From the NCBI GenBank assembly GCA_025677835.1, contig JAIXMR010000003.1, forward strand, positions 434,001 to 498,000: DNA of 64,000 nt, written 5' to 3'. This document shows positions 1 to 64,000 of the stretch, one piece after another (within the stretch, counting starts at the first letter, position 1; each line of letters begins with the position of its first letter). The notes below the pieces were generated by a model. That model was not told where the DNA came from. It saw only the letters and a list, made by a program, of their open reading frames with translations, and did no database searches. The position numbers were made by a program, and so were the translations under genes. This stretch comes from Sporodiniella umbellata (lineage: Eukaryota; Mucoromycota; Mucoromycetes; Mucorales; Rhizopodaceae).

Positions 1-668
1 GTAACAGCAGCCATTGTTTACACTATTTTTTTTCTTAAAAAGTTTTTTTTTAAAAAAAAAACGAAATGAATTGAAAACTAAAGTGCTATTTTATATGCTT
101 CTGATTTCGGAAAGCTTATTGTTAAACGTCATATCCTAATATGATTGCCTCTACCTCTTTTTTCTGCAAACTAAAACGGTGTGTATGGAATTTCTTTTGG
201 AGACGGTACGGATAAAACCAAAGCCTCTTTTTGTCCATGAATTTCGCTTCCTTTTTTTTTGTGAGCTTATAATTCAAAGTGAAATTAATTTTAGGAAGAC
301 AGAAATCGAACAACAGGGTCAATGGCTGTTTAATAGAACGATAAGAACAGAAGAGGACCCACACTATATTTTTACGTCATGAAAAGCCAAGAAGTAGACT
401 TAAATAGGTCATTCTTTCCATAAAGAAGAAATCTCATACGTTTTCTCTAAAGTAAGTCTATAATTAAAAAAAGGGAAAGTAGAAAAGTACAATTTTAGTG
501 CTCAAGAAAATTAAGCTCACAGTGCCATTATTCTTCTGGAATACGACCTTAAAAAAGCTGTGTCATGCAAAAAAGAATACGCCTAAAAACCAAATTTAGC
601 TTTTTTTGTTTTTAAAGTCCAGCGCGTTTTTTTTTTTTTTTTTTGGACTTGTTTTTTTAGAAAAAAAA
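1..668. other. Left-edge intergenic/upstream DNA
   Basis: No supported gene. The stretch is AT-rich with A- and T-runs. The short open frames at 122-382 run through homopolymers, overlap on both strands and show no recognisable protein. The last part (about 620-668) is a T-run followed by an A-run directly before the ATG of the AP endonuclease and is probably its 5' leader. Confidence 0.5.
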
Positions 669-1703
669 ATGCTACGTTTATCTTCAGTTCGCTTACATTG
701 TTTAAGAATGAAAAGGGAAATGACCACAACGGTTGAGACCGCGGCCAAAAAAGTAAAGACAACCGCCCCAAAAAAAGGCGCTTGGGAGCCTTTCGATCCC
801 AGTATACCCAACAATACCACTTTTCCTACTTCTTTAAATTTCCCACCTCAGGCCGACAATACACTTAAACTAGCTTCTTATAACGTGGCAAGTTTAGCTG
901 CAAGCATTAAGAAAGGGTTTTTGAAATATGTCAAGGCTGAAAACCCGGATATCCTTTGTATTCAAGAAACCAAAATGAACCAAAAACCGATTAGTTCTGT
1001 AAGTAAAGAAGACTATCCTTATCAGTATTGGTCTTTTAGCGATAAAAAGGGCTATGGTAAAAAAAAAAAAGAAAGATAAGGGACTTAACCAACCCATTTT
1101 GTTTTTTCAGCGGGTGTAGCAGTCTTTTCAAAACGTGAACCCAAGAGTGTGAGCTATGAGTTACCTGGAAATTCCGAAAAAGGACGGGTAATTACTCTTC
1201 AATTTGAAAAAACCGTGTTTATCTCGAGTTATGTGCCTAACGCAGGCGATAAATTGGTCCGGTTAAATGAACGGCGTGTGTTTAATCAGGCTATGGAAGA
1301 CCATATTCGTGGTTTCCAAAAAGAGAGCAAATCAGTGATCTGGGCTGGCGATCTAAACGTCGCGCATACGGCTATGGATCTAGCTAGACCCGAAACCAAT
1401 GAGCGCAGTGCAGGTTTTACCATTGAAGAACGAACAGATATGACCAAGATCTTGACAGAAAAAGAAGGCCAGCCTGCATTAATTGACACCTGGCGTCATC
1501 TTCATCCAGAACAAAAGGGGCACTATACCTATTACAGCTATCGATTCAAGTGTCGTGAAAAGCGTATGGGCTGGCGTCTGGACTACTTTATCATCACCCC
1601 AGATTTGCTTGACCGTCTTGTTGAAAGTGACATAAGACATGAAGTATGGGGTGCCAGTGATCATGTACCTATCATCATGACTTTGAAAGAAAAAGACTTG
1701 TAG
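669..1703 (+). CDS. AP endonuclease, exonuclease III/APEX1 type
   Basis: Predicted base-excision-repair nuclease that nicks DNA 5' of abasic sites. There are two exons, 669-1056 and 1111-1703. The 54-bp intron ends in TTTTTTCAG, and its removal restores the family block GYAGVAVFSK, giving 326 aa. Visible motifs are LASYNVASL (first core strand), PDILCIQETK (metal-binding Glu), WAGDLNVAH and, near the C-terminus, WGASDHVPI with the catalytic Asp-His pair. The ATG at 669 adds an Arg-rich 13-residue stretch before a second ATG at 708; the region after that has a KKVK-type basic patch. This could provide mitochondrial versus nuclear forms by leaky scanning, which is inference. A possible AATAAA signal lies at 1707. 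The gene converges tail-to-tail with its neighbour, 65 bp away. The family assignment is secure; I did not separate Apn2 from APEX1 subtypes. Confidence 0.93.
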
Positions 1704-1768
1704 AAAAATAAACACAAAAATCTTTTTTTTTTTTATTGCTATTGCTTGTTTTCCGCTTTTTTCTTTTC

Positions 1769-2483
1769 CTAAGTGTTAGGCTTGTATTCTGTTTCATGCG
1801 GCTTCATAGGGTATTCATTAGGTCGATAGCTTTCTATATAGCTCGTGCTGGGCGGTACAAACCGACGGGCAGGTTGAAACAAGTCTTCGTCTCCATGGTT
1901 ATTCACATATGCCTTTGGTTCATTTTGACGGCCCATACATCCTATACGGCGACTGAACCAAAAAAAAAGACCAACTAAAAGCGCAATACCCGCTAAAAAT
2001 AACATTGAGTCTTTTTTAGCCTTACAAAAAAAACTGGTATTTACCTACGCCACCCACTACAGAGCCAACAATAATACCTGTCTGATGTTCTTCAGTGTTT
2101 TGATTTGGGAATTCACCAGTATCGCTTGAAAAGGTAGGTTCAATGGATTGACTTGAGCTTTTTCTTTTGTGTGTTGTCACAGGGCTCGAAGTAATATGGT
2201 TACTCTCGCTATTTGAATTGGACGTCATGCTACTGCTACTGCTACCATCATTGCTTGTACTATGACTAGTAGTTTCGCCTGGCTCTTCAGTTGTAGAAGG
2301 CGACCCAGTAGGCGCAGGTGTAGTAGGTGTAGGAGGATCAATAGGTGTAGGCTGATTCGATGTTGTACTGACCTGGTTTACTTGTCCTTGGGTAGTACCA
2401 TTGGTGCCTGTCGGGGTTCTTTGTGTCGGTACAAGTTCTATAGATACAAGGATTAAAAGAATGTAAAGCAAACAAAGCTTCAT
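1769..2483 (-). CDS. Mucin-like single-pass membrane protein
   Basis: Exons 2483-2045 and 1992-1769 (minus), with a 52-bp intron, encode 220 aa. The N-terminus has a clear signal peptide (MKLCLLYILLILVSIELVPT). The ectodomain, about residues 22-140, is almost entirely Ser/Thr/Pro and should be heavily O-glycosylated. Splicing joins the two halves of one transmembrane helix, giving GIIVGSVVGGVAGIALLVG followed by the stop-transfer FSRRIG. The roughly 55-residue cytosolic tail is polar with several Tyr and Pro. This layout matches fungal cell-surface sensors or mucins of the Msb2/Mid2/WSC kind, and the VGGVAG helix is typical, but no cysteine-rich sensor domain is present. The ligand and pathway are unknown. 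Confidence 0.75.
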
Positions 2484-2857
2484 AAAAAGATAGTAAAGAA
2501 AATATCAAAAAGGAGAGTAACTAATGAAAGAAAAAAACTTTTTTGTTTTAGTCTCTGGAAAGTTAGGCTGTAATTGCCTTATTTAGTTCCGGTACAAATC
2601 CAATGAATGTGCTTCTATCTGTTCTTTTCAGTGTAAACAGTGAATTGGTTTGGTTTCATACCGTGAAAAATATGAAACGGGGCTTTGTTTTTTTGTCTGT
2701 CATATCAGCATGCTTATAAAAACAGACGCCGATTCGTATAGGGTCCAGAACAATAACTGTAGATGAATAGCTGACAACTATACATGTTGACAACATTACA
2801 ATGGTATTTAACTTAAGTTTTTTTCTATGAAAAAAAAAATCTTACTTTCTATTTAAA
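2484..2857. other. Intergenic, divergent promoter region
   Basis: AT-rich spacer between the divergently transcribed mucin-like gene (minus) and the 174-aa gene (plus). I see no coding potential and no clear TATA box; it presumably carries both promoters. Confidence 0.4.
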
Positions 2858-3382
2858 ATGAAGGAAAGTCATAGCGTATATCACGAATCAAAAACTTTAG
2901 AAGAAAACGTTGGGTTTCCTTGGGAAGATGATGCGTTTTCATTGGCACTTGAGGATTTTTGTGTGAATAAACCAACAAAATACGTTCCTTCATCACCGCT
3001 TCAGCACGAGTGGTATCCCTATAAGGCACTGTCTGAGACTGTAGTGAGAGAAATACCCATGTCACCCGCTACAGTGTTTTCCCAAATGGAAAGCAAGTGT
3101 CGATCGCCCTCGGTTCTCAGTCGCCAAACTGCCAAATCCTCCTATAGCTCCAGCGAAAGCTGGAAATTGGCCCATACAAACCACTCACTGTCCACAGCTT
3201 GTAGTCTACCCACATTTCATAGTCTTCAAACGCCATTGAATCCAGATGACCGGTTTCTATATGAAGACAGCCAGTACTCTTATCAACCTTATTTCGATCC
3301 AGCTTACAAACCAAAAAAAAAAGTGAGTGTTTGGAATAGATGGATACAAAATTTAAAAAATATGTTTGCAGTCAAACAATAA
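2858..3382 (+). CDS. Uncharacterised 174-aa protein
   Basis: Intronless open frame with a clean ATG after an A-run and a TAA stop at 3380-3382. I do not recognise the family. The protein is hydrophilic and rich in Ser, Tyr and Pro. It has an acidic N-terminal third (FPWEDDAFSLALEDF) and a basic, aromatic C-terminus (KPKKKVSVWNRWIQNLKNMF) that could form an amphipathic or nuclear-targeting helix. No signal peptide or transmembrane segment is visible. Codon use resembles that of neighbouring real genes and the frame is not built on homopolymers, so it is probably coding. It lies head-to-tail 57 bp before MFAP1. Confidence 0.55.
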   Translation: MKESHSVYHESKTLEENVGFPWEDDAFSLALEDFCVNKPTKYVPSSPLQHEWYPYKALSETVVREIPMSPATVFSQMESKCRSPSVLSRQTAKSSYSSSESWKLAHTNHSLSTACSLPTFHSLQTPLNPDDRFLYEDSQYSYQPYFDPAYKPKKKVSVWNRWIQNLKNMFAVKQ

Positions 3383-3439
3383 AAAAACAACGTACAAAAA
3401 TTCTTTTTTTTTTTTTTTACATTTACAATTATTTCAAGA

Positions 3440-4736
3440 ATGTCTTTACAAGACAAGAAAAAGAGTGTACCTCAGCCCAAGACACCTTTTAAACGTTACA
3501 GAGCAGGCCAAGTGCCCGAGAATTATGTTGACGAATTATCTGATTCCGAATCAGAGCAAGAGCAGGAGCAGCTTCCTATAAAGAGTGAACTTCAATTTGC
3601 TCAAAAAGATGTTCAAACAGGCATTCAACAGACAGTCATTTCCGAGAAAGCTGCTAATACAGACCGGAGACTCAGACGGCTACAACAGGCACAGCAAGAG
3701 GCCATACGGCCTGCACGTCGCCACACACAGGAGGATTCGGATGAAGAGGATGAGGAGGTACTAGCAAGGGACCGCATGCGACTCAAACAGATGTCTTTGA
3801 TGCAACAAGATCTTGAGGCTCAACATACAAAAGAAGAATCAGAGGGATCAGACGAAGAAGAGGAAGGCTCAAGTGAATATGAATCTTCAAGCGAAGAGGA
3901 ACAGGAAGATGCCTTGGCTCGTTTACCCAAACCTGTTTTTATACCAAAGTAAGAAAAAAAAATTATTACGATATGTGGGTTCTTATCAAAAAAAAAAAAA
4001 AAAACAGAGCCAAACGAGAAACCATTTTACTTCAAGAAAAGCTAGCTAAAGAGCAAGAAGAAAGAGAAAGACGCTTAGAAGAGGAGATTGAAGAACGAAA
4101 GCTACAGTCTCATAGTATGTTGGCAGATGAATTGAAACGTGAACAGGAAGAATTGCTATCCAAAGATATGACAGATCATGCAGACATGCCAGATGATACA
4201 GATGGATTGGACGAAGAAGCCGAATATGAAGCTTGGAAATTGAGAGAATTAGGTCGTATTAAACGTGACAGAGAAGCTCGTATTGCGTAAGTTGAATGAT
4301 GACATGTATAGAAAAAAAACAAGTTAGACTCAAAAAGGTTTTTTATATGCAAACGCACAGACGTGAACGAGAAGAAGAAGAATTGGAACGTAGAAGAGCT
4401 CTTCCAGAAGATGTGAGATTAAAGGAGGATATGCAACGCGCAGAAGAGTCAAAAAACAAGGACAAAGGCCAACATACATTTTTACAAAAATACTACCATA
4501 AAGGTGCTTTCTATCACGACCCAGAGGACGAGATCTTTACTCGTGATTACACAGCACCTACCATTGATGAAGTACGCAATAAAGAGCTCCTACCTGAAGT
4601 GATGCAGGTCAAAAATTTCGGTTTGGCAGGTCGTACCAAATATACACATCTGGTAGACCAAGACACTTCTTCGCGAGATTCACCTTGGTCTAAACCTATG
4701 GTCAAGCGTAGGAGACCAAACGCAGACGATAAGTAG
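3440..4736 (+). CDS. MFAP1-like spliceosomal B-complex protein
   Basis: Homologue of microfibrillar-associated protein 1, a nuclear pre-mRNA splicing factor that works with Prp38 in the spliceosomal B complex (family knowledge). Three exons, 3440-3948, 4008-4286 and 4361-4736, give 387 aa. The introns end in AAAACAG and CGCACAG and keep phase. The N-terminus has the FKRYRAGQVPENY block and a long Glu/Ser-rich acidic region. The middle is a charged coiled coil containing EYEAWKLRELGRIKRDREAR. The C-terminus carries the diagnostic QKYYHKGAFYHDPEDEIF, then MQVKNFGLAGRTKYTHLVDQ. Intron 1 holds a 17-A run just before its acceptor. The assignment is secure. Confidence 0.93.
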
Positions 4737-6455
4737 ACCAATAAGTATAGTACTTTAAGAAAAAAGAGCATGGTTATACTGTTATTCCCCCCTTTTGAAA
4801 ACCAAAAAAAAAAAAAAAAAATAAAAACCCCCAGAATATTTCTATGCTTTTTCAGACCACTTGATACACCCTTTCGCATTGAGAATTTTTAATGTTTATA
4901 TTTTTAATACGATGTATGTTGGTGTATTTTTCTTGTTTGTAACTTATATATATGGTTCTTACTAGGTGCAGCATTCTGCATACCAGCTTTGCTTTGAATT
5001 GTGAACAGAGTTCAGTATAATGTTACCAGGTCATTAGTGAGCTATTTTATTTTTTATTTTATTTTGCCATTTTTCAAAATAGCATTGGCTGCTTACGTTT
5101 TCTTTTTTTTTTTTTTTTTTAATCCTGAGATTAGTATTTCGCCCTTTAAACATAAGGCATACAGAACTATATAATAGTGGATTGTGCATTTTTATATACC
5201 AAGAATATGAAGAGACAGCTAATACAAACTCAACAAAATTGAAGCTATACACGATTAGTTTCGTTCTGTATAGGTATTCTCAAGAACCAAAAACCAAAAA
5301 GTCTGTTCTAGCTTAGATACAAACGAAAAAAAAAAAACATACACACCATGAAAGCTTATTTTATAAAAAGAGGCATTGTTATTTGTGTTTTTATCATTCA
5401 ATACTTTTCAATAATTGTTTTCTTTTTAAGGAATTAAGTCTTTCTTTGATTGACGTATATTTATTGGTTGGCTTGACAATTTAATTGCATTGTTTTCTTT
5501 CTTACTACTCTTGAAGTTGTCAAGGTTATAAACATATTTGGACATCGAAATGTTGGAATAGATCGCTCTGACTTGTAGAAAACCGAAAACTTGTTTTTTT
5601 ATTCTTTTTGAATTCTACTGTCTAAATTGTTATATATAGAAGTTAGACGATGTGTGGTTTTGTAATTGAACCTTTTAGTATTAAACCTTTTTCATGATGA
5701 CCATTGCTTTTAGGATTGACTAATAAGGCTCTTGACTAATAATAGTAATAATAATAAAAGAGATATGGACTTCCTATTAATTGGTTTTGGTTGATTCAAG
5801 CTTAACTTGTTTTGTATGGGTCACTAAATAAAAATTTCCGATGTGTTTACAAAAAAAGTAATCTGACGCTATCCTTGAAGGTATAGTTATATATATATAT
5901 ATATTGTACTTTGGTATTGTTTTTTTTTTTTTTCTATTTTCTGCTCGCTTGCTTCTTTTCGGCTTTCCAAACGTCAATACTGGTTTAAATATAATTTTGT
6001 TCAAAAACCACTTCAGGCTATTTTATAATTGACTGAATAAATAGAGGGTTTTCTATTTAGTCTACTTTTGGTCTAGCAAAGAAAACAAAATTATATAGAT
6101 TCGGGTGAATGTGCGTTTTCCAAAAGTAATGAGAGAGTATAGGCCATTGATTATGTTTTTTTATTTTTTATTTTTAAAGAGAAACTAGTCATTCAGCAGA
6201 AGGAGTCATTGTCAACTGCATAAAAAAAGAAACATTGATAATTTTCCACGGTTTGTAGCTCTATGAGAAGGTTTATTCTGCCGCGGTTTTTTTTTTCCTA
6301 CAAACTTGAAAAGTATATATAAAAGGCGAAAGGTGGAAGGAAACAAAAAGAGTCTAGTTTTTTTTTGTTTGCTTTCTTAGCTTAAGCTTTTCTCTTTTCT
6401 ACCTCTTACCTTTCTTTACACCCACTCCATTCATTATACACCTTTTATATAACTC
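4737..6455. other. 1.7-kb intergenic region upstream of aquaporin
   Basis: No supported gene on either strand. The DNA is very AT-rich with scattered T-runs and a short (TA)n tract near 5890-5904. The short frames at 5034-5252 and 5777-6004 (minus) are Lys/Ile/Asn-rich and look like non-coding noise. The final 150 bp carries the aquaporin core promoter and a CT-rich leader. The length suggests room for regulatory sites of a stress-regulated gene, but I cannot name any. Confidence 0.5.
6314..6324 (+). promoter_or_regulatory. TATA box of aquaporin gene
   Basis: TATATATAAAA followed by GGC, about 130 bp upstream of the ATG at 6456. Between them lie a T-run and a CT-rich stretch (TTCTCTTTTCTACCTCTTACC) typical of fungal 5' leaders. 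It is the best TATA match in the intergenic region. Confidence 0.6.
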
Positions 6456-7015
6456 ATGGCATCTATCAATACATCTGCTACCACTATTATCAATAGCCAG
6501 CCTGCAACAAAGAAATTAGCTGTTTTGATTGGCGAAGAAAAAAGACATTCACTTGACTCATCACTTTTAACGCTTTACAATAAAAACAACGATAGCCTTG
6601 ATACATCGAAAAAAACAAAGATCGAGCTTTTCCTAAGGCAAGCGCAGGAATTTAAGACAAGAGTAAATACTTTATTCAATCTTCCGATGAGATTCTAGCG
6701 ATGATCAGTTGCAGAATATAGATATTAACTGCCCTTTTTTTTTCTTAAGCATAGAGAGTTCCTGGCTGAGTTTATTGGAACAACCATCCTTGTTCTACTG
6801 ACTTGTGGTTTTTGTGCTGAGCAAACGTTAAATATTGAACAAAACAAGTCATGGCTGACCTCATCTTTTGGTTCAGGTAATTGAGCACTTTTTTTTTTGT
6901 GGAGAACTACGCGACCTAACTGTTTGTTAGGATTATCTGTTTTGGTGGGTATTTGTGTGGCTGGTCATGTCTCTGTAAGTTGTTGTATTTGTATGAGTGA
7001 TTTCATCTTACTTTT

Positions 7016-7053
<38 letters not shown>

Positions 7054-7647
7054 TCTCTTTTTTTTTTTTAAAAAAAAAAAAAGGGAGCTCACTTGAATCC
7101 TGCTATTACGATATCTTTTTGTTTATTTAGTGGCTTTCCAGCACGAAAAGTACCTGTGTATGTAACAGCTCAGTTAACAGGATCTTTTACGGGCGCTGCC
7201 TTACTCTATAGCATTATTAAGCCCGCAATTGTTCAATTTGATCAAGGCGAACGTCAGATCCTCGGTCCTCAGGCGACAGCAGGTATTTTTGGTACGTATC
7301 CTCCTCTTTATGTAGGTATAGGATCTGCCATTGCCTCAGAGATTGTGGGGACTGCTATGCTGTTGCTTATCGTCATGGTCACCGGCCATCCCAACAATCT
7401 ACCTTTCCGTACAGCCCAGGGTGCTATGATTGCCTTAGGAGTTACCACCATTTCGCTTTGTATTGGCTATACCTCCGGCTTTTCTCTCAACCCGGCACGC
7501 GATTTCGGTCCCCGTTTGTTTACGGCTGTAGCCGGTTGGGGTTTAGATGTCTTCAAAGTTCATAACTATTACGCTTTGGTACCTATGTTTGCTCCTATTC
7601 TAGGCGGAGTGCTCGGCGCTTTCGTCTATACTGTCTTTATTGACTAA
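6456..7647 (+). CDS. Aquaglyceroporin (MIP family channel)
   Basis: Six-helix water/glycerol channel of the plasma or internal membrane. Four exons, 6456-6662, 6750-6876, 6931-6974 and 7084-7647, give 313 aa. The roughly 70-residue N-terminal tail is soluble. The core begins at HREFLAEFIGTTILVLL. The two half-helices carry NPA (about residue 131, in GAHLNPAI) and NPARD (262-266); the Asp after the second NPAR is characteristic of glycerol-conducting members. Exon 3 is only 44 bp. Intron 3 contains a (TA)15 tract followed by a T-run/A-run palindrome. Substrate preference (glycerol over water) is inferred from the Asp. Confidence 0.93.
7020..7049. repeat. (TA)n microsatellite in aquaporin intron 3
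   Basis: About fifteen TA units within intron 6975-7083, followed almost at once by a run of about 10 T and about 12 A ending in the AAG acceptor. It makes up a large part of this intron. Confidence 0.9.
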
Positions 7648-9213
7648 CAGCCGCATGATTCACCCTATACCTTTATTCCTTTTTTTTTTTTATCATACCA
7701 ACGCCTTCTCCAGATGTCAAATAAACCAAATTAAATCCGTCGACTCAATAGTATTTTAATTTTCGTTTTATTAAGACAAATTTTAGTTGATAAAGCTTAT
7801 TTAAAGTGATAAAGGAAATCTCTTAGTCATTTAACAGTAAAAAAAAAAAAGGAAAATAAGAATGTGTATTCGTCACATGCAAGTAGTTGTAATAGACTAA
7901 GCAAGTGCGTATGTCTGTGTCCCTAATACGAGCCAAAAAAAAAAAAAAAAAAGGTAAAGACACGTTCAAAGGGACAGCCACATTGGGTCCTGTAAGAATG
8001 AAACTCTTTATTTCTACAACTGAAACCAAAAACAAGGTTGATACAAAGAAAACACCAAAACAAGACAACAGATTGGCTTTTGCTTTTTATGTGTTTTACG
8101 TGCTTTATTGAAACAAACCCAAATAATGGGTAATTATCAAAAAAAGGCAGTTTAAAGATCTTCCTGGGTTACACTATGCAAATGTAGCCTTGACTTGTGA
8201 ATAAATTTATTATTAAAAGCACGCGATTGGAATTTTAGGTTAACTTGTATTCTTATTTCTATTCAGAAATCTCTGAGTGTGAGTGTGTATGAATTCAGAT
8301 GTGTGTTTTAATCATGCGTTGTATTTATAATAATCAACTTTTTGAGCCAACGGCACTGTGGGTGCACGTGTAACAAAGGGAATAATTTCGATTTTTTTTT
8401 TTTGGGAATATAGATTATAGAGTGGAAAACATACCCTAAAAGAAATAGAAAGACCCTATTATTTTCAAGCCCATTTATTTGAAATTTCGTGTTACACCGT
8501 TTCCCTTAAAATTGACAGCGTACTTTGCGTTGGTTAATATTCGTAAGAAAATAATGAGTATAGCAGAAAAGCCTCACATGCTCGAATTGGGTCAAAAAAG
8601 GAAAACGCGTCATATTTTTTTTATTTTTTTTTTATTTTTATTTTTTGGGAAGCATTTTATTTTGAACTTGTTTGAGAGAACATGGCAAGTATCCATCAAA
8701 TTCCATGAAAGCGGGAGAGCCCTTTCCCTCATTTTTCCATTCTGGAACTGAAGTTGAATTCCTATATTATTGTGAGACCTTCCTGAGTGATCATTTCCAC
8801 ATGGGAGAGAGGGTTGAATTATGGAAAGTTTTATCTTTTCAATTGAACTGCTGGAAGAGCAATCAAAGGGCAGTAAAAACGCCAGGTTCTCCGGCAGCGA
8901 TCCAAGACTGTTTACGTAGAGCGTAGAATGAGAGTCGTTGGGTGAGAGCGAGAAAGAAAAGATGGATCAAGATGGGTTGTGAAAGACGTTACACTGTAAA
9001 TCAAAAAAAAAAAAAAAATAGATAAATTTGGCTTTTCATGTGGAGTTACATTTATTTTCTTGGTTTCCTTATTTGTCTGTGTCTCTCACTTGTTTTTTCT
9101 TTCCGTCTTTTATAGCTTTTATTGTTCTCTCTTTATTACTTTTTCCTTTTTCTGGTTTTTTTTTTTGTTTTTTTTTGTTTTCTTTAGCCCCTTTCCTTTC
9201 TTTACCTTCAGCT
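7648..9213. other. Intergenic region before RasGEF gene
   Basis: No supported gene. Open frames at 8479-8926 contain homopolymer stretches and no recognisable domain, although 8690-8930 is somewhat more GC-balanced than its surroundings. The last 120 bp (about 9090-9213) is strongly T/CT-rich and is likely the 5' leader of the RasGEF gene. Confidence 0.45.
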
Positions 9214-12171
9214 ATGGCCGAAGTACCTATTTTATGCCGAGTGCAAGCGCTATATTCTTTTAAATCTAACGACCCTTCAGCGCTTTGTTTTGAACAAGAT
9301 GACTACATTGAGGTGTTGACGCAATTGCCATCGGGGTGGTGGGACGGACTGTAAAGCTAATAAGAAATAAGAGGGAAACAGAGACTGAAGCTTTGATAGA
9401 TGCGGTGGTATGAGAGGCTGGTTTCCCAGCAACTATGTAAAGATGATAGAGGAAGAAGAGGAGGAGAGGATACTGGAGCCCGAAGTGAAGCGACGCAATA
9501 CGGAATATAGACTGAGTCTAATAAGCCACCCTACGACCCATTGGATTCCACAAAAGACAGAGGACGGAACGGATACGTACTATTACAATACAATGACGGG
9601 TGCTATGAGAATCGACCGGCCAGAGGAAGAAGAATGCGAGGACCCTGCTTGGCGGGTCAACAATGACCGAGAGGTAAGAAAGCAAGCACAGGCATAGCGA
9701 TGACTTACCTTTGAGCTGCAAGTCGGCCATTCTATCCCCTTTGGCTCAGCGCATGTCACCCAAGCTCCATAACATTTCACACACAGTACCTAGCCTTGTA
9801 ATTTTTTATATAGCCACTCTATTTATTTAACCATGAATATATATGTACATATGTATGTTTGATAGATATCTAAATCATCTACGATCTCGACCTCTGACGA
9901 GCTGCAGCCTCTTGTGCCGAGCGTGGGCCATTCAGAGGCCAGCGACTGGCCGGGAGTGTTCCAGCAGGTGGTGACGGCTCTTCAGCAGCTCAGCAGTGCT
10001 GTACAGTATGAACAGCAAGCCAACTACCCTCTGCATGCGACAGGTGTTGTAAATGCTATCCGCAACATGCTGGTGGCCTCAAACACGGTGGATAAAGACT
10101 CGATCCATCTGCGTATGCACCAGACGATCCGTAACCACCATCGGACGATGATCACCCATCTCTCGAAACTGGTGCTTTCTGCCCAGTCAGGTCAAGACGA
10201 GAGCCTGCCGAACGAATGCAACGATCTTTTGAGCGCTGTGAAGGAGTTTGTACAGGCGTGTGGGGAAGCCCATCTGCCGCTGTTGCCACTGCAACCCCAG
10301 TTTGGGCCGGAAGAGGCAAGCCATAAGCGCTACAGTCTCCAGCCTGACCTGGCCGAGAACCTGGAAACGTTGGGGGCTTCGATTCAAGATTCGGTAGAGA
10401 CGATGATGGTGATGGATGACGTGGTGCTTCTGTTTACGCATTTCCGCAACCTTTCGAGCCAGGCCGGACTGTTTCTGGGCTACCTGGACGAAACCGACTT
10501 GAGCATACTCGAGCAAGGCGACTGGTCTGACCTGATGGGGGCCAAGCAGACGGTTTCGGACACCCTGGGCTCGCTCTTTATCCAGCTCCAGGCGATGACC
10601 AACGAACGTGCAGACCTAGCGCTGCATCTGGAGCAGGTGCGGAAGTTGGCCAAGGCATTTGCGCAGCCGATCGAGCGGCTGTGTGCCAACGTGCTTCAGC
10701 TTGCCAACCGCCACAGCGAGGGGGATACACCCAAGTCGGTGGATAAGATCAAGCGGTTCTTTGGCAGCGAACCCCCTGCGGAACCGGTGGCGGTACCGGC
10801 GAGCCCGGTGAACGAAAAACCAGACTTTCTACAGCACGATTATGGGCCGAACGAGATTGTGTTTACGATGGAAGGCGGTGTCAAGGGCGGCACGTTGCCA
10901 GCGTTGGTCGAACGGCTGACCATGCACGACTATTTCGATATGAATTTTGTCAATACGTTCTTGCTCACCTACCGCTCGTTCTGTACATCGCAAGACCTGC
11001 TGGACCTGCTCGAGGCACGGTACAACCTGGTGTGTCCTGAACTGACGGCAGAGGAAAGGACGGTTTGGGAAGAAAAGAAGCTAAAGCTAGTTCGACTTCG
11101 CGTATTTAATGTGCTCAAGAACTGGCTAGAGCTGTATTACAACCAGGACGACAGCGCACTCTTGGATCGCCTGATGCATTTCACCGAGACTCATATCAAA
11201 TCCACCCTCAAGTTTTCCAACGGCCAGCTAGAGTCCTTGATCGACCAGCGCAAGGCCGGACTGGCGGTAGAACATATGGGTCTCAAGAAGATGGTGCTCA
11301 CCTTGCCTGCTCCGCCAGAGCCAATTTTCCCTAAAAACAAGAAGCAAATCAAACTGATGGACATTGATATTCTCGAAATGGCTCGCCAGCTTTCCATCAT
11401 GGACTTCAAGCTCTACAGCTCCATCCGCCCTATCGAATGTCTGAACAAGTCTTGGTCGCGCGAAGACGACGCTACTGCAGTCAATATCCGCGCCTCTATC
11501 GAATACTGCAACCAGATCACCTCCTGGGTTTCGGATGTCATTCTCAGTCAGCAAGAAACCAAGCGGCGAGGCGCCATGATCAAATACTGGGTCCAAGTGG
11601 CCGAGGTAAGTGCAAACCCCTGGAATATGACAAGGGCTGACTTGCTCTATAGAAATGCCGAATGCTGAATAACTTCAATACCTGCATGGCCATCCTGTCT
11701 GCATTTGATAACAGTTCCGTCGGTCGTTTGAAGCGTACATGGGAGGCTGTCGGCACCCGTACGAACCAGACTTTGCAGCACATTCGAAAGTTGATGGGTG
11801 CCAACCGCAACTTTACCGAGTACCGTGCCCTAATTCACTCTGTCAATCCGCCTTGTATTCCCTTCCTGGGTATCTACCTTCAGGATCTGACGTTTATCGA
11901 AGACGGCAACACCAACGAACTCAAAAAGAACAAGTCATTGATCAATTTTGCCAAGCGGGCCAAAACTGCAGAAGTCATTCGAGAGATCCAACAGTATCAA
12001 TCTTCGCTATACCAACTCCAGCCTGTCGATGAAATACAAGAATTTATCAAATCTCATCTTGAAAGCACACGCGATGAAGAGCAGCTCTACAATGAAAGTC
12101 TTCGGGTCGAACCCAAGGAAAGAGACGATGAAAAGATTACACGATTATTACAAGAGTCTGGATTCTTATAA
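9214..12171 (+). CDS. SH3/WW-like/RasGEF (Cdc25-type) Ras exchange factor
   Basis: Guanine-nucleotide exchange factor predicted to load Ras with GTP at the membrane. Exons 9214-9350, 9400-9673, 9866-11605 and 11653-12171 give 889 aa. The N-terminal SH3 domain (about residues 5-60) has ALYSF, SGWWDGL and, after splicing, CGGMRGWFPSNYV. A WW-like segment follows (about 95-125: HWIPQKTEDGTDTYYYN), but the second Trp is missing (TGAMRIDRP), so the domain is degenerate. Then come a helical middle, a RasGEF_N module (NEIVFTMEGGVKGGTLPALV) and the catalytic Cdc25 domain to the C-terminus (KCRMLNNFNTCMAIL, FLGIYLQDLTFIEDGN, INFAKRAKTAEVI). Exon 3 is markedly GC-richer than neighbouring genes. It resembles yeast Cdc25 in pairing SH3 with RasGEF. 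Confidence 0.92.
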
Positions 12172-12301
12172 TCCCCCCCCTCCCCTCACAATACATACAT
12201 ACACTCGTCTACAGAACTTATCCCTCATCTCAACAATAACAATAGCTGTAATAATAACCATGCATCATTCTAATAATACAACTACGCATTTCTTTTGTCT
12301 G

Positions 12302-12334
<33 letters not shown>

Positions 12335-12377
12335 TCTTTTTTCTACTCTCTTTTTTTAATTATTTTAATTATTATTG

Positions 12378-13858
12378 ATGGCAAGCATGACTCAATTATC
12401 CGCCTATGAAAAGAAACGACTAGAAAACATAAAGTAAAAAAAAAAAAAAGAGGCATAGTTTGCATGGATGTAATGCGTGTGTGTGTTGATAGAGAAAATG
12501 AGGCGATAATGAAATCGTTGGCGATTCCTAACCTGGAAACCAAGCGAAAGCGACCCGTGCTTGAACCAGCAAAGAAAAAGAGCCAACGCGTAGCCCAACA
12601 GCCGACACGTATCTCGAGTCGTTTACGAGGCAAAGAACCTGAGACGACCGTCCAAGAGACCGCCCATGAGCCTGTGCAAAAACCCGAGACGCTCGATCGA
12701 CTGGAGGCCATCGATCACCAAGCGATCCTCGATCTTTTTCAACCTGCGCCGAGCCAGAAGACGCCTGCTTGGGAAACGGTCCTCGAGGATCTAGAAATAC
12801 GTCATCGCTGGTCAACAGTCAAAGTGACCCCTTCTCGTATCTACAGTGCATTGCAAGTGGCTTGATAGAAAGAGAGCGCGTTGGACTGACCCTCTTTTTT
12901 TTTTTTTTTTGGCGGGAAATAGATTTCACCCGTCGAGCACCAAACTGATAGGCTGTGCAGTCGATGTTGAAGGCTATCTGGGGTTTTGGGATATTCACGA
13001 TTCGGGAGAGCAGCCAAGAGTGTATCAGTACAGACCGCATACCAGAACCATTACCGATTTCAAGATGGATCCCAACAACGATCAAAAATTATGGACTGCT
13101 TCTTACGATGGTCACATTCGACAGTTTGATTGCCAGTCGGCGACATTCACCACCTTGAAACTACAAGGCGACTATTCATTAACATCTCTCGGTCTGGACG
13201 GTTCAACAGTAAACCAAAAAAAAAAAAAAAAAAAAGGGAAAACGAAATGACAGAGTTTTCCTTTTAGGTTTGGTTTTCCACCTCAGACGGTGAACTAGGC
13301 CAAGTGGATCCTCGAACGGGCCAGGCGCCTACGGTGGTTTCGATCCGGGACAAGAAAGTGGGCTGTATCGATGTTCATCCGGTCCGGGGCGAGTTGATCG
13401 CTGCAGGCTGTAACGATCGCACGGCGAGTGTGTGGGATGTACGCGGTAAGTGGAAAGAGGCGCTGGCAACTGTCGAGCATGGCTACGCGGTGACGAGCTG
13501 CTATTGGTCCCCGCAAGGGAGTCAGCTCGCCACCAGCTGTTACGACGATCAGATCCGCGTCATGGATCTCAGCCCCCAACACGACCTTACCATCCGCCAT
13601 CACATTGCTCACAACCATCATACCGGTCGATGGGTCACCAACTTTCGAGCCCGCTGGCACCCTTCTCAACCAGCCCTCGTTATCGGCAATATGAAACAAA
13701 CTGTCGATATCTACTCTTCCACCACCGGGCAGGCGCTCCACAGACTGTACGATCCTGATCATGTCACAGCCATCCCCAGTGTTGTCCAATGTCACCCTTC
13801 GCAGCCTGCATTATTGACTGGAAATGCTTCTGGAAGAATGTTGTGTTGGCAATCCTAG
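12378..13858 (+). CDS. Cmr1/WDR76-type WD40 protein (DNA-damage associated)
   Basis: Nuclear WD40 protein of the yeast Cmr1 / human WDR76 family, linked to chromatin and genome-stability functions. Exons 12378-12433, 12493-12852, 12923-13208 and 13268-13858 give 430 aa. The N-terminus LSAYEKKRLENIKENEAIM is the family signature, followed by a basic linker. The propeller runs from RIYSALFHPSSTKLIGCAVD to VVQCHPSQPALLTGNASGRM. Intron 2 (12853-12922) uses a GC donor (GCAAGT): only this cut keeps the frame and gives RIYSALFHP; no GT donor works. A second in-frame ATG at 12387 is an alternative start. Intron 3 contains a 19-A run. An ATA/TAA microsatellite follows the stop. Confidence 0.9.
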
Positions 13859-15025
13859 TCGTTCTTTATTACCATAATAATAATAATAATAATAATAATA
13901 GTAACACATAAAGAGCTTATCGATGTGTATGTGGGTTGGTTTTCTTGATGGAAGGAGTGGCAACAGGACGATCCATCATAAATGCTCATTCGCGATCTGG
14001 TTAGTTCCTCAGAGTTTCAACAACAAGCAGTTCAGCTTTTGCACAAAGATCGACTGATCAAACATTCTAGAAAAAAAAAAAAAAAAAAAAAAGGAAACGT
14101 GGATTCACCCCCTCTGTATTCAGTCCATGCCTGTGACTGTCTTAGGGCCAGCTCTGCTGAACAGTGGCATCAGCCGTACTCTGAGCACGCAAACGACTTT
14201 CTAAGCCGAGAGAAGCCAGCCGAGTTGTCAGACCGTCTTTACAGCAAGGATGAAAGAGCGAATGGCCTGGACTCGGCAAGGTCTCCTTTGATTTCATTGA
14301 TAGCTAAAAGAAAAAAGCTTTCTTTGTTTTATCTCTTGTTTAGAAAAGAATCTATGCCTGCGCTTATCGTTTGATTTCCAAAAAAAAAAAAAAAAGAGGC
14401 CTTGGATTCCCTTACAACTTTGTCAAAGTCAGATCAAAGGATGATTTCTGCCAAAGTGTGCATGGTGAATGACTTTTTCCGTGCTTTGAACCTTAAAAAG
14501 GCTCTTAAAAGGGAGATGATGCTTCAAGAAAACGATCTCTTTTTTCTTTTACAAGACCTTCTTTGGTCATGCCTACAAAGATCGTGCGTATTCGTCTGGT
14601 GTGCTATCCACCCAAAGAGCAGAAAAAGAAAGTCAAGAAAACGTAAAACAAACCGTCAAAAACAAGAGCGTTTCTTAATTACATTCTCTTTTTTTTTTTA
14701 GTCAAAAGAAGCGCATTGGTCGAAAGAAAACTTTGGCTTGAACTCCTCTTCTTTTCACACCCAGCCTTTCTGTCCAATCAATAGGAAAGCTTTAGAGTGT
14801 CACTGGAAAGACAAATAAACACACTCTTTGTTTCTTGGTTACTTTTTTATGGCAGTCTTTTTATTTATTTATTTTTTTAGGCTGCGTGTTTTGGGGTTGG
14901 ATTACACTGTAGATTGGCTAGTTTTGAAAAATAAAATCCAGCACAAATAAAAAGATTTTCGATGTAAATTTTATAATTTTTTTTTTTCTTTGAATTATTG
15001 CTATTTTTATTTATTTTTTTTATTT

Positions 15026-15067
<42 letters not shown>

Positions 15068-15318
15068 GAAATGAAAGAGAATGTCAAAGTGGCGTTAAAA
15101 GTAAATGAGAAAAGGCTTGACCAACCAAAAAGCAAAAATAAAACGGTCTTTTTACAATAGAGAAAAGAATGCGAAGACAAGGTGGTGGATACAAAAGAAA
15201 GCAAAAGGCAGCTATCCAGTCTACCTTTTCGATCCCATATCAATGCAGACCGGGAATTATGGAAAACAGTCTCTGTACTAGGGCCTGACTGCCGAACGTT
15301 TGGTAAATAAAAAGACAG
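13859..15318. other. 1.4-kb region of uncertain content
   Basis: Starts with an (ATA)n microsatellite (about 13875-13901). Open frames on the plus strand at 13982-14374 and 14402-14701 are interrupted by long A-runs and resemble no family I know. They might be decayed sequence or 5' exons of the following ZUP1-like gene, but I found no join that restores zinc-finger motifs. A 40-T run lies at 15027-15066. An ATG at 15243 with a GT donor at 15275 could be a first short exon of the downstream gene. Confidence 0.35.
15027..15066. repeat. Poly-T tract, 40 nt
   Basis: Uninterrupted run of 40 T upstream of the ZUP1-like gene. One of the longest homopolymers in the window. Confidence 0.9.
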
Positions 15319-16408
15319 TCCGACGGTTTTCTTTGCTGATATACGTTTGAAAGGCGTGATACCCAAACTAGAGCCTAACTTGAAGAATGAAGAGACTCAA
15401 TGCGCTTATCTCGGCAGCCCTTATACAGACCACATCACTACAGGCATTATGGATCTTGGCTGGGGCTGCGGTTACCGTAACTGCCAGATGTTGATGAGCT
15501 TTCTCGAAAAAGAAAAACAAGACGGCGATTATTTACTCAAACAAGTCTTGGATATCGCCTCGCTTCAATTGCTTTTGGAAAAAGCATGGAAAGAAGGCAT
15601 GCGTTTGCCTATCTTTGACTGTTTTTCTCATTTTTTTTTTTTTTTTTTTTTGCTAGGCTTTGATCCTCTGGGAGCCAAACAACTCAAGCATCACGTTTTC
15701 AAGACCCGCAAGTGGATTGGCACCACGGAAGTGTATACTCTGTTAGCCTACCTTGGGATTCGGTCGACCATCATTGATTTCCATCAGCCAGGGCCGGAAC
15801 GATTGCACAAAGACATGTTGGACTGGATCCAGTCTTATTTTACGAGCAACGTCCGCACTGAGAAAAACAAAAAGGTCTATGCGACCCAACGACCGCCACT
15901 TTATCTACAGCATCAAGGCCACAGTCGAACTATCGTCGGCATCGAATTACTCAAAACAGGCAGACGTAATCTGATCCTCTTTGATCCTGGTAGACGCACG
16001 CTCCGTTCCTTCAAAAAGCGCGTCAATTACACAGAAGAAACTGACACCAGCAGTGAAGAAGAGGAAGAAGAGCAGACACCGAGCAGTTGCTCAGAAGAGG
16101 AGGAAATCGATATCATGGGAGATGCCACCCCCACCCCCACACCACCTCCAAAGCCTTCACTCAGTCAGCGTTTCCTTGCTAAATTCAAAAAAAATCATCC
16201 TAACCTGCACCAACATACCTCAAGTCCATTCTATCCTTTTCGTGTCGATGACAAGACCATTGCCAAACACAGACAGTATCAGATTCTTGTCCTGGGTCAA
16301 GCCAGTTATCATCAAGGTCATATCACCTGGGATCCTTCTCAAGGCTACCTTGTCAACGAACAAGAAAGAGAAGTCATGAAGAATGTCACAAGTCTGGCTG
16401 TCCTCTAA
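15319..16408 (+). CDS. ZUP1/ZUFSP-type C78 cysteine deubiquitinase (5' end unresolved)
   Basis: Peptidase family C78. The blocks match ZUP1 (K63-ubiquitin-specific, genome stability) rather than UFSP: DLGWGCGYRNCQML with the catalytic Cys, WIGTTEVYTLLAYL, PPLYLQHQGHSRTIVGIE with the catalytic His, LILFDPGRRT with the Asp, and RQYQILVLGQASYHQGHITW near the end. The frame stays open from the acceptor at 15318. One possible first exon is 15243-15274 (44-bp intron), giving about 15 extra residues; N-terminal zinc fingers as in animal ZUP1 were not found. A T-rich insert after KAWKEG is an intron: either GT-AG (15603-15656) or GC-AG (15597-15656), the latter restoring the conserved AWKEGFDPLG. An acidic Ser/Glu insert (about 16040-16110) is lineage-specific. 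Confidence 0.85.
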
Positions 16409-16562
16409 ACGATCACCCTATATACACCCCTCCTCGATATATATATACAAAAAAAAAAAAAAAAAGTACCTATTCAGTATATATTCAAAAAAGAAAAAAA
16501 AAAAAAAAAAGAAAACGCGTTCTCTATGCCTTGCTTTTTTGCTTTCTTTTTAGGCGATTACT

Positions 16563-17858
16563 TTATTTCTTTTTAGCAGGAGCGGTGACGTTAAACTTAA
16601 AGTAGATGATATCACCATCTTCAACCACATAATCTTTTCCTTTTTGCATGTATTTACCGGCTGCCTTGACAGCCGAGTCGGACTTGAGTTCGTGCAAGGC
16701 ATCGTATTTCATGATTTCGGCCATGATAAAGCCACGCTCGAAATCGGTATGAATGACACCAGCAGCCTGAGGGGCTTTTGTGAATTTACGGATGGTCCAG
16801 GCTCTGACTTCATCAGGACCGCCTGTGAAGAAATAACCGAGCTGGAGTGCGGCGTAACCGTTCACGATGATTTTGGGTAGGACGGAAGGACAAGCTTCTT
16901 TCTGGATCGCCTGCTTTTCCTCTTCTGTTTCGGCAAGGGTGATGCGATACTCGTAAGCGCCTGAGTAAGGAATCATCATGTCGCCGGCTGAGTTGGCATC
17001 GATCCATTGTTTAATCTTGGGCAACCACTTGTTCTTCTTGCGCACAAAGTCTTTTTCACTCAGGTTGGCCAGATAAATCACAGGCTTAGCGGTGATCAAG
17101 TGCAGACCGTTAATGACCTCCACTTCCTTATTGGACCATTCACCGTGGCGGACGTCTTTGCCCTGTTGAACCCATTCCAATACCTTGTTCACAATCGCTG
17201 CCTCTTCCTTCTTGGCCTTGTCCGCCGCATTGCCGCCATGACCAAGACGTTTTGCAGCCGCATTGAGCTCGGTCGATTGCTTTACCAAAAACTCTTCGTC
17301 TTTCAATCTTAATTCTTCACGGATGATTTCCATATCACGCAAAGGATCCAACTCACCTTCCACATGGATCACATCTGCTTCGTCAAAAGCACGTACCACA
17401 TGGAAAATTGCATCCACAGCACGGATATGCGACAAGAAAGCGTTACCCAAACCAGCACCGGAGGCAGCGCCTTTCACAAGACCAGCAATATCAATCACAG
17501 TCAACTGTAGATAATTAAGTATACACCCCTCAATAAAAAATTTCTTACAAAAGCAGGGATCTTCTTTGCAGGTTTATAGTGTTCACATAACCAATCGAAA
17601 CGTGGGTCGGGTACAGCCACACGCGATTCCTCAGGATCTAATCAAACAAGTCAGTGACAGCCCGTAAAAAAAAAAAAAAAGGGCAACTTTACCAATAGTA
17701 CAGAAAGGATAGTTTTCAGCAGCAGCAGAAGCGTTGGTCAAAGCATTAAAGAAGGTGGATTTACCAACGTTAGGAAGACCCACAACACCAATCTTTAAAT
17801 TGTTGGATGGACGACCTAACAACACTTTTTCTTCAATAGCAAGCTTCTTGGGTGGCAT
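16563..17858 (-). CDS. OLA1: OLA1/YchF-type P-loop ATPase
   Basis: Obg-like ATPase, a conserved translation- and stress-linked NTPase. Exons (minus) 17858-17693, 17637-17549 and 17504-16563 give 398 aa, close to the family's usual 394-396. G1 is [16 protein letters not shown]3 is [20 protein letters not shown], and the G4 position reads NLSE instead of NKxD, the change that gives this family ATP rather than GTP preference. A coiled-coil arm lies between G3 and G4, and the TGS domain occupies the C-terminus ([36 protein letters not shown]). Both introns are short, 55 and 44 bp. Confidence 0.95.
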
Positions 17859-17936
17859 GGCTTTATTTCTTGAATATCATTTTCTTGACCTTTCCTTTTT
17901 CTGTTTTTCTTTTTCCTTACCTGATTATTTTCTTTA

Positions 17937-18080
17937 AATATATAAAAAAAAAAAAAAAAAGGAAAAGAAAAAAAAAAAAAAAAGAAGGTTCATGGCTTGA
18001 GATTAAAATTTTTTTTTTTTTTTTTTTTTTTCACGCTAGTCTCTCTCTCTCTCTCTCTCTATTTTTTTTTTTTTTTTGCA
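17937..18080. repeat. Cluster of A-runs, T-runs and (CT)n upstream of OLA1
   Basis: Within about 140 bp there are two A-runs, a T-run of about 24, a CT microsatellite (about 18040-18060) and another T-run. It lies between the divergent-side start of OLA1 and the 3' end of the Yippee-like gene, and may be promoter DNA that excludes nucleosomes (inference). Confidence 0.7.
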
Positions 18081-18199
18081 GTTCTTTACTTTTTCTTGTT
18101 TTTCACGCAACCCTCAAGGAAAATCCGACGAAATAAGCCACAAGAGGGACTCTGTAAGTATGTGCCAATGTATTTAAAGATGAGTTTTAAAACAAAAGA

Positions 18200-18694
18200 C
18201 TAGTTGGGTATTTCCATCAACAGCTTTCTTTCCAATGCAAACTTGCCCTCTTTGTACTTCCCGTCAGCTCGATACGCTTTGACCTAAGACAGGTTCAGAA
18301 AATAGCCATGTAGGGGAAGGGTTATCTTACATAAGTCCAACCCAAGAGGGTGGAACAACAAGTGCAAGAAACATCCTTGACTTGATGAGGGCCTGTCACT
18401 AACTCTCTGTCGACCACTTGACCTAACTTGATATTCACTCTATTCTTTGTATTAAAGAAAAGGAAGCCATCCTTGTCTTTATGCTTTTCTTACGCAGATT
18501 CCAGTAGATAGGCTTGACCCCGCTGGCCTCGAAATTGCTGGGAAGAGAATGAATACCTTGGATGGTTGTGTTGAGGGTCTTACTCTAGAAATCACTCCAT
18601 CAGGTGTGGAGATATGCGTTTGACAACAAGAACAGCCCAAAACAGATGCTACCCTTTCAAAATAAGTACGATAGTTTAACCCCATAATCACCAA
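18200..18694 (-). CDS. Yippee-like zinc-binding protein
   Basis: Small zinc-binding protein of the Yippee (YPEL/Mis18-fold) family. Four exons (minus), 18694-18584, 18537-18494, 18439-18331 and 18283-18200, give 115 aa, near the usual 117-121. The two zinc knuckles are GCSCCQTH (CxxC) and VSCTCCSTLLGWTY (CxxC). Between them the family blocks ISRQFRGQRGQAYLLES and GQVVDRELVTGPHQVKDV are recovered only after splicing, and the C-terminus reads ADGKYKEGKFALE. A downstream in-frame ATG at 18685 is an alternative start. The cellular role of YPEL proteins is poorly known. Confidence 0.9.
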
Positions 18695-18831
18695 GAATGA
18701 AATGAAATGAAAAAAAAAAAAAAAAAAAAGGGTTTATAAAGAGTCCTTTTCTGGGGAATGTGAAAACCCTATTGAAAAAAACCCACTAGAAAAAAAAAAA
18801 AAAAAACAGAGCAAAAGATTTCACTTTATTT

Positions 18832-19400
18832 TCAACGTCGAGAATGCTCAATGTACGTCAAGTATTCCAGATTTTTTGCCAGATTTTCTCTCAGGTTACG
18901 TTCTTGTAGGCTCACAACCTCACTTAGGATAGAATCACGGTCGTACCGTACATTCTGCCTAGAAGATGAGGTTTGAGACTCCAAGAAGGCCATTAGTCTT
19001 TTCTCGTTCTCACTAGGAAAACCATGGCGTGAGGAACCGGGCTCAATCCGGGGGTCGATGATCGTTTCAGATACACGAAAACTGCCACAGCGAAGACACT
19101 ACCCAAACATCAACAACAACAACACCCGGCTTTCTTTCTTACCTTTGCACGCGCGCCCGGAAAAGCAGGAAAGGTCATCTGGCATGCATGGCAGATATGG
19201 GGGCCTCCCTCACGGGTGTCGTCACTTATATAAATCCGTTCTTCCACGATCCTTACCTCTTCTACTGGATCTGACCCACCTGTGCTTGTTACCTGCTCAT
19301 CTTGCCATTCTTCAAAGGCCGTATGAAACGATTCGTTGTCAGAATCTCCGTCGCTACCACTCAGCCGATTAGCTCTCTTTCTATCCCCACTCACATCCAT
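18832..19400 (-). CDS. Uncharacterised small CxxC zinc-finger-like protein
   Basis: Two exons (minus), 19400-19143 and 19098-18832, give 174 aa. I do not recognise the family by name. The N-terminal 60 residues are acidic and Ser-rich. Splicing brings together CHAC and CLRC, separated by 15 residues (QMTFPAFPGARAK in between), a plausible four-Cys zinc ribbon. The rest (about residues 95-174) is charged and helical with a heptad-like end (SEVVSLQERNLRENLAKNLEYL), suggesting a short coiled coil. The intron is 43 bp. Because splicing creates the second CxxC, the model is believable; the function is unknown. Confidence 0.7.
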
Positions 19401-20637
19401 TCATGCTCTACCTAATATATATAAAATCATCGTCCATGGCTTTTTCCCAGAAAAAAAAAAAAAAAAAAAAAATAATAATAATGAAATTCACAAAAATAAA
19501 AAATAAAAAAACGATTAATAACATTATCTCCTGAATTCAAGATGACATCACACTACATAAGACAACGGGGGGACCGGGACAGGGGGTTGAGTTTAAAAAC
19601 ATTACTTTTTATTTTAAATAAGAAACATAGGCTAAAAAAGAAAAAAAAGTCAATCATGACACTCTAAAAAGAATGATAGAGAAAACGAGATTTGAATATT
19701 CAGTAAGCGATGAAGTCGTCTCTTCACTAAGATTCAGAAGCAGAACTGACGAAAAAAACTTTTGGATTTCATCCTAAACAAATCTCTTTCTCTTTTTTTT
19801 TTTAAAAAAAAATGCTTACCCTTCAATAAAGAAGCCATGTTTTCACAGATAAGAAATTGAAAAAAAGAATTTCTAAATTTTTTTTTTAAAATGTTAATAT
19901 TCTAATAACACTCTGTCATTTTGTTTTTTGTTTTTTTTTTTTTTAAAAAAAAGAATCAGATGGTGGTGCATGTTAATAAATCCAATCTTTCACGTATGCT
20001 TCAGAAGCGTGGATGCATTTCGTCACCTTCTTTTTTTTTATACATAAAAAACAAAAAACGAAAAGAAATGACTTACCATTTTCTTAACTGCTTAAAAGCA
20101 AATTAAATACATTGACCCATTAAAAAAGATACTTTTTCTTTTGCAAGAGAGAAGCTAAACAAAAAAAAAAAATCAGCGCTGTTGATTCTTATAAAGATAG
20201 AAAGAAAAGAAAGGAGAAGCTCAGATACGAGGAATTCCATTTCGTTTAATCCACAGAAAGATTCAGGGCATCAGTCGAATGTTTGTCTTCTTTGCCAAAC
20301 CTTTCTTTTCTTTTTTTTTTTTTTTTCCCCCTTTGGATTATGTCTTACCTCCAAACAATGCGTCAATGAAAAGAAGATTGAAAAAAAAAAAAAAAAAAAA
20401 AAGAAATCCTTTTATACTGCCTTTCAAAAAAAAAAAAAATTTATGTTGGTTCTGCCTAGGGCCTTCTCTCGAGTGACTGCACCCATCCACAGTCACTCGA
20501 CGATCCAAACTCAGAACCTAACCAGCGATTTTTCCAGGAGTCAAAGCTGACTGCAAGCATACGCACTAAAAAGATACTGAAAGACATGAATTAGATCAAG
20601 GAGAAGGTTTTCTTTTTGTTTTCTTTTTGTTTTAAGC
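19401..20637. other. Intergenic, 1.2 kb
   Basis: No supported gene. The DNA is extremely homopolymer-rich, with T-run/A-run pairs near 19794-19812 and 19930-19954. The frame at 20182-20550 is interrupted by poly-Phe and poly-Lys tracts. A short hyphenated inverted repeat (CGAGTGACTG ... CAGTCACTCG) lies at about 20469-20500. Confidence 0.45.
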
Positions 20638-22614
20638 ATGTCGATTCAGAAAACAACAGGTGAAGCTCTAGAAAACACGTTCACCCGCCAAGAGATCAAA
20701 ACGCTGGTCAATACTTTGGATATTCGAATCATGCCTTTGTTTTGTCTCTTTTATTTTGCGGATTTTTTAGATCGGGCTAATATTGGCAATGCTGCGTAAG
20801 AAAGTAAAGCGTTTGTCGATAGATTGAACTGAATTTTTTTTTTTTTTTTTTTTTTTTTGTTCATCACAGTCTGGCAGGCCTTCAGACAGATTTGGCAGTA
20901 AATAGAAGCAACAGCCTATCTCTGTTTTTTTTTTTTTTTTTTTAACTTATTCTATGTTTGAAGATGTCTTTCAATCAATTAACTCTGGCTATATCTTCTT
21001 TTTTTATTACTTTTGCAAGTTGTTTTCTTTTTTTTTTTTTTTTGGACTGACCATGTATGCTTAGATCCTGTTGGAAATACCCTCAAACTGGATTCTTGAG
21101 AAATCCAATTCTACAAAATGGTTATCCCTCTTGATGTTTATTTGGGGATTGGCTACTTTAAGTATGGCTTTTGTGAATAGTTTCGTAGGCTTATTGATAA
21201 CTCGTTTAATATTGGGGTATAATCAAAAAAAAAAAAAAGGGAGGAGGGCTTTTCATTTTCAGTAACTCATACCATTCAAAAGAGCAGCAGAAAGTGGTTT
21301 TGTTCCTGGTATTCTCTTTGTGTTATCCAAAGTGTATACAGCAGAAGAATACCCACTCAGAGTAAGCATCTTGCTCACGATGGGTACACTTTCAGGTGCA
21401 GTCTCGGGTCCTTTGAGTTGGGGGTTGACACGCCTGAAAGGACCTTGGCATGGTTGGCAATACCTATTTTTTATTGAAGGACTTGGCACCCTATTTCTCT
21501 CCGTTGTTTCCTATTACGTGCTTTTTGATGATCTTCAGCGCGTCTCCTGGCTTACGATCGACCAAAAGAAATTACAGTCACAACGCCTACCTCTTGTCTC
21601 TCCTCTATCCTCACCCAATTCACCTCGCGTTTTTTATTCGGCCTTGTTCGATTGGAAAACATGGGCTTTTGGTCTGTTGTTTTTTCTTAATGGTATCTTT
21701 GTGGTCAGCTTTGGTGTCTTTTCTCCGGCTTTGATCCAAGGTATAAAACACACACACTATCTATCAATCTAAAATCCACGCTTCACCCCTTTTTTTTTTT
21801 TTCTTTGTTTCTTCTCTACCAAAAAAAAAAAAAAAAAACAGGTTTTGGCTTCGATCCACAAACAGCGCAACTTTTAACAGCACCACCGTGTTTAACAGGT
21901 ACCTTGGGTCTCTTACTCGGGGGTTTTCTTGTCGTCCGGTTCAATCTCCGGTCCCCTTTTTTGGCTTTCGGTGCCTTCTTGATCGCTTTGGGCTATTTAT
22001 CGCTTTATTTTCTTGTAGAAAAATGGGGTTAGAAAAACATGATTGAAAAATAATCGATTGAACTCATCAAGTTTTTCTTGTATATATCTATTTTGGGTGG
22101 AAACGGATTAGCCTGCTATACAGTATTACTGATCATACCTTTTGGTATTGGCTTACAAGGTACATACACACACACACACACACACACACATAAAAGAGTA
22201 TCGATTGATGTCTATGAACCCCAGCTGCCTCTAGCTTTGGTTGGTCTGCTTTAAATTATCCAGATCTTAAAGTAAGAGCTATTGCCGTAGCAGGCATTCT
22301 TACTATCGGCAATCTGGGTTGTTTTGTGGCTTCTTTTCTTTTTCAAGCTTCTGACGCGCCTCGTTACAGTAAAGTACCAAAAGAAGAAAGCTCAAGTCGT
22401 TCATAAACGTTCTCTATAATAGAGTTGGCTATTTTATTCAATTTCTGTTCTGCTATTTTATCTATTCTGGTGGCTGTCTTAGTAGGAGCTAAATTCCATC
22501 AATTGAATCGTCGTATAGACTTTACACTCGAGGTAAGCTAATCATACACAAAAGTACATTATTTATAAAAAAAAAAAAAAAACTCTTTAGAATTCATTCA
22601 AATATTATATTTAA
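20638..22614 (+). CDS. MFS anion:cation symporter (Dal5/Tna1-like permease)
   Basis: Major facilitator of the fungal allantoate/nicotinate permease group, a plasma-membrane importer of small carboxylates or vitamins; the exact substrate is unknown. Ten exons: 20638-20795, 20870-20897, 20964-21014, 21065-21216, 21283-21740, 21842-22014, 22072-22159, 22225-22373, 22425-22532 and 22591-22614, giving 462 aa. Diagnostic blocks are DIRIMPLFCLFYFADFLDRA, NIGNAALAGLQTDL, EIPSNWIL, LILGAAESGFVPGILF, and the late-helix block SSFGWSALNYPDLKVRAIA. Intron 3 (21015-21064) starts with GCAAGT, a GC-AG intron; it is the only cut that yields FFITFILLEIPSN in frame. Intron 7 contains an (AC)n tract. Very intron-dense. 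The join at 22014/22072 rests on phase and is less certain than the others. Confidence 0.87.
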
Positions 22615-22844
22615 AAACCATTCCCCTTTATATACCAAAAAAACATGTTGTGCAACAAATGTGTCAATAAACTCTGATTCTTAAAAAAATAAATAAATAA
22701 AAACCGTTGCCTAAAATGGTTATTTAACAAGTTGAATCGTTTTTTAAAAACCGAGGAAAAAAAAAAAAAGAGGTGTAAGAAAAGTGTTTATTTTTTTTTT
22801 TTTTTTTTTTTTAATTTTTCTTTACTTTTATTTTCTATAAAGAC

Positions 22845-24770
22845 ATGTTCCAAAAAGACCAAAGTAGTTCCCTTTTCTTGGGCGGTGAACGTACCACTGG
22901 ACAAGATGTTCGTTCGAGCAATGGTAAAAACTTTTCGATTGTTTTGAAAGCGCGTGTTTCTTTGATTCTCATCTGTTTTTTTTTTTTTTTTTTTTTTTTT
23001 TGAAAAAAAAAATTAACAGTACTTGCTGCTTCATCTATTGCTAATATTGTCAAAAGTTCTTTGGGACCTGTTGGATTAGACAAGATGTTGGTAGATGAGA
23101 TTGGTGTAAGTCAAGATCTTTATTTTGCTCTTGTATTTTTCTTTTCTAAGGTTTCTCGTAGGATGTCACCATCACCAATGACGGCGCTACCATTCTTCAA
23201 TTACTTGAGGTAGAACACCCTGCAGGAAAGGTGTTGGTTGAATTGGCTCAACAACAAGATCGTGAAGTGGGTGACGGCACTACTTCTGTTGTCATCATTG
23301 CTGCTGAACTTTTAAAACGTGCCAATGAACTTGTCAAGAACAAGATTCACCCTACCACTATCATCACCGGTTACCGACTGGCCTCAAAGGAAGCCTGTCG
23401 TTTTATCGCTAACGAAATGTCTACCAAAGTAGATACCCTTGGAAAAGAATGTCTCATCAATGCAGCAAAAACTTCCATGAGCTCAAAGATTATTGGATCG
23501 TAAGTGTTTTATTCTCCTTAAAAAAACTTTTTTCGGGCATCTCAAGCCAAAAAAAAAAAAAAAAAAAAAAAAATATGACCATTCACTCATCTTTTTTTAT
23601 AAAAAAAGGGACGATGAATTCTTTGCCAATCTTGCAGTCGAAGCCATCTTGGCCGTCAAGTCTACCAGCCCTCGTGGCGAAACCAAATATCCCGTCAAGG
23701 CAGTAAACATTTTAAAGGCTCATGGTAAATCTGGATTGGAATCGCAATTTGTACGTGGTTATGCCCTGAACTGTACCGTGGCCTCCCAGGCCATGAAACG
23801 ATACATCAAGGGGGCCAAGATTGCCTGTTTAGACATGAACTTGCAAAAGGCACGTATGCATCTTGGTGTGAACATTGTAGTAGACGACCCTGACAAATTG
23901 GAAGATATCCGAAAGCGAGAGATTGAGATCACCACTGAACGTATTCAAAAGATTCTCGATACGGGTGCCAACGTGATTTTGACCACCAAAGGTATTGACG
24001 ATATGTGCCTCAAGCTGTTTGTCGAAGCCGGTGCTATGGCTGTCCGTCGTTGTAAGAAGGAAGACTTGAAGCGCATTGCCAAGGCTACAGGCGCTACCTT
24101 GATCTCTTCTTTGGCCAACTTGGAAGGTGAAGAGACATTTGAGGCTGGCTATCTTGGTCAAGCGGAAGAGGTCGTGCAAGAACGTATCTCGGACGATGAA
24201 TGTATCCTTGTCAAAGGAACCAAAATCCAAAACTCGGCTTCCATCATCTTGCGTGGTGCTAACGACTATATGTTGGACGAAATGGAGCGATCGCTTCACG
24301 ATTCTCTCTGTGTTGTCAAAAGAACTTTGGAAAGCAACAGTGTCGTCCCTGGTGGGGGTGCTGTCGAAGCCGCCTTGAGCATATACCTCGAAAACTTTGC
24401 TACCAGCTTAGGTTCCCGTGAGCAACTCGCTATTGCCGAATTTGCAAACGCCTTGCTCGTCATCCCCAAGACACTCGCTGTTAACGCCGCCAAGGACTCG
24501 ACTGAACTCGTCGCTAAGCTTCGTGCTTACCATAACGCTGCTCTCAATGCTGAGGCAGATGATCGTAAACGCGCCCTTAAATACTACGGTCTGGAACTCA
24601 TCACAGGCGCCGTCCGTGATAACCTTCAATCCGGTGTTTTGGAACCTACCATGTCTAAGATTAAGTCTCTTAAAAGCGCTACAGAAGCCGCTATTGCTAT
24701 CTTAAGAATTGACGACTATATCAAGGTCACGCCTGAACAAAAGCCTCAAGATGATGGTCACGGTCATTAA
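22845..24770 (+). CDS. CCT1: Chaperonin TRiC/CCT subunit alpha
   Basis: Subunit 1 of the cytosolic chaperonin that folds actin, tubulin and other proteins. Exons 22845-22923, 23020-23105, 23162-23499 and 23609-24770 give 554 aa, normal for the family. Visible are [11 protein letters not shown] at the N-terminus, the nucleotide loops [10 protein letters not shown] and [26 protein letters not shown], and the C-terminal [23 protein letters not shown] and RIDDYIKV with a His/Gly tail are typical of the alpha subunit. Intron 3 contains a run of about 23 A. The first, short exon keeps phase with the GV-LAAS junction. A poly-A-rich spacer separates it from the convergent CLC gene. Confidence 0.95.
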
Positions 24771-24986
24771 ACAAAATCCAAAAAAAAAAAAAAAAAAAAA
24801 AAAAAAGAAATACACTATAAAGCATTACCCTTTCTCTTTTAAACTTTCTCCCCTTTATAAAGATCAAAAAAGTTCCTCAAAAAAAAAAAAAAAAAAAAAA
24901 CAATATAGATGTTATTTTTGTTTTGTCTGAATATATACTTTATTTTTTTTTTTTTCATTTACGCACTTTTATTAAAGAAAACATAT

Positions 24987-24990
<4 letters not shown>

Positions 24991-25018
<28 letters not shown>
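24991..25018. repeat. (AT)n microsatellite between CCT1 and CLC
   Basis: About fourteen AT units in the 285-bp spacer between two convergent genes, near several A-runs. Confidence 0.9.
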
Positions 25019-25020
<2 letters not shown>

Positions 25021-25055
25021 CAATACTAGTTGTCTTTTAATATCTAAAAATGAGT

Positions 25056-26778
25056 TTAATCCTCATCCTCTAAAGCTTTGAGATAAGCCAATAAACTTCG
25101 TTTGTGTATGATGCCTTTGAAATGACCTTCTGTATTTTTGACACAGACATAGCTTGCGCCTAATTTAGAAAAGATGTCTACTAGTAGAGTCATGGATGTA
25201 TTATGGTCGATAGAGAGAGGAGCCTGTGTATGACCAATAGGTTAGTTTTCTTTTTTGATCTCTATTTGTCTTACGTGATCAATGTATTGTGTAAAGTCGT
25301 TGAGTAAAGGGAAGCCCATTCCTTCTTTTGTATCCTCACAGACTAGAGGTGATCGAGAGGCAGTTGAAGGTTGAAAGTGACAAGGGAATTGACTGATTTC
25401 TTCTTCTGTAAGCGATGTCCTCAATCTTTTTTCTAATCTACCCAGTGTATGCGTGAGTTCACCGATGGCTATATAGCCCTTCAGGGTATCTCGATCTACT
25501 ACAGGTAAGCCTCCATCCTCCAGGTAGCCTAAAGCAGCTAGAATATGCAGTTTCTGCCTCAGCTGTTCTACCGTCATGGGTCCATCAATCACGGGTAGCT
25601 CTTCAATGATACTTGTGATCGGTTCCGTATGAATATACTCTCTTCCGGTTTCGAGGTATGGATAGCCTCGAAGTTGGATCAAAAGATCATAGATGCCTTC
25701 TTTGAAAAAAGTCCCGGATACCCAATTAGAAATCTATAACAAAATCGTATCAGCCTTATCTCTCTCACTGTCGGTTGTTCTTACCATCACCGAAAGCATA
25801 ATAGGAATAGCGTAGGTCAAAGAATAAGTGAGCTCAAACATAATAACCACTAGCGAGACTAAAGATCATTCGATTAAAATAAGAGATAAGTCTACTTTGC
25901 TGTCTTTTTTTTTTTTTCTTTAAAAAAAATCTTTGTTTACTTGTGGTTCTTGTTACGCTCGCTAAACTAGCAGCAGCACCTACAATGGCATACACACCTG
26001 GCAAAATACATTCTCCACGAGTCGCAAAATCTTCATCACATGCACTGAATAGAGTTGGGTATGACAGGGTGAGGTACTGCATGACAAGTCCAATGATTCT
26101 TCCTGTCGTGGCGCCTATAATTAAGCAAGGCAGAAAGATGCCGCCAGGTACAGGGCATCCGAATGTAATCATTGTTAATCCCATCTTGATAATTAATGTT
26201 GTAATCAGTAGATACATCAAATGCGGTATATCTGAAGTGCTTTGTCTATATAAGCCTATATTAGGAAACACATGATGTCAAATAAAGTGATACTTGCGCA
26301 CAAAGCTCTTTGTCTTTTGTGGAACACTCTGAAAATAATTGGGCTGCGAATTCTGTCAAATTCATTCTAAAAGAAAGTGTCATAAATACAGTTTTTTTTT
26401 TTTTTTTTCTTTAGGGTGTGTACCTTGCAAAAACGTTCCAATAACTGACTAAAGAAGTAATTAACATAATACCAAGTACCTCAATAACTGGGTATTTTGA
26501 AATGAAGGTTGATTTTCTAAGTTCTTGATATTTTATATTGAGGTGGGTCAGCAGTGTACCCAAAAGTCCCTTTTTTTTTAAAAAAAAAAAAAAAAAAAAA
26601 AGAGTTAATGGACATGAATACAAAGCGTTTTTGAAAGCCACTTACAGCACACATGGCACAAAAAGCAAAAGGAATCAGCTCAAACAAATGATAGTCTTTA
26701 TCATAAAACACTTGAAACAATACAATTTTCTGTGTTCCAAAAGGGTCCATGATCTATTATAGCTTAGTATCTGACTCT

Positions 26779-26825
<47 letters not shown>

Positions 26826-28141
26826 CCTTAAGGACAACTGCAGCCACCAAGGCACAGCAATAGCTTCGAATCATAGTTTTTGTTGGGAAATAATAGCTGA
26901 CCTCTTCCAAGCTAAACAGGACGCCACCGATAGGTGCACCAAAAGCAACTGCAACACCTGCTGCAGCGGAAGCTGAAAGGATTTCTCTTCTCTTGCCTTA
27001 AATTCAAAATAAGAATGAGAGCGAAACTACTCATAAGAAAGCACTTACTTTCATTCTTGTTAAACTTTGGAAACAGCCTACAAGCAATATTTCCAGCAGA
27101 ACAAGCAAGATGAACAAAAGGTCCTTCTTTTCCTACATTTAATCCAGCCGAAGTCGAGAAGATCATGCCGATGCTTTTGACCAAAAGGGTTTTGATACCC
27201 AGAAAGCCTTTGATGACAAACCCACTCAGGATGACCTTAACCTCTGGTATGCCTGACCCAGCTGAATAATAGACTGTCTTGGTTTCGTACTCAGGTGTTT
27301 GTGTAGAGTCAATCAGATGAAGAAAAGAGGCTACGGATGATGACTTTGAAAAGACTGTCTGTGTGCCTTTTCTCACTCTGACCGTCTCCCGGGTATATTT
27401 TACCATCAAGGCTGCTATCAAAGAGAAGAGCAACTAGAAATAATAAAATGCTCAGTTTTACTTGTTTTTTTTTCTTTGCCTAGGGTCAAAGGTGTTGTTT
27501 ACCCCAAATGTCGTATAGATTATCATAGAGGTGTAATAGTCGATGCCACGTGGCGAGATAAAGCTTGACCATGTTTTCCATGCATCGCATACGTCTAGAA
27601 ACATACGTCAGTTTTAGAAAGCAGTGCTTGCTTCTTTATTTACCTTCTGCTTCCAGACAACAAATACTTTGACTTTTTTGCCAACCAGTTGTACAGTAAC
27701 CTTGTTTGATACCAGACATCCATTCTTGAACCACGTCAATGAACCAGGCAATCATGGCAACAAAGGTACCTATAACGCTCACAAGAACCCAAGCCTGTAT
27801 TCCGTCTTTAGATCGTTCAATGTGGCCTCGAAGTCCTTTGATATGGTTGATTTTTCTTTTCCTCACACCTTCTTTAATTCTATCATGGATCCAGTCTATT
27901 ACCGTTTAGATCAAACTCGATCTTTGTATGCTTAGATAGAAAAATTACCTATACTGGAGTAAGATTCACTCCAAACCCTTAATCCTGTGTTTTCGTTCAC
28001 CAGGCCTTGTTCGTCTTCATCATATAACCCAGTACGTTTGTTTAATGGTTTAAACAGAGACTCTTTTGGGTCTAAAGATCCTCCATAATTGAATTCTAAA
28101 GATCTAGTTTTCTTCAGTAAAGCCGAAATCTCTGTAGCCAT
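25056..28141 (-). CDS. CLC voltage-gated chloride channel/transporter with CBS domains
   Basis: Gef1-like chloride transporter of internal membranes. Twelve exons (minus): 28141-27949, 27895-27644, 27594-27503, 27433-27049, 26996-26827, 26753-26646, 26569-26424, 26366-26298, 26245-25941, 25858-25785, 25733-25275 and 25223-25056, giving 806 aa. The CLC anion-selectivity motifs are [20 protein letters not shown] (gating Glu present) and, after splicing, [20 protein letters not shown] plus [11 protein letters not shown]. The tail carries two CBS domains, ending [15 protein letters not shown]. Intron 8 (26297-26246) fits a GC-AG intron with donor GCAAGT; a GT alternative (T|GTGCGC with acceptor at 26256) is possible but poor. 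Several introns contain T-run/A-run palindromes. Confidence 0.92.
26780..26825. repeat. T31-A15 homopolymer palindrome in CLC intron
   Basis: A run of about 31 T passes directly into about 15 A within intron 26826-26754 of the CLC gene. It is the largest of several T-to-A junctions in the window. On the RNA (minus) strand it also reads as T15 after A-type sequence and could fold into a perfect hairpin. Confidence 0.9.
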
Positions 28142-28446
28142 AGAAATAAAGAAATAATAATAAAAAAAAAAGTAGGCTAAAGAAAAGAAATAAGATCCCT
28201 TAGGACCTACTATATATCACTCTTCTGATCACAAGGTGCCTTTGCTTTTTTTTTTTTTTTTTTTTTTAGGCAAGATGTTTATTGGTTACGAGACAGATGT
28301 CTGTATATTAAATGGCGTTGTTGTATAGGACGCTGTAGAGGCGCTTGAACTTATTTTTTGTTTTTGTTTTAACAAACAAATGGATTGATATAGCATAAAA
28401 AAAAAGAGACCTATACTTTTGGTTTAATCGCATTACTTTTGAAATT

Positions 28447-28447
<1 letters not shown>

Positions 28448-28495
<48 letters not shown>
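28448..28495. repeat. Poly-A tract, 48 nt
   Basis: Longest uninterrupted homopolymer in the window, in the gene-free region downstream of the CLC promoter. Confidence 0.95.
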
Positions 28496-28496
<1 letters not shown>

Positions 28497-30588
28497 CAGT
28501 ATACTGAATGTTAGTAGTAAATGTGCTTTTATCTCATTGTTTCATAGCTTCAAAATGCATACACATTCAATAATTCCCTTTGCGGTTTTTTCTGATGTTT
28601 TGTAAGCTGCACAGATTGCAGGCAAACAAAGAAAAGGCTACTTAACCCAAAATATAGGTATTTCCTTTGTGGGCAAGCAGTCTTCTAACATACTCGTTTC
28701 CTAAAAAAGTTAACTGTCTTTCATTGTTTCAAGTCACTTGCTGCATTTTTTCTTTACTTTTTTTATTCAAAATGGCAGATGATGATTTCACGAGCAAAAT
28801 CTTTTTCTTTTTCTTTTTTTTAAACGAAATCCACTTTTTAATTTTGTTACTTTGCTAAATCTTTTATTATTATTGTTGTTATTATTAGTATTGTTTTGTG
28901 AGCATCGAAAAAGGAACTGTTCCGGCTCATTTTATTAAACAAAGCACAATTCAAACTTTGATAGTGGGCGTTTTTTGGAGCAATATTGATGCCAAGAAGG
29001 TAACACCGTTTTTCAAAGCTTCAAGGATGCTCAGAATTTTTATGTACATGTGTGTACAGTGTTTCCAAAACCAATATCATATGTTTCTTTATAGCTTATA
29101 TTATGAAATGTGACATAGATTTTTGAAACACGGTTATTGTTTGCACTAAAAGCTAAACACAGCTTTTGAGCTAAAAAAAAATAAAATAAAATAATAAATA
29201 CTGAATTACAGTCAATAAGATTTTGGATGTAGACAAGGGGTGCTAGCCACAGTCAATATACTTTAAAATTACTGAAATAAAACGCTTTTACTGTAACTGT
29301 ACGAATAAATAAAAAATGTGTTTATATATATATTGCCTTCTACCATAGTTTGAAACTCTAGACCTTCTGGTTTGGTGTTTTGTACAGAAATATGCATTAA
29401 ATATTTATATATATTGAAGTAATAATGGTGCTATAATCATATACTGTTTATCTGTTACTATTTCTCGGAACATATGAGAAGGTATCTTTAATACAAATTT
29501 TTGGTACAGTATGTCAACTTGTTAACAGTCAAAAAGTCACAAACCAGAAAAGTGTACCAAATAGTACAATCTCTGTATGAGATGTCTATCACCGAAGATA
29601 CTTAAAAGACAAAATCAACATTGAACTTCTTCCTAGTGCTATTAGTTGCACATATCAAGCTCATATCAAGATCAAAACACTGTGTGATAATACGATTACA
29701 AGAATATTTGAAACTAAACTATTAGTATTTCTTCAGTACAGTAAAAACAATTTTACTTGCAAATGTCATACTTACTATTTTACGATGATTATTTACAAAT
29801 AAACAGACCGCTCGCATATTGGAGCAATATCTAATGACTACTGATATACGTGTGCTTGTCAAAGAGAACTGGTACGGTTAAAAAATACCGATGACCAAAA
29901 AGGAGCTGCCGTCTACAGCATCTATATACCTTTGAAAGACACATTAAGTCAAAAGGTCGCCATAAAAGAACTGTCACAAAATTCATGTTTGCGCCGTTTT
30001 TGTTACACTTCAATGCGGAATTGGAGCGAAAAATTGAGGAACACAAACCATACAATGTTAGGCGCCTACAGTTATTACACAAAACAGAAACGTTCTTTTT
30101 GAGAAATGATAGCCCTTGCATGAATTTTCTGTTTTAAAAGCGGCAAGGCAGCAGACTATCACTTAGAACCGTTGAGCTCAAACTTGAAGACTTTACGCTC
30201 TCAGAAATGGCCAAAAACTATAACGTATTCCTTATCAATCCTAACAGAACTTCCGTTTTTGCTGCTGTAAGTGGCTTGAAGCAAGATAATTGCCTGTGTT
30301 GCGACGAAAAAGTATTATCACTTGATAAGTTCGACTGCTTTTGGTACTCAGCTAACAAAGTTAAACCGTCAACGTAAAATAGAAGACACTGAATCAACAT
30401 TTTTTGTACACAGGGGCCACACGTAGAAGATTTTACAGAATATTCAGAATACATCTTTAATAGCATAGACACCCTATCAGTTTTACGGTAAACTCAGCGG
30501 AAAAAGCAGATTTGAACTCTAACAAGGGCGGCGGAGGACACAAGAAACATTGGTCGACATCATAAAAAACGGTAATTGCAAGTATAAT

Positions 30589-30592
<4 letters not shown>

Positions 30593-30629
<37 letters not shown>
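30593..30629. repeat. (AG)n microsatellite
   Basis: About 18 AG units in the gene-free region. Confidence 0.95.
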
Positions 30630-30633
<4 letters not shown>

Positions 30634-31464
30634 CGATATTATCACATACAATTATTCTATATTCAAATGCATATAAACATCTGCTTTTTTCTCAACTTTT
30701 CGCTCCATTTCGTTTGAAAAAGCAAGCCAAACATATACTCTTTCCAAAAAAAAAAAAAAAAAAAAAAAAAACAAGGCCAGCATTCTGTCATTTTGTCCCA
30801 TATTCTTACCAAATTTGTCCCAACTTTCTATCGAAATGACCAAAACATTTTTTATTGACCCAATCTAGTTTCGTTGACTGTAGAAACTAAACCATGATCT
30901 CCCGTGTTTTGAGAAACATCGTACAACTTCCATCAGCATTTTTTTTTTTTTTTTTTTGAAAGGACGAGTTTGTACTCCCATTGGTCTATTTTTTTTTTTT
31001 AAAAAAGACCTTGTCTCCTCTTGAAGAATTTCTTGTTCCGATACCAGCTACTGCGCCGGTCAGTTGCCGTCAGTAGGGTCAAGACACTGATAGCCGCCGT
31101 GACAGCTCAGCCAAAAAGAGTCATTGTGACACAGCGACAAAACAATAGACAGACAGACTGCTGCGGTTTGAGCCAATGATTTCATGTCTGTATTACTTCA
31201 ACCTTTACTAATCAACAAAAACTCAATACTAAAACAAAATTCATACAGTATCGTCCAGACAAAAGTAAAAAAAAAAGGTTAAAGAACTAACCCAGAAAAA
31301 AAAAATGAAATGGCACTTCCCTATTTTATAATAAACTCCCAGTTTTAGAAAAACAAAAAAAAAGTAATTTTTCTGATGCCGCAGTAACGCATTTGAATAA
31401 GCATTTTAGAAATTTTTTCCAAGCATCTTTTCTTCTTTTTTTTCTTTTCCTTGCACGAAAACTG

Positions 31465-34400
31465 ATGTCTGATAGCGATATCACTATTGGTATAGCAAGT
31501 ACTCAGGCGGCTTTTACTGCTCTGAGTGCGTTTATACTATCTGTACAACGCGCCTATCTACACAAAACAAAGGAGATTTCCAATCTTCGATTTGACACCA
31601 AACGCAAGTCCCTTGAGACAAATGATTCGACTTATTTGACTCGGTTAAGCTTTGACACTTTTGGCCTTTTGGGCCTTTCCATCTATGGGTTCTATAGAGT
31701 AATGTCTGTATCTAACCCTATACATGAGCAATCGTTCGTATGCGTCCAGCTAGTTGCCTGGCTTTATACCACAGTTCTTGTTCTGGTTGCTGCTAGACAC
31801 TCCCTTCCTAGTGAATGGGGATGGAAATTGAATATTCATCTTTTCATACTCTATCTAGTCGCTTGGTGTGTTTCCGTTTACCAGTTCTACACAGCCATGG
31901 TTTATAATCCTTACGATACCTTCTTGCATCTTTTACCCGCCTTACTTTACTTGATCTTCACTACCGACTTAGTTTACACCAGTGGGTCGCGTCCTCAAGG
32001 ACCTGATTATTTGGATGACAATGGCGTGCCTGTCATTGGTGTTCAAACAGCCTCTATTTTTTCTTTCTTGTATTTCAACTGGGCCTCTCCCTTGGTTCAT
32101 TTAGCTTACAAGAACCAGACATTGACAGATAAGGATTTACCAATGTTGCCATCTCTCTTTCGAGGATATAACCTGTTTTATATCTTTGGTGGTACATCAG
32201 GTTCTCTATTGAAACGCATATATCAATCCAATCGCCGACCTATTCTCATTCAAGTGGTCATGGCTCTGGTTTCTTCCATGTTTTACTATCTGCCTGCCTA
32301 TTTCGTCAATCAGCTTTTGATTTTAATACAAGCAATCAACAAGAAAGAAGACGGTGCCTTGGTTCGTCAAGGATTTGTGCTTGTTACTGGATTAGGCATC
32401 ACTATCTTTGTGTTGGGCATAATCACCGGTCAATTGTGGTATTTTGGTAAGCATAATCTGGTTGAGGGTGCGCTTTTCTAATCAAACTTGAACCCCACCA
32501 AAAAAATGTATAGCATCTTCAAATGTTCAAGTACGTATCAAAGCTATGTTAAACGTAGAAATCTACAATAAAACTCTGCGTCGCCGTGATCTCTCTGTGG
32601 GCAGCAACTCTGAAGAGACTGACAAAAAAGATGATAAAAAAGAAGACAGTAACGACGAAGAAAACGAAGATGTCACCTCATCCACAGGTACCATTGTCAA
32701 TTTGATGAGTACAGATTCCAATAGAGTGTCGGAATTTGCTACCTGGTGGTGGACTGTTCTCGAAGCGCCTACTGAGTTAGGTGTCGGTATTTATTTCTTG
32801 TATACCTTACTGGGCAAGTCATGCTTTCTGGGTCTTCTGATCATGATTGTCATCTTGCCTGTAAACCATTACAATGCCAAGATGTTTGCTGCTACTCAAG
32901 ACAAATTGATGGAATCGCGCGATAAGCGTATTTCACTCATGAACGAAGTTTTACAAGGTATCAGACAAATCAAGTTTTTCGCTTGGGAAACCAATTGGGA
33001 GAAGAAAGTCATGGAGGCAAGAGGTGTTGAACTGTACCATTTAGCAATCACTTACTTGTCCGGTGTTTTGTTCACTTTGACTTGGCAAGGGTAAGAGTTC
33101 ATTACAAAAGCATTTCAAATTGTTTTTTTTTTTTTTTTTTTTTTCAAAAAAAAAAAAAAACATCGACTTATTCTTCATTAGAGCCCCAATTCTTGTAACA
33201 CTGATCTCTTTCTGGTCCTTTACTAAATTGGAAGGCAAGGAATTGACTGCGCCTATTGCCTTTACATCTATCAGTGTCTTCAACGAACTCAGATTTGCTT
33301 TGAATGTGCTTCCAGAAGTTTTCATCGAATGGCTTCAAGCATTAATCAGTTTACGTCGTATTCAAACCTATTTGGATGAGGATGAAATTGATTCTACTCA
33401 AACAGGTACTCCCGATAAAATAGGTTTCGAACAAGCTACTGTCGGATGGGCCAAGGAGACATTTTCTGATAACGAACAACAAAAGACAGGTTTCACATTG
33501 AAGGATTTGGATATTGACTTCCCCAAGGAAAAGTTGAGCTTGATAGCCGGCGCAACGGGTTCCGGAAAAACACTGATGATGCTCAGTTTGTTGGGCGAAG
33601 CTATTGTCATCAAAGGTAGTGTTAGTTGCCCTCGTCAGCCTGTTGCAGATAAAGTTTCAAGCGATTTTACTTTATCGGAAGATATTCCTGCTGAGGACTG
33701 GATTTTGCCTTATGCACTTGCTTATGTCTCTCAGACCGCTTGGTTACAAAACGCTTCTATAAGAGACAATATCTTGTTTGGTTTGCCTTATGTTGAATCT
33801 AGATACCGCGAAACTTTGGCCGCTTGTGCCTTGTCAAAGGATTTAGAAATTCTTGAAGATGGCGACCAGACCGAAATTGGTGAAAAGGGTATTACACTCT
33901 CTGGTGGACAAAAGGCTCGTGTTTGTCTTGCTAGAGCTGTTTACTCTCGTGCTCAAAATGTATTGATGGATGATGTATTGAGTGCAGTAGATGGTAACTA
34001 GATATACGGACTACTTGTAAAAGCGTTTTTTTTAATCCGTTCTTATTCTATATAGCACATACCGCTAAACACTTGTATGAAAGATGCTTGATGGGACCCC
34101 TGATGATGGGCCGTACTCGTATCTTGATTACTCATCATGTCCGACTTTGTTCTAAGGGTGCAGATTATGTAGTTCACTTAGACTATAACGTTGCTGGTAC
34201 TCCTAACGGATTACGTGAGCTTGGTTATTTGGAAGCAGAAGAAGAAGATGTTGAAGAGGAAGAGGCTGAAGAAGAAAAGACTATCGAAGAGACTTTGCCT
34301 GCCGGAAAACAAGATGAAAAGAAGCCACGCACATTGGTTGAAGAAGAGTCTCGTGCTAGCGGTATGGTCAAAATTCGATTATACAAGATGTACATCAAGT

Positions 34401-36329
34401 TGGTCGGTAATCCTTTCTTTTGGTTATTTATGGCTCTATTGATTTTCGGCTCTCGTGGTTTGGATGTAGTTGAAAGTTGGTGGATTAAACAGTGGTCTCA
34501 ATCCTATGAGACAGTTGACAATGACGATTTGATTATCCAGCAACAAAGCTTTGTTTCTCAGTCTAAGCCTATGTATGCTTATAGCCATCAGACCTTGCTT
34601 GAAACTGAAGAAAACAAGAATGAATCCAACGATGACTCTGTTAACTTTTATTTGGGCGTTTACTGTATAATCACTGTTGGTAACATTATTGTGGGTACTC
34701 TCCGTTTTGCAGTTCTCTACTGGCGTGTTTTGGGTGCAAACAAAAAGCTTTATCAGCAGTTGCTTCACCGTGTGTTCAGAGCTCCTCTTCGCTTCTTTGA
34801 CACTACACCTGTCGGCCGTATTTTGAATAGATTCTCGAAGGATTTTGAAACTATTGACTCTTCTATTCCCAGTCACATGTTAGAATTCATCATTCAATGG
34901 GTTGTTATTGTTACCTCCATCTTCACTGTGTCCACTGTATTGCCTATCTTTTTGGTACCCATGCTTTTGGTAGCTATAGTAAATATCTACATGGGTGTCA
35001 TGTTTGTCTCTGCGTCTCGCGAGTTCCGTCGTATCGACTCTGTTAGCCGCTCTCCTTTATTCAGCCACTTTACAGAGACCATTGTAGGCGTTTCCACCAT
35101 CCGTGCCTTTGGTGTTACTCGACAATTCTTACAGCAGATGCTTCAATACATTGATGCTAACTCTCGTCCTTTCTATTACACATGGTTAGTCAACCGTTGG
35201 GTGAGTGTACGTTATGCTGCTAGTGGTGCTATTGTTAACTTCTTGACGGGTGCAATTATTCTTTACCGTATTGATTCTATGAATGCATCTATTGCTGGAT
35301 TCTGCTTGAGTTTTGTTTTGCTTTTCACTGATCAAATGTTCTGGGGTATTAGACGGTACACCAACTTGGAAATGGCCTTTAATGCTGTAGAGCGTGTGGT
35401 TGAGTTTATGGAAATTGAACAAGAAGCACCTGCTGTTACAGATATCCGACCTCCTCCTAACGTAAGATTGTCTTTTTTTTAAAAAAAGATCTAAGAGCTA
35501 ACAACACCCTTTATAGTGGCCCACAGAAGGTGGTATCGAGGTTAAGGACTTACAGGTTCGCTATGCTGCTGATTTGGAACCTGTTCTCCAAGACTTGAAT
35601 TTCACAGTCAAGGCTCAAGAGAAAGTGGGTGTTGTTGGCCGTACAGGTAGTGGTAAATCTACTTTAGCCCTTTCTTTCTTCCGTTTTGTGGAGGCTTCCA
35701 AGGGTTCTATTGTGATTGATGGTATTGACATCAAAGACCTTGGTACTGAAGATCTTCGATCAAATTTGACCATTATTCCTCAAGACCCCACTCTTTTCTC
35801 TGGCACGCTTCGATCCAACATGGATCCATTCGATCAATTTGAAGACTCTGAAATTTTTACTGCCTTGCGCCGTGTTCATCTTCTTCAAGCAGAAGGCGAA
35901 GAAGAAGTTTCTAATAATGTCAATGTCTTTAAAGATCTGACTACTACTGTCAATGAAGGTGGTAAAAATTTCTCTCAAGGACAACGTCAATTGCTCTGTC
36001 TGGCTCGCGCTTTGCTTAAACGAAGTCGTATTGTATTGATGGATGAAGCCACTGCCAGCGTAGATTTTGAGACTGACAAGGCCATTCAGAAAACAATCTC
36101 TACAGAATTCGCCGAGTCCACTATTCTCTGTATAGCACATCGTTTGCATACCGTCATCGAATACGACAGAATCTTGGTCTTGGACAAAGGAAACATTGTA
36201 GAGTTTGAGAGTCCTTTGACTTTGATTGAGAATACGGAATCCATATTCCATAAAATGTGTAGAAATTCTGGCGAGTTTGATAGTTTAGTCGCTTTAGCAA
36301 GATCCAAACATCAGCTCGTCGATGTATAA
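31465..36329 (+). CDS. MRP-type (ABCC) full ABC transporter
   Basis: Likely vacuolar or plasma-membrane exporter of conjugates, resembling yeast Ybt1/Vmr1/Ycf1. Exons 31465-32446, 32514-33090, 33182-33993, 34056-35461 and 35517-36329 give 1529 aa. Order: TMD0 helices (residues 1-180), linker, TMD1, NBD1, TMD2, NBD2. NBD1 has Walker A GATGSGKT, signature LSGGQKAR and Walker B VLMDDVLSAVD, where Asp replaces the catalytic Glu, as in other ABCC proteins. NBD2 has GRTGSGKS, signature FSQGQRQLLCLA and Walker B IVLMDEATASVD with Glu. An acidic Glu-rich linker follows NBD1. Intron 2 holds a T-run/A-run pair. The start chosen is the first ATG (31465); the frame upstream is open but has no ATG. The substrate is unknown. 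Confidence 0.94.
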
Positions 36330-36444
36330 ATAAATCTTTAAAAAAAAATTATATCTTAAATAAAGCACAGAGATTATTGAACACTAAAACTCAATGTTTT
36401 TTATTATCCAACAAAAAGAAAAAAAAAAAAAGGGATTAAAAAAA

Positions 36445-36914
36445 TTATTGGGCAGTCAAGATATCGGAATCACCAGCATCAGTGATGGAGAGAACGCTGG
36501 TGCGGAAAAGCTTACCGCAAGCGGTACCGAGATCGATGTTGTTACCGTTGTAGTGGTGGACACCAGTCTTGGACAACATAGCGTAGTATTCGATTTCGGA
36601 CTTGCGAAGAGGAGGACAGTTACCAGCAATGATGATCAACTTGGCTAAGGTAAGTGTTAATAGCGGTTGGGGGGTCATTCTCAGCCCTAGAGAACAAAGG
36701 GGCAAGGAAGGAAAAAGAGGACTACACTTCTTCATTGGGGCTCCTGCCCCCCCAGTTGTAATAAAGCTGTAGTCAAAAAAAAATTACCTTTTCCTTGACG
36801 GATGGTCTTCAAGGTAGACTTGTATCCGAGAGTGTATTTACCAGACTTGGTAACAAGTTGAAGGCGAGAGTTGATGGATTCAGCGTTCTTCTTGGACTTG
36901 GTAATAGGAGCCAT
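36445..36914 (-). CDS. RPL30: 60S ribosomal protein eL30
   Basis: Large-subunit protein. Exons (minus) 36914-36788 and 36644-36445 give 108 aa. The sequence runs from [20 protein letters not shown] to [20 protein letters not shown] and ends GDSDILTAQ. The 143-bp intron (36645-36787) is long for this window and unusually G/C-patterned: a G-run and a matching C-run flank ATGAAG and CTGA boxes, see findings. Yeast eL30 represses splicing of its own pre-mRNA, so a structured intron is worth checking. It converges with the ABC gene, 115 bp apart. Confidence 0.95.
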
Positions 36915-37018
36915 TTTTAGATGTAAAAAGTGAGAGAAAGAAAAAAAACGAAAAACTTATAAAAAATTTTATAACGTGCACACATAATTTTCAAAAAAAG
37001 CCACCGTGACACATATTT

Positions 37019-38135
37019 TTATTGTTCAGTTTGCATACTCTCTTCTTCTCCCTCAGTTGGTTTTTCTTCTTTTTCTTGTTGCTGTTCTTCCTGTATATTG
37101 TTTTCACCCTTAAAATTCTCAATCTTATTATCAATCAAGTTGTGAAGGGCAATAACAGCACGAATCATACTAGACAAGTAAATCAACAGTAGTTGATCGT
37201 TTGTCTTTGTGCTGAAGGATTGAACCATTTCTTGGCTTTCCAAGTTGGGCAGCAAGTTGAACATATCTTGCAAATTGTAAATAATTTGGTGGTTTACAGG
37301 CAGTTTGCCGCTAACTACTTTCTGAAGATAATCACGAATCTCTTCCAAACGCCCTTGTAACCCTCCCAAGGAGCCTAGTTGAGATGAAATACGTGTGGAT
37401 AGAGTACCAACAGCGTTATCTTTGATATCACGTAATAAATGCTCTACGCCAATTTCTTCGGCTTCTTCTGCTACAATCTCTGATGGGACATGCATAAATG
37501 TTTTGGTTGTTGTTGTTCCGTCCTGTACAAAAATTGAGACTTCATTCTACTTTCTGTCTTGTTATATAAACTTACATCTTTGATCTCTTCAATGGCGAAA
37601 TAAGCATCTGTGGGAATTTCATCATCAGTTGGCTTGACATCAACGATCACAAGTACGGGATTGGGTGTGTATCGTTTAAAAAGTTCATTAATTTCTAAAT
37701 CTGAGGAGCGAAGCTTTGGTCCGCTGTGATACCAGCCAATTAGCTTTTCCTTAGCTACGAAATACATCAATGGATTTGCTCAGACTCACGACTGTGAATC
37801 TCTATACGTTACCATTCACTTTCTTGAACATGTCGTTCATTGCCTCCACATAGTTGTGATCCAAAAACCAAACAGATGGGTCTTTTTCGTCTTCTTCAAA
37901 AGGGACTGCATACAGTAAATTACAAAAGATGAGTAAGGACTCTGCTTTTTTGTTTTATCTTCTTACCTGCAAAACTGTTGGAAACGTTGACTGTTTTCCC
38001 TTTGTTTTGACCGAGTAAAACACCAACAACACGCTTTTTTGTATCTTTGGCTACTCTGTTATAATGATCAGTAGCTGAAAGTAAAACTAGTGGGTGAACA
38101 TGAGCTGTGATGGAGGGCTGGACCGTTGCAGGCAT
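37019..38135 (-). CDS. RPN8: 26S proteasome lid subunit Rpn8/PSMD7
   Basis: MPN-domain scaffold partner of Rpn11 in the 19S lid. Exons (minus) 38135-37967, 37905-37813, 37754-37576 and 37522-37019 give 314 aa. The MPN domain shows [25 protein letters not shown], the spliced [19 protein letters not shown] and [13 protein letters not shown]. The JAMM zinc ligands are incomplete, as expected for the inactive Rpn8. The C-terminal helices ([33 protein letters not shown]) match the Rpn8 swivel, and the tail is Glu/Gln-rich. It shares a 157-bp divergent spacer with Rab2. Confidence 0.95.
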
Positions 38136-38292
38136 TTTTTGATAAAAACTTAAAAAAAGGGAAAGGGCATGAAACGCGTAATTGCCCTCTTTGTTCAGAA
38201 ACAACTCCGATAGATTGACATCATCGTCAGTTTAAATTATATTTCCCTCATTTTTTGTCTTTTTTTTTTTTTTTAAATATTTCAACAAAAAA

Positions 38293-39292
<1,000 letters not shown>

Positions 39293-39721
39293 ACAACTAC
39301 CATACCTCTTTCTCATATTGAAATTTTCTCCCCTCGTTACTGTTTCATGACATAATATATACTTTTTCCTTCTTTTTTTTTTGAAGCAACTAAACAGTTT
39401 CACACATTGTTTAAATTTAGGAAAATATTGTCAAATCTAAATAACCACCTAAATTTCTAAGAGTTTTATAGAATGGAAGCTGAACCCTTTTACTTTCATG
39501 AAAAAAGTATCTCTTACGAGTTTCTAGACTTTGTATAATAGATGTTTTCTACAAAAACGTATTTTCTTAAGACCTCAAAGTAGGATTTCGTTCTTTAATT
39601 GTTTAAAAAGCTTTGTTTATAAATTGTTTCTAGATACTGATTTCTTGTAAGTCCTCGCTTTGAAAACTACCCATTTCGTATTTGATTAAAAATAGACAAA
39701 TAATTCAAAACCAGCTTTTTA
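39293..39721. other. Intergenic between convergent Rab2 and aspartic protease
   Basis: About 430 bp of AT-rich DNA with only short spurious frames; it holds the two 3' ends. Confidence 0.5.
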
Positions 39722-40971
39722 TCATTTTGATTTGGCCAGGCCAACTCGGGCATTTCCAAAATCGTAAACAGAGTAATAGCTTTGCAGAAACGTATCACCT
39801 AAAATAACCATAGACGTTTCAGCCTGTGCGATGCCTGAGTAACAAAGTGTACTGTTTCCACTGCTGGCTTGAGGGCGTACGAGATCCTTGACTAAAATAG
39901 GAAAGTCTTGGTCGCCTAGACGAAAGCTCACAGTTTCTTGAGTAGTTGAGTCAGCGAGCGAGCAAGGTATACGCCATCCGTACAAGAAGTCAAATGTTGC
40001 ACCAGGAATAGAAGCGTGAATGGCTTTTGCAGCATCATCGGGTAAGATAATCAAGGTGGTACCAGTATCAACGATTGCAGGAATAGTGGCATTCAAAATA
40101 TTATTACCCTTGACATCAATACGATTAAGGTCTACTTCCCAATACATCTTTCTTTTTATAGGTATATATTTTATGTCGCCTTCAAAATGATTTGGATTGG
40201 TATTGCCAAATAACTATAGGGAAGCGTCAAAAATAGGCACACACCAAAAAAGAAAAAAAAACAGCAACCTACAATCTCACCCTTGCCATCTTGTCGAGGC
40301 CTACTGAAATAAAAACTAACAATGGGCTGCGGGATTTGACCAGATGTATACAGACTTTCTACAATCGAAGTATTGACACCTGTGAAAGATATGGGAGGAT
40401 ATGCGAGACCAAAGATACCATCTACATACGTGTCTCGAGCAAGATCGGCTGTTTCAGAAGAAACAAGTCCAATCAATTGATGGTTCTGTGTATAACCTGC
40501 GACATGTACTGAATCATAGCCAGTGGTCCCTGTCACAGTAGACCCGTCGGCGTATTGTAGTCTCCAGGTTTTATTACCCACAGAGTCAAATGTAGAGGAT
40601 TTTGAAGGATCGAACCGGGGATGAATACCGCAGCTTCCTAAGCAAGAGGTAGAAGGTATCCAGATATCAGAGCTTCCTGTATCAAAATCCATTTGAAAGC
40701 TTTGCGGAGGAGTTCCAATGGAAATCTCACCCACATACTCAATATCCACATAGGCGTTTGTTAACTCGATTCCTCCCACTGCAGCAGCAGCTCTAGCGTT
40801 GACTTTCTGATCCACAATGTTGTACTTGCTCAGTGTACGCTTGACTCGTGAAAACGTACTCAAAGATTTACCTTGGGCCTGAATAAGCTCTATATTGAGA
40901 CCGTTAGTGCCAGAAAGTATAAGAAGAGCACATTGCCAAATAGCAATAAATCCCAGACTAATGTGCTTCAT
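39722..40971 (-). CDS. Secreted aspartic protease (rhizopuspepsin-like, A1)
   Basis: Pepsin-family endoprotease. Exons (minus) 40971-40273 and 40213-39722 give 396 aa. The first roughly 24 residues are a signal peptide (hydrophobic AIWQCALLILSG). A propeptide to about residue 65 contains VKRTLSKYNIV. Both catalytic motifs are intact: MDFDTGSSDIWIP and PAIVDTGTTLIILP. The flap Tyr is in LQYADGSTVTG, disulphide Cys are present (STSCLGSCG), and the end reads GDTFLQSYYSVYDFGNARVG. Probably exported to digest protein, or vacuolar. Confidence 0.95.
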
Positions 40972-41505
40972 TGTATTGAAAAAAATAGATGAATCAAAGT
41001 CTGTTTAGAAGCCAAAAAAAAAAAAAAGAGAGATAAATGGAATACAATAAGGGCATTATATACAAACGCGTTTTTTCTATCAGGGATTTCTGCACTTGTT
41101 TCTGTACTTCTGGTCTATCTTAAATAAGGGGGTTTCTTTTCAAAAAAAAAAAAATCTTTTTTTAGAAAGATTGATATTCAAACTAGACGTGACAACCCTG
41201 CTCAAATAGCAGTAACACAATTTCCAATGACATTTCTCGCTGTCTTCAAGCTCTATGGATTTCATCATTCGATTTGTACTACATATGGGAATAGATCAAA
41301 TTGCTGTATTTGGCTATTCGTCTTTTAAAGAATACAAAATTACTTCAAGTAGATAAAAGTGCTCATTATTCTTTTACTGTACATTGACGTGTGTATGTAT
41401 ACTTATTATTTTATTGCCATCCAAAAAGAAAAAAAAAGTCTAACTAAATACATTATATATGTTGGGGTGTATGTACACTGTACAGTGTTGTAATTGAATG
41501 TTTAC
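40972..41505. other. Intergenic, protease promoter side
   Basis: About 530 bp without coding potential. It contains A-runs and, next to the protease start, its presumed promoter. Confidence 0.45.
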
Positions 41506-42999
41506 TTAGTCCTTCTGTAGTGGATCTTCCTTTAGTTTTTCTTCCTGTACTTTTTTAATAGCATCTATAGAATAAGACTCAACCCTTCGGACACAGATTG
41601 GGTTATGTTTGAACGAATGACTGTAACTTAAACTACGGTTCATTTGTCTTTTTCTTTGAACATCTATTTCGACTGATCTGGGGATTTTGACTGTTCCAGG
41701 AGGAGCAACAAATGGAAGCTTACCCAAAGTAGAGTGAATAGAAACAGGGGAGTCAAGATCGATTTCGTCAGGTCCGTTCTCTAGACACTCTTCTCTATTT
41801 TTGGAGCATGTGTCTAGCAGTTCTTGAGCCTTGGGGAAAAGCTGTGATAGTATTTCAAAGTAAGGGTACACAATAAAGTCGATGAAACCCACGTTGATTT
41901 TCGAGGTGTTGTTATGAGACAGATGTGGGTTTAGACCCAGGCGCTTTTCCTCTTGAGCCTGCCGAAAGAACTCGATACAGACCAAGCGAGATAGTTCACA
42001 AAAAACTGTCCAAGGACGGCAGGGATTGCTGATGTCGGCAGCATGGATCAAAATTTTACAGAGCATCTGTCGTTCTTCAAGGGTATACTCAGAGGCCGAC
42101 TGCCCCATTGGGAGCCCGGAATGGTCTTTTTCATTGGCCAGGTTTCCTTCAGAGTCTTCTGATGCATTGGGGCACTGAGAAAAGTACTTTTCAAAGTTAC
42201 GGAACGGATCTTTGGAATGCTCAAATAGCTTTTCAAAGTTTTTTTGGCCCTCCTGAGATAACATTGAGAGATTGTGCTGTAGAGCAAAGTGACAGTTCAT
42301 ATCAGTAGCTAGTATTGCTTTGACTAAAGCCTCTTTGAATTCTTTTTGCGTTATAGGATAACCAAACTCTTCACTTTTAGTTTCAATGTTTCGGACTAAA
42401 TTATGCTTATCTAACAGTTCTAGTGTTATCTTGCACGAATTGCTTTCTAGGACAGAGAGATCCTCGTATTCTCTTGCGAGCTTCGATCGGACGGCGACTT
42501 CAAATTGATTATTCATTCCTGGCTTTAAAGGATATTAGGACAAGTCAACAGATCTATGACTTACATGACCAACATCATGGCAAAAAGCCGCAACCACTAA
42601 TATTAATATATCGATTCGTGTAAGGTAGTTTGAGACATCGTAGCACTCGAGAAAGTGATAGATTACCATCACCACATCGACTGAGTGATAGAACGAGTGA
42701 TACGGATTGTCGTTGTATCTTTTCTCAACATCCATCAGAAACTCCAGGAAATTGGATGTACTAACACCCAGCGTTTGTGCAATGTTCATACGATTCAATA
42801 AGCCTCCGATGAAACCGTACACTTCACCTCTGGGCTTGTTCAGGAGAGAGTAGTCCAGAGTGTAATCGTATGGGTTGTCAGACACCTTTATCATGTTCTA
42901 AGATATTTGGTAAGTAACGCTGACCATCCCTGTTGTCTTTACTTTTTCTATTTCAAACAAATCTTCTGTCTGAAGCGAGTAATATTTCAAAATAATCAT
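41506..42999 (-). CDS. 3',5'-cyclic-nucleotide phosphodiesterase (class I PDE)
   Basis: High-aff­inity-type PDE that hydrolyses cAMP/cGMP and so damps PKA signalling. Exons (minus) 42999-42943, 42897-42565 and 42522-41506 give 468 aa. The metal site is complete: NPYHSFYHSVDV, AAFCHDVGHPGMNN (made by the splice) and KILIHAADISNP, plus DMNCHF. The C-terminal roughly 90 residues are a Ser/Arg-rich tail (RKRQMNRSLSYSHSFKHN) that could be a phosphorylation site region. The first exon is tiny (19 residues) and rests on phase and a good 45-bp intron. Confidence 0.9.
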
Positions 43000-43154
43000 T
43001 GTTACACAGGTAAAAGAACGAAAAGTTGGTAAAAGAAGATAAAAGATCTTTTTTTTTTTTGAAAATGTCTATTTTATTCGGTTTTAGTCGTACTTATTTC
43101 GTCATAGCCAACGATGGCGAGGAGTGGTTTTAATGAGCGACCACAGATGGACGA

Positions 43155-43733
<579 letters not shown>

Positions 43734-46658
43734 TCCAAAATTCTATTTAACGTATTTTTCAGATTTTTTTCCATCTCTCTTTTTCTCTCTTTCATTGCTT
43801 TCTATTTACGACTGGTGGAATAAAGTGTTGCGAGCTCATACTTTAAAAAAAAAAAGTACGGAGAAAAAGAGCCAAGTTGAAGATTGGCTGGGTTTTTAAT
43901 TAAAAATTCTTTTTTTAAGTTAGGATTACATATATTAACAGTTATGCACATCTTTACAGTAGAGTTTGGGATTGCTGACTTACGGCTTCAAATACTTTAA
44001 GCTCCCTTTTCCAAGACAAAACTAAAGCGAGTTTGGAGTCTTAACTCACGTTGCTATTGTAGCGTTATACAGAGCGAAATCAGGCGAAATACAGTTCAGG
44101 AACATGGATGATGCAATTATGTTTTTTACAGCTTCAAATGGCGCTTTTTCTAAGGTTTTTTATGAATTTTTCCTAGCTTTACAAAAATTTATCAATCACA
44201 CTGACTCGTATCCACAAAGCGCGGGGCTTTTTTTAGGGTGCAGCTAAGATTTACCCTGTTCGGCCTTTGATTTCTAAGCTCTAGGCATCTGTTCTAGGCA
44301 AATCTGATTCTTTGACTTTATTGAAAAACCATTTTAGTGCCTAATTTCATAAGCCCTGTGCACTGTGTTTTGAATTGGCGACGACCTTGTTTTAAAAACT
44401 AACAAAGGTGCAAAGAATAGCATCATAGACCGGGCAAGGTTTGGTTTAGGAATTCGTTTGATTTCTCAAAACAAAAAAAGCAAAGATCGACGCCCTTTTT
44501 TTTTTTGGAAGCTTTGGCAACACAGGCTTGCAAACTAAGCTGATAAATATTAGTTTTTTCGCGTTTTTTTCTTACTATTTTTAAACCCATGGCTCGTTCA
44601 TAGTCGCGAAGCGCAAAACTAATTATATATGGGCTAGTGTATTAGCAAATGTTTCACACAAATGAAGCTCGCGACTATGAGGCAAGTTTAGAATTACCAG
44701 CTCTTTTTTAGGGAGTTTAGGTAACTTTTTTTTAAAAAAAAATAAGTTGTATACCCACAATATAGCGGTACTTGCGTTTGCAAAGACGTAAGGTTGCCCT
44801 TGAGTTTTCTGATTGAAAGGCTTTGGGTTTTCGCGTGTATCCCACATTGGGTCATTACCTATTACACAAGCTTATTTAGATATGCTGTTTTATACAGATT
44901 TACTCTATTTAAGACCACATATCGGCTAGCCAAAGTATTTTACAAAGAAAAACCAAAACGGCTACATATACTATATATATCTGTTAGTAGTGATTAAAAC
45001 CAAAAAAAAAAGCTGAAAACAAAGGCTTTGGTAGAATTCAAAGGAATTTGAAACATCGAATACTAAAACAATTACAAAAGAACAAATCGTATTGTATTTC
45101 TCATATCCCAAAAAAAAAAAAAACTAGGTTTGCTACTGTAAGCCATTTTAGCTATTGAAAGCTGTTTTGTTTTATTATGTAGCTCAGACTCTTTCTAAAA
45201 ACTGCTCTCTCTATTAAAAAAAACCCCCTCAGACCGTGTGTAAAAGCACAACTACTCCCTTTTTACAGACGTCATTTCAATAGCAATAACAACAATAATA
45301 AAGATTTTCGACGTCTTTAAATCCACCGATCGATATTTTTCCCAAGAAAATGTGTTTTTTTTTATATAGGCTTTTGTGGGACAATCAAATTTTAACAGTC
45401 AAAGTTAAGCAAGTTGCGAAAGTAGTAAATCAGGCTGATATGCTGATTGTTTATTTTGACTTGAGAGCAAATGTATGATACTGTTTTGTATTTAATGAAA
45501 AAATAACAGTTTTGAATTTGCTTTAGCTTATTTTGCCTTTCTAGATAGTAAAAAGGCTTGTAATTTATTTATAAAATAAATGTACTCAGGGGACCTATAA
45601 TGCAATACAGCCACCAACTAAAATTCAAATGCATATGCTTGACAGTTGCAGCAGCTTCTTTAGGTAACTCGTAATGAAATTTGTTTTTCGTCATTTCCTG
45701 ATAAGAGTGAGGCTAATTTTAAAGAGCTAGCCTGAAAAATATCACTGTTCTTTAAAAGCACATACTTAAAAGCAAAAATTACCAACTTTCTTCTAAAAGC
45801 AATAAGACTAACTTTGAAGAAAATAATGACTTCACTGATTTAGTCAGAATAGGTCTAAAGCCCTTTAAGCTAATATGTTATATTTTGTGGTTTTAAAAAA
45901 CATTTGGTAAAAAGAAATAGTTAAATTATTTAATTTTGTTTGTGTTAAACAATCTCTGATATCAAGCAAACACATAACCGTAATGTAAACAGCCTCCTGA
46001 CTGGCGGCAGTTCAGAACATACCAATGTATTTTTGAATTTGTGTAAAAGTACCTTCATGTGTTGAGACGGCCAAATATTAGAGAGAAACGTTCGTTAAAT
46101 ATCAAGGAGGCTAAAAAGTACTAAGCGACACCCAAGGTCTCAATGACTGTCAACGCGTAATGCCTTTGAAGTTTTTCTTTTTAGAAATTGCAATACGCAG
46201 TGCCCAAAGTCAAACTAAGGTTTGCAAACAAAAGGAGAGTATTCAATAACACAGCCTCTGGTCTAGCATCAGTATGCACGTGCAGATATTTGAAAAAGAC
46301 CTCAAAATCTGTTCTTTTTATTGCTTGATTCACACACAAAAGAGTCTAGCTTTGTACATCAAATAAATTTACTATTATTGGCTTATCTTTCCACCTCTAA
46401 TATAAGACAATAGCAAAAGGCATTCTTTTGTAGTCGTTTAAATTTAATGGAAAAACCCAATTTAAACAATAACAGGGCAACGATCAAGCTCAAAGCCAAC
46501 ATTTATCTAAAGGAGTGTGATCAAGCAATACCATATATAGGTGATTAATCCCATTAAGAAAGAGACAATAAAAGAAAGCTTGTAATTTATGTGATTTTTA
46601 TACAAGTGAATAAGCAGAAGGTGAATGGATAAGGAAGAAGATATCGAAGCGAAAACGT
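43734..46658. other. 2.9-kb gene-free region
   Basis: No supported gene. Very AT-rich and relatively poor in long homopolymers compared with other spacers. A 12-nt inverted repeat (TCATAGTCGCGA at 44598-44609 and its complement at 44669-44680) encloses about 59 bp. Small frames at 44623-44847 (minus) and 44794-44997 (plus) lack any recognisable motif. It may hold a non-coding RNA or a decayed element, but nothing can be asserted. Confidence 0.45.
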
Positions 46659-47416
46659 TTAAGATCTGGGCTTTTCCTTCTTTTCCTTGTAAAGGGCAAT
46701 AAGAGCAACACCAGCGACCTTGACAATCTTGAAACGGACACCAGGAATATCACCAATAGCACGACCCTTACGACCGAAACCAGCAATCAAAACTTCGTCG
46801 TTTTCATCGACATAGTTCAAACAACCATCGTTGGGAACGAAAGCGGTAACCTTTTTACCGTTCTTGATCAACTGAACACGGACACACTTACGAATGGCAG
46901 AGTTAGGTTGCTTAGCTTCAACACCAATCTTTTCAAGGACGATACCCTTAGCGTGAGAAGAACCACCGAAGGGAGAAGAACGGAAAGCAGTACCGAGAGC
47001 TCTCTTCTTGTATTGCTTGTCGGCCCAACGTTGATCACGACGGTGGATACGGAGCTTACGAGCAGCGTTTAAACCTCTAGGTTGTCCTTTACCTATGCAA
47101 TGGAGTAAGCATTAGGTTTTCTGAAGTTATAAAGTCGAGCCAGGAAGCGGAAGCATTGCAGTAATTCCAGAAAACATGCTGTTTTTTTTAGCACTTTGTA
47201 GTTGAAGGCATAAGCTCTTTAGCTTTTGTTTTTGTTTTTTGTTTTTTTTTGATGCCGAAAATCGATTGCATTTGAATGTTGCTTATTGATAACTTTTTTA
47301 TCCAACAAAATTCCATCCATCCTCTGGCCGTTTATCCATTCGCTTTTTCCAATGACTGATAGATTCCTATGCGTATGCTCCCACTTCATGCTCTTCTCTT
47401 CCTCCTGCTTACCCAT
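46659..47416 (-). CDS. RPS23: 40S ribosomal protein uS12 (RPS23)
   Basis: Decoding-centre ribosomal protein. Exon 1 (minus) contributes only 4 coding nucleotides, 47416-47413 (ATGG); a 320-bp intron (47412-47093) follows; exon 2 is 47092-46659. The protein is 145 aa, the family norm. It begins [18 protein letters not shown] and contains [33 protein letters not shown] (the PNSAIRK loop), FVPNDGCLN and [18 protein letters not shown]. The short coding start before a long intron is typical of eukaryotic ribosomal-protein genes and may contain regulatory sequence. Confidence 0.95.
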
Positions 47417-47826
47417 AGTTGATATATGATTTCAAAAGAAAGTTGTTTAACTTGAGCTAACGTTACTATTAAAGGTCTTCTTTACCTAGTCCGACTCGGA
47501 ACTCTGTGCTACAAACGAGGCTCGCCAAAATAGTCGGTCGATTTTTATCTCTATGCGTTCAAACACCGCAATAAATAAGTATCCTACAGAAAGGCTAAAG
47601 TTAAAATCAATAGCCTCTGGTCCCCCAAACGTCTAGAGTTTATGTTTTTTCAAGGGATCGCAAGCTTTAAGCTTTGATACAGTATACTTGGTATATTAAC
47701 TACCAAAAAAAAAAAAAAAACCTGGTGGTCTTGTAAAGAAACATTGGATGATTTACAATTCTAATTTATTGACAGCAAAAAGTTTTTGTCCAGGTTTGCA
47801 AAGCTATGATGAAAATGACTTCCTTT
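47417..47826. other. Intergenic upstream of uS12
   Basis: About 410 bp between the uS12 start and the 3' end of the nucleotide kinase gene. I see no gene; it presumably includes the ribosomal-protein promoter. Confidence 0.4.
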
Positions 47827-48970
<1,144 letters not shown>

Positions 48971-49536
48971 GATTTGGAAACGAGAAAACAAGAGAGAGAA
49001 AAAAAAAACTTTGCTAAAACAGCTCTGAAAGGGCTGACTTGATTAAATAGACATTAAATACCGCCACTAGACACCACCAATAAATAGGCTGATTTTAAAA
49101 ACGATACTCATATTCTGCTGTTCACATAAAAGTGCTTGACCGAACAAAAAGTGTTGAGGTAAGCTATTTATAGGATGTTTTGAGTGAACTTTGTATGTTA
49201 TTGACAGTACAAGCTTAGACCTACAGATTTCTTTTTAGCGTATAAATCAAGTACTTTTAATAACATGAGTTAAAAGTGCACGTTTAAATAATTTTTTGAG
49301 TAAAATTGACGCATAGAGACATTGCTTTCAATCGCAAGAATCAAACATAGTCACCTCATCTCTTTATTGTCTATATTTCTCGATCATATATGGTACTGAA
49401 ATAATTTGCCATAACAAAATCATCTTTTCTCCAAAAAAAAAAAATTTCCCATTTAAAAGGCGCTTTTTGTTTCTTTTACAAAAAAAAAAAAAAGGTACAG
49501 AATACAGGGTTGTCAAGGGTTTATTTGCCTAGTTGG
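48971..49536. other. Intergenic between kinase start and methyltransferase 3' end
   Basis: About 565 bp of AT-rich DNA with two A-runs near the methyltransferase end. No coding potential seen. Confidence 0.45.
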
Positions 49537-50695
49537 TTATGGTTCATCAATCATCATATGCTTTGTGTTCTTTTTCTGGTGAAATGCAACCCATCCCTCA
49601 CGCCTAGGAAGGGTTTTTTTGGCCCAAAGTTCTAAAAATCTTCCACGCTTTAATACTTCATTATATCCAGCTTTTGGGAGCAGTGTTTCGATCATGTCAT
49701 AGACACCAGGGGGCTTCGGCTCGGTATACTCATGGTTTATCCATTGGTCTGTAGGAATTTCAAAATCAATAATTACATCTGGTGAACGCTGATGCCTTAG
49801 TTCAAAGCCTTCTCCCTGTTGGGTGATGTATAACCATAAGAAAAACCATAATATGCAACCTTCTTCTTACCTTTTTGAACATTAACAGTATTTCCTTCGT
49901 TGAGCTAATATACGGGCTTGGGTTGTCCAAATGTACATTATTAACAGACTTCTTGAACCAAACCAAATTTTCAACATATTTACAATCTACAGATCGGATC
50001 ATGTTTAAGTTTTAAGCTTTCACTTCTCTTTGAATACAAGCAACATACCAATAGTATACATCATTCTCACTAAATCTGCCTGAATAAGTTTATGTGTCCA
50101 AACAAATACAAGCCCAGCAGTCATATGTCTAACAACTTTTTCCATCAAAACTTGAAAGTCTGATAGGTTTAAGCAACAGTTGCCATCATTTCTGCCATCA
50201 GCAACGTAGAATTCCCAAGGCGGATCTACTAGAATACCTTCGAGCGGAGACATTTCATCGAAGTTGCCTTGTGTTTCTGCTATCTGATCTAACATGGGTA
50301 TACAGTCGTTCATGTTTTCCAACTCAAAGTAGTTCATCTTTGACGCATCTGGGGTAGGTCGATTAATCGATTGTTGAATTTGTTTCACACCGCTATACAG
50401 ATCGTTTGGGATTCTCACAAAAGAAATGAGCTCATCAGGTGTATCCACTTTTTTCTTCTTCACTCCAGTAAAAAATCTAGATAAGGTTGACTGAACTGCC
50501 TTGCTGTTGTTTACTTTCATTGGGGGAAGTGTGGACGATTTCTGCATCATGTTTCTTCGCATAAGCCTAAGATGTGTATTAGTACTAAATTTCTATTTAG
50601 GGTTTTCTTTTACATTTCTGTAGTCAAAAGCCCTCTACGCCATTCTTGCTTGGCAAGCCAAGACGCATGTCGTTTTTCTCTATCTTGGTAAAGTC

Positions 50696-50726
<31 letters not shown>

Positions 50727-52050
50727 GCGTCTTTTTAAAAAAAGGTGGTGAAAATTCCCTGTTAATCTTACTTTAAGAACTCTTTATAATTAGTCAATCT
50801 ATCGTTCCATTCTGCCACCAAGTCCCGCTGCTGAAGATGTGCTATCTCTGGATCTACTGTCTCTTCTTGAAAATCGTCGTCGTCTCCTGTTTTAGGCTTT
50901 CGGGGTGGCATTTTTTTTACCAAGTCTGAGATATTGGTTTTTTGGCTGACAGTTTTCAATTTAGGTTTTGAAATAGGTCTACTTTTCGCTACAGGCTGCA
51001 TGCGATTGTGGAACTCTTTGATCCATTGATTGACATTTTTTTCAATTTCTTTCACGTCTTCGTCTTCCCATTCAGCAGTATCGTCTACTGTAGGTGTCCC
51101 AGATATACCTCGTTCTTTTTGCACATGCTTCAATTTTCCGTCAACTACTGTATAACTACTATCCTCTAATCTCCTATCCAAAACCAATTTACGATAATAG
51201 TTCATACATTGGTAACCGACCTATTGTTCAGCATTTTAGTGCTGTTTACATTCTTCTTAAAAAAAAAAAAAGGTGGTGCTATTTACTCTGTGAGGTATAG
51301 CTACACTGAAAAGGCCCCAAGCCATACCAATCTTCCATCCTTTTGAAATCCATTCATTGTATCTTTCCATAAACAATTGATGCTCTGTATTCGACCAAAT
51401 ACCATTCCTTTGACCATATCCAGGCACAACAAGTCTAAAATAATACGCTTCTGGGTTCTTGATGAAAAAAAAAACAAAAGAAAAAAGCGGTCAGTGCTTT
51501 TTCTATAAAAAAAGTTATATATATATATATATATATACCACACGTCGGGCTTCCCAGGCTTTTATACGAGAAGCCTGCCAAGTTTTGACAACCTCTCTTG
51601 CAAATACATCTTCTCCGGCTCTTTTTCTTTTTTTGGTGGGCGGCTCAGTGACTGAAAGTGTTTTAAACCGGGAAGTTTCTTCATCAAGAAAAGGATTATT
51701 ATTTACACTATCTTCTACTTTGAGTTTTTTTTCTTCAGCAGTAATAGCCTCTGCAAAAGATTCATCATCGTCTAGATCCATTTGACCCTCAGGTGAAGAA
51801 GGTTCATGAGCTGAACATTCAGTCATTTCAATTTCATTTGACTTGCTTTTTCCTTTGTGATCTAACTATTTTTTTCTTTGGGTAAGGATATACAGTCATA
51901 CAACAAATAGACAAAAGAAATATTTACTGGGTCTTCTATTTTCGCCTGTATACTGCTATTACTTTTGGTTTTAGATAAACTCAGTATTTTTGAGGAAGAC
52001 TTTGAAGATTCGGGTACATGGTCTTCTTGTTTTTTAAACCACAAGCTCAT
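49537..52050 (-). CDS. MT-A70 N6-adenine methyltransferase with Myb/SANT domain and PIP box (MTA1/AMT1-like candidate)
   Basis: Eight exons (minus): 52050-51928, 51865-51539, 51457-51287, 51220-50772, 50679-50614, 50566-50049, 49986-49871 and 49815-49537, giving 682 aa in one frame. Order: basic/Ser-rich start; NLS TKKRKR (118-123); Myb/SANT-like domain (about 169-219: GIWSNTEHQLFMERYNEW, then WGLFSVAIPHRVGYQCMNYY across a splice); acidic and basic linkers; PIP box QSTLSRFF (404-411) followed by KKKK; MT-A70 domain from about 455 with catalytic DPPW (493-496), VFVWTHKL, VENLVWFKK and the C-terminal KPPGVYDMIETLLPKAGYNE with FLELWAKK. The ending differs from METTL3, METTL14 and METTL4 as I remember them and resembles the MTA1/AMT1 DNA 6mA group of ciliates and early fungi. 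Domain calls are direct; DNA as substrate is inferred. Confidence 0.86.
51516..51537. repeat. (AT)n tract in methyltransferase intron 2
   Basis: About eleven AT units immediately after the GT donor of intron 51538-51459, so the donor reads GTATATATAT. A second TA-rich tract (50695-50726) lies in intron 4 of the same gene. Confidence 0.9.
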
Positions 52051-52426
52051 GAGGCAAAGAAAAAAAAAAAAAAGCAAAATTTCGATGTCAAAAAAAAAAA
52101 AAAAAACACGAAACTCAGCGCGAGTGTAACCAACTCTCAAAACACATTGCCATTACTTCAAAAACAAATACGAGAAGACGTAACATCTATCTTCTTTTGC
52201 AAAGTTTGTTAAAAACTTAGAGAGACACTGTATTTAATGCCCTTTATACTTGCAGTTAAAAATTGAAAAAGAAATATAAACGAAAGGAAGCCACTTTTGT
52301 CAGTTTGCTCAACTACAGTTTTCTTGACGACTAATTAGAAAAAAAAAAAAGGCCCGTCAAATAGACAGCTACAGAAACCTTAATTTTTTTTTTTTTTCTT
52401 TTTCACCCAACTAAAATAGATATACA
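52051..52426. promoter_or_regulatory. Divergent promoter spacer
   Basis: About 375 bp between the start codons of the methyltransferase (minus) and the zinc-ribbon gene (plus). It contains A-runs close to the methyltransferase start and a T-run about 40 bp before the other ATG. It must hold both promoters; no TATA box is obvious. Confidence 0.45.
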
Positions 52427-53319
52427 ATGACAGCACCTTTGAGAAGCCTGGACGAAGCCCAACCTCTTCTCGGAACATATTTGCTTCAAGGCTGGGTAAA
52501 CCATTTAGCATTTCCCTAGTTTCTCTCTTACGCATTACCTTCTCTCTAGGTCATGACCGACGTTATTTGCCCCGTCAACAATTGTTCCTTTCCACTGATG
52601 AGATCAAAAGATGGATCCATCTCTTTTTGCGTTCATCACGATCCCTTACCCAGTGGCGTTGTGAGAAAAGCAGCACCAGTACCTGTAAAGAAACCTGAAA
52701 CTGAAACAGCAGATCTTGGCATGGTGGATGAGCTTGCCATTCGACGTCAACGCAGAGAGCAATCATCAAAAGCTTCTCAAATCATTGGACAGAAACTGTT
52801 GCAAAAGTGGGCACTTTTAAACGAGCATTGCCCTAGCGAAACCTGTTTTGGCGTAGGTGGTCTCTTGTTTAATCTAAACGTTCTCATCATTTCTTTTTTT
52901 TCCAACAGATTCCTTTATTGCGCCATCCTACTACAAAGAAAATGTACTGCGTTATTTGTGAGAAATATATTGGTGTTGAGGAACAAGAGACAGAGCAACA
53001 GCCACCTATATCAGTCCCAGTCAAAACAGTACCTGAAACCTTGCCTATCATTGACTCCAAGAGAAACATGGAGAACAAAGAAAGATACATAGAGCCAACA
53101 ATAGAAAGAAAAGAAGTAATCAAGAGACAAAAAACCAAGATGCTAAACACACAGCCTGTTCTGTCTACACTTTCTGAAAAAATGGATTATTTAAGCAAAC
53201 AGTTAGAATCGACTTTTAATCCGGTAGAGGTCACGCAAATACTCAAATCTATCAAAGCTTGCGCCAACGCAGCAAAGGCACTTGTTGAAGCCGAAAACGT
53301 GTTTAATAAAAACATTTAA
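52427..53319 (+). CDS. Zinc-ribbon protein of ZNRD2/SSSCA1 (Sjogren autoantigen 1) type
   Basis: Exons 52427-52495, 52550-52852 and 52909-53319 give 260 aa. Two copies of the SSSCA1 module are visible: YLLQGWVMTDVICPVNNC with SFPLMRSKDG and a C/H pair (FCVHHD), and KLLQKWALLNEHCPSETC with GIPLLRHPTTKKMYCVIC. Each should bind one zinc. The C-terminal third is a polar linker then helices (STLSEKMDYLSKQLEST, KSIKACANAAKALVEAEN). The human protein has one such module and is linked to centromere and tankyrase biology; the fungal role is unknown. Confidence 0.85.
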
Positions 53320-53384
53320 AAAGCTTGTTTATTTCTTTTTTTTTTTTTTTTTTTTTTCGTTTTTTTTTTTTTTTTTTTTTTTAA

Positions 53385-54972
53385 ATGTTTCCACCAATTT
53401 TAAGAAACAGCCGTCCTCTTATTTTTAGGCACACATGGGTCCGTCCAAGTAGACAAATAAATTATACACTATCAAGATCATTTCATGCCAGCCATCGATC
53501 GCAAGTGCCTATATTGCCTCTTCCAGCTTTTGTTCTTGCACTCAAGACTGGGCAGCTAGTGACTTATGTCACGGCGCTATCTAGACTATCCCTTACACTG
53601 GCAGCAGGCATGTCAAAAAGAAAAGGAAAGATAGCCAGGGCTGTGGTAAAATTAGCAGCCAGTATTCCATTATTTGGTGTGGCCTCGATGTTGGTAGTCG
53701 GTCTGGACGAGGCACCCAATACATCTAGAATCAGACTCGCTTACTTGAATAAGGAAGAGCAAAAGGAGATGATAGATAGCACCTTTGAGGTTCTGATCAA
53801 AACATATTCTGAAAACGTAGCTCCTCAAAACTCAAAAGAAGTTCAGTGGCTACAGAAAATCGTAGATAGACTGGCCGCTGTGGCTGTGGACGATGTGCGT
53901 GATCCTGTACGACATTATTATGGAAAGAACAATGAACCTCAGGAAAAGAATGGATGTCTAGTGGTTCCTTCAAACGATATTGAGACAATTGCAAGAAGTA
54001 CTGACGTGGTTCAAGTATCCGAAAAACAGCAAAAATACAAGGTGGAATACATCAGCGGTGAGGATACCGTCAATGCGTTATGCATAGGAAACAATTTCAT
54101 CGTATTTGAACCAATGGCTCATCTTTCTGAATTTGATGAGCATAAAATGGCAGCTATTTTGGCTCATGAAATGGCACATTCACTTCAAAGTCATTTTGTT
54201 GAAAAACATGGCCTGGTTGCTTTTGTGTCTACAATAGGTGATATTTCTAGAGCAGTGCTTTGGCCCATCACTTTTTCTTTGGGACCGTAAGTGAATAAAT
54301 GGATGAGGGACTTGTAAAAAAAAAAAAAAAAACGACGCCAATTGATTCTCTATTAGCTATTTTAATGACAGTATCGACCGGTTCATGAGTTGGCTGACGT
54401 TAGAAAATTGTGAAAAAGGTTACAATCGACAGTTAGAAAGAGAGGTAACACAGAAACCAACGTGGTTACACATGAGTTTATTTTCTTTTGGGATATCATT
54501 TTAGGCTGATCTTGTAGGTCTCAAGCTGATGGCGAAAGCAGGGTACGACCCTCGGCGCGCAATTGAGGTTTGGAAGTCTATACATAAAGTAGAAAAGCTT
54601 ATAGAGAGTGATGCCAAAGCAGAGGAAAAAGCAGATATAGAAGAAGAGGATTGGGCAATGGGTTTTGACGATTGGTTTGGAGGCACACATCCACCTACTG
54701 AAGCCAGAATAGAATACTTGACAAGCCATTTAAGTAAAGCCATGCACATTTACGAGAAATCTATAGAGATCAATGGTCAACCCAGTCTGATGGGAGAACG
54801 GGAGAGTACAGGGCAGAAAACCGAGAGTGACGAAACGAAGGATAGAGTGAAGATAAAAGTAGTAAAAGAAGATAACAGAGTGAGAATAGCCCTTGAGGAG
54901 GAGCCTAAGGCACAAGTGGTGATGGAAAAGCAGTCTTGCGCCCGGTTAAGAAAACCTGTGCTTGTCAACTGA
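53385..54972 (+). CDS. OMA1-type mitochondrial M48 metalloprotease
   Basis: Inner-membrane stress protease. Exons 53385-54286, 54357-54444 and 54505-54972 give 485 aa. The N-terminus is Arg-rich without acids (MFPPILRNSRPLIFRHTWVR), a mitochondrial presequence. One membrane helix follows (LAASIPLFGVASMLVVGL). The zinc site is ILAHEMAHSLQSH (HEMAH), and the third ligand lies in EREADLVGLKLMAKAGYDP, assembled across the last splice. THPPTEARIEYL is a typical downstream block. A charged 60-residue C-terminal tail ends KPVLVN. It starts 66 bp after the previous stop, preceded by two long T-runs. Confidence 0.92.
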
Positions 54973-55102
54973 TCAACTAAAAAAAAGTAACACAGAATAA
55001 ACCCTATACCGATTACAAGTTTTTCTCTTGTTTTCTTTTCTTTATTTGAAAAACAGAAAAACAAACAACAGCTTCCTTTTATTTTTATTTTTTGACATTG
55101 CG

Positions 55103-55669
55103 ATGGTTCTATTACAGCCCAACGAAATACATCCCAACCATACACAAAAGCTTTTAGAAAGGTTAGGTGATTGGAGAAAGGGAATCTGTCCCAACGGGGC
55201 GCTTGCCAACCAGCCCTGTTTTGTACTTGAAACGATGCCACAGATAACGATGTTGTATTCTAACCAAAACGACTATGTTACGACGGAAATTGTATCTGAA
55301 TCTGTTTGGACCGACTGCTTGGTGGAGTCTGGAGCGATTACGACCATGAACGATGACAGTTTGATACAGTCCCTCTCAAATTTTTACATGATGTTTCATT
55401 CTTATGAAAAAAATCGATCCACTCGGTGTACACTCCATTCACTTCAGATAGATAAACAGGCAGTATTTAATGTTGACAGAATCATGCGACCTACTGAGGA
55501 TCTAAAGGAATCTATACTTGAAATTCAAAAACAATCCAACAGCAATAAACAATGGGCTTCTCTTTTACATCTATGGAACGAATTTGGCTATTTTTGGCCA
55601 CGCAAGATTATGTTGGGTAAAGTCAAAGATGTTTTCAAGAAAGAAAACATGTCAAAAAAAAAAAAAAAA

Positions 55670-55766
<97 letters not shown>

Positions 55767-57168
55767 AAACTTGAAGAATCCGTGTATTTTTTTTTTTTTT
55801 ATTTATTATTTTTTTGCTTGTTTGTATGGGAAGAATATAGGTTATAGACAACATCTTTCGAAATCGTATACGTTCAGTAATAATTCAGAAAGTACTGGTC
55901 AATTTTATAAAGCGTTGGAGTATTTGAAACAGGCCCACGGGGAAAAAGAACGAATGAAGGCCAATTTGGAGTATGAATTTTTGAATGATTGTAGTATTGT
56001 GGCTCGATTGGATCTGGCACCTCTTCATGATTTTTTTAGCGAGCCTTACCGATCCATGGTCTATAGTATGATCCAGCTGAGGTTTACACAGATTGTGTCC
56101 AATAAACCAATCCAGGTCTATAATGTGGCCACGGATAGTTTTCTTTGCTGGGATCCTATGTTGAAGCAAAGGATGGCTGAAAAAGACCATCGTTTCTTGA
56201 TCCGGTCTATTCCTGCAGAGCAATTGAAAGAAGTAGACATATCGCGCTATCTTTGGAAATTGAGCTGGTCTCCTTTTACAGAGAAACAGGCACCGACAGA
56301 AATTCTAAACGGATCCAGTAAGGTATATATCCAGCCTGCTGATCCGCTTCCTCAACATCCCCCACTGCCTCTGACGATGCTTTCCTGCCGACCTGCTAAA
56401 TATGACGAGATGAGTACTCAGGAACTTCATTTTTCTCGAATCAAGGCTCTCCGACTGTTGGTACCTGATGCAGGTAGCTATGAAAAGTCAGGCTGGTCTC
56501 TGGAATATCCCAACAATCGACTCAAGTACGTTACTGACTATCAACAGAACCTCAAGCTTAATATCAATGAACACCTTCGAAGAATCAAGCCAGTATTAGA
56601 AGGCGATGACATTCAGTTTCAACAGGTTGGTTTGTTGACCGCATTCTATCCAGTGGAGAAAACAGCACACGGCCATCTACTGAAACCCAATGCAAGCTCA
56701 AGAAACAATGTGTTGTGTATTGATGAAGACATTATTCAAGAAAGATATGGTCAGAGTACGATTTGGAGAATCCAGTTTCCTGAACATACTACAGAATCGA
56801 TACCGAGTATTTCCAAAGTGTTTGGCTTTGAAAGTGGAGGCAAGTAGTTCTTTTATTTTCATGGATACATATTGATATCCCATCTAGGCGAATCCATCTC
56901 TCAAACCTCCTTTGTTTCTGAAATTCAACCTGTGGTATCGCCTATCGATGAACGAAAACTAAGAAGAGTGCAGTCGTTTAGTTCGTTTGAGTCCGGAATG
57001 AGCCACCGTACCAACAAAGCACCTTATTTTGAAAACCTTGTCACAGGAAAACTGACCACCAAATTGATGTCTCAGTTTGTAAAGAAGGTCACACTCGATC
57101 CATTAGCACAACTTGTTAAACCACAAAGACCTAAACGAAATACCAAAGCGCATCGCATGTCTCCCTAA
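55103..57168 (+). CDS. Uncharacterised 597-aa protein, possibly MACPF-like
   Basis: Exons 55103-55616, 55841-56839 and 56888-57168 give 597 aa. I do not recognise it with confidence. The block LWNEFGYFWPRKIMLGYRQH (joined by the first splice) resembles the strand region in fungal MACPF-like proteins, but that is a weak memory. No signal peptide or transmembrane helix is seen. The C-terminal roughly 90 residues are basic and Ser-rich. Intron 1 (55617-55840) contains a 94-bp (GA)n tract. Intron 2 (56840-56887) begins GCAAGT: a GT cut two bases later gives a frame with an early stop, while the GC cut gives FESGGESISQTS. Confidence 0.7.
55671..55764. repeat. (GA)n microsatellite, 94 bp
   Basis: Nearly perfect GA repeat with one CA interruption (55679-55680), wholly inside intron 1 of the 597-aa gene. 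It is preceded by a 17-A run and followed by a T-run. Confidence 0.95.
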
Positions 57169-57498
57169 TACCTTTGTCGTTCGCAGTAAAAAAAAAAAAC
57201 CAAAAAAAAAAAAAAAGAAAAAGCAACCATTGGCTACTTAAAATGCGCACAATACGATACGCCCTAGACAACAAAAGAAGAGAATAAAACAGATAAAATC
57301 ATTACCAAAAATGAGGAAAACCAACAGTCTATAGGCTTTGTTTTTTTTTTTTTTTTTTTTGGGTTTTTTTCTACACTCCACTAAAACAAAAGCAAATACG
57401 GATCTTCCAAAGAGCTGATGTGACAGGCATTTTTCTTTATCTGTCCAGTAACAAATTTCATATCTCTATTTTTTTTTGGAATCGATTTATAAACTGTG
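57169..57498. other. Intergenic between 597-aa gene and EXO1
   Basis: About 330 bp with A-runs just after the upstream stop and a T-run at about 57341-57360 before the EXO1 start. No gene seen. Confidence 0.45.
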
Positions 57499-59161
57499 AT
57501 GGGCATCACTGGTTTACTTCCTCTTTTAACACCCGTTTCAACATCGGTGCATATCAAAGAGTATGCAGGAAAGACAGTAGCGATTGACGGCCATTGTTGG
57601 CTTCATAAAGGTGCCTTTTCTTGTGCGATGGAACTTGCATTAAAGCAGCCCACAACAAAGTAAGAATTCAGCCCTCAACCAAAAAAAAAAAAAAAAAAAA
57701 AACACGCTCCTTATACTCCTTTATGAATAGATATGTGACCCATTTCAAAAAGATGATTCAGATGCTACAATTCTATAAAGTGATTCCTTTGGTTGTTTTT
57801 GATGGTAAAGCCTTACCGATGAAACAAGAAACGAATCAAAAACGCGCAGAGTAAGATATTTTTTTTTTTTTTGTATAAAAGAAAAACAGACAGTGAAAGA
57901 CTTTGTAAACAGAAGGCGAAAAAAGGCATTAGAAGCTGGTATGAAACATATTGCGTTGGGTCAACGTAAAGAGGCTATGGGTTACTTTCAACAGTCAGTG
58001 AGTGTGAGTGAAGCGATGGTGCAAGAAGTAATCAAAGTAAATAGAATATCTAAAGTGAGATCCCAATCGATTTATAACCATGTGTACAGAGTTTGGATCA
58101 GATGGGAGTCAAGAGTATTATTGCCCCTTATGAAGCCGATCCTCAACTGGCCTATGTGCTTAAAAAAGGCTATGCGCAGGCGATTGTGACTGAAGATTCT
58201 GATCTGTTAGCGTTCGGTTGTGCTACAGTGATTTTCAAACTGAATCCGTTTGGTGAAGGCACACGTATTTGCTTTAAAGACATTGAGAATGTGATGGATA
58301 TCCATCCCTTTGACGTATCTACCCTAAGGCATGTCTGTATGCTTTCGGGGTGTGACTACCTTTCTTCTCTGAAAGGCATCGGTCTCAAAACAGCCATCTC
58401 GCTGGTGCGACGGAACAGAGAGACTGCCAAGGTAAAAAAAAAAAAAAAAAAAAAAAAATGCTTGTCACGAGCGATCCTCTTACACGACGGATAGATTATG
58501 AAAACACTTCGTTTCAAGTCTGATATTGCAGTCTATGCTGAACAGTTTCCACGCGCCGAAAGTGCCTTTCTCTATCAATATGTTTATGATGCTCCCTCCC
58601 GTCGTTTTGTTCGTTTGAACAATGTACCGGAAAGTTTTAATCAAGACTATCTTTACTCACTCGGGAGTTGTCCTCCTACATCAGACACGACTGTACCCAA
58701 GGTTTATATGAGCCCACAAGAGGTCAAGTCAAACAAAGAAAACATCCCTGTAAGTACTGCCGTTTTTTTTTTTTTTTTTTTTTTTTCTTTAAAAAGACTA
58801 ATCCTTACCCAAGCCCTGGCTCAAGTTTGAAAAAACAAAAGAGACCGACGTCAAGCAAGCAAAGCAAGAACCTTCAAACAAGACTGGATCTGTAGTAGAA
58901 AGGTTCAAGCAGATGATTCAAAACAAGGTCAAAGAGACAAAACCAACGCCACTTTTAGTACGCGGATATTCTTTTTCCGACTCACTCCCTTCCTTGACTT
59001 CAAGTGCTTCTTCTGAAGCAACCCAAGAAGAACCTGCGACCGATACAACAAAAACACCACTTTCTCATCCCAAACGTCCACGCGATAGTCAAGACGATCT
59101 TTCCTTTGTGGGTCGAAAACGCGTTTTAGGCACTATCACCAATACCCATGCTATCCTTTAA
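57499..59161 (+). CDS. EXO1: Exonuclease 1 (Rad2/XPG family)
   Basis: 5'-3' exonuclease/flap nuclease of mismatch repair and end resection. Exons 57499-57659, 57731-57850, 57916-58036, 58090-58431, 58495-58749 and 58826-59161 give 444 aa. The N-terminus is [20 protein letters not shown] with [16 protein letters not shown] (N-nuclease domain, Asp). The I-nuclease block is [18 protein letters not shown], then [12 protein letters not shown] and the helix-hairpin [19 protein letters not shown]. The C-terminal 110 residues are Ser-rich and disordered. The last intron is inferred from a CTAAT branch site and the CTCAAG acceptor; using the earlier AAAAAG acceptor would end the protein after about 33 codons. 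Shorter than animal EXO1. Confidence 0.9.
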
Positions 59162-59300
59162 AGTTTTCCTTTTATATGTGTAATATACACACTTCTTTTG
59201 ATTTTAGCCTTTTACGTGTATGTAGATATAGATATCCATGTTTTTGTTTTTAATAGTAATAAAAAGGTTTCCTCTCCTCCTCCTCCTTTTTTTTTTTTTT

Positions 59301-60181
59301 TTACATGAAATCTTCCTCTGCAGCGTTGACGTCTTCTACATCTGTATGTCTCCAATTGGATTTCATCTGTGAAGGATCAAAGAGGTCATTGATTTCTTTT
59401 TCAGCTCTTCTTTTTTCCTCTGCTAATTTCTGAACATGTTCTTTCTAAAAGAGAGAGAGAGAGATGAGGCTTTGACAAACCAAAAAAAAAAAAAAAAAAA
59501 AAAGAGAGAGAGATTACCTTGGCGAATTCTTCCATTCTTGCGTTCTTTCGATCGATTTTTTCTCTTTGGACTTTTTCTTGTAAAAGATCAGGAAATCGTT
59601 CGACTTTAGTTTTATTGAGACGATTGACGACCTCGTTGATTCTCTTTTCAACAAAGATCCGCTTGACTTTCTTTGGGTGATGAAAAGTGACCTGACCTGT
59701 TTCCATGCCAGGGGTCTTTTTGAGATTATCCCAAGGAGTGTAGATGACTTGGATTCCATTCTTTTTGTTGCCTTCGATGCTGTTTGCTTTCACTAACTGA
59801 GCACAGTCCTCGACTACCTGGGGTGGGATATCTAACCAGGTTTGGCCTGGCTGTAGACGTACATAGACGTGTGCACTGGACAATTTGTCCACATGAAACT
59901 AGACGGTTGGCATCAGTCGAAAGACGCTACTGTCGCTGTCTTACCCAGATATCTTCAGGAAAACCATACTGAATCAAATCATCGTCTAAGCAAAGAATCC
60001 ATCAATATATACATGTATAAAAGAGTGACAGATAGAAAAGCGTGGCTTGTGTTTCTTTACTCTCATATTTATCTTTTCCCATATAGATGGTCACAGGAGG
60101 ATCAACAACTAAAAGAAATAGGTTGGATTGGATACGTATACGTTCATCCTAGTTACTATTGCTTGTGTAATACAACACCAT
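59301..60181 (-). CDS. CCDC25 homologue (NFACT-R domain protein)
   Basis: Exons (minus) 60181-60157, 60108-60061, 59985-59945, 59898-59518 and 59444-59301 give 212 aa, nearly the human length (208). It starts [20 protein letters not shown], then [14 protein letters not shown] and [20 protein letters not shown], followed by [12 protein letters not shown] and [15 protein letters not shown], all near-identical to CCDC25. The second half is a charged coiled coil. NFACT-R modules bind nucleic acid or ribosomes; human CCDC25 is described as a DNA sensor at the membrane. The role in fungi is unknown. The first three exons are short (25, 48 and 41 nt). Confidence 0.92.
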
Positions 60182-60350
60182 CTTTTTTTTAAAAAAAAAA
60201 AAAAAAATTTACGAAAGAAAGTAAAAGTGAATGATGTTCAAGCCAGATTTAAAAAGGATGTTACACAACCATGCTACTGTGTGCGTGGGTTATTTTCCCG
60301 AAGGGTAGGGGTAAGCGTTTACTATGTACAAGGTATATTTACAAAGGAAG

Positions 60351-60383
<33 letters not shown>

Positions 60384-60386
60384 GGG

Positions 60387-61232
60387 TTAACTGTGTTGTT
60401 GCCAGCCTTGACGAGAGCGTGGATGGTATTTGAGGTAGAGACAGGCTCGATCGCACCAACCGCCGGGCATACAACAAGGAAAGCAAGATCGCCAGAGCTT
60501 TTGCCAAAGACCAGGGTTAAGTTCGATGCTTTTAAAAGACGAAGGCCGGGGACGGTTGAAGAGACTCCCGGCATCGTGATGGGTGGTGGAAAGGATGCTT
60601 TGGCCATCATCGCTTTCAGGGTAAGAACCGTTCAACAAGGTTTTCAAGGCTTGAGGGTGATCGTGTAAAAGACGTTGGAGGTCTTCATGGATCATCAAGC
60701 CCGAGATCACCAAGGCAGAAAGCCAGCCACTGTCCTGAACAGGTTTAAATGGGTTATGTTCGGTCTTTGGATGACGGGCGGTGTCGATCCTGAAAGAGGT
60801 ATCGTTCAATTGGGCTACCAGGCTGTAGGGGCTGTAACAGTTGAGAGTATAGCTATTGCCTTCTTTGAAAGGGATCAACTTCCATTGATAACGTTCCTCT
60901 CTGAACGAAAACCAAAACTCGTCGGTGGATAAAAGCCATTGGGTCTCTTTTGATCCCAAAGTGATCCCCTGGGCTTCTCTTTTCACAACACCCCACACAA
61001 TCTGCCCACTCGGATGGTACAGCGTCTGTTCGTTGTAGAGGTAAACAGTCTGTTCGTTGTGGCTGAGGGTCATCCGGTGGCTATCGCTGTTACTATTTCC
61101 AGTCGCCACTTTCAATTCTATCCCTGCCTGCGTGGCGGAGGGTAACGTCGCTGTCGGGTAAGCCTCACTGGAAAGTGTAGGTCTCGGTCGTGTCAGGTCA
61201 TGCTCTTTGGTAATAATGTTGGAAAAAGTCAT
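60387..61232 (-). CDS. Uncharacterised 281-aa protein
   Basis: Intronless frame with ATG at 61232. I do not recognise it securely. Residues about 50-160 alternate hydrophobic and polar residues as in a beta-sheet protein (MTLSHNEQTVYLYNEQTLYH, FWFSFREERYQWKLIPF, YSPYSLVAQLNDTSFRID), vaguely like tubby/LURP-one-like folds. The C-terminus is Cys-rich (SCFPCCMPGGWCDRACLYL), a possible palmitoylation or metal-binding patch, as in scramblase-like proteins. Codon use is more GC-rich than in the surrounding genes. It lies divergently from IF1. Confidence 0.65.
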   Translation of the reverse strand: MTFSNIITKEHDLTRPRPTLSSEAYPTATLPSATQAGIELKVATGNSNSDSHRMTLSHNEQTVYLYNEQTLYHPSGQIVWGVVKREAQGITLGSKETQWLLSTDEFWFSFREERYQWKLIPFKEGNSYTLNCYSPYSLVAQLNDTSFRIDTARHPKTEHNPFKPVQDSGWLSALVISGLMIHEDLQRLLHDHPQALKTLLNGSYPESDDGQSILSTTHHDAGSLFNRPRPSSFKSIELNPGLWQKLWRSCFPCCMPGGWCDRACLYLKYHPRSRQGWQQHS

Positions 61233-61252
61233 TTCGCTAGAAAAAAAAATAG

Positions 61253-61288
<36 letters not shown>

Positions 61289-61503
61289 AACGGTTCGCCA
61301 GTCTATTTTAAATGAACGTTACACGCACTCCATCCAGAAGAAAATCATTCATCTGCTTTGGGTCGGACCATCAAATCACTTGAGAACCATCAATGCCACC
61401 CTCGCTTGGAGGTCTCTTGGTGGGAGAGAGAAAGCCAACGCGTCTTTTGATACCGCAACGTCCTCTGGACAATAGAAACCAAGTCACTCTATGACGTGAG
61501 CAC

Positions 61504-61535
<32 letters not shown>

Positions 61536-61964
61536 CCTTGGAAAAACAAGGAGGCCAACGTCATAGTCAAGGTAAATCCATAACGCGAGTTCGTTCAAAG
61601 TCAAAAGATGGTTTAGATCGAAATCCTTCTCGGCCTATTTTCTGATAACACGGTTTTTTTTCAATGTAGTGTATGCCGTCTGCATGATGTCATCGCTATA
61701 GACCTGCCTTGGCCGCCGTTCACTCTCTTTCTCTCTGTTTCTCTTTCTCACACACTCTCTCTTTCTCTCTGTTTCTCTTTTGGTTTTACTCTAGGATGGA
61801 ATAGAGGAGAGCATGCGTTTTGAAAGGTGTGGGTAGGATGGACGGTGAAGAACGGTTTTCAACAGCCGCGGATGGTTTTGTCACCCCGAAGAGGCTATAA
61901 AAAGGGAAGGCTCGTTTTCATGTTGTTTTTTCACTTTATTTTTTTTTTCACAACCCTTCTCACT
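61233..61964. promoter_or_regulatory. Divergent promoter region of 281-aa gene and IF1
   Basis: About 730 bp. It contains an A-run (about 61250-61286), a T-run (61505-61526) and a CT-rich tandem repeat (61722-61781, two copies of a unit like TTTCTCTCTGTTTCTCTTT). A TATA-like element CTATAAAAAGG at 61896-61906 lies about 60 bp before the IF1 ATG, followed by a T/C-rich leader. Confidence 0.55.
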
Positions 61965-62267
61965 ATGCTCTCTGCTTCTGTCAAACCTGCTACCATCCGT
62001 AACGTCTTATCCCGTCGGTCTTTACACATGACTTGTATCCGACGCAACGAAGCGCCTAGTAATCGAGGCTTGAACGAGAAAGAAAAGGCCCAGGAGGCTA
62101 CTTGGGCTCGTAAACATGTAAGTGAGATGTGAGTAAGAAAGATAACTGACGGTTGTGAACAGGATGCTGAATTACTAGAAAAGTTAAAAAAGTCTTTGGC
62201 TGATCAAGAAAAGACAACGACTGAGATCCGAGCTCAGTTGGATAAGCTTGAAGGCAAGCACAAATAA
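61965..62267 (+). CDS. INH1: Mitochondrial ATPase inhibitor IF1
   Basis: Small coiled-coil inhibitor of the mitochondrial F1-ATPase under low membrane potential. Exons 61965-62117 and 62163-62267 give 85 aa, usual for IF1. The first 25 residues are an Arg/Ser-rich mitochondrial presequence (MLSASVKPATIRNVLSRRSL). The inhibitory helix follows: LNEKEKAQEATWARKHDAEL, then a dimerising coiled coil (LEKLKKSLADQEKT, IRAQLDKLEGK). The start is the ATG directly after the CT-rich leader; the frame is open upstream to 61827 but there is no earlier good context. Confidence 0.88.
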
Positions 62268-62372
62268 ACATGACTTGAGAAGAATGTTAGCCCCCCCCCC
62301 TCAAAAAAAAAAAGGGGGGCTTCTAATAAATAGAAAGATTTGAAAAAAAAAAAAAAAACACATACACACTTT

Positions 62373-63448
62373 TTATTCTTCTTCTTGTTGGGTGAGAGGT
62401 TCAGGCTTACCGTGCCAATGACGGTGCACGTCTTTTCCATACCAAACCAAGAGCTCTTGATCGGGTTCGATGATGCCTTGGGTCCAGCAAATCACTTGGT
62501 TGACTTGAGCCCCTTCGAGAAAAACAATATTGGCCTGATCGGCTGCTGCCTCGTTCATGAAATGAAATGGGCAATAACGTGGATGGCTTTCGTCCACGAT
62601 CGGCTCACCTGTCGCGTCCGTGGCGTCCAGCACGGTACGACGATACATGATGGCATAGTCCGAAGCACGGCCCACACGTTCCTTGAGCGAATCGTATTCA
62701 TCTTCACTCATCGGCACCCCAAAGTAGAACCCGATCGGTGCATTCGCCGGCAGTCTACGTTTGGCAAACAAGCCCAGACCCGCCTGGGGAATCAACGAAG
62801 GGGCGCGATACACCACATCGTTCCAGTCTTTCGGTACCGCCGACACATCCAACTCTTCCAATCGCCACTCGCCTGCTTCTTCCCCCGCAGGTGGGGTGGG
62901 GTAACGTGCTGTGGCCTGGGGAACGCCAAACAAAAACGGCCAATCATGTTCAAACAGCTTCTTCACCCAGTGTTGATACGCTTCGACCGCCTTGCTTTCA
63001 TCCCCCGGCTCGTACGCCAATCGAAACCAAGTCGCTCGACTGCCTTCCACTCGAAACGGTTCAAAATAACGATCCGAATTGGTGGTCAAAGACGCTGACG
63101 CTGAGTTGGCAGGTGTCTTTAGGTGAGCCCATGCAAACGCTGATGAGCCAAACAATCATAACAAAAAAAAAAAAAAAAATTTTTTTTTTTTTTTTATCGA
63201 TTTACCTTGCCTCGAAAGACAAGAGGAAGTGAAAGTTCTTTACTCAATTGACGATCCAATCTCAAAGCTTCCTTGATCAATTCTCCACGAGGCAAACAAC
63301 GATCGGGGTGTTGTCTTAATGCCAAAAAAAGCATATACGCCTGATTGTGCCAGCGGGGATGAAGGCTGTCCACTCGTTTTCTTTTGAATTCCACTGTCCA
63401 TTCACTTTCACTGGACAATCGCTTACTGCCTCTTGTCTTTTCCCCCAT
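62373..63448 (-). CDS. SET-domain protein, putative lysine methyltransferase
   Basis: Exons (minus) 63448-63206 and 63116-62373 give 328 aa. The SET core has GLGLFAKRRLPANAPIGFYF at its start, then a 60-residue insert, YCPFHFMNEAAADQANIVFL (the N-H-type pseudo-knot region, here F-M-N-E), and IIEPDQELLVWYG (the ELLVWYG end of SET). The N-terminal roughly 120 residues are helical and basic (KRKRVDSLHPRWHNQAYMLF). No zinc-binding pre-SET or post-SET cysteines are visible. The substrate is unknown, histone or other. Codon use is distinctly GC-rich. Exon 2 begins after a CTAAAG acceptor. Confidence 0.82.
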
Positions 63449-63501
63449 AACCACTTTCAACCGTGATTTTCAAACAAGCGTTTCTATGGAGAGTCCAAAG
63501 G

Positions 63502-63535
<34 letters not shown>

Positions 63536-64000
63536 AGAGAGAGAAACAGGCGGTTTCTTAATTTTTTTTTTTTTTTCTTTTTTTTTATGGGTAAAGCATG
63601 ACTGCCAAAAGAAGGGTTGTTCTCAAGCAATCCATGAATCCAACCCGACGGTACCTTTTGTTAGCCAATACCGAGAAGGCTTCATTCGATGCATACCATT
63701 TCTAAAGCGTGGATTAAAACCTCCCAAAAGATGGCCAACGTAGAAAATACAATTTCAACGGCCGCGGATACCCTTTTTTTTTTTTTTAGAGTTAAATACC
63801 TCTCTTTTTTCTTTTCTATCTCCCAATTTTTTTTATTTTTATTTTTTATTTTTTTTATGAGCAGGAGAACCAAGGTAAAGGCGAGTGGCAAGGGTGAATG
63901 ACTGGTTATTCAGTGCCAGAGTAGGGAAACGATAAGAGGGGGCTAAAAAAAAAAAAAAAAGGCATTTCTTGATGACCTTTCTTAACCCAAGTACGATGGT
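63449..64000. other. Right-edge region, no resolved gene
   Basis: Contains an A-run (about 63501-63531) followed by GA repeats, T-runs and short plus-strand frames: ATG at 63599 for 36 codons (MTAKRRVVLKQSMNPTRR start) and ATG at 63689. They could be the first exons of a gene running out of the window or noise; no motif is recognisable. Confidence 0.35.

Follow-up and report, generated by a model that had tools for sequence, protein, structure and literature searches.

How fungi copy 6mA after replication is, to our knowledge, an open question. A gene in a 64,000-nucleotide stretch of the Sporodiniella umbellata genome (the window, meaning the whole stretch of DNA that was analysed) has a predicted protein that combines an MT-A70 domain with a PCNA-interaction motif. 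An earlier note, made from the letters of the window, proposed that the protein is an adenine methyltransferase recruited to the replication fork. We asked whether the gene encodes one protein, what kind of MT-A70 protein it is, and how it might serve 6mA.

The gene occupies the minus strand at 52050..49537, where eight exons make up an unbroken frame of 687 aa; the seven introns between them are all GT..AG and measure 47 to 81 bases. The earlier note had likewise joined minus-strand frames into one spliced protein with identical ends, although its length was given as 682 aa, five fewer than in our model. The exons, and a motif in the second of them, are as follows.

51928..52050, minus strand: exon 1, with the start codon, aa 1-41; the weakest exon, in which no homology was seen
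51539..51865, minus strand: exon 2, aa 42-150; an acidic stretch, the NLS-like TKKRKR and the beginning of the SANT region
51620..51637, minus strand: NLS-like TKKRKR, aa 118-123; a motif only
51287..51457, minus strand: exon 3, aa 151-207; first part of the SANT-like domain
50772..51220, minus strand: exon 4, aa 208-356 and two bases of codon 357; closing part of the SANT-like domain (VGYQCMNYYRKLV) and the linker behind it
50614..50694, minus strand: exon 5, aa 357-383 and two bases of codon 384; charged linker
50049..50566, minus strand: exon 6, aa 384-556 and one further base; PIP box and first half of the MT-A70 domain, including DPPW
49871..49986, minus strand: exon 7, MT-A70 domain, KYVENLVWFKK..
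49537..49815, minus strand: exon 8, end of the MT-A70 domain with RHQRSPD, IETLLPKA and ELWAKK; stop codon

An alternative in-frame start within exon 2 is possible. The NLS TKKRKR that had been pointed out before is present, at the level of a motif. The gene model is predicted from sequence alone, exon 5 is short, and the relatives of the SANT-like and MT-A70 parts are separate proteins in the same genome, all of which would suit a model that wrongly fuses two genes, one for a Myb/SANT protein and one for a PIP-MT-A70 protein. We consider such a fusion highly improbable, as all seven introns are phase-consistent and the joined frame has no internal stop. The pairing of the PIP box with DPPW is independent of splicing, since a single uninterrupted frame of 190 aa (50592..50020) holds both, and the joining of the SANT half to the PIP/MT-A70 half hinges on introns 3 to 5 being spliced. 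The donor of intron 3 as placed gives IPHRVGYQC, which matches IPGRVGYQC of a related protein (locus L013, described below), and this relative also aligns without a gap across the 3' end of exon 2. Intron 5 contains a branch-point-like TACTAAT, and two introns have (TA)n runs, perhaps of variable length (window positions 50696-50726 and about 51515-51538).

We then examined the C-terminal half, where the following features lie.

49600..50235, minus strand: MT-A70 domain, aa 495-667, with introns 6 and 7 inside it; matches PF05063 and Tetrahymena MTA9 (E 1.3e-15)
50215..50226, minus strand: DPPW, aa 498-501

The intact DPPW in an MT-A70 domain, seen before, was confirmed at aa 498, and PF05063 matched the protein above the cut-off (E 1.7e-7). 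When the domain alone was compared with the PDB, Tetrahymena MTA9/AMT7 of the MTA1 complex, MTA1c (7yi8_A, 9o6k_A, 9u92_B), was the best match (60.8 bits), followed by MTA9-B (6.7e-14), Paramecium MTA9 (1.3e-11) and MTA1 (5e-8, 36.0 bits). Thirteen PDB sequences, three of them unrelated, were listed at E<=10, and no METTL3, METTL14 or METTL4 chain was among them; an RNA-type origin from these families was rejected on this ground. The domain had earlier been assigned to the DNA-6mA side of the MT-A70 family, outside the RNA clades. By similarity it does fall with MTA1 and MTA9, and within this pair it belongs with MTA9 rather than MTA1.

To place the protein among its relatives at home, we searched the assembly (25.9 Mb, 198 contigs) with the PF05063 profile and obtained three loci, on contigs C1, C32 and C178. 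The 687-aa gene itself was not recovered, so that other diverged MT-A70 genes could have been missed as well. The C1 protein is MTA1, with E 1e-72 to Tetrahymena MTA1 and 5e-34 to METTL3. The C32 protein is of the MTA9 type, 428 aa long, with seven exons and DPPF (locus L006, minus strand, about 3728-2134). The C178 protein matches 7cv6_B (E 6e-21), named methyltransferase-like protein 2 in the PDB, which we take to be METTL4-like. About 4 kb separate the C32 gene from the beginning of its contig, and upstream of the gene are short repeats whose frames read much like VPGRVPSR repeatedly. Compared with these proteins, the 687-aa protein scored 104 bits to the C32 MTA9 (30% identity over 292 aa, E 1e-27) versus 43 bits as query, or 55 reversed, to the C1 MTA1, and gave nothing significant against the METTL4-like protein. 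No SANT domain was seen in the C32 MTA9, and its introns, compared by eye, are elsewhere.

The earlier note had called for an MT-A70 phylogeny. Small trees of 7, 6 and 8 rows were built, with METTL3 and METTL14 outside the row set. They placed the 687-aa protein beside MTA9 with support of 89/97 (7 rows) and 94/96 (8 rows), and in the 6-row tree, from which the METTL4-like row was excluded, the split on the MTA9 side received 100/100. The branch is long, and two other groupings were not rejected at 5%, namely with MTA1 (p-AU 0.071 with 6 rows and 0.053 with 8 rows) and with the METTL4-like row (p-AU 0.055 and 0.053). Pairing with the C32 protein had a p-AU of 0.289 (6 rows), and placing the protein outside the remaining MTA9 rows was not rejected either (p-AU 0.535, 8-row tree). 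The signatures RHQR..D and IETLLP occurred in all five MTA9-type rows, the 687-aa protein included, and in none of the three other rows. These data indicate, with moderate tree support, that the domain is by its sequence of the MTA9 type, the type of the partner subunit in ciliate MTA1c, and not of the catalytic type. Our best reading is a second MTA9 subunit that is evolving fast.

The end branch of the protein measured 1.48 to 1.63 in the three trees, and the protein was seen in one genome only; a search of genome_contigs for relatives returned zero, and a search of viral_contigs returned 4 loci with matches of 28 residues only. A protein with such a history might act on RNA, or might have left methylation and become a diverged MT-A70 pseudoenzyme, for example a chromatin adaptor. 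We regard this as very improbable, given that the core MTA9 signatures are retained, that the NLS, SANT-like domain and PIP box suit DNA, and that the PDB matches listed contain none of the METTL3, METTL14 and METTL4 chains.

Is the 687-aa protein then a catalyst or a partner? Two features speak for the former, which was the earlier proposal of an active, PCNA-recruited adenine methyltransferase and 6mA counterpart of DNMT1. The protein has DPPW at the position where Tetrahymena MTA9 has INALW, MTA9-B has INIKW and the C32 protein has DPPF, and it retains the lysine of the KP motif, presumably equivalent to METTL3 K513. It thus shares both the MT-A70 family and DPPW with MTA1/AMT1 (C1; 7f4r_A). 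However, FGR..N and the terminal N[EQ] are absent: where the C1 MTA1 reads FGRKNN .. NE, the 687-aa protein reads ELWAKKTL .. HQ, and the C32 protein reads ELWAKRGQ in place of ELWAKKTL (the Tetrahymena MTA1 fragment that was aligned stops before FGR..N). METTL3 also has FGR..N, residues that hold SAM in METTL3 structures. In addition, the protein lacks a loop, RGVAIAY, that comes after DPPW in each of the two MTA1 rows. With FGR..N and the loop gone, we read the 687-aa protein as probably a non-catalytic partner subunit, and the full MTA1 encoded on C1 as the likely catalyst. Together with the MTA9 type of the domain, these differences make it improbable that the protein is itself the methyltransferase, and this part of the earlier proposal was not supported.

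The element that would connect such a partner with replication lies upstream of the MT-A70 domain.

50470..50493, minus strand: PIP box QSTLSRFF, aa 409-416, followed by TGVKKKK; matches the consensus and 2od8_B

The segment QSTLSRFFTGVKKKK agrees with the PIP consensus, and Q..[LIM]..[FY][FY] with a basic flank is present, in line with the canonical box and four lysines described before. We compared a 30-aa segment around the box with the 177,635 distinct sequences of the PDB, and the sole sequence listed at E<=10 was 2od8_B, a DNA ligase I peptide (E 0.097). This chain B of 2OD8, a 22-residue peptide that we take to be the yeast ligase peptide complexed with PCNA, aligned as KKPKQATLARFFTSMKNK against SKAVQSTLSRFFTGVKKK, and the likeness spans 18 residues, past the 8-residue consensus. 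Since the only PDB match listed is a DNA ligase I peptide, the PIP box is convincing at the level of sequence. In 20,000 shuffles of the 687-aa protein, Q..[LIM]..FF appeared in 0.46%, the looser Q..[LIM]..[FYW][FYW] in 3.4%, and Q..[LIM]..[FY][FY] followed by three basic residues within six positions in 0.045%, the last being a pattern devised after the sequence had been seen.

There is another way to account for this segment, in which the protein is still an MTA9-type subunit of a 6mA complex, the PIP-like segment represents a linker motif of the family with a chance resemblance to a PIP box, and the SANT-like domain alone targets DNA or chromatin, for example at promoters. The C32 MTA9 carries VQDRNGNYFTIKKK opposite VQSTLSRFFTGVKKK, and the local score of the upstream regions was 55 against a shuffle maximum of 51 (none of 1000 shuffles as high). 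Thus the MTA9 family may already have had the Q, the aromatic pair and the basic tail at PIP spacing, so that chance may have added only the leucine. Because one hydrophobic position is enough to complete the consensus, a fortuitous PIP box is likelier than the shuffles imply. As a bare DNA pattern, moreover, the PIP box is not rare and is hardly enriched in the genome (64 matches versus 55 in the reversed control), and this genome-wide count was set aside as evidence for a PIP box. On the other side, the likeness to the ligase I peptide extends beyond the consensus, and the segment of the C32 paralogue is not a PIP box, because N stands at the position that needs a hydrophobic residue. We think a chance resemblance unlikely, but it is the alternative to be taken most seriously.

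The loose PIP pattern was found in none of three proteins, MTA1, the C32 MTA9 and the METTL4-like protein. As a control we used a DNA ligase I-like locus, L031, and found no PIP pattern in its frames of at least 60 aa. All three minus frames of this locus gave a single match, QTPIFSYF at 2989, which was left unused because its coding status was not established. In L031, a minus-strand frame at 3493-3101, upstream of the ligase I-like catalytic part, contains KQLTLHSAYFSKDG, which has the look of a degenerate PIP box but not its canonical pair of aromatic residues.

The third element of the protein lies in its N-terminal half.

51146..51580, minus strand: Myb/SANT-like region, about aa 137-232, split by introns 2 and 3; homologous to the L013 protein

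A Pfam scan of the whole 687-aa protein at E<=1 showed no Myb/SANT domain, and PF00249 on the SANT segment alone gave E 0.027 and 15.0 bits, under its cut-off of 24.4. Support for the Myb/SANT-like domain of the earlier note came instead from homology. In a one-to-one comparison, 96 aa of the region were 44% identical (E 5e-24) to a protein encoded on the same contig at a distance of about 258 kb (L013, G000:C122:225007-225312). This relative gave nothing in Pfam at E<=0.01, and its matches to c-Myb in the PDB were weak: 1h88_C with E 1.9e-5 for the whole sequence and no single stretch passing, and 1gv2_A with E 0.0049 in one stretch. We infer that the SANT-like domain would bind DNA or histones. 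Structures predicted with AlphaFold for the MTA1 domain and the SANT relative had pLDDT values of 47.1 and 41.5, too low to be of use. The frame at L013:1363-2352 has the same extended SANT-like domain and, C-terminal to it, the stretch NPLPGFLDPITLEEVVKPAIS.., which to us resembles a U-box-like module.

Judged by sequence, then, the predicted protein unites an MTA9-type domain, a SANT-like domain and a canonical PIP box, in a genome with one MTA1 gene and one gene for a PIP-less MTA9 elsewhere; one PCNA locus was found, on C30. We lean towards the view that the 687-aa protein serves the fungal MTA1 complex as a second partner subunit, of the MTA9 type, and that its PIP box and SANT-like domain link MTA1 to PCNA and DNA for replication-coupled, symmetric 6mA. 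The protein would pair with MTA1, as ciliate MTA9 does. Its PIP box would dock the heterodimer on PCNA behind the fork, which would couple 6mA to replication, and its SANT-like domain would keep hold of DNA or chromatin. MTA1 would thereby meet new hemimethylated ApT sites, which might be filled soon after replication. The PIP-less C32 MTA9 would serve bulk methylation or another pathway. The MTA1 complex is reportedly essential in Rhizopus microsporus.

The closest known systems are in ciliates. Tetrahymena MTA9/AMT7 has RHQR..D and IETLLP in common with the 687-aa protein, but no SANT domain or PIP box was seen in its aligned parts. MTA9-B (8xyl_B; also 9vu6, whose title names MTA9-B), which we take to be AMT6, is likewise a second MTA9-type subunit and would be the functional analogue. 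AMT6 and AMT7 reportedly share AMT1 in Tetrahymena, with the AMT6 complex recruited by PCNA. If so, ciliates already provide the principle, and what is new is the fungal form, a SANT-like domain and a PIP box in one MTA9 paralogue. Pairing of the 687-aa protein with MTA9-B was disfavoured (p-AU 0.028), and the ciliate proteins cluster together (96/95, 7 rows); given the first of these results, the fungal form probably arose by a separate route. Tentatively, and with more doubt than confidence, we suggest that MTA9 was duplicated separately in fungi and in ciliates and that both gave one copy to PCNA, the fungal combination of PIP box, SANT-like domain and MTA9 fold forming a complex for replication-coupled 6mA maintenance that is independent of the ciliate one in origin.

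DNMT1 is the PCNA-recruited enzyme of 5mC maintenance, and the logic proposed here, a PIP box together with a methyltransferase, is the same. However, DNMT1 is an unrelated enzyme that modifies another base, and in the 687-aa protein the PIP box sits on a probable partner subunit. Should the proposal hold, coupling to PCNA would emerge as a general route for maintaining adenine methylation, as it is for that of cytosine, built from different parts. The PIP-bearing paralogue offers one gene and one short motif with which the copying of 6mA can be tested. In the assembly, the PF00145 profile found only one gene region (L067/L068, G000:C180:12404-13434), with the motif PPCQPYTR, which we take to be a Dnmt2-like signature; a C5 maintenance methylase was thus not found in the assembly by this search.

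Rfam and tRNA scans over the window gave no matches. The style of the introns and the genes present agree with a Mucoromycota fungus. The neighbours of the gene look ordinary: one flank carries ribosomal protein S23 and a frame that resembles a nucleoside monophosphate kinase, both named from their sequences, and the other carries an M48 peptidase and a short protein containing Cys.
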